Assembly: GCA_002753615.1 (NCBI GenBank)
Contig: PEAO01000025.1
Span: 1 to 35,279 of the forward strand
Length of the DNA: 35,279 nucleotides
Direction of reading: 5' to 3'
Origin: Magnetococcales bacterium DCbin2
GTDB taxonomy: Bacteria; Pseudomonadota; Magnetococcia; Magnetococcales; UBA8363
Positions 1 through 35,279 of the stretch are shown here, one piece after another. The notes below the pieces were generated by a model, which was not told the DNA's origin, searched no databases, and saw nothing but the letters and a program-made list of their open reading frames with translations. Made by a program: the position numbers and the translations under genes. How positions within the stretch are numbered: the first letter of the stretch is position 1; each line of letters begins with the position of its first letter.

Positions 1-139
1 TCCATATCCACCTCCATTATGTTGGAAATATGGGACAAGAATCGTGGATATGGGAAATCTTTGGAACCCTGTGGTTCGTTCGGCGCTTACAAAACATCAC
101 GCATAATGCCATGTTTTAGCATCTTAAACATTGCATTAT

Positions 140-178
140 GTTTGCCTTTTTTCGCAAAAACCGCGAAAAAAGGCAAAC
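140..178. repeat. Perfect 16-bp inverted repeat with 7-nt loop (strong hairpin)
   Basis: GTTTGCCTTTTTTCGC (140-155), loop AAAAACC, GCGAAAAAAGGCAAAC (163-178); arms are exact reverse complements. Confidence 0.9.
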
Positions 179-194
179 TAAGGCGCGCGCCTGC

Positions 195-233
195 GCATTT
201 TTCCCTTTAAAAGAAAAGGCACGGGAAAAATGC
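195..233. repeat. 11-bp inverted repeat (second hairpin)
   Basis: GCATTTTTCCC (195-205) and GGGAAAAATGC (223-233) are exact reverse complements with a 17-nt spacer. Confidence 0.7.
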
Positions 234-284
234 TTCGGGAGAAGGGGCGCGTGGAAAAGCAAAGTCAAAAGAAAAATCAAAACC

Positions 285-318
285 CTGGGGGCAATCCCCC
301 AGACCCCTTTTTTCTTTT
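285..318 (+). terminator. Rho-independent terminator-like hairpin
   Basis: CTGGGGG-CAAT-CCCCCAG stem-loop (285-302) followed by ACCCCTTTTTTCTTTT. Confidence 0.7.
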
Positions 319-384
319 AATAATTTATCTTTTCCAAGGCATTTGGACGTTCTAATTTCAAATGCGATTGCCCTGACTTCGTAC

Positions 385-413
385 TTGACTTTTTCGCGGT
401 TTGCGCATTAAAT
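385..413 (+). promoter_or_regulatory. Putative sigma70-like promoter upstream of dodecin
   Basis: TTGACT (385-390), 17-nt spacer, TTAAAT (408-413). Confidence 0.4.
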
Positions 414-459
414 TAAGGTGGTGAGTCGTCCGTAGTAGACCAGAAAAGGAGATGCCGCC

Positions 460-669
460 ATGCCTGATAGTGTCTATAAGGAGATTTCAATCGTAGGATC
501 CAGTCACAGATCGTGGGAAGAAGCTGCGCAGGCAGCCATTGACGCAGCGGGTGAAAGCCTCACGGATTTGAGGCATGCAGAGGTCACGCGCCAGGATATC
601 AAGCTTGATGAGCTTGGGAAGATTCTGGCTTTTCGGACGTGGATGAAACTGACTTTCAAGGTCAGGTGA
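460..669 (+). CDS. Dodecin family protein (small flavin-binding protein)
   Basis: 69 aa; MPDSVYKEISIVGSSHRSWEEAAQAAIDAAGESLTDLRHAEV...FRTWMKLTFKVR matches the dodecin pattern (VYK-x-I-E/S-I-VGSS-x-x-S-W-E-x-A ... K-L-x-F-K-V). AAGGAG ribosome-binding site upstream. Confidence 0.85.
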   Translation: MPDSVYKEISIVGSSHRSWEEAAQAAIDAAGESLTDLRHAEVTRQDIKLDELGKILAFRTWMKLTFKVR

Positions 670-850
670 CCTGCCTTCCTGAACATGATCTGCTGGCGCA
701 CCGTTCCATGCAATCTTTCGGTGGGATCGAAGGGGTTCTCGTGTGCGTCGAATCCGAACGGCGGTAGAAGTGTCCTTCGCGGGCACTTCCCCGCATCGAG
801 TCTCGCTGTGAGCGCGGGCTAAGCCCTGGAGACTTTGAAAAAAAAACTGG

Positions 851-3007
851 TTGGACGATTTTCCTGCCAAATTTTCTCTTTTGGTTCAATCCATTGCAAA
901 TAATCTTAGGATGAATGCCGACCTGTTGGAAGAACGGCTCGAAGAGATTTTGGAGGCCGCGCTCTCTTCACGCCGTACCGCCTCGGTCCCCGCCTTGGGG
1001 ATGGCTCGGCTGGCCCTCGATCAACAAGAACAGTTATTGTCTTGGTTGGCGGTGACGGCAGGTTTAAACCCGGAGTTGGCTTTTCAGTGTGCGTTGCGCG
1101 CCCCAGATGTGTTGGTTGGGGCCGATCCTGAGGCTATGGCCCGATGGTTCCGCATGACCCTCGATGGCTTTGACCGCGAAGGGTTGCGTGGTGCGTTGGA
1201 TTATCTCAATGGCGCAGGCCGATTTTTAAAAAAGGATGGTAGTGCGCATCAGGGTATCGTTACCTTGGCCGGAGAGCGTACCTGTCTGGAAAGTTTTGTT
1301 ATGGGTCTTGGGGGGCGGCCCATGGCTTTGAAGGAAGGGGATGCCCCAGCCACCGATAGCGAAATCATCTTCTTGCCGCCGCACATCGATTTTTTCCCAA
1401 CTTTAGAACAAAACCGCCTACTCTATCGCTCCATGGCCGCATTGCAATGGGCCTACAGCCGTTTTGGGAGTTTCTTTGTCGGCTTGGGCGAGGAATTGGC
1501 AAAACAGGGAAATCCTGAAGAGGTCGCTGTCACTTACGGTGTGTTGGAAAGCTGTCGTCTGGATCTTTTGCTGACACGATTATTACCCGGTTTGGCGCGG
1601 CGTGGCATCTCTTTGTGGCGTCATGCTCGGCCATGGCCACCCGCTTGGTATGCTGCGGTCGCTGATTTATCCAGGATTGGGGCGGGTCCGCAGGATAGTT
1701 TCAGTTGGGTGCCGCAGCTTTTGGACGTGCCGATTCCAGAGCCTTTGGCCCACCATGGCCTATTCCTTTGGCGTAACGCCCTGGAGACGCAGGGGCGTCG
1801 TTTGGAACGGGAAAAACATCTTTTCCGGCAGGCTGTGGGTCAGGCGTTACAACGGCAGCCCGCTGGGGTGATGAAGGGGGTACGGGCGGACCCAGATCGG
1901 ATCCGTATTGAAATTTCCGAGGGTCTGATTTGGCAGATGCATCTGGACGGTCAACGGGTGATCCTCCCGGAATCGGTCGATGCGCTGGCCCGTTCCATCA
2001 TCCAAGATTTGGGGGCTATCCCCCCCGAATATTTGCAACCGGCGGGTTTGGGGGGCTATCCGGCTGCGGGGATGACCCGAAGGGAAGGGGATGATGCCGA
2101 TTGGCAGGGGGTTCACCCGGAAGAGGGGGTGATGCTGTTTGATGAATGGGATCACAAACGCCAGGACTATCGGAAAGATTGGTGTGTCTTGCGGGAAATC
2201 GCCTTGACCCGGGATGACTCCCCTTTTGTGGCGGAGACTTTTAAAAAATATTCGGGACTTGTCCATCATATTCGGCGTTCTTTCGAAATGGTAAGGGGTG
2301 GTGACCGACGGGTGCGGCGGCAGGAACGGGGCGATGAACTGGATTGGGATGTGTTGATCGATGCGCAGGTCGCTTTTCGCCAAGGGGAGGAGATGGACAG
2401 CCGCTTGTATGAACGGATGGATCGGGTTGACCGCAACGTTGCCACCGTGATTCTGGCCGATATGAGTGGATCCACCAAGGGATGGGTCAATGATGCCATC
2501 CGCGAAAGCCTGATCCTGTTGGCCCGGGCATTGGTCATTTTGGATGACCGTTTTGCCATTTATGGCTTTACGGGGAATACCCGCAAACAGTGTGAATTGT
2601 ATCGGGTCAAGGGGTTTGCCGACCCCATGGATGGTGATGCCTATGGTCGCATTGCCGCATTGACACCCAAGGATTATACCCGCATGGGTGTGTTTATCCG
2701 CCGTGCCAGTGCCATTCTTAAAGAGCAGGCGGCCCGTTCGCGTCTGCTGATTACCATTTCCGATGGACGCCCTGAGGATTATGACAGTTTTCAGGATGGC
2801 TACCGTGGCCCCTATGGCATGGCCGATACGCGCGTTGCCTTGGCCGAAGCCCGGCGGGCGGGTATTCACCCTTTTGGCATCACGGTGGATCGTGAGGCAC
2901 GGGAATATTTACCCCAGCTCTATGGCCCCTCGCGTTTTATCGTGATCGACTCGGCGCGGGCATTACCCCGAAAAATTTCCGATATTTACCGAAGCCTGAC
3001 GACATAA
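851..3007 (+). CDS. NorD/CbbO-like protein with C-terminal von Willebrand factor A domain
   Basis: 718 aa from a TTG start (start uncertain); VILADMSGSTKGW (MIDAS DxSxS), followed by the ...RALVILDDRFAIYGFTGNTR... and ...LITISDGRPEDYDSFQDGY... blocks typical of the NorD/CbbO VWA family. Confidence 0.75.
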   Translation: MDDFPAKFSLLVQSIANNLRMNADLLEERLEEILEAALSSRRTASVPALGMARLALDQQEQLLSWLAVTAGLNPELAFQCALRAPDVLVGADPEAMARWFRMTLDGFDREGLRGALDYLNGAGRFLKKDGSAHQGIVTLAGERTCLESFVMGLGGRPMALKEGDAPATDSEIIFLPPHIDFFPTLEQNRLLYRSMAALQWAYSRFGSFFVGLGEELAKQGNPEEVAVTYGVLESCRLDLLLTRLLPGLARRGISLWRHARPWPPAWYAAVADLSRIGAGPQDSFSWVPQLLDVPIPEPLAHHGLFLWRNALETQGRRLEREKHLFRQAVGQALQRQPAGVMKGVRADPDRIRIEISEGLIWQMHLDGQRVILPESVDALARSIIQDLGAIPPEYLQPAGLGGYPAAGMTRREGDDADWQGVHPEEGVMLFDEWDHKRQDYRKDWCVLREIALTRDDSPFVAETFKKYSGLVHHIRRSFEMVRGGDRRVRRQERGDELDWDVLIDAQVAFRQGEEMDSRLYERMDRVDRNVATVILADMSGSTKGWVNDAIRESLILLARALVILDDRFAIYGFTGNTRKQCELYRVKGFADPMDGDAYGRIAALTPKDYTRMGVFIRRASAILKEQAARSRLLITISDGRPEDYDSFQDGYRGPYGMADTRVALAEARRAGIHPFGITVDREAREYLPQLYGPSRFIVIDSARALPRKISDIYRSLTT

Positions 3008-3296
3008 TGCGGTTGCTCGGCGGTGACCTGTGGTTCAAAATGGTCTTAAGTCTGAACCGTTGATTGCCGGTTGAGTAAAAAAATAATTCGGGATAATCGT
3101 TCATGATGACAAAGATTTAAACAGGGATCGGGTATGATCGTGTAAAAAAAAATGTCCTATTGTTTCCGTTATCACTCGGCGATTTATCTATAAATTGTTG
3201 AATTATTGATTATTTTTATGAATGGAACGACGCTTGCTTGAAGAATAAAGTGCAACAGTAAAAAAACAGGCCCTGTTGTCTGGGAGTATCGGTGTC

Positions 3297-6200
3297 ATGA
3301 AACTCTGGTCGTGGTGGTCCCGTTGGTTGTTCAAAAAAGATCTCCAGGGGGGCCATGCCGCCCCCGCCACTTCGGCCAAGCCGACGGTTGCACCGGCCCG
3401 ATATCCGCATCTGGCATTACGCCTAGAACGGCGTCTCATGTTCGATGCCGCAGGGGTGGTCACCGCCTTGGCAGCACTCCTGCAAAGCCAGTCGAGTGAC
3501 GGTGGCGATCACCAGAATGCAGATGGCGGCGATCACCACGATCCCGTCGTACCATCCGCCCACGATACGGCCCTTTCTTCTCCGCGAGCGGTGGTCGTCG
3601 TCGATCCCTCCGTACCCAATTATCAAACGCTGCTCGCCGGGGTGTCGGAGGATGCCCAGGTGGTCATCTTGGATCCGCACAAGGATGGCGTGGAACAAGT
3701 GAGCGCGGCACTGGCCGGTCATTCGGGTATTGCATCACTCCATATTGTTTCGCATGGTAGCGCGGGTCATCTGGCGTTGGCCGATTCCGAACTGGATGTC
3801 GTCTCCATGGAGGCGCATACCCAGGCGTTGCAGGATTGGGGTGCCGCTTTGGCGGAAAACGCCGATATTTTAATTTATGGCTGCGATGTGGGGGCCGGAA
3901 TGACCGGAGCGGCCTTTGTTTCCCGTTTGGCCGATCTGACCGGTGCCGATGTCGCCGCTTCCAACGATTTGACCGGTGCGGCAACCCGGGGGGGTGACTG
4001 GGCTTTGGAGGTTCAGCAAGGGTCTATCGAAGCCGATACCTTTTTGTCGGCGCAGGCCCGGGTTGAATATGGCGACGTGTTGCCTTCCACCAACCCCATC
4101 ATCAGTAATCTGCACGGCGATGGATTGCCCTACGCCGAAGGGGGGGGAACCGTCGTCATCGACCAGGGGGGCGACGCCACCGTCACCGATCCCGACAATG
4201 GTGATTTCGACGGGGGGAACCTCACCGTTGCTATTGTGGCCAACCGTGATCCGACCCAGGACATCCTTGGGGTACACCACCAGGGAGATGGTGCCGGTGA
4301 AATCGGTGTCGCCGGGGCGGTTATTTCTTATCAGAGTGTCGTGATCGGCACCTGGGGCGGCGGCAGTGGCACCGACAATCTGGTGGTTTCTTTCAATGCC
4401 AACGCCACACCCACAGCCGTTTCCGCCTTGTTGCACACGATCACCTATACCAATGCCGACAATCATAATCCTACCGCTTCTACCCGCAGTATCTCTTTTA
4501 CCATGAACGATGGCAGTGGTGGGACTTCCAGTGCCGCCATCGCCAGTGTCGCTGTCACCGGCGTCAACGATGCCCCTGTCTTGACGGCGGGCAACGCCAT
4601 CACCACGACCGAAAATGATGTGCCGTCCGTCATTGATCCGACCATTACCGTGATCGATGTGGATCATCTCAATTTGCAAAGTGCCGTGGTACAGATTTCC
4701 GCCAATTATCAGAGTGGTGCCGATCAATTACTTTTTACCAATACCGGCAATATTACAGGCTCCTGGAATGCGGCGACGGGTACCCTGACCCTGACCGGCA
4801 GCGATACCAAGGCCCATTATCAGGCCGCTTTACGGAGCGTTCACTATCAAAACACCAGCGATGCCCCTTCGGCCCTGTCGCGCACGGTCTCTTTTCGGGT
4901 CAGCGATGGCGTTGCCTCCAGTATTGTGGAGACGGCCACGGTCGATGTCATTCCGGTCAACGATGCCCCCACGCTGACCGCTGGCGGTACTTGGTATCTG
5001 CCGTCTGTTGAACGTGGTGATACCATCAATCCTGTCGGCACGGTCGTTGGCAGCCTGTTTTCCGCAGCCGATATCACCGATCCCGATCCAACCCCGTTGC
5101 AAGGGATTGCCATCTATGACCGAAGTAACGTCGGTGTTGGCAACTGGCAGTGTCGCATCGACGGTGGGGCCTGGGTCGATCTGCCGGGTGGTATGAACTC
5201 TTCCAATACCTTTTTGCTCAAATCCACCGATGAGATCCGTTTTAAACCCGATAATAGCGACAGCGGTCAGCCCACCCTCTCTTTTTATGCCTGGGACCAG
5301 ACTGTGAGTACCGTTGGCGATTCCCCCAATGCCAACACGCGCGGCACCACGACCGAATTCAGTCTGGCTTCCGGGACGATTCGCGGTACGGTCAATGCCG
5401 CCCCGGTGTTGGATAACGCCAGCCCCACGCACATGGCGACCATCACGGAAGATGCGACGACCAACGGCGGCCAAACTGTTAGTTCCATCGTCGGTGCCCT
5501 GATCACCGATAGCGATGCCGCACCCGTGGAGGGGATCGCCATTCAAAGTTTGGTCGCAGCCAATGGCACTTGGCAATATTCCATCAACGCCGGAGCCAAC
5601 TGGACCAATGTTGGTGTTGTTTCCAGTGCCCAATCGTTGTTGTTGCGCCCGACCGATCTGGTCCGGTATGTCCCCGACGGCATGAATCCCCCCGGTAATA
5701 CGTCGCCGGGTGCCGCCAGTTTTACGTTTGTGGCCTGGGATCAATCGGGACAATCGGAGACCTACGCCTCTGGCAGTAAGGTTTCCACGGTTACCAGCGG
5801 GGCGGCCACCCCCTTTTCCATCGCCATTGAAACGGCGGATATTACGGTCACCGACTTGAATGATGCCCCGGTGTTGACTCCCATCAGCCCGGTTTTATCA
5901 AGCATCCGCTATCTTGACACCGGCAACCCAGGGATTACCATTTCTTCGTTGGTTGGTGCCTCCATTGGCGATGCGACACTGGTCACGGCTCCATTGCAAG
6001 GGATTGCGGTCAACGCCGTCAACAATGGTGTTGGCGGGGGGTATTGGGAATTTTCCACGGACAACGGCGCGACCTGGACTGCCACTGGTGTAGTCAGCAA
6101 TCTCCAGGCATTGTTGTTGCGTTCCGAAGACCAAATACGGTTTCAACCCGGCAGCTTGAATACGTCCGATAACGCCTCGTTCAGCTATTATGCCTGGGAT

Positions 6201-9200
6201 GAGACCCTTGGTCTGGGGGGGCAGGGGACCAAAGTGGATGCATCACTCCGTGGCGGTACCACCACGTTCAGTACCGCCTCCGATACCGCCAGCATCCGTG
6301 TCAATGTTGCCCCGACGTTGGATTCGGCGGCGACTCCGGCATTTCCGACCATCACCGAAGATCAGACGACCAACGCCGGTGTCATCGTTTCCTCTCTGTT
6401 GGGCGGGGCGTCGGATCTGGATGTTGGGGCTGCCCGAGGACTTGCCCTCTACGGCCTGACCAGTGGCAATGGCACTTGGCAATATAACACTGGCAGCGGT
6501 TGGAACAATGTCGGTGCCGTCAGTGCCACGTCGGCCCTGTTGTTGCGCGATACCGACCAACTCCGTTTTGTCCCCAACGCCATCAAGGCGACCACCGGGA
6601 CGGTATCGTTTTATGCCTGGGATCGGACCGCAGGGACGTTTGGCACCAAAGTGAATGTCTCCAGCCGTGGTGGCACCACCGCCTTCAGCACCGTCGCCGA
6701 CACCGCCACGATCACAGCCACGGAGATCAATGATGCCCCGACCCTTGCCTCCGGTGGTACCCTGGTATTTACGGAAGGCAACGCCGCGACGGTCATCCAT
6801 AGTGCCCTGACCCTCAGCGATGTCGATGATCTGAACATTGCCGGTGCCACGGTGCGGATTACTGGCCATTATGTTTCTGGCGAAGATGTTCTGGCATTTA
6901 CCAATCAATCGGGCATTACCGGTTCGTGGAACGCGGCAACCGGCACGATGACGCTGACCGGTTCTGCGACCAAAGTGCAATATCGAACCGCTTTGCGTTC
7001 GGTGACCTATGAAAACACCAACACAAACAAACCCGATATCGGCAACCGGACTGTCACATGGACGATCACCGATGGCAACTCCGATGGGACGGGGGGCGGT
7101 ACTTTGACCGCCTCCGCGACGCGGACGATCGCCATCACCGCCGTCAATGATGCCCCTACCATCGTGGTGACCGGGAGTGCCCTGGCGGTGACCGAAGGTG
7201 ATGCCGCCACCTCGGTCGATCCTGGACTGACCCTGGCCGATGTGGATGACACCCATGTGACCGGAGCGACGGTGCAAATCACGGCCAACTATCTGTCCAG
7301 TGAGGATCTCCTTTCGTTTACCGATCAGTTGGGTATTTCCGGTTCCTGGAACGCCGGTACCGGCACCCTGACCTTGACGGGCACCGCCACCAAGGCCGAT
7401 TATCAGACGGCTTTGCGCTCGCTGACCTACCAGAATACCAACGGCGACGATCCGAACATGACGGCACGTACCATCACCTTCAAGGTGACGGATGCTAATT
7501 CGGGTGGTGAGGGTGCCGGGGCGTTGACCACCACGGTGACCCGCACGATGACCGTCACTGCCGTCAACGATGCCCCTGTGGTCACGGCAACCGCTGCCGC
7601 CTTGTCGTATACCGAGAGTCAGGGGGCTGTTGTGCTGGACAGCGGTTTTTCCCTGGCCGATCTGGATGACAACACCATGGTCGGTGCGGCGATACAGATC
7701 AGCGGCAACTATCTGTCCAGTGAGGATCTCCTTTCGTTTACGGATCAGTTGGGCATTTCCGGTTCCTGGAATGCCGCCACCGGTACTCTGACTTTGACGG
7801 GTACCGCCAGCAAGGCCAGTTATCAAGCGGCCCTTCGTTCCATCACCTATCAAAACACCAACGATGACAATCCCAGTGTTGCCCAGCGCACGGTGACTTT
7901 CTTGGTGACCGACAGTAACTCCAACGGCCAGGGAGGTGGTGCGCTCACTACTACGGTCACGCGGGATATTGCGGTGCAGGCGGTCAATGATCCCCTGGGG
8001 GTCACGACAACGGGGATTCCCCTGGTCTATACGGAAGGGGGGATCGTTGCGGTTGATGCCGGTTTGACCCTGGCGGATGTTGATGATGCCACCCTGGTTG
8101 GGGCCACGGTGCAAATCACCGACAATTATCTCGCCAGCGAAGATGTGCTGGCATTCAACGACCAATCGGGGATTTCTGGTTCCTGGGATGCTGTGACGGG
8201 CACCCTTACGTTATCCGGCACCGCCAGCAAAGCCGATTATCAAACGGCTCTTCGGTCCATCGCCTATCAAAACACCAACGATGACAACCCCAGTATCGTT
8301 AACCGGACCGTCGTTTTTTCGATCACGGATGGCAATTCCAACGGCGAAGGGTTGGGGATGCTCACCGCCACCGCAACGCGGGATATCATGGTGCAGGCGG
8401 TCAACGATGCCCCAGGGGTCATCCTGACGGGTTCCCCCCTTTCCTACACGGAAAGTGCGATCATCGCGGTTGATGCCGACTTGGTTCTGGAGGATGGCGA
8501 TGATACCACCGTGGTGGGGGCGACGGTGCAAATCACCGGCCATTATCTCGCCAGCGAAGATGTGCTGTCATTTGACGATCAAGCGGGAATTTCAGGTTCT
8601 TGGGATGCTGTGACCGGCACTTTGACGTTATCCGGCACCGCCAGCAAAGGGGATTATCAAACGGCACTCCGTTCCATCACCTATCAAAATATCAACGATG
8701 ATAACCCCCATGTCGCCAACCGGACTGTCGCTTTTTCGATCACGGATGACAACAGCAACGGTGAAGGGTCGGGGGCGTTGACCACCACGGTTATGCGGGA
8801 GATCGTCGTCCATGCCGTCAACGATCCCTTGGGGATCACCACGACGGGTACGCCGCTCTCCTATACCGAAAGCGATGCCGCGATCCTTGTGGATGCCGAT
8901 CTGACCCTTGCGGACGTGGATGATGCCGGTATGTCGGGGGCGACGGTGCAAATTTCCGGCAATTATTTCGCGAGTGAAGATGTGCTGGCATTCATCGACC
9001 AATCGGGTATTTCAGGCTCTTGGGATGTGGACACCGGCATTCTCACGTTGTCCGGCACCGCCAGCACTGCGGATTATCAAACGGCACTCCGCTCCATCAC
9101 CTATCACAACACCAACCATGGCAACCCCAGTGTCGCCAATCGGACCATCCTGTTTTCGGTCACGGATGGGAATACCGATGGTGCAGGGGCGGGGGCACGC

Positions 9201-11267
9201 ACGACCGCCGCAACGCGGGATATGGTGATGTATGCCATCAACGATGCCCCAGAGATGACGACCACGGGCGTCTCTCTTTCGTATGTGGAGGGTGATACTG
9301 TCGCGGTTGATGCCGGTTTAAGCCTTGTGGATGTCGATGATACCACCGTGGTCGGGGCGGTGGTGCAAATCACCGGCAATTATGTTGCGGATGAAGATCT
9401 TCTCCATGTTATCGATCAAGCGGGTATTTCAGGCTCTTGGGATGCGGTCACCGGCACCCTGACATTATCCGGTACCGCCAGCAAAGCGGATTATCAAGCG
9501 GCCCTTCGGTCTATCACCTATCACAACACCAACGAGGATACACCCAGTATTGTCAACCGGACCGTTGTTTTTTCGATCATGGATGGTAATTCCAACGGTG
9601 AAGGGGTCGGGGAGCTTACGACGACGGCAACACGGGAGATCGTCGTCTATGCCGTCAACGATGCTCCCGTGGTCACCATCGCGGGTGTGCCGCTCTCCTA
9701 CACCGAAAGCGATGCAGCGATTATGGTGGATGCGGAGCTGAGTCTTGCGGACGTGGATGATGCCACCATGGTTGGGGCGACGGTGCAAATCATCGGCAAT
9801 CATGTCGCTGGAGAGGATGTGCTGGCATTCAGCGACCAATGGGGTATTTCAGGTTCTTGGGATGCAACCACCGGCACCCTCACGTTGTCCGGCACCGCCA
9901 GTAAAGCGGATTATCAAGCGGCCCTTCGGTCTATCACCTATCACAACACCAACGATGACAATCCCAGTGTTGCCAATCGGACCATCGCGTTTTCAATCAT
10001 GGATGGCAACGCCGGTGGCGAAGGGTCGGGGGGACGCATCACCACGGTTACGCGGGATATCGCGGTGCATGGCGTCCATGATGCCCCGGTATGGAGCGGG
10101 GAAATCCAGCCAATCCCCACGGGGCGGGAGGAACATGAGTTATCTTTCTCACTGGCACCCCAACCATTGTTTACCGATGGTGACTCGCCTAACTTGGTGT
10201 ATTGGGTTGAACAAGGGCCGTATTGGCTCCATTTTAATCCAGAGACGCAAGTGTTCCGTGGAACACCGCAACGTGGCGATGCGGGTGTTTACGAGATTAT
10301 TGTGTCTGGTATGGACGAGACCGGTGCCAAGGCAACGGCGATGTTTCAGATGATTGTGGAAGCATCCGCCCCCGTGGTGGTAACACCAGCAGACCCGGAA
10401 ATCAGCCTATCGCATCCAACAGAGTTGCAACGCGAAGAGATTGCGATTATCCCGGTACCGCTCCCCATGGCACCCTCGGCTGCGACTCAGGTGCCTTCGG
10501 CGGTTGAGACCGAAACGGTCCATGTGCCCCCTTCGGTGGTTGAGACAAGGACAGTCCATGTGCCCCCTTCGGTGGTTGAGACAAGGACAGTCCATGTGCC
10601 CCCTTCGGTGGTTGAGACAAGAACGGTCCCTGTGAATCTTCCAATGGGTACGGTGGCGGACGTATCGGTGCCGGTACAGACATTGCCAACGGCTTCTCTG
10701 GCGCGTTCCAACCCACCGCGCATTATGCCGGAGCCAGTTCCGATTTTTGCGCAATCGGTGGATACGACAGCGACATTTTCTTTTTCCAAGGTACGGCAAT
10801 CGGGTCAATCTTTGGATCGTTACCAACAGGTCGTCTCTCGTGATTTTCGAGAGGTCATGGCCGTTGACCTTGCCCATGGGCTGAAAGTGGCGATGACAAC
10901 CGGGCGGGATGCCACAACCCATCAGGATCGTGTCGAAGTTTTGACTCAGAATAAGAACACCGCGGATATCTCTGCCCATGCGAGCCGTGATGATTCGCAA
11001 GGGACCATCAAAAATCACGGGTCCGAGTCCAAACCTATGGAGATCAAGATAGGTTCCACCCTGCGGGATGATACTACCCAATTTCACGTTTCCCCTGTGA
11101 AAGGCCATGATGAAAAAAGGGGGCCGGGTACTCCCGGCTATGGTCGGACCGAAGCCGAGGGGGAGGGGATCGGTATGCCGGGGCTGACCGATCAGTTGAA
11201 TGCTTTTGGGCACAAAGCCTTTCATACGGATGTGTTGGATTTTTTGCGGACAGTCCAAAAAACATGA
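3297..11267 (+). CDS. Giant repetitive surface/exported protein: LEPR-XLL-like N-terminal motif, DUF4347 domain, many cadherin-like repeats, CADG-like domain, short-repeat linker
   Basis: ORF 3276-11267, ATG at 3297. N-terminal [15 protein letters not shown] resembles the LEPR-XLL motif; [18 protein letters not shown]...[20 protein letters not shown]...[12 protein letters not shown] is DUF4347-like; repeated '...AVNDAP...' blocks follow; [62 protein letters not shown] is CADG/He-PIG-like. Confidence 0.85.
   Translation: [2656 protein letters not shown]
4575..10090 (+). repeat. Tandem cadherin-like repeat array (type A ~139 aa units and type B ~140-150 aa units)
   Basis: Type A block ('[59 protein letters not shown]...AVNDAP') recurs about every 415-420 bp from ~6727 to ~10090, with earlier copies at ~4090-4960. 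Type B ('..PLQGIAIxxxxNGxWQYSxNxGxxWxxVGxVSxxxALLLRxxDxIRFxP') occupies ~4961-6725. Confidence 0.85.
10515..10622 (+). repeat. Three tandem 36-bp units (12-aa repeat [12 protein letters not shown])
   Basis: Units 10515-10550, 10551-10586 and 10587-10622, nearly identical (AC[G/A]GTCCATGTGCCCCCTTCGGTGGTTGAGACAAG[G/A]), with degenerate partial units on both sides. Confidence 0.9.
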
Positions 11268-11280
11268 CATGATAGCATGA
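11228..11280 (+). repeat. 53-bp direct repeat, copy 1 (overlaps 3' end of the giant gene)
   Basis: GGATGTGTTGGATTTTTTGCGGACAGTCCAAAAAACATGACATGATAGCATGA; 49/53 identical to 16526-16578. Confidence 0.9.
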
Positions 11281-11340
11281 AAATTGTTGAACTATTCAGA
11301 AGATGCGCTGGAGCAGTCCAGCAATCTGTGTGCGATTCAA

Positions 11341-11424
11341 AGCTGGCCCGTCCTTATTGGTGGAATGGAACCTCCGTGTTTTGATGCCTAGTCTTTGGAC
11401 GACGTTTTTTCGGACAGGGCGTGA
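11341..11424 (+). pseudogene. Decayed 3' end of a DUF4351 / PD-(D/E)XK-family gene
   Basis: Reads K-A-G-P-S-L-L-V-E-W-N-L-R-V, then a 1-nt deletion, D-A-(stop)-S-L-D-D-V-F-S-D-R-A-stop; aligns with KAEPPSLEEWSLRIFDAQSLDDVFLDKV-stop at the end of the gene at 12342-13259. Confidence 0.75.
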
Positions 11425-11458
11425 CACCTTCAAAGCGATTGCGGCACCAAGGTAAATC

Positions 11459-11824
11459 ATGACTCGTCCTTCCCACCTTCCAAGACATACGGCGATGCCG
11501 TATACTCCGGCGGTGATTTTCATTGAAGCACCTATTTTTTCCCGTCTGATCCACGAATATTTGGACGATACGGAATATTTGGCGTTGCAGTGGTCCTTGG
11601 CTTTACATCCTGAAACAGGCAATGTGATCCCTGGCTCAGGAGGGGTGAGAAAATTGCGGTGGAAAGCAACCAATCGAGGAAAACGAGGAGGACTCCGCAT
11701 CATCTATTACTGGCGCAACACGGCGGAAGAAATCTGGATGCTGACAGTGTATGCCAAAAACGAGGAAGAAAACCTCCCGCCAGAGGTGCTGCAAAGACTG
11801 CGCGAAGAATTGGAGAGACTATGA
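11459..11824 (+). CDS. RelE/HigB-type toxin of a type II toxin-antitoxin pair
   Basis: 121 aa (alternative ATG at 11495); GGVRKLRWKATNRGKRGGLRIIYYWRNTAEEIWMLTVYAKNEEENLPPEVLQRLREEL matches the RelE/HigB pattern; overlaps the downstream antitoxin (ATGA). Confidence 0.85.
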   Translation: MTRPSHLPRHTAMPYTPAVIFIEAPIFSRLIHEYLDDTEYLALQWSLALHPETGNVIPGSGGVRKLRWKATNRGKRGGLRIIYYWRNTAEEIWMLTVYAKNEEENLPPEVLQRLREELERL

Positions 11825-12087
11825 CTGGGAAACGGAATATAGGCCAAGAACTTCTTGACGGGGTGCATGCTATCAAGAGTGGGCAGGGATTGTGCGTAAC
11901 CGTGACAGTACCCGATGCGCACTCGTTACGAGAGCGCATGGGGCTTTCGCAATCGGCCTTTGCTGGATTGTTGGGCGTGAGTATCCGCACCCTTCAAGAC
12001 TGGGAACAGGGAAGACGGGTTCCATCAGGCCCAGCGGCATCCCTGTTGAGAATCGCTGATCGTCACCCCGAAGCATTGATCAGTTAA
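11821..12087 (+). CDS. XRE-family HigA/NadS-like antitoxin
   Basis: ORF frame 11659-12087, ATG at 11821 overlapping the toxin stop; LRERMGLSQSAFAGLLGVSIRTLQDWEQGRRVPSGPAASLLRIADRHPEAL helix-turn-helix. Confidence 0.85.
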   Translation: MTGKRNIGQELLDGVHAIKSGQGLCVTVTVPDAHSLRERMGLSQSAFAGLLGVSIRTLQDWEQGRRVPSGPAASLLRIADRHPEALIS

Positions 12088-12205
12088 CCTCTGGGCGGGA
12101 ATTCCAGGAATACAATCCCAACTTTTCCCAGAGTTCTGGGGACACGTATCTGTTTCCTTTGGATCTCACATATTTTGTTTGCCGAAAAGTAATACTTGGC
12201 GGAAA

Positions 12206-13259
12206 ATGACCGAGTTAACCGCGAAGCTACGAATGGGGTTACATCTTTTATTTCATTCACAAAAGTCCGAGGAAACAGCCAATTTGGAAAAAGAGGGCAA
12301 AACCGACTGGCACCGACTGGCTGGCGAAATGCTGATAAGTATTGCTGGATCCCGTTGGCATCGAAGTGCGCATGGAAGTTCCTGTTGTTCCTGCCCCGCC
12401 CGTAGCGGATCTTATCTTGATTCAGCGCAAGGAAGTTGGCGAAAGTGGCTGGACCCAAGAACAGCGTTTGCGATTGGCGGATGGGCTACATGACCTTGAT
12501 GTCGATCAGATTCTGGTTGAGTTAAAAATTACCGAGAGTCTGAACGAAGATGCTCTCATGCAGCTTTTAGTATACGATTATCTGTATTTGAAAACTGCAA
12601 AATTGAAGCGTCATCAGTTACGAAGTGTTATCATCAGTTCCATAACGTCCCGGAAAGAATTTTTGGTAAGCCATTCTTTCAAGCCTGTTGGGCCGGTTGG
12701 TGTCTATGAGTGTATTCCCCCTTGTGGCGGTGTCGTCCGGTTGATTTTTCTGAACGAATTGGTGGACGAAATCCGAAACGCCCCTTTAAAATGCTTTGCC
12801 AGCCGCCAAGATGAACAAAAGAAAGCGTTTGAGACGATCAAATACACCGGGTTGTTCAAGCTCTCTGAGGCATTTGGTCAGACTATTGTTGGTTTATGGA
12901 GGTTGAAAATGAAAGGTACATTGAATAGTCCAGAGATGGAGGGCATTACGCCGGAGTATGTTAAGCAGCTTGGGAAAGAATGGTTCGAGTTTATGGTGGA
13001 TGCAACTCCTGAGGAGGAACTTTTTTCTTTGCCGAAATTTGAGCATCGATTGGTGCAAGAACACCTGAATGGCGAGAGGGCTGGCGAAAGAAAAGAAGCA
13101 GCTAAAATTCTGACGCGCCAGTTACAACGCCGTTTTGATGCTGTGCCTCATTGGGCCAACGAAAAAATAGCCAAGGCAGAGCCACCTTCCTTGGAGGAAT
13201 GGAGTCTTCGCATTTTCGATGCCCAGTCCTTGGACGACGTTTTCTTGGACAAGGTGTGA
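12206..13259 (+). pseudogene. PD-(D/E)XK nuclease-like / DUF4351 family protein (Rpn/YhgA-like type) with an apparent N-terminal frameshift near 12341
   Basis: 305-aa ORF 12342-13259 has the (D/E)xK motif in DQILVELKITESLNEDALMQLLVYDYLY and a C-terminal DUF4351-like ILTRQLQRRFDAVPHWANEKIAKAEPPSLEEWSLRIFDAQSLDDVF. The upstream frame (12179 ORF) reads KTDWHRLAGEML directly before LLDPVGIEVRMEV in the +1 frame. Confidence 0.65.
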
Positions 13260-13492
13260 CACCATTTTTTTACCGATGGCAGAAAGTGTTATTTGAGGGG
13301 ATACCTTCGCTCTTTGAATCCAGACAATTCAGAAGGTAGTGTACGTTGGCCTTCTTCTGGGGTATACCGCAAGCTCGGGGACGTGGGTGAGTCGAATGCG
13401 ATGGTAGGTGGAGCATGATGTCGCTTCCCAATGGGGCATTTGGCTGATGCCATATCGCATTTTCAAATTTTGATACGACGACCGGACAAGAG

Positions 13493-14647
13493 ATGCCATT
13501 TACTCCAAACAGATTTGGCCAGAAATTGCGCGGGTTGGTAGATGATCGTCAGGAGTCAATCCCCGATATTTCTGTAGCAACAGGCATCACCCAGAACAGG
13601 CTTTCCAGTATAAGTCAGGGGGAAATCGAACCCAGTGGTGATGAGGTTCTCATCTTAGCGGATTATTTCAAATGTGGTTTTGAATGGCTCATCGACGACG
13701 ATACCCCAAACCCGGATGAAAATGTGCATCTTATGTTCCGTCGGGAAGGCGGCAGGCTGAATCGGGAAGACAGAAAATCCATACAGGAATTCATATTCCT
13801 CTGCCGCAATCAGGCGTTCTTGGAGAACTTACTCAATCGCACGCCAAACGCCCAAGTTCGACGGTGTCAGTCGCAGGGGAAATTTTATAAAGATCATGGA
13901 ATGCAATGTGCCCAACAGATTCGGCAGAAGCTTGACATCCCTCCCAATGGGATTGTTCTCGACATTTATCAGAAGCTCCGTGGTGCTGGATTGAAGGTGT
14001 TCCGGCTTATGCTGGGTAGTTCATCAATTTCCGGACTCTCCATAAACCACCCTGAAGCTGGGAGATGCATCCTGGTCAATTATTCTGAAGACTATTTCCG
14101 CCAGTGCTTCAGTGCAGCCCATGAGTGCGCCCATGTTTTTTTGGATGATGACAACGACTACAACATCTCCCGCGATGGTGATTGGAGCAGCAGTGATCTA
14201 AAGGAGATTCGCGCAAATAGTTTCGCTTCTCATTTCTTGATGCCTGTGGAATTATTGAAGTCCCGGAGATCATCAACCGAATGGCATGATTCTGCAACCC
14301 TGCTGAGCGAGGCCAGAATGTTTCGTGTCACGGTACCCGCATTGCTGAAAGCACTTTTAGACGCAAAACTAATTACAAAACAACAGCGGGAACAGTTGCA
14401 TAATCGCAGATTGACCGATGCTGGAAGAGAAGACCCTGAGTTGCCCGGGACGCTGACACAGCAGCAAAGGCAGCGTAGATTAGCTTTGTTGAAGAAAGGG
14501 CTATCCCCGGCCTATCTTGATCTTTGTTTTGATTCCTATCAGCAGAATTTGATTTCTCGCGGTAAACTGGCAGAATGTCTTATGACCGATGTGCATGGTC
14601 TAGCCGGAATTGGTATTTTGTTCAATCGGAGCCTGAAGCATGAGTAA
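13493..14647 (+). CDS. XRE helix-turn-helix + ImmA/IrrE-type metallopeptidase
   Basis: 384 aa; N-terminal HTH (VATGITQNRLSSISQGEIEPSGDEVLILADYFKCGFEWLIDD); AAHECAHVFLDD (HExxH) and EIRANSFASHFLMP (typical ImmA/IrrE second motif). Confidence 0.85.
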   Translation: MPFTPNRFGQKLRGLVDDRQESIPDISVATGITQNRLSSISQGEIEPSGDEVLILADYFKCGFEWLIDDDTPNPDENVHLMFRREGGRLNREDRKSIQEFIFLCRNQAFLENLLNRTPNAQVRRCQSQGKFYKDHGMQCAQQIRQKLDIPPNGIVLDIYQKLRGAGLKVFRLMLGSSSISGLSINHPEAGRCILVNYSEDYFRQCFSAAHECAHVFLDDDNDYNISRDGDWSSSDLKEIRANSFASHFLMPVELLKSRRSSTEWHDSATLLSEARMFRVTVPALLKALLDAKLITKQQREQLHNRRLTDAGREDPELPGTLTQQQRQRRLALLKKGLSPAYLDLCFDSYQQNLISRGKLAECLMTDVHGLAGIGILFNRSLKHE

Positions 14648-15254
14648 TATCCATAGTCCAACAACCAATGATGTTACAACATTCCCATTAGCCTCGACCA
14701 TAGACACCTGTTCCATCTGGTTTATGCTGGCATCACACACCCTGACAAGGGCGGCAAAGGCCAAGAACCTCAACTTTATTGTTTCGGGGTTTGTCAGGTA
14801 CGAAAGTTTGGAGAGCTATCACCCAGCTCCGGGAACGCCGCAGCACCGTATGCAGGATATTTTTCGTTCCCTTCTTGAAAAAGGAGACCAATTCTCACAG
14901 CATGAATTGAATGTGAACGATCTGCGCGAGGTGGCTCGGTTAAATGGAATCAAACACCTTGGCAAAGGGGAGCTGACATCTATAGTTTTGGCGATGAAAA
15001 TGCGCTTGGGATTCATGACCGATGATAAAGGGGGTAAGAAACTGGCGCGCAGTCTGTCCCATCAGATTGAGGTCAGAACAACCCCGTTGCTATTGGGCTG
15101 GTTGGTTTATACCGGTGCCATGGGTGATTCGGAGGCGTCTAACGCTATTAAAGAACACGATGCTGTCCACGGCTCGAATGGCCTGAAATCTTATTTGCAG
15201 AATTGCTACGACAGCGGTATGCACTATCGGTTGATACAACCAGTGAACGCATAG
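14640..15254 (+). CDS. PIN-domain-like protein (candidate effector/toxin)
   Basis: 204 aa; TIDTCSIWFML near the N-terminus, LGKGELTSIVLAMKM and LGFMTDDKGGKKLA match PIN acidic motifs; start overlaps the upstream ImmA gene by 8 bp. Confidence 0.65.
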   Translation: MSNIHSPTTNDVTTFPLASTIDTCSIWFMLASHTLTRAAKAKNLNFIVSGFVRYESLESYHPAPGTPQHRMQDIFRSLLEKGDQFSQHELNVNDLREVARLNGIKHLGKGELTSIVLAMKMRLGFMTDDKGGKKLARSLSHQIEVRTTPLLLGWLVYTGAMGDSEASNAIKEHDAVHGSNGLKSYLQNCYDSGMHYRLIQPVNA

Positions 15255-15474
15255 AAGAATATTTAATGCTTATAAAATATTGAGACATAATATCTATTTC
15301 CTTTATGCTGGAATAAAAAAATTGATTAACGATCGGAATAACCTGGAGAAAGCATCGCTCGAACATCGAAACCAGTTGGGATACCTGTTACAATAAAGTG
15401 CGGGTAGGGCGTCACCCTGACACCCATTTTTTTGGTGAAGCAGAAATCATCCCCTTGAAAGAGACGAAAAAGAT

Positions 15475-15729
15475 ATGACCGAACTCCTTGAAAAGGCTTT
15501 TGTTGAAGCCTCAAAATTGCCAAAAAAAGAACAGACCGCCTTGGCACAACGCATTCTGGCGGAACTCACCGCCGATGCCGCATGGGAAAAACGCTTTACC
15601 GAGCATCCAGAAATCTTGGATATGATGGCCAAAGATGCCCTTCAAGAGTTTGACGACGGCGAAACTTTACCGATTGGCATCTCAATGTGTTCGCGGAGCC
15701 ATGAAAGGGATGCTATCTGGCGTCAATGA
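15475..15729 (+). CDS. Small antitoxin-like protein, probably with an altered C-terminus
   Basis: 84 aa; MTELLEKAFVEASKLPKKEQTALAQRILAELTADAAWEKRFTEHPEILDMMAKDALQEFDDGETLPI matches a common small antitoxin-type pattern; the tail after 'LPI' looks unrelated. Confidence 0.5.
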   Translation: MTELLEKAFVEASKLPKKEQTALAQRILAELTADAAWEKRFTEHPEILDMMAKDALQEFDDGETLPIGISMCSRSHERDAIWRQ

Positions 15730-15792
15730 ATTGATTGCGGCCAAAGATACCGAAGCCGTATTGGAAAACGGACGATAAGATGGAATTCCATT

Positions 15793-16020
15793 TCAGGCAG
15801 CCACGAATTGCCGAACGTCCACTTGTACGCCGGTATTGACCGCATCTTCCATTCTTGTCAGCAAGTACGAGGTTGTCGTTTCATCCAGATATTCCTCACC
15901 GCAATTTTGGCAAACCTGGGCAGGAACTTTTTTGATAACCAGGGTAACACCTTCCCGTTCCAGGGATACGGTAGCGTAGCCGGGATGAGTATCTCCCTGC
16001 TTACAGATGACACACTTCAT
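15793..16020 (-). CDS. YgiT/MqsA-type zinc-finger protein (antitoxin)
   Basis: 75 aa; CVICKQGDTHPG...CQNCGEEYLDETTTSYL: CxxC...CxxC zinc finger with the characteristic GEEYLDE. Confidence 0.85.
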   Translation of the reverse strand: MKCVICKQGDTHPGYATVSLEREGVTLVIKKVPAQVCQNCGEEYLDETTTSYLLTRMEDAVNTGVQVDVRQFVAA

Positions 16021-16334
16021 GACTCTCTCCTGAACCTGAATGTGTTATCCCACTGTGACGGGTCCGGTTCATAAGTTGTAATGATAATGGTTGCGCCTGT
16101 TTGCAAATCATCTGCGGCAACCACATGCAACGGTCGAGAACCGCACCATCCCAGGACCAACCGGCTTGGATAAGGCGTATCGTCTCGATATTCCTTAATT
16201 TGCACGCCTTGCCGCATGACACAGGCGATCTCTTTTTCGCTTATACCTCGCTCGGCCATGCGCCTCACGGCATGTACACGAAAGATCAAAAACTCATTTC
16301 CCAACCGACCAAACTCCGTCCGCAAATAATTCAT
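16017..16334 (-). CDS. DUF4258-domain toxin-like protein
   Basis: 105 aa; FRVHAVRRMAERGISEKEIACVMRQGVQIKEYRDDTPYPSRLVLGWCGSRPLHVVAADDLQTGATIIITTYEPDPSQWD is the DUF4258 pattern; overlaps the YgiT-like gene downstream on the same strand. Confidence 0.85.
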   Translation of the reverse strand: MNYLRTEFGRLGNEFLIFRVHAVRRMAERGISEKEIACVMRQGVQIKEYRDDTPYPSRLVLGWCGSRPLHVVAADDLQTGATIIITTYEPDPSQWDNTFRFRRES

Positions 16335-16525
16335 GCGAGTATCAGTGAAACAGGCGAATTGTCCGCCGATCTTTCAAAAGATCACGGCATTGTATCGGGG
16401 GAATTCCGGGGACACAACATCTAACCTTGTCTGCGGCAATCTGGGGACACCACACCATTTTCGCTTGGGCAATCATAAATATTTTGATGTCAAAGCCTAC
16501 CGCGCCAGCATTTTCGGTAAAAGGT

Positions 16526-16578
16526 GGATGTGTCATATTTTTTGCGGACAATCCAAAAAACATGACATGATAGCATGA
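16526..16578 (+). repeat. 53-bp direct repeat, copy 2
   Basis: GGATGTGTCATATTTTTTGCGGACAATCCAAAAAACATGACATGATAGCATGA; 49/53 identical to 11228-11280. Confidence 0.9.
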
Positions 16579-16640
16579 TTATTGCATATCCGTTGGGCAG
16601 ATATTCTTAAACTGAATCGGGATATGGGTCTAAAGCCATC

Positions 16641-17441
16641 GTGTTTGCGTACTCGCAGGATAGAGACCGCCGTATCGGGCGTTGGTTTGGGTTGACGTTG
16701 GGCGGTTGCTTGGCGGCAGGCTCCTTGGTTGCCGGAGAAAACGCCGGTTCTCAGACCGATATTCGGGCCTACTTGGTGCCTCGGACGCAAACGACGCTAT
16801 CGGCCCATATCGATGGAGAAATCCAGCAGTTGATGGTCAAGGAGGGCGACACGTTTGCACAAGGTGCCCCTCTGGTTGTTTTTGACTGTGCCTTGCTTGC
16901 GGCCCAACATCACAAGGCGGCGATGGCGTGGCGTGCCGCGATCGATAAAAACAAAGTCATACAAAGGCTGGCTGAATTACACTCCGTCGGTACCCTGGAA
17001 GCAGACGCCAGTCGGGCCGAAGAACAGTTGGCCGAGGCAGAGCTAAAACTTCAAGAGACGCGCATGCGGGGGTGTCGGATTCTTGCCCCTTTTGCCGGAC
17101 GGGTCGCTACCCTGACCATGCGGGAACACCAATATGTGACGACAGGACAGGTGATCATGAAACTATTGGATCATCGCCATCTGGAGATGGAGATGATTGT
17201 CCCCTCCCGCTGGTTGACATGGCTCAAGGTGAAAACCCCCTTCACCATACAAATCGATGAAACCGGGAAAAAATATACCGCCCAGGTGATCCGTTTGGGT
17301 GCCGAGGCGGACCCTTTGAGTCAATCTCTCAAGGTGGTGGGGGAGATTGTTGGCGATCAATCCGACCTGATGCCCGGTATGAGTGGTGCCGCCTATTTCT
17401 TGCCACCCTTGGCAGGGATGGCGGTCTCTTCCACACCCTGA
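16641..17441 (+). CDS. RND/HlyD-type periplasmic adaptor (biotin/lipoyl-like hairpin) protein
   Basis: 266 aa (GTG start); hydrophobic N-terminus, then SAHIDGEIQQLMVKEGDTFAQGAPLVVFDC ... ILAPFAGRVATLTMREHQYVTTGQVIMKLLDHRHLEMEMIVP, typical membrane fusion protein motifs. Confidence 0.8.
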   Translation: MFAYSQDRDRRIGRWFGLTLGGCLAAGSLVAGENAGSQTDIRAYLVPRTQTTLSAHIDGEIQQLMVKEGDTFAQGAPLVVFDCALLAAQHHKAAMAWRAAIDKNKVIQRLAELHSVGTLEADASRAEEQLAEAELKLQETRMRGCRILAPFAGRVATLTMREHQYVTTGQVIMKLLDHRHLEMEMIVPSRWLTWLKVKTPFTIQIDETGKKYTAQVIRLGAEADPLSQSLKVVGEIVGDQSDLMPGMSGAAYFLPPLAGMAVSSTP

Positions 17442-17457
17442 CATAAGAATCGTCACG

Positions 17458-18810
17458 ATGCCGATTCATGGGGAAAAACTGATCACCGGTCTGAGTGCCC
17501 TGTTACAACTGGGTAAGCGGGCCTTTGCCGCCGAAGATGAGACCTCATTCAGCTTTCTGGTCGTCAATGAAACCCATCTGATGGCACCTTACCGACAAGC
17601 CGTTTTGTGGCAGCGGTTTGCCGACGGAACGGGAAGGGTCATTGCGGTTTCGGGATCCCCCGAAGCGGGACCACGCGCCCCTTATATCGTATGGTTGACG
17701 CGGGTTCTCGACCGAGAGTCGATTCAACAACAGAGAAGCCCGCTTTGTGTGTGTGCTGCGGATATCCAGGGTGATGACGGTGCCGCCTGGGAACAATGGT
17801 TGCCGGCGCATGCCCTTTGGGTTCCGCTGGTGACCGGTTTGGGCGAAATGTTGGGGGGGATGCTGCTGGTCAAATCAACGCCTTGGACCGATACCGAAAT
17901 CAAACTGTTGGGCAAACTGGCTGATTCCTATGCCCATGCTTGGGAGTTGATTCGTAAGCGTCGTCATCGCCGGGGTATCCCCTGGAAAACGTGGTATACG
18001 TCCCGTCGCGGTCGGATCAAGATGGGATTGGGACTGGCGGTGTTGTTGGCCTGTTGGGCACCCATGCGACAATCGGTTCTGGCACCCGCTGTGGTCACGG
18101 CTTTGGATCCCACACCCATTCGCGCCCCTATGGAAGGGGTGATCGACCGTGTTCATGTGACCCCCAATCAGAGGGTACATCAGGGGGATTTGCTGGTCAC
18201 GTTGGATGAAACGGTGTTGGACAACAAGTTGGAAGTGGAAAATAAATCTTTCAACTTGCTTCAGGAAGAGTATCAACAGGTTCTTAAACAGTCCGTTACC
18301 GATCCAGAAATTCGTGTGCAGAAAGGAATTTTGGAAAAACGGATGGAAAAACAAGATGCAGAGACACGCGGGATCCGTATTTTGCTCAACCGGGTGCGTG
18401 TGTTGGCACCTCGTGATGGCGTGGCCATTTTTTCCGATAGCCACCATTGGCTGGGAAAACCGGTACAGATCGGAGAGCGGATTATGGATATTGCCGATCC
18501 AAACGTCGCCGAGTTGGAGATTCGGCTGCCGGTCAGCGATATGATTGCATTGGATGGCAACGCCCGGATCACACTCTACCCCAATAGAGATCCGTTGGAT
18601 TCCTGGCCAGCTTCTTTGACCTACGTGGGTTATGATGCCCAGGAAATGGAAGGGTCTCTCGTCACTATCGTGCGGGGGCATTTTTTGACCCAAGGCAATC
18701 CCCCACCCATCGGGCTGCGTGGCACGGCAAAAATTCAGGGGCGACAAACGACGCTGTTCTATTATTTGTTCCGACACCCCCTGTCTCTCTTGCGGCAACG
18801 GCTGGGTTAA
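17458..18810 (+). CDS. GAF-like domain fused to a transmembrane HlyD-type adaptor
   Basis: ORF 17383-18810, ATG at 17458. N-terminal ~160 aa GAF-like (WVPLVTGLGEMLGGMLLVKSTPWTDTEIKLLGKLADSYAHAWE), a TM segment (MGLGLAVLLACWAP), then IRAPMEGVIDRVHVTPNQRVHQGDLLVTLDE ... VLAPRDGVAIFSDSHHWLGKPVQIGERIMDIADPN. Confidence 0.75.
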   Translation: MPIHGEKLITGLSALLQLGKRAFAAEDETSFSFLVVNETHLMAPYRQAVLWQRFADGTGRVIAVSGSPEAGPRAPYIVWLTRVLDRESIQQQRSPLCVCAADIQGDDGAAWEQWLPAHALWVPLVTGLGEMLGGMLLVKSTPWTDTEIKLLGKLADSYAHAWELIRKRRHRRGIPWKTWYTSRRGRIKMGLGLAVLLACWAPMRQSVLAPAVVTALDPTPIRAPMEGVIDRVHVTPNQRVHQGDLLVTLDETVLDNKLEVENKSFNLLQEEYQQVLKQSVTDPEIRVQKGILEKRMEKQDAETRGIRILLNRVRVLAPRDGVAIFSDSHHWLGKPVQIGERIMDIADPNVAELEIRLPVSDMIALDGNARITLYPNRDPLDSWPASLTYVGYDAQEMEGSLVTIVRGHFLTQGNPPPIGLRGTAKIQGRQTTLFYYLFRHPLSLLRQRLG

Positions 18811-20940
18811 GTGGACGCGGCGACGTCCGATACCGGCAGGCCACCGCCATTACGTGAGGAACTACACCTTTTTCCCGGTCCCCACTTGCCCGACGGTGCC
18901 CCCACCTGGACATTGCGTGATCCGGCGAACAATCAATTTTTCAGGATCGGTTGGCGGGAGTTTGAGATTCTGTGCCGCTGGCGTCATGGGGCACCCAGCC
19001 GTATCGCCGAACTGGTTTCTGCCGAAACCACCTTGGAAACCACCGCCGAAGATGTGACCCGGCTGGTCCGTTTTCTTCTTGAGGCCAATTTGCTGCGCCC
19101 CCAGGGGGAACGGGGGATGACGCGCTTGACCGATCAGGTCAACGCGGCCCGGCATTCTTGGTTGCATCACCTGTTACATGCCTACCTGTTTTTTCGGATT
19201 CCGCTTGTGAACCCGGACCCATTTTTGCGCAAAACCTTGCCGTGGATGCAATGGGCTTTTTCAAAAAATTTTTTGATCGTCACAGCCATGGCTGGACTGT
19301 TGGGGTTCTATTTGATCACCCGGCAGTGGCATATCGCCGTGACGACTTTTCGTGAAACCGACTTAATGACCGAGGTGTTGTTGATCTCCTTGGGGACGTT
19401 TTTGACCAAGACCATTCATGAATTGGGACACGCTTATGCCGCTACCCGCTATGGTTGCCGGGTGCCGACCATTGGGGTTGCTTTTTTAATGTTGATCCCG
19501 GTCTTATACACCGATACCAGTGAGGTCTGGAAATTGGCCTCGCGTCGGCGGCGGTTGGTCATTGCGGCTGGAGGCATTTGGGCGGAATTGTTATTGACGG
19601 CGTGGGCATCGATGCTCTGGGGTTTGTTGCCTGTGGGAGGTTTGAAGGACGCTCTGTTTTTTATTGCGACGGTGAGTTGGATTTCGACAATTCTCATGAA
19701 TGCCAGCCCTTTTCTACGTTTTGACGGGTATTATCTGTTTTCGGATTGGTTGGGAATTGAAAATCTTCATGATCGCGCCGGGCGGTTGGGCCGTTGGAAA
19801 GTGCGTGAACTATTGTTGGGCCTCAAGGCCCCTATCCCGGAACCGGCGTTGTGTGATCGCCAACGATTTTTAATCGGTTTTGCTTGGTTGACTTGGATTT
19901 ATCGGCTGGTTTTATATTTTGGAATCGCCATTGCTGTTTATCACATGTTTTTTAAATTATTGGGAATCCTACTCATGGCTGTTGAAATTGGATGGTTTTT
20001 GGTCCGTCCCATTGGCAATGAAATCGGTATTTGGTTGCGTCCAGAGACCCGTTTGCGCTGGAATGTCTCGGCTGTGCGCTCTGTGATGGTGTTGGTCGGC
20101 TTGATTCTTTTGCTGCTTGTCCCTTGGAAAGGTTCTGTGCATGCCCCCGCTGTTTTCCAACGGGAAGAGCGGATCACCCTTTATGCCCCGGTCCCGGCGC
20201 GTGTCGAACGGATTGATGTTACCGAGGGGAGCCGGGTTGAAAAAGGGCAAACCTTGTTGCAACTGTCCGCACCGGATTTGATCAACAAGCTGGCGGTGGC
20301 GCGAATCCAGGCCGAAACTTCGTTGTGGAAACGCAATCTGCGCGGTGCCCATCAGACGCTCTTGAGGCAAGCACCGCTGAATGATCGCCAGTTTGAGATT
20401 GATCTGGCCCTGTATGCGGCGTTGCAACGTGAACGCAAACGGTTGACGGTGGTTGCCCCGAAGGCGGGTTGGGTTGCTTTTTTGGGCAAGGAAATCAAGA
20501 CGGGGGTTTGGGTGAATACAACCGAGCCGTTGTTGGATCTGACCCATCCCGATGGATGGCATGGCATGGCTTATCTCGGTGAGGCCGACTTGAATGCGGT
20601 CATGCCTGGGGGTTCCTGTGTTTTTCTGCCGGAAGGGATCGATTGGGATGCCATCCCTTGTCATGTTTCTTCGATTGCTGCGGTGGCGGCACCGACGTTG
20701 GATGAACCATTGTTGTCCACGCAGTATGGTGGTTCTCTTCCGGCGCACCGGGATGAGAATGGACGCTGGATCCCGACGACCGCTATTTATCTGATCATTG
20801 TGCGGCCAACGGCTTCTTTTTCCCCGCCCGACCATCGATTGCGTGGTAGCGTTATCTTGGAACGTAGCACCTCCCAAAGTTGGTTGTCACAACTTTACCG
20901 GGCTGGTGCCCAGATTGTGATCCGGGAAATGGGATTTTGA
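18811..20940 (+). CDS. Multi-pass M50 (site-2-protease-like) peptidase with N-terminal PqqD-like and C-terminal HlyD-like domains
   Basis: 709 aa (GTG start); LTKTIHELGHAYAATRYG (HExxH) and NASPFLRFDGYY (second metal-ligand motif); N-terminal LRDPANNQFFRIGWREFEILCRWRHG (PqqD-like); C-terminal LYAPVPARVERIDVTEGSRVEKGQTLLQLSAPDL...VVAPKAGWVAFLG. Confidence 0.8.
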   Translation: MDAATSDTGRPPPLREELHLFPGPHLPDGAPTWTLRDPANNQFFRIGWREFEILCRWRHGAPSRIAELVSAETTLETTAEDVTRLVRFLLEANLLRPQGERGMTRLTDQVNAARHSWLHHLLHAYLFFRIPLVNPDPFLRKTLPWMQWAFSKNFLIVTAMAGLLGFYLITRQWHIAVTTFRETDLMTEVLLISLGTFLTKTIHELGHAYAATRYGCRVPTIGVAFLMLIPVLYTDTSEVWKLASRRRRLVIAAGGIWAELLLTAWASMLWGLLPVGGLKDALFFIATVSWISTILMNASPFLRFDGYYLFSDWLGIENLHDRAGRLGRWKVRELLLGLKAPIPEPALCDRQRFLIGFAWLTWIYRLVLYFGIAIAVYHMFFKLLGILLMAVEIGWFLVRPIGNEIGIWLRPETRLRWNVSAVRSVMVLVGLILLLLVPWKGSVHAPAVFQREERITLYAPVPARVERIDVTEGSRVEKGQTLLQLSAPDLINKLAVARIQAETSLWKRNLRGAHQTLLRQAPLNDRQFEIDLALYAALQRERKRLTVVAPKAGWVAFLGKEIKTGVWVNTTEPLLDLTHPDGWHGMAYLGEADLNAVMPGGSCVFLPEGIDWDAIPCHVSSIAAVAAPTLDEPLLSTQYGGSLPAHRDENGRWIPTTAIYLIIVRPTASFSPPDHRLRGSVILERSTSQSWLSQLYRAGAQIVIREMGF

Positions 20941-20982
20941 CGCGATTGGGTGCCGAAGCATAAATTATTGAAGAAAATGGGT

Positions 20983-21020
20983 CTGGGGTATCTTCCCCGG
21001 GGTTTTTATTTTTATTTTTC
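20983..21020 (+). terminator. Putative rho-independent terminator after the M50 gene
   Basis: CTGGGG-TATCTT-CCCCGG hairpin followed by GGTTTTTATTTTTATTTTTC. Confidence 0.5.
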
Positions 21021-21028
21021 TTTTGATC

Positions 21029-21056
21029 TTGATTTTGCCTTACATTACTTTATAAT
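21029..21056 (+). promoter_or_regulatory. Putative sigma70-like promoter for the kinase/chemosensory operon
   Basis: TTGATT (21029-21034), 16-nt spacer, TATAAT (21051-21056), 45 bp upstream of the GTG start at 21101. Confidence 0.5.
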
Positions 21057-21100
21057 CCGTTGGTGGTGAGATAGTAATTATTATTTAAGGTATTTTCCTT

Positions 21101-22870
21101 GTGGCCAAGAAAAAAAAAATGTTTTCGGATGCGTTGCCCTTGGATGTGGTTTTGCATTCCTACCGGATCGAAAATGTATTGGGACAGGGTGGTTTTGGTA
21201 TTACATATGCCGCATCTGCTCCCAAATTGGGAGAATTTGTAGCAATTAAGGAGTTTTTTCCCAGCAAATTGGTTACCCGTCATTCCAATCTTATGGTTGA
21301 TCTCCGATCAACATCGTACCAAAAAGAATTCGAGAAAGGTTTGAAGTGTTTTCTTGAAGAAGCACGGACGCTTGTTCAGTTTCGCCATAATAATGTGGTT
21401 CGTGTGCGTGACTTTTTCGAGATGAATGGTACGGCCTACATGGTGATGGACTTTGAGGATGGAGAACATCTGGGGGCATTTCTGGAACGGCGCAGATATC
21501 TTACAGAACAGGAAATTATTCGTATTATTAATGATTTACTGAATGCATTGGATATTTTGCACAGCAAAGGGATTATTCACAGAGATATCAAACCGGCCAA
21601 TATCGTCGTCCGCAAAAATAAGACGCCTGTTCTTATTGATTTTGGTGCTGCTCGCAATATTCTGGAACAGATGGAATTGACGGTTGTGGTTTCGCTATTG
21701 TATGCCCCTCCAGAGCAATTTTCTCCAAAGGGCGAACAGGGACCGTGGTCTGATATTTATGCTTTGGGTGCTGTGTGTTATGAAATTGTCACTGGCGTGA
21801 AACCTGTGGAATCGGCCCATCGTCTCGAAATGAGTTTAGCAGGTAATCCTGACCCCATGATAAGTGCTAGGCAGTTGGCAAAGTGGCGGTATTCTATGCC
21901 ATTTTTAGAAAGTATCGATCATGCGACCATGCTGTTGAAAAAACATCGATTTCAAACCGCAAAGGCTTGGAAGGACTGTCTTCATGATCCTGTTTCTTGC
22001 TTGAGTCATGTCTATGCGTTTCCCGGTAGCGATTTTTCGTCTACAGTGAATTCAACGATGATGTTGACAAAAGTCGTTCCAGATGGGGTTTGTTATGGTG
22101 GTGAGCGTTTTCTGGATTTGACATTTTTGCATGAATTACCTTTAGAAACGGCGCGAGCCATTGCCAAATCACCGGTCAAGGGGGTTCTTTTTCCAAAGCT
22201 TTTGTCGTTGTCCGCAGATGTCGCCGAAGCGTTGGCTGAATGGGAAGGAACCTTGATGCAATTGGGTGTCTGTCGTTTGTCCGAAGATGTCGCCCGCATG
22301 ATTGTGCATTGGCGGGTATCGGAACTCTTATTCAATCAACTGGATGAGCTTTCTCCTGCCACTGCACGTATTCTTGCCCATTGGTGTGGTCGATGTATTG
22401 CATTTCATAAACTGAATCTGTTAAATCCCGCCACCGCTTTTGAATTCGCCTCATGGTCTGGATTCAGTCTGCAATTGGATGGTTTGACTTCCCTTGAACC
22501 GGACAGTGCCAAAGCTCTTGTCCGATGGTCTGGCCGTACTTTGTCCATGCGCCGGATTCAGGAACTGTCACCAGATATTGCCTTGATCCTGTCTGAATGG
22601 GCTGGGGAACGTTTGGATCTGAGTGGTTTGACAGCCCTTTCTAGTGCTACGGCCCGGGCTTTGTCCCGATGGAAAGGACAGGTTTTGTGGTTGTCCGGTA
22701 TCGAGGCTCTTTCAAGCGATGCAGCCCGTGAACTGTCCCGATGGCCGGGGACTGTATTTGGCCTGATCGGTTTGACGGGGGTATCCAGTCATGCCAAACG
22801 TTCGTTGCAGCAATGGAGGACTCAATCCGAAGATCGGAAACTTTGGGCGAACACTGTATTATTTCAATAA
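21101..22870 (+). CDS. Hanks-type Ser/Thr protein kinase with C-terminal LRR-like 24-aa repeats
   Basis: 589 aa (GTG start); VLGQGGFGITY, VAIKEFFP, IIHRDIKPANIVV, LIDFGAAR and YAPPEQF; C-terminus has tandem 'LSxxxAxxLSxWxGxxLxLxGLxx' units. Confidence 0.9.
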   Translation: MAKKKKMFSDALPLDVVLHSYRIENVLGQGGFGITYAASAPKLGEFVAIKEFFPSKLVTRHSNLMVDLRSTSYQKEFEKGLKCFLEEARTLVQFRHNNVVRVRDFFEMNGTAYMVMDFEDGEHLGAFLERRRYLTEQEIIRIINDLLNALDILHSKGIIHRDIKPANIVVRKNKTPVLIDFGAARNILEQMELTVVVSLLYAPPEQFSPKGEQGPWSDIYALGAVCYEIVTGVKPVESAHRLEMSLAGNPDPMISARQLAKWRYSMPFLESIDHATMLLKKHRFQTAKAWKDCLHDPVSCLSHVYAFPGSDFSSTVNSTMMLTKVVPDGVCYGGERFLDLTFLHELPLETARAIAKSPVKGVLFPKLLSLSADVAEALAEWEGTLMQLGVCRLSEDVARMIVHWRVSELLFNQLDELSPATARILAHWCGRCIAFHKLNLLNPATAFEFASWSGFSLQLDGLTSLEPDSAKALVRWSGRTLSMRRIQELSPDIALILSEWAGERLDLSGLTALSSATARALSRWKGQVLWLSGIEALSSDAARELSRWPGTVFGLIGLTGVSSHAKRSLQQWRTQSEDRKLWANTVLFQ

Positions 22871-22927
22871 TAAAAAAGAATGGCTCATTGAGTCGGTCTT
22901 GTCGCGATATATTTGGAGGAAATGTCT

Positions 22928-25900
22928 ATGGCCCTCAACAGGGAAAAGCTTTTGATCAAGTTTGTTGCGGAAGTTCAGGAAAATGTCAAAATCATTCGCG
23001 ATGGTTTGCAGCAATTCATCGCCCTTCCCGAAGAACGCAATGTTTTGGATTCTCCCTGTACGGCGGCACACTCCATCAAAACTTCGGCAAAGATGATGCA
23101 ACGGAGTGCCATGTCCCGTATTGCAGAATTGCTTGGAAATATGATGCAGGATTGGCGTTCCGGCGACAAATCAACATCGTCGCACTCTTTGGATCTGGCA
23201 TTGCAGGCATTGGATCAAATCGAAAAGCAGACCCAGGCCGGCGAACAAGGAAACAGTTTCCAGGAAAGCGAATGGCTGATTCGGTCGTTGGAAATGGCGA
23301 TAGGAATTTCAACTGGGAAACTTCCAGATGTATCGATTTCCATGCAATCGTTTTCTTCCCCCCCCAGGGATCTGCCCGTTGGTAATGGTACGTTCCATGA
23401 ATTTGACTCGATGCAACTCGATGTTGCTGCTATGGGAGGAAAAAATTGGGACGGTGATAATACCACGGTGCGAGAGCAGGTCTCGTCTCCCCCGGTCGAT
23501 GAAAAACCGATCATGGCTGCTCGCAGTTGGGTGGATGTTTTACGCAGAGATGTCCAGCGGTTGACAGGTTCACCAGGAGATGAGACCCATTATTTTAAGA
23601 TGGAACAGACGGTTCGGGAGCTGGAGCGTATTGCCGATTCCGCCATGCTTCCTCACTTGGTTAAATTGTTGCAACTTATGGCGGAGTTGGTAACCGTTCT
23701 TGGTCGGCAAAAGGGTACGCAGGACGCGGCAGCATTGTTTTTGTTGGAGCAGGGGGTGGATGCTGTTCACGACATGGTGGAAGATACGGTAGCGGGTCAG
23801 GTTGATCAGATTCCGAATGAGCGATTGCTTGCGGCGATCATTAAAACCAGGACTAATCTGGAACAGCCTGTGGCGTTGGAATCTGGACCGGTGTGTGCCA
23901 TCAATACCGTGACTGACGGGAAGGATACTTTGCCAACGAATGCTTTTCTTTCATCAACGTCCATGTCCGGCGTGGCGACACCTGACAATTCTGAGAATAT
24001 TCTATCTCAGTCCCACGTTCAGTTACGTGTTAGCGAGTCTTTTTCCAAATTTCGCTGGAGTATCCGTAAAATTTTGCTGTTTCTTTCATTCTCCAGTGTA
24101 ATGGCTGCCGTCGTTTTAATGTTTGTCGGCATGTATTCTAACTATATATTAAACAGTAATCAGGATCGCCTGCTGGGAATAGTGTTGCCGCTTGAAACGT
24201 CTAGTCGCAAAGTTGTGTCAACGTTGAATAATCTACTTAGCAGGCAAAGAAAAATCATCTCTGCTCAGGAATTGGAAGTTTTCCATGCGGTTCCAAAACG
24301 ACAGGCCATGGAAACCGACTACCGTCAGGCATACCAGCAGTTGGTGTCTGTTCTTCACGAAACTCAGGATGCTGGGATGGTTCTTGATCCTCTGGATCGT
24401 TCTTATGAGGATTTTTTGGTAAGTGATGACCACCTTTTCGAACGAAAGAAAAGTCTTATTATTCTTGAAGACCGGTTGCGACACGGAGCCAGGGAGTTGG
24501 ATGCCAATATTGCCAGGATTGAAAATATTGTGGAAACAATGGTGGGAAAATTGGCTTTATCCGAAAAACGGATGAAGCGCAATTATCGTAAAATATTGGA
24601 TGACAAACCTGAGTTTGATAAAATGGCGTCCGCTTTGAGAGAAATCGTTCTTGGGTCGCGGATGGAAGTTCAGCAGACTAGCTATGATGTGCGTTATCTT
24701 GTCGCAAAGCTTGGGATGTTGAATCGCAAAATGATGCTTGAAAATAATATAGACAATCTTACAAGTATTAACAATAATGAAATTAAGCAAACTATCGAAA
24801 TTGTCCAACGTGCGGTCGGGCAACTTGGTCAGGTCAACGACGAAGAATTATCCGAACTGAAAAGCAAACTGGAAAATGAGATCAACCGATTGATTCTTCT
24901 TTTCGTATCAGGCCAGGAAAATATTTTCAGTTTGCGTTCGGGCCTGTTGAAAGAAGAACGGGAACTGAAAACGCTCCAGGATGAGGCTGTCGCACGTTCC
25001 TCTGATTTGGTTGCCAATCTTGATGCTCTGTCCAAACTTTTGGAACGGATCGGTAAGGATACCCAACAAGAATCGGGAAAAATTGCTACCAGTTCCAACC
25101 TTGTGTTGATGATCATTGGTGCCATGGTCATTATCGGTATGGTGGTGATGGTTACCCGGGTGACAGGATGGATGTTGTCTCGGATCAAACAAGTCACCGA
25201 AGTGCTTTTGGTACTCGGACGCGGCCATCTTGGTCGCAGGGTATATATTTCCAAATATCAGGACGAAATGGATACCATCGGTCAAGGAATCAATTCCATG
25301 GCCGATAATTTGGGTCTCGCCATACGTACTGTGACGGAACTGGCTGCTAAAATGCGGCAGTACTCTGCGGAAATTTCTACATCGGTGGGAAACCAAGCCA
25401 AGGTTTCCTCCAACCAATCGGCTGCTTTTACCGAGATTACCACGACTATGGAAGAACTTTCGGTTTCTTCCGTTCAAGTTGTTAAGCATGCCGAACATGT
25501 GCGGCAATTGTCTGATCATGCTCTGGAACGGACCAGAAATGGTGCTGCGGCAGTCAATTCCGTTATGCATCAAATGTCTGATATTAATCAGGATAACGAA
25601 AAAAGTACCAACGAAATTGTTCAATTGGGGAGAAAATCAAAAGAGATTGCTAAGATCATGGGTATGATCAATACAATCGCCGACCAAACCAAACTACTGG
25701 CTTTCAATGCATCCTTGGAAGCGGCTAGTGCGGGTGAGGCGGGTAAACGATTTAGTGTCGTGGCAGTGGAAATACGGCACTTGGCCGATTCGGTCATGAC
25801 ATCGACGAAAGAGATCGAAACCCATGTTGAGGAAATTCAGGAGGCCATCAATCGTTTGGTGGTTGGGTCGGAAAAAAGTCGCAAACAAGTCCAGGAAGGG

Positions 25901-26167
25901 TTGTCTTTGACTACTCGTACCACGGAGGTATTGGAAACTGTGGTGAAGGAGGTTACGACGACCAGTTCGGCTGCAAAGTCGATTTCCCTTTCCACACAGC
26001 AGCAACAGGTCGCGAGTGAACAGATCCTGATTACTTTGAAGGATTTGCGTGGTGGCGTATTGCAAAATTCTACTTCTATCAATCAAACCAATGAAATAAT
26101 TAAAAATTTAAACAAGATTGCTTCCGGTCTTGCTTCTCAGCTTGCTCGATTCGAGCTGGAGAAATGA
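22928..26167 (+). CDS. Methyl-accepting chemotaxis-type receptor with N-terminal HPt domain, two TM segments and HAMP
   Basis: ORF 22913-26167; GGAGGA before ATG 22928. HPt-like [55 protein letters not shown] + HAMP; MCP hairpin [42 protein letters not shown]. Confidence 0.9.
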   Translation: [1079 protein letters not shown]

Positions 26168-27213
26168 ATACGTTTCCTTTGCGGGTGTTGGTGGTGGATG
26201 ACAGTACGTTCATGCGTCATCTCATATGCGAATTGCTTGGGATGGATTCTGATATTTCGGTGGTGGGTGTCGCTTCCGATGGCGAGGAAGCAGTACATCT
26301 GACTCGACGTCTTCGGCCCGATCTTGTCATTATGGACGTCAACATGCCTAAGATGAATGGTTTGCAGGCGATCGCTTGGTTGATGACTCATCAACCCACG
26401 GCCATCTTGGTGTTGACCGAAATGGAGCGAGCCAAACTGGCGATGCGCGCGATTCAACTGGGTGCCATGGACGTGATGTCCAAGTCGGAGCTTGATTTGG
26501 ATCGAGCGGAAGCTTTTTTGGAGAAGGTGAAAATTTTAGGCAGGGGCCAGGTGATCGCCCCTGTGCAACATCAGGGTGTTCCCAACTTATCGTTTCCCCC
26601 TCCGATCATCAAAGGGGCGAGTGAACATGTGGGTCGCATGGTAGGTATTGCCGCCTCGACGGGTGGTCCCCAGACGTTGGCCCGGTTGTTGTCCGGTTTG
26701 CCCAGGGAGTTTCCCTATCCTATTGTCGTGGCGCAACATATCAGTGAAGAGTTTGTCGATGATTTCTCGGCATGGTTGCAGACGACGACATCGTTGATCG
26801 TGAAGGTAGGAAAAGACGAACCTATTGTGCCTGGGACGGTTTATATTTCTCCTGCCCATCGTAATTTGTTGGTCGGGAGTGAAAAATTCTTAACCCTGGA
26901 TAGTACCATGATGAACACCCTGTTCCGGCCCGATTGTGATGCCATTCTTGCCTCTATGGCACGGGTTTTCGGCTGGCGCAGTATTGGGATTATTCTGACC
27001 GGCATGGGGTGTAACGGCGTTAAAGGGATGGAACAGATCCACAAGATTGGTGGGTATACTATGGCCCAGGATCATGCTTCGTCCATTGTGTTTGGAATGC
27101 CGGGCGAAGCCATTACCCAGCAAGTGGTGGATGTCGTGGCTTCTCCAGAGGAGATCTGCGGTATCTTGTGCAACTTGACCAGAACAACCCGGGTGAATCA
27201 ACCTTTATTATAA
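26164..27213 (+). CDS. cheB: CheB-like response regulator / methylesterase
   Basis: 349 aa; receiver VVDDSTFMRH...VIMDVNMPKMNG; methylesterase GIAASTGGPQTL, VAQHIS, PAHRNLLVG, LTGMGCNG, GMPGEA; overlaps the MCP gene stop (ATGA). Confidence 0.9.
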   Translation: MNTFPLRVLVVDDSTFMRHLICELLGMDSDISVVGVASDGEEAVHLTRRLRPDLVIMDVNMPKMNGLQAIAWLMTHQPTAILVLTEMERAKLAMRAIQLGAMDVMSKSELDLDRAEAFLEKVKILGRGQVIAPVQHQGVPNLSFPPPIIKGASEHVGRMVGIAASTGGPQTLARLLSGLPREFPYPIVVAQHISEEFVDDFSAWLQTTTSLIVKVGKDEPIVPGTVYISPAHRNLLVGSEKFLTLDSTMMNTLFRPDCDAILASMARVFGWRSIGIILTGMGCNGVKGMEQIHKIGGYTMAQDHASSIVFGMPGEAITQQVVDVVASPEEICGILCNLTRTTRVNQPLL

Positions 27214-27230
27214 CGCAGGACCGTGGAAAT

Positions 27231-28793
27231 ATGAACAGGCCATGTGATCTGCCGATTGATTCCGAAGAATGGCACCAGTGTGAACAGTTCATTCTCCAGC
27301 GTTTCGGGTTGTTCTTCTCTTCGGAGCGGCAGTCCACGCTTCGGGATGGAGTGTGTATGCGGATGGCCATTATTGGTAGTCCTTCTTTGGGGGACTATGT
27401 ACACAGATTGTTACGTCATACTTATGAAGCGAATGCTCTGGTGGACTATCTTACCGTTGGTGAGTCGTTCTTTTATCGGGAGCCGGATCAATTCAAGGTT
27501 ATGGTGGATTACGTCGCCGGAAGATTATCGCCGGTATGGGATGGCGTCCCCGTGCGTATTTTGAGTGCGGGTTGCTCTACTGGTGAAGAAGCCTATTCTG
27601 TTGCTATGGCTTTGCTTGATGCTGTTGGCGAACCCCATTCGGATCGAATCGAAATTTTGGGAATTGATGTTAATGGCTATGCCATAGCCATGGCCAGGAA
27701 GGGGTGTTTTGGATCCTATTCCTTGCGTCATGTCCATCCCGATCTGCGTGTAAAATATTTTCGTCCTGTGGGGGATGATTGCTGGCAGGTGACGGGACGT
27801 GCAAATGGCATGGTGCGATTCCATGTGGTCAATTTGTGCCATGAATCGTTGGTTGGATCTATGTCCGCTCAGGACATCATCTTTTACCGCAACGTTTCCA
27901 TCTACTTGGATGATCAGGCCCAATCTTATGTTTTTCGCCAGTTGTGTGGGCGGTTGCGTCCTGGAGGTCTTCTTTTTATGGGGGCTGCGGAAACGTATGT
28001 CCACTCGCAAAGGTTGCGGGAAGATGACTGTTTACGATCCTGTTGGCGGGGGATGGTTTTTTATTTTTGCAAGGATGAACTGTTGCAACGGGAATCGTCA
28101 GTTTCTTACACGGAAGAAATGGACCCGAGCCGTGTTGAGGATGATTTGCGATCCTCTTGTCCTGACGTTGTAGCGGACGTGACTGGCCGTTCCGACAAGG
28201 CGGTTCATGAAGGCGATGAAATGGGGGTGAACTCCGTTGCCGAACTCTCTTCTTTAGGTGATGTTCTGCTTCTTGCCAGGGAGCGGCAATTTGCGCACGC
28301 TTTGGTTTTATTGGAACAGGCCCCGTCTATTGTGGACGATTCCGTTGCCATCAAGGCGTGTTTGTTATTGAATCTGGGCCGGATCGTGGAGGTGAAAGCG
28401 TTATGTGCTTCAATATTGGAGAAGGATCCATGGCATTTGGCGAGTCATCTGATGTTGGGTTTGGTTGCCAATCATGAACAGGATCGTGAAGAAGCGTGCA
28501 GACGGTTCAAGACAGCCGTCTACATACAGCCCGATTCCTGGTTGCCTCACTATTACATGGCAGAATGGTATCTGACCGCTGGTGAACGAAGGCAGGCTGT
28601 CCGTGAATGGGATGTCACGATCCATCAACTCCATGCCCATGGGTTGGAAAAACATGGCCTCCCTTTTTTACCCTTGCGGGTTTCGCAAGAAGAAATATTA
28701 CAGATGTGTTGTCGCAGACGGACCGCGACGGAAAATAAAATGGACACTAATGGTTTTATGTCTCTTGTCACCGAAATTATGGTTGGATCGTAA
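27231..28793 (+). CDS. cheR: CheR-type methyltransferase with C-terminal TPR-like region
   Basis: ORF 27168-28793, ATG 27231; TVGESFFYREPDQF, RILSAGCSTGEEAYSVAMAL, IEILGIDVN, DIIFYRNVSIYLDD; C-terminal helical repeat segment AWHLASHLMLGLVANHEQDREEACRRFKTAVYIQPDSWLPHYYMAEWY. Confidence 0.88.
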   Translation: MNRPCDLPIDSEEWHQCEQFILQRFGLFFSSERQSTLRDGVCMRMAIIGSPSLGDYVHRLLRHTYEANALVDYLTVGESFFYREPDQFKVMVDYVAGRLSPVWDGVPVRILSAGCSTGEEAYSVAMALLDAVGEPHSDRIEILGIDVNGYAIAMARKGCFGSYSLRHVHPDLRVKYFRPVGDDCWQVTGRANGMVRFHVVNLCHESLVGSMSAQDIIFYRNVSIYLDDQAQSYVFRQLCGRLRPGGLLFMGAAETYVHSQRLREDDCLRSCWRGMVFYFCKDELLQRESSVSYTEEMDPSRVEDDLRSSCPDVVADVTGRSDKAVHEGDEMGVNSVAELSSLGDVLLLARERQFAHALVLLEQAPSIVDDSVAIKACLLLNLGRIVEVKALCASILEKDPWHLASHLMLGLVANHEQDREEACRRFKTAVYIQPDSWLPHYYMAEWYLTAGERRQAVREWDVTIHQLHAHGLEKHGLPFLPLRVSQEEILQMCCRRRTATENKMDTNGFMSLVTEIMVGS

Positions 28794-28796
28794 CGC

Positions 28797-31481
28797 ATGA
28801 CGTTCAATCGAGAAAAATTTTTCCCAAAATACATCGAGGATGCGCACATCCAACTGGGTACGATCTCTTCTAATATCCAGATGCTTGAGACCTATCCGGA
28901 AAATCGGGAACCCCTTGATGATTTGATTCGAGCGACCCATACCATCAAGGGGGCATCTCGTATCATGAAACAATCGGGTACTGCTGATGTGGCATGGGGA
29001 TTGGAACAATTATTCCGGGCTGTGGCGATGCAACAGCTTCCCCTGGATCGTTCTCTGTTTACCGTGGCTTGGCAAGGTATCGAGGAATTGCAACGTCTCG
29101 TCGCTGAGTTATCCTCTGGACAGGCGGCACCGGCTCCCCGTCCAGAGGTATTGACTTTGCTGGAACAGGGTGCCCAAGGGCGGTTTGTTGGACAGACGGG
29201 TCTGGCTATCGAACCGCCTGCTGTTCATGCTGTGGATTCGGAACATATGGCGTTGGCAACCGAATCCTCCAGTATCGATGAGGAAAATTCCCTTCCCGAA
29301 AAACCAGACTGTTCCATCGTTACGGAGGTTGCCAACAACTTCCCGAAAGAAGGCAAAACACGGCAATTTGCCATACACTGTCGCGACCTTCTTGCGCAGA
29401 TCGACAAGGCTTTGTTGCGTCTGGAAGAAACCCCAGATGATGAGGAATTGATTCACACTATATATCGCCACGTTCATTCCATCAAGGGGGGTGCGCGCAT
29501 CATGAACCTTCCTGGACTGGCCCAGACAGCCCATCATATTGAGGATGTTCTGCAATCATTGCGTGAACGGACTGTCTCCTTTACTTCCGACTTGTGCGAT
29601 GATCTGCTGGTGTCTACAGATGTTATCAAAGGGCAGCTTGAAGACATTGATGTTGGTCGTCCCATGGTGGAGGAATCGACAATCAATTCCATCAAAGATT
29701 CTACTTCCATTCCCGATACCGTATCCCGGGAAGACAGTCATGGTGATGGTCTGGATCGTCGATCCCCGGAGGTGGAGATGTTGCAAATTTCCGCGACGCA
29801 GATAGATCAGTTAATTCGCGGTATTGGTGAAGCGGTTACACTGCAAAATCGATTGCGGCAACATGTGGTCGGACTGAAAGAAATGGTTGTTTCCTTTGAA
29901 AAAGTGTTGGAACGTTTTCATCCATTCCAAGATTCGGTCACAGTGATTTCCCCTCCCTGGCGGTTGGCGATGGACGATGCCTCGATCCTACGCAAGGATA
30001 TGATCCAATTGGTGTCTGACATTGCCAACGACGTAGAATTGATGATGTTGTTGTTTTCCGAGATCAATGACGACTCCGTCCGTATGCGCATGCGATCTTT
30101 GTCTACGCTGTTTGATGGTTTGCCTCGGATGACCCGCGATTTTGCAAGATCACGGGATAAAAAGGTCCGTATGTTTGTCCACGGTGGTGACATTCGTATT
30201 GACAAAACCATTCTGGCCAAGATTGAAGCCCCTCTTGTGCAATTGGTACGTAATGCCATCGTCCATGGCATTGAATCGCCCGAAGAACGGAGTCGGAGAG
30301 ATAAACCCAGGATGGGGACACTACGACTTGATGCCAAGACGCAGGGACGGTGGGTGGTTGTTGAATTGACCGATGATGGTCGTGGCATCTCACCACGGGA
30401 TATCCAGGTGGAGGCAGTGCGGCGTGGATTGGCCAGTATGGAACAATTATCGGGAAAGTCAGACCATGAACTGATGGATTTGCTGTTCTTGCCAGGTTTC
30501 TCAACGGCCTCTTCCATTGATCAGGATGCGGGTCGTGGGGTGGGCCTGGACGTGGTGCGCAAGAATGTTTGCGATCTTTTGAAAGGTTCGGTTGTTGTCC
30601 GTAGCGAGCCGAATAAGTGGACCAGCTTTCAACTTCGTTTTCCCATCACCCTGGCTACGATCTCAATGCTGTTGTTGGCCGTAGATCAGTGGGTATTTGC
30701 CCTTCCTTCCGGTGCGGTTTTGGAAATCAGGAGGGTACGGGATACGGAATTGATTGATGTTGTGGGGAGCAGAGCCATTCGTTTGCAGGAACGAGTCATA
30801 CCAGTGATGAACCTTACCACATTGTTGGGCTTCTCTTCATCCCCGAAAAAAGAAGACGCAAGTAACCTAATGCTTTTGGTTTCAGACGGGCACGAACAGC
30901 TTGGTCTTTTGGCGGACGACGTGTTGGATGAGGAAGAGACGGTTTTAAAGCCGTTGCCTTTTTTCTTGAGAACCAACCCGTTTCTTATCAGCATTTTGAT
31001 ATCGGGGCGGAACCGGATTGTCCATTTGCTGGATCCTCTTGCTCTCATTCGTCTGGGAAAATCGCTCCGATTGCGTCTTTTACCACCCGGTACGGCGAAG
31101 GAAGCTGTGGTTGTTAAGAGGATTTTGGTTGTTGATGATTCTTTAACGACCCGTGAGATTGAAAAAGAAATTTTGGAAAGTTCCGGTTATCATGTCACTG
31201 TGGCTATCGATGGAGAAGATGGTTACCAAAAGGCCATGCAAATTCCGTTCGATTTGATGATCACTGATATTGAAATGCCGAGGATGGATGGTTTTACACT
31301 TGTGGAACGTGTACGTGGTGAACCGTTATTGCGGCATTTTCCGATTATGATCATTACCTCACGAGGATCCCTGGAAGATCGGGAGAGGGGTTTGCAGGTT
31401 GGTGCCGATGCATATGTTGTCAAGGATTCCTTCGATCAGTCCTACCTTGTTGAAACCGTAAGAAATTTGATCGGAGCCTGA
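28797..31481 (+). CDS. cheA: CheA-like hybrid histidine kinase (two HPt domains, kinase, CheW-like, receiver)
   Basis: 894 aa; HPt1 RATHTIKGASRIM, HPt2 YRHVHSIKGGARIM; LVQLVRNAIVHGIESPEERSRRDKP, LTDDGRGIS, GRGVGLDVVRKNV; CheW-like segment; C-terminal receiver RILVVDDSLTTREI...MITDIEMPRMDG. Confidence 0.92.
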   Translation: MTFNREKFFPKYIEDAHIQLGTISSNIQMLETYPENREPLDDLIRATHTIKGASRIMKQSGTADVAWGLEQLFRAVAMQQLPLDRSLFTVAWQGIEELQRLVAELSSGQAAPAPRPEVLTLLEQGAQGRFVGQTGLAIEPPAVHAVDSEHMALATESSSIDEENSLPEKPDCSIVTEVANNFPKEGKTRQFAIHCRDLLAQIDKALLRLEETPDDEELIHTIYRHVHSIKGGARIMNLPGLAQTAHHIEDVLQSLRERTVSFTSDLCDDLLVSTDVIKGQLEDIDVGRPMVEESTINSIKDSTSIPDTVSREDSHGDGLDRRSPEVEMLQISATQIDQLIRGIGEAVTLQNRLRQHVVGLKEMVVSFEKVLERFHPFQDSVTVISPPWRLAMDDASILRKDMIQLVSDIANDVELMMLLFSEINDDSVRMRMRSLSTLFDGLPRMTRDFARSRDKKVRMFVHGGDIRIDKTILAKIEAPLVQLVRNAIVHGIESPEERSRRDKPRMGTLRLDAKTQGRWVVVELTDDGRGISPRDIQVEAVRRGLASMEQLSGKSDHELMDLLFLPGFSTASSIDQDAGRGVGLDVVRKNVCDLLKGSVVVRSEPNKWTSFQLRFPITLATISMLLLAVDQWVFALPSGAVLEIRRVRDTELIDVVGSRAIRLQERVIPVMNLTTLLGFSSSPKKEDASNLMLLVSDGHEQLGLLADDVLDEEETVLKPLPFFLRTNPFLISILISGRNRIVHLLDPLALIRLGKSLRLRLLPPGTAKEAVVVKRILVVDDSLTTREIEKEILESSGYHVTVAIDGEDGYQKAMQIPFDLMITDIEMPRMDGFTLVERVRGEPLLRHFPIMIITSRGSLEDRERGLQVGADAYVVKDSFDQSYLVETVRNLIGA

Positions 31482-31483
31482 TC

Positions 31484-32773
31484 ATGAACAGCATTTCTTC
31501 CAGTAATCATGCGATAGGCCAACCCTTGAAGCTGGAACAGGTTGGAACATTGCTGGTTGCCGAAGATGATGCTTTTACCCGAGCCGTTCTACAGGAAATC
31601 CTTGCCGCTGACAATTACCATGTTATTGAGGCGGTTGATGGTCGGGACGCTCTTTCCAAGGCGACATCTGCATCTGTTGTCGATGTGATCATTTCCGATA
31701 TCAACATGCCAAAAATGTCAGGTCTGGAACTTATTCGCACATTAAAACAACAAGGATTACAGATTCCTGTCATCATTCTGACCGGGAACAACGACGTGAC
31801 TATGGCGGCGGAGGCACTGCGGGCCGGGGCTTGTGGCTATCTCATGAAAGATGAAAACATTGAAGAGACTGTTGTCTTTTCGGTGCGGCAAATCCTCGAA
31901 AAGGAGCGATTACACAAGGAAAATGTCGCTTTGAATAAAAAACTGGCCGATGTTGAAGGTCAACGGGATAAATTGGAGCAGGAGATTGTGGGTTGGCAGT
32001 CCCGTGGGGAGCAGTGGCGGCAATTTGTTCTGGAGACGGAGCGCAGGGCTACTTTTGCCTTTTTGATTTCCGGCTGGGTTCATCGGGCGCATGTCCAACT
32101 TGAAAACACTGTGTGCTTGGCAGCACAATTGCTGCAAGAAGGTCGCCAAATTCTTGTCGATTTTGAAAGAAACGCAATGAACCACAAGGAATTGCAAAAT
32201 TTGTTGCTGTTGGTATGGCAGGCGGGTTTGGAAATCAATTTGGCATCCGAACCTTTGGGGACACAAATAGCGACGATTATCGATCTGGCGGAAACACCGT
32301 TCACTTCGCCACCGACTTCTTTTGGGTTGCACGCATTTTTCAAGAAGATTATGCCATTTTTGGATCCGAGTCTTAAACGTGCGCACCTTTCCCTGGAGTG
32401 GCATTGTGCGTTGGATGTGGAGGTCAATTTAGCCCAAGGGCCGTTTTTTCACATGATCATGCAGTTTGTCATGTATTCGTTGAAAAACAAAGACACAAGG
32501 GAAACATACTACCCGATCCAGATCAATTGCACTATGAAGGAAGGGCATTTGACCATTCTTTACCAGGATGCCAATCTGTCAATATCCTCGGAACAAATGG
32601 CAAAGTCGTGCAAGGGATTATCCGAAGGGAACGTTCTTCCCGATATGGGTATCGAATTATTTGTGGCCCATTATATGGCAACCCATTTTTTAAAAGGAAG
32701 GTTATCGTGTGAACGGGTGATGAAAATAAATCAAGGAACGTTATTTCGTTTTTCGTTATTGTTGATATCCTGA
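31484..32773 (+). CDS. Response regulator fused to a degenerate histidine-kinase-like module
   Basis: 429 aa; receiver LLVAEDDAFTRAVLQEIL...IISDINMPKMSGLELI...ILTGNND...LMKDEN; coiled-coil; C-terminal region in HATPase position (PDMGIELFVAHYMATHFLKGRLSCE) lacks clear N/G boxes. Confidence 0.75.
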   Translation: MNSISSSNHAIGQPLKLEQVGTLLVAEDDAFTRAVLQEILAADNYHVIEAVDGRDALSKATSASVVDVIISDINMPKMSGLELIRTLKQQGLQIPVIILTGNNDVTMAAEALRAGACGYLMKDENIEETVVFSVRQILEKERLHKENVALNKKLADVEGQRDKLEQEIVGWQSRGEQWRQFVLETERRATFAFLISGWVHRAHVQLENTVCLAAQLLQEGRQILVDFERNAMNHKELQNLLLLVWQAGLEINLASEPLGTQIATIIDLAETPFTSPPTSFGLHAFFKKIMPFLDPSLKRAHLSLEWHCALDVEVNLAQGPFFHMIMQFVMYSLKNKDTRETYYPIQINCTMKEGHLTILYQDANLSISSEQMAKSCKGLSEGNVLPDMGIELFVAHYMATHFLKGRLSCERVMKINQGTLFRFSLLLIS

Positions 32774-32798
32774 CTTGTTGTTATAAAGGTGATGGCCA

Positions 32799-33356
32799 GT
32801 GGTTCAATCTACCCATGACAAATATGATCGCATTCTGAATGATCTGGAAGAAGAACGTCGGCAGCGGGATCGTGTTGTGAATGTGGATGAAAAACGGCAC
32901 CAGTTGGTTGTGTTTTCCATTGCCCGGTATTTGTTCGCTATATCAGGATCCCATGTACGTACCATTCTCCCGGTCAAGGAAATCATTCCTGTCCCTGGTA
33001 CACCGCAGGAATTTCCAGGTGTGATCCATGTTCGTGGACAAATTTATTCGGTACTTTCTCTGCACCGGTTGTTCGGTTGGACCTCTCCCGAGGTTCAATC
33101 GTCCAACCGGATCGCCATTATAGCTCATGAAACCATTGAAACAGGGATATTTATGGATGCTGTGGAAAATGTGTTGAGTGTTGCGGAGCGTACTCTGGGA
33201 TTGCCTCTGAGTACGCTTGACGAACCTGTACGTAGTGTTGTGGATAAACAATTTTTCTTTGACGACGGTCGTCCTGTTTCTATAGTGAACATACCAAAAC
33301 TTTTCGATTTGGTTGAACAAGGGGTCGCACGGTTCCAGCAGACGTTCATGAAGTGA
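32799..33356 (+). CDS. cheW: CheW-like coupling protein
   Basis: 185 aa (GTG start); LVVFSIARYLFAISGSHVRTILPVKEIIPVPGTPQEFPGVIHVRGQIYSVLSLHRLFG is the CheW pattern. Confidence 0.88.
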   Translation: MVQSTHDKYDRILNDLEEERRQRDRVVNVDEKRHQLVVFSIARYLFAISGSHVRTILPVKEIIPVPGTPQEFPGVIHVRGQIYSVLSLHRLFGWTSPEVQSSNRIAIIAHETIETGIFMDAVENVLSVAERTLGLPLSTLDEPVRSVVDKQFFFDDGRPVSIVNIPKLFDLVEQGVARFQQTFMK

Positions 33357-33399
33357 GGAAACTTGACGGTGGGGCGGGACGATTTCTGAGAGCGAAAAA

Positions 33400-33834
33400 A
33401 TGAATTCAGATATTAATTTATTGCTTTTTTCAATGAACGGGGTTAATTTCGGCGTTGATATGGAAGAGGTGGGACGAATCGTTGAACCTCGGTCCATTCA
33501 TCCCTCTATTTTGTGTTATTCCCTTGAAAATTTTTTTGATTTTCCGGTCGCCCCTTCGCAAGAACGCCGAAAAGGTGTGTTTTTGTTTCCGAAACATTAT
33601 GAAAGTCAGTGCGCCATCAGGATTGAAGGATTGGAATCCATGGTTCTTTTACCTCTGGATTCTATCCGAGCATTGCCGCGCATATTGCGATGGAATCTTG
33701 ATTCTCAGCCTGTATGGGGTGTTGCCATAATAGAAGAACACCTCGTGTTCCTGGTTTCCCTTGATCGTCTGTTGGCACGGGCGGGTGATCCGATTTTAAA
33801 ACCATTCAGGCAGGGAAATCTTGTTTCCAGCTAG
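33400..33834 (+). CDS. Divergent CheW-like protein
   Basis: 144 aa; LLLFSMNGVNFGVDMEEVGRIVEPRSI...WGVAIIEEHLVFLVSLDRLLA resembles a shortened CheW fold; position next to cheW supports it. Confidence 0.6.
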   Translation: MNSDINLLLFSMNGVNFGVDMEEVGRIVEPRSIHPSILCYSLENFFDFPVAPSQERRKGVFLFPKHYESQCAIRIEGLESMVLLPLDSIRALPRILRWNLDSQPVWGVAIIEEHLVFLVSLDRLLARAGDPILKPFRQGNLVSS

Positions 33835-33863
33835 TATTGACGTTGTTTAGAGGAGAGGAAACC

Positions 33864-35057
33864 ATGTATTGCCAAATGGATAAAAGCGGTCTCTTTTTTC
33901 GGTTTTGGTTGAAAGGGGTCGAAATGGTGTTCTTGTTTCTTTTTCTGACCTGTTCATCCACCGTTCTGGCATCAGATGACATCAAGGTTGGCATGTCCGT
34001 GGCGTTAAGTGGACCGGCGCAAGCCTTGGGGAAAGGCATGCAACTGGGGGTGGATACCTATTTTGACAAGATCAACAAATCAGGTGGTGTACAGGGACGG
34101 TTGTTGCGTTTTGTGGTTTTAGATGATGGTTATGAGCCAAAGCAGGCAGCGATCAACATGCGCCGTTTGATTGATGACGAAGGGGTTGTAGCGGTAGTCG
34201 GCAATGTGGGGACTCCCACGGCAGTGGTGACCGTACCCATTACCAACGAGAAGAGAAGTCTTTTATTTGGGGCGTTTACTGGTGCCGATCTTTTGCGTAA
34301 GACCCCGCCGGACCGTTATGTGATCAACTTTCGGTCTAGTTATGCCGAGGAGACGGAAGCCATGATCAAGGCACTCCGCAAGCAGGGGGTTCGGCCCGAG
34401 GAGATAGCATTTTTCACGCAAAATGATGGTTATGGCGATGCAGGATATCAAGGGGCCATGAAGGCACTGAAGGCCGGTGGTTTCGCCAACCCGGAACGAT
34501 TATCTCATGGACGTTATACTCGCAATACACTCAATGTGGAGGCTGGTTTGGCAACCATTCTGGATGCGTCTGTCACCCCAAAAGCCATCATTATGGTGGG
34601 AACCTATGAACCTTGTGCCAAATTTATCAAGCTGGCCAAACAGGATTTCCCAGGGGTCCAATTTTTGAATGTTTCTTTTGTCGGTAGTCTTCCTCTTGCT
34701 AAGGAATTGGGTAAGGATGGCGACGGTGTTATCATTACCCAAGTAGTCCCCCATTTTGATAGCAGCCTGTTTGGTGTACAGGAATATCGGAATGATCTGA
34801 ACGATTTTAATCCGGGTAATTCCCCTGACTTTATATCGTTGGAGGGATATTTGGTCGCAAAGATTTTTGTAGAAGGTATCAAAAAAGCGGTTCCCGATCT
34901 GAATCGGGAAACTCTTGTCAATGCGATTGAATCTTTGACGAATTTGGATATTGGCATCGGTATTTCTATCAACTATTCAAAAAACGAACATCAAGGCAGT
35001 CATCGTGTCTGGCCAACGGTGATTCGTAATGGTCGATTTGAGTCGTTGGAGTGGTGA
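33864..35057 (+). CDS. ABC-type branched-chain amino acid-like periplasmic substrate-binding protein (Peripla_BP_6 type)
   Basis: ORF 33837-35057, ATG 33864 after AGGAGAGG; signal peptide-like MVFLFLFLTCSSTVLASDD; IKVGMSVALSGPAQALGKGMQLGVDTYFDKINKSGGVQGRLLRFVVLDDGYEPKQAAINMRRLI. Confidence 0.88.
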   Translation: MYCQMDKSGLFFRFWLKGVEMVFLFLFLTCSSTVLASDDIKVGMSVALSGPAQALGKGMQLGVDTYFDKINKSGGVQGRLLRFVVLDDGYEPKQAAINMRRLIDDEGVVAVVGNVGTPTAVVTVPITNEKRSLLFGAFTGADLLRKTPPDRYVINFRSSYAEETEAMIKALRKQGVRPEEIAFFTQNDGYGDAGYQGAMKALKAGGFANPERLSHGRYTRNTLNVEAGLATILDASVTPKAIIMVGTYEPCAKFIKLAKQDFPGVQFLNVSFVGSLPLAKELGKDGDGVIITQVVPHFDSSLFGVQEYRNDLNDFNPGNSPDFISLEGYLVAKIFVEGIKKAVPDLNRETLVNAIESLTNLDIGIGISINYSKNEHQGSHRVWPTVIRNGRFESLEW

Positions 35058-35279
35058 TTGGTTGCGTCCAGAGACCCGGTTGCGCTGGAATGCCCCTGTT
35101 GTTCGATCTGTGATGGTGTTGGTCGGCTTCTCGTTGTGGAGGCGCAATCTGCGCGGTGCCCATCAGACGCTCTTGCGGCAAGCACCGTTGAATGATCGCC
35201 AGTTTGAGATTGATCTGGCCCTGTATGCGGCGTTGCAACGTGAACGCAAACGGTTGACGGTGGTTGCCCCGAAGGCGGG
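35058..35279 (+). pseudogene. Truncated duplicate of the M50/HlyD gene with internal 216-bp in-frame deletion
   Basis: 35058-35129 aligns with 20031-20102 (about 65/72) and 35131-35279 with 20320-20468 (about 145/149); runs off the window. Confidence 0.9.

Follow-up and report, generated by a model that had tools for sequence, protein, structure and literature searches.

The closest described relative of the locus analysed here is a set of genes coding for an M50-HlyD protein, a GAF-HlyD adaptor and an HlyD adaptor, which is found around secondary SecA_DEAD ATPases and sometimes includes a TolC-like outer-membrane component (OEP; Kamneva, Poudel and Ward 2015, PMC4452313). According to the accessible part of that paper, in which the three-adaptor set is already published, the M50 protein was suggested to act as the pore and SecA as the motor, whereas the role and the substrate of the system were left open; neither LEPR-XLL nor DUF4347 is named in that part of the main text. 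Within the open-licence literature on M50, HlyD, SecA and giant proteins, it is the only report on this locus (subscription journals and preprints may differ), and the accessible portions of the same literature mention LEPR-XLL and DUF4347 in passing. Hereafter, type A denotes the SecA2-less form, which is the form found in the window, and type B the SecA2-bearing form of Kamneva et al. 2015. M50-HlyD, GAF-HlyD and HlyD adaptor occur together in both, but the secondary SecA_DEAD protein is missing from the window and from the type A form; moreover, the present analysis adds a proposed family of substrates and a candidate signal at their N-terminus.

The type I secretion system (HlyB-HlyD-TolC) offers a further comparison, since HlyD-type adaptors are common to both systems, giant repeat proteins are likely substrates in both, and the TolC-like OEP is shared by most related loci, although not by the window locus. 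Conversely, the scanned ORFs of the window include no ABC ATPase/permease gene, and a scan for LSGGQ detected one between giant and M50 in a single locus out of 53 related ones; an M50 membrane protease occupies the inner-membrane place, and the candidate type A tag lies near the N-terminus. With the site-2 protease (M50) family, including daptide_HExxH, the window protein shares the HExxH and NxxPxxxxDG motifs and a multi-helix membrane architecture, but it is fused to a PqqD-like N-terminus and to a C-terminal HlyD adaptor. Many bacteria encode giant repeat proteins without an evident export route. The NCBIfam model LEPR-XLL (NF012209, LEPR-8K) describes very large proteins with a short LEPR-x-LL motif near the N-terminus, as is the case here, whereas the window giant and the other type A giants carry an [MVLA][FY][DE][GA] variant.

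The three-gene set and its genomic context

The window is the whole analysed stretch of 35,279 nucleotides and corresponds to contig C32 of a 3.36 Mb Magnetococcales genome (201 contigs, 78% complete). Profile searches confirm three plus-strand genes coding for an RND adaptor, an HlyD adaptor and an M50/HlyD protein, and place them downstream of a DUF4347 giant (Table 1), as the first-pass annotation had proposed. The same annotation had noted that neither a HlyB-type ABC ATPase nor a TolC-like protein is encoded here, which holds among the scanned ORFs of the window locus (the small ORFs at 11.3-13.3 kb being left out). However, the absence of TolC does not extend to the relatives, most of which have an OEP (see below), and the label "ATPase-less" fits the window locus but not the sister form with SecA2 that the same genome carries on C163 and C39.

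Table 1. Features of the window (C32) and related gene sets of the same genome
Contig	Positions	Strand	Feature	Basis or content
C32	851-3007		718-aa protein	
C32	3276-11267	+	Giant repeat protein, 2663 aa, presumed substrate	DUF4347 (E 2.6e-57), tandem-95/cadherin-like repeats
C32	6807-10090		Long direct repeats in the giant	Period ~420 bases (shifted matches to L172)
C32	11289-15440		Stretch between giant and adaptor operon, with M78/HTH gene (13493-14647)	Comparison with same-genus genome
C32	16641-17441	+	RND/HlyD-type periplasmic adaptor, 266 aa	TIGR01730 E 4.7e-26, HlyD_3 E 2.5e-18
C32	17383-18810	+	GAF-HlyD adaptor	HlyD_3 E 4.6e-12; likely start ATG 17458
C32	18811-20940	+	PqqD-like / M50 site-2 protease / HlyD fusion, 709 aa	Profiles: Peptidase_M50 E 7.8e-8, HlyD_3 E 5e-8
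C32	21101-35057		Kinase/chemotaxis block	
C32	22913-33356		Chemosensory cluster	CheB, CheR, CheA-type kinase, response regulator, CheW
C32	35058-35279		Fragment of decayed second M50 copy	
C196	L050 9711-10158		Fragment of decayed second M50 copy	
C200			Type A set	OEP (E 1.2e-21), RND, GAF-HlyD, M50, then DUF4347 giant
C43			Type A set	DUF4347 giant, RND, GAF-HlyD, M50 gene split into two ORFs
C6			Type A set	1892-aa LEPR giant with OEP domain, FlgO-like gene, RND, GAF-HlyD, contig end
C52			Type A genes	GAF-HlyD, M50
C117			Type A gene	M50
C163			More distant set	SecA2-like protein directly behind M50; LEPR-XLL protein starts on opposite strand
C39			More distant set	SecA2-like protein directly behind M50 gene

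The likely start codon of the giant is ATG 3297, its DUF4347 spans aa 106-269, and, in the numbering of the listed ORF, the motif LERRLMFDAAG is found around aa 50. The protein had been called a LEPR-XLL giant, a designation to be narrowed to a variant of that motif, and no match of the window giant to NF012209 is reported at E 0.01. Between the giant and the adaptor operon lies a toxin-antitoxin-type stretch, most of which is missing from the same-genus genome L172, where the gap is ~1.2 kb; this stretch therefore looks like an insertion, outside the putative machine.

The genome holds several paralogous sets (Table 1), and three type A clusters, including that of the window, share their contig with a DUF4347 giant. 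The C6 giant has no DUF4347 call, while carrying the tag beside a type A set, and it is a single ORF (L045:3109-8787) in which repeats are joined to a TolC-like OEP at ~aa 1339-1811. The giant of C163 matches NF012209 (E 3.1e-6).

Anatomy of the GAF-HlyD and M50 proteins

In the GAF-HlyD adaptor, a GAF-like domain at the N-terminus is followed by a single predicted membrane helix (ORF aa 208-224) and an HlyD part. The GAF assignment made from the letters alone is faint in the window copy, where the isolated region reaches a Pfam E of 0.0031, under the cut-off, and it finds backing in the family, 9 of whose 55 members are matched by Pfam GAF. The AlphaFold models of this protein and of the M50 protein are confident overall (pLDDT 89.6 and 88.9, respectively), and the HlyD part of the former matches MacA. 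Full-length fold searches return, among the matches listed, only periplasmic adaptors (MacA, MexA, AcrA, EmrA and ZneB types), so that at the level of predicted structure they confirm the HlyD parts only.

In the M50 protein, the HlyD portion begins at ~aa 440, and daptide_HExxH ranks first among the NCBIfam models (E 2.6e-41, under the model cut-off). H203, E204, H207, N297, P300 and D305 are invariant among 69 M50 sequences, and the conservation of these metal-binding/catalytic residues argues for a working site-2 protease with intact active-site motifs. As regards the N-terminus, Pfam detects no PqqD in the window protein, in 68 relatives or in the isolated N-termini, and the alignment with the PqqD structure PDB 3g2b covers the full domain at an insignificant E of 0.35. 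However, the homologous N-terminus of the SecA2-type copy of the same genome (L052) matches TIGR03859 PqqD (E 2.6e-5, under the cut-off), and the modelled domain has a beta-beta-beta-alpha-alpha-alpha topology. The PqqD call of the first-pass annotation, for which Pfam gives no match, is thus retained as a PqqD-like assignment that rests on homology to the type B copy and on the predicted topology.

Linkage and gene order across genomes

Among the 80 loci listed, the nearest are those of two Magnetococcales MAGs (L053 and L054), with 60-61% best-segment identity, and the others reach ~35-42%. Methylomonas and Azospirillum are among the environmental isolates with a type A match. Fifty genomes picked for carrying an M50 relative yielded 63 type A M50 genes, and for 38 of these a DUF4347 gene lies no more than 20 kb away, with the strand shared in 37 cases, against 1.1 expected under random placement; counted against the linkage are the remaining 25, whose own contigs show no DUF4347 in that range, some of these contigs being short. 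A second sample of 397 genomes was drawn evenly across the phylum, with own-order genomes that had a match left out. Here, 35 genomes have both genes, 4 the type A M50 only, 23 DUF4347 only and 304 neither (Fisher 6e-29, kinship ignored), where absences are approximate because scoring covered the two best M50 candidates of each genome and not every DUF4347 match was listed. Counting by family gives 15 with both, 1 with M50 only, 11 with DUF4347 only and 54 with neither (Fisher 1.3e-8). The 4 genomes with a type A M50 and no DUF4347 count against the association; conversely, 30 of the 43 type A M50 genes of this sample, in 13 families, lie at most 35 kb from DUF4347. The co-occurrence check suggested with the original annotation therefore returns a strong and conserved linkage, so that the lack of linkage named there as speaking against the proposal is not what the genomes hold.

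The usual type A order is giant, TolC-like OEP, RND, GAF-HlyD and M50. Upstream sequence of 6.5 kb or more is available for 53 related loci; of these, 52 have GAF-HlyD upstream and in the same orientation, 45 have RND and 43 the OEP, and 46 have a long ORF up- or downstream. In the gene orders, for which the ORF caller prefers the longest frame, antisense ORFs hide some genes of GC-rich loci. Counting against the export reading given below, the OEP is absent from the window locus, from L133 and from the same-genus L172. An unrecognised ABC ATPase gene at the locus was considered and discarded, as 52 of these 53 loci have no ORF with LSGGQ between the giant and M50.

The two forms also differ in SecA. 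The SecA2 profile has no match in the 80 type A loci, whereas a query covering the 50 M50-selected genomes and the genome of the window (G000) places extra SecA copies, shorter than the main SecA, behind type B M50 genes in G000, G005, G011, G014, G017, G020, G043 and G047, and gives a single SecA-like match in the others. The idea of a SecA2 encoded elsewhere in type A genomes was set aside, because most of these genomes give a single SecA-like match.

A candidate N-terminal tag

Near the N-terminus, each of the 43 type A giants inspected (42 in the tally plus L142 from a wider scan) carries LE-x-R-x-[MVLA]-[FY]-[DE]-[GA]. Across the 42 tallied motifs, L, E and R never vary and D hardly does; the motif overlaps a short hydrophobic run and is preceded by a basic stretch (median net charge +5). 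Shuffled N-termini contain it in 0 of 11,200 cases. At type B loci, some of which gave no giant N-terminus, nine motifs out of nine end in [LFY]-[SA]-A-[DT], in the manner of LEPRxLLSAD, and one of them departs from LE (FESRILYSAD); the difference between the two forms has a Fisher value of 3e-10, to be read with the fact that the classes were defined while viewing the same loci and that the set of nine motifs was compiled manually once the sequences had been viewed. As judged from these sequences, the candidate tag variant matches the apparatus variant.

DUF4347 proteins from genomes with no detected type A or B M50 served as controls, and the tag occurs in none of ten (Fisher 5.6e-10 against the type A giants, computed with 42/43), which indicates that it tracks the apparatus and not DUF4347. 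The C6 giant, with tag and type A set and without a DUF4347 call, points the same way. Among these controls, L214-L216 adjoin genes for an HlyD adaptor and an ABC protein (type I secretion models match both neighbours of L214 and the ABC protein only of L216), L213 has RTX and VCBS domains, and the N-termini of L208, L210, L211 and L212 read by eye as Sec signal peptides. We infer that LEPR-XLL may address these giants to an export machine of their own.

A putative export machine and alternative readings

The functional link between the apparatus and the LEPR giants is well supported by these comparisons, and export of the giants by the set is the preferred reading. Specifically, the type A genes probably form a machine dedicated to the export, and probably also to the processing, of giants bearing a LEPR-XLL-type tag. 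A dedicated machine for the giant had already been suggested from the window; the link gains from the linkage, the gene order, the motif-apparatus match, the apparatus-free control and the giant-OEP fusion of C6, while the export step keeps the rank of a preferred reading. In such a machine, the inner-membrane core would be the site-2 protease fused to HlyD. The tag would be recognised either by the GAF domain of the adaptor or by the M50 protein through its cytosolic PqqD-like domain, and the M50 domain would cut within or close to the short hydrophobic run with which the tag overlaps. With their HlyD parts, the three adaptors would form a periplasmic conduit that docks on a TolC-like OEP; most relatives encode this OEP next to the set, and C200 may supply it for the window set. 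As type A loci encode neither SecA2 nor an ABC ATPase, the machine would draw its energy from canonical SecA/SecYEG or from another source, whereas the sister form carries SecA2.

A different division of labour, in which the giant crosses the inner membrane via Sec and the M50/HlyD set merely cleaves, releases or anchors it, deserves attention and is nevertheless unlikely. The invariant active-site motifs of M50, the lack of an ATPase gene at type A loci and the apparent Sec-type signal peptides of several apparatus-free DUF4347 giants are all in keeping with it. However, three HlyD-bearing proteins with an OEP at most loci resemble a trans-envelope conduit and exceed the needs of an anchor, and the type A giants show by eye no plain Sec signal, having R and D within the hydrophobic stretch.

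PqqD-like domains are found in RiPP systems, and the M50 protein might accordingly mature a short peptide, coupling maturation with efflux, with the giant as a neighbour or a target of that peptide. The daptide_HExxH match and the PqqD match of the SecA2-type copy would fit this scheme, but the linkage is to giants, and the gene orders, built from ORFs of at least 110 aa and hence a weak negative, contain no conserved small gene; RiPP maturation as the main function was therefore demoted to a weak rival and appears quite improbable. As to a coincidental or co-inherited neighbourhood with no functional coupling, several genomes hold multiple M50 copies, so copies may spread or duplicate; against it stand 38 linked pairs where 1.1 are expected, the phylum-sample and family-level associations, on which a chance neighbourhood was rejected, and the tag variant that follows the apparatus variant, leaving this explanation barely credible.

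Returning to export by the M50-HlyD set, a broader view, towards which we are slightly more doubtful than favourable, is that of a widespread two-membrane route in which M50-HlyD would replace the ATPase and would read and cut a LEPR-type tag, with tag and apparatus paired in two variants. If the export reading is true, a machine and a short address tag would be assigned to a large class of giant repeat proteins, and the NCBIfam LEPR-XLL model would gain a possible function. The question posed in 2015 on the cargo of the SecA-linked HlyD/M50 locus would then receive a named substrate, a motif and catalytic residues, and a new mechanistic question would arise, namely how an ATPase-less conduit moves proteins of ~1,000 to 10,000 residues.

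Additional features of the window and of the genome

Upstream of the giant, the 718-aa protein has no Pfam or NCBIfam match, and its C-terminal DMSGSTKGWVNDAI looks VWA/MIDAS-like by eye. The DUF4347 giant of C43 (L042:6026-10540) has a C-terminal stretch that matches the EACC1-associated caspase family NF047832 (E 5.8e-17, under the cut-off). A decayed second M50 copy is present in fragments at the end of the window and on C196, 90-97% identical to the intact M50 gene of the window; pieces between the two fragments are missing, and both contig ends share an exact overlap of 83 bases. The kinase/chemotaxis block sits between the intact M50 gene and the decayed fragment, and one 1084-aa product of the chemosensory cluster combines Hpt, HAMP and MCP domains.
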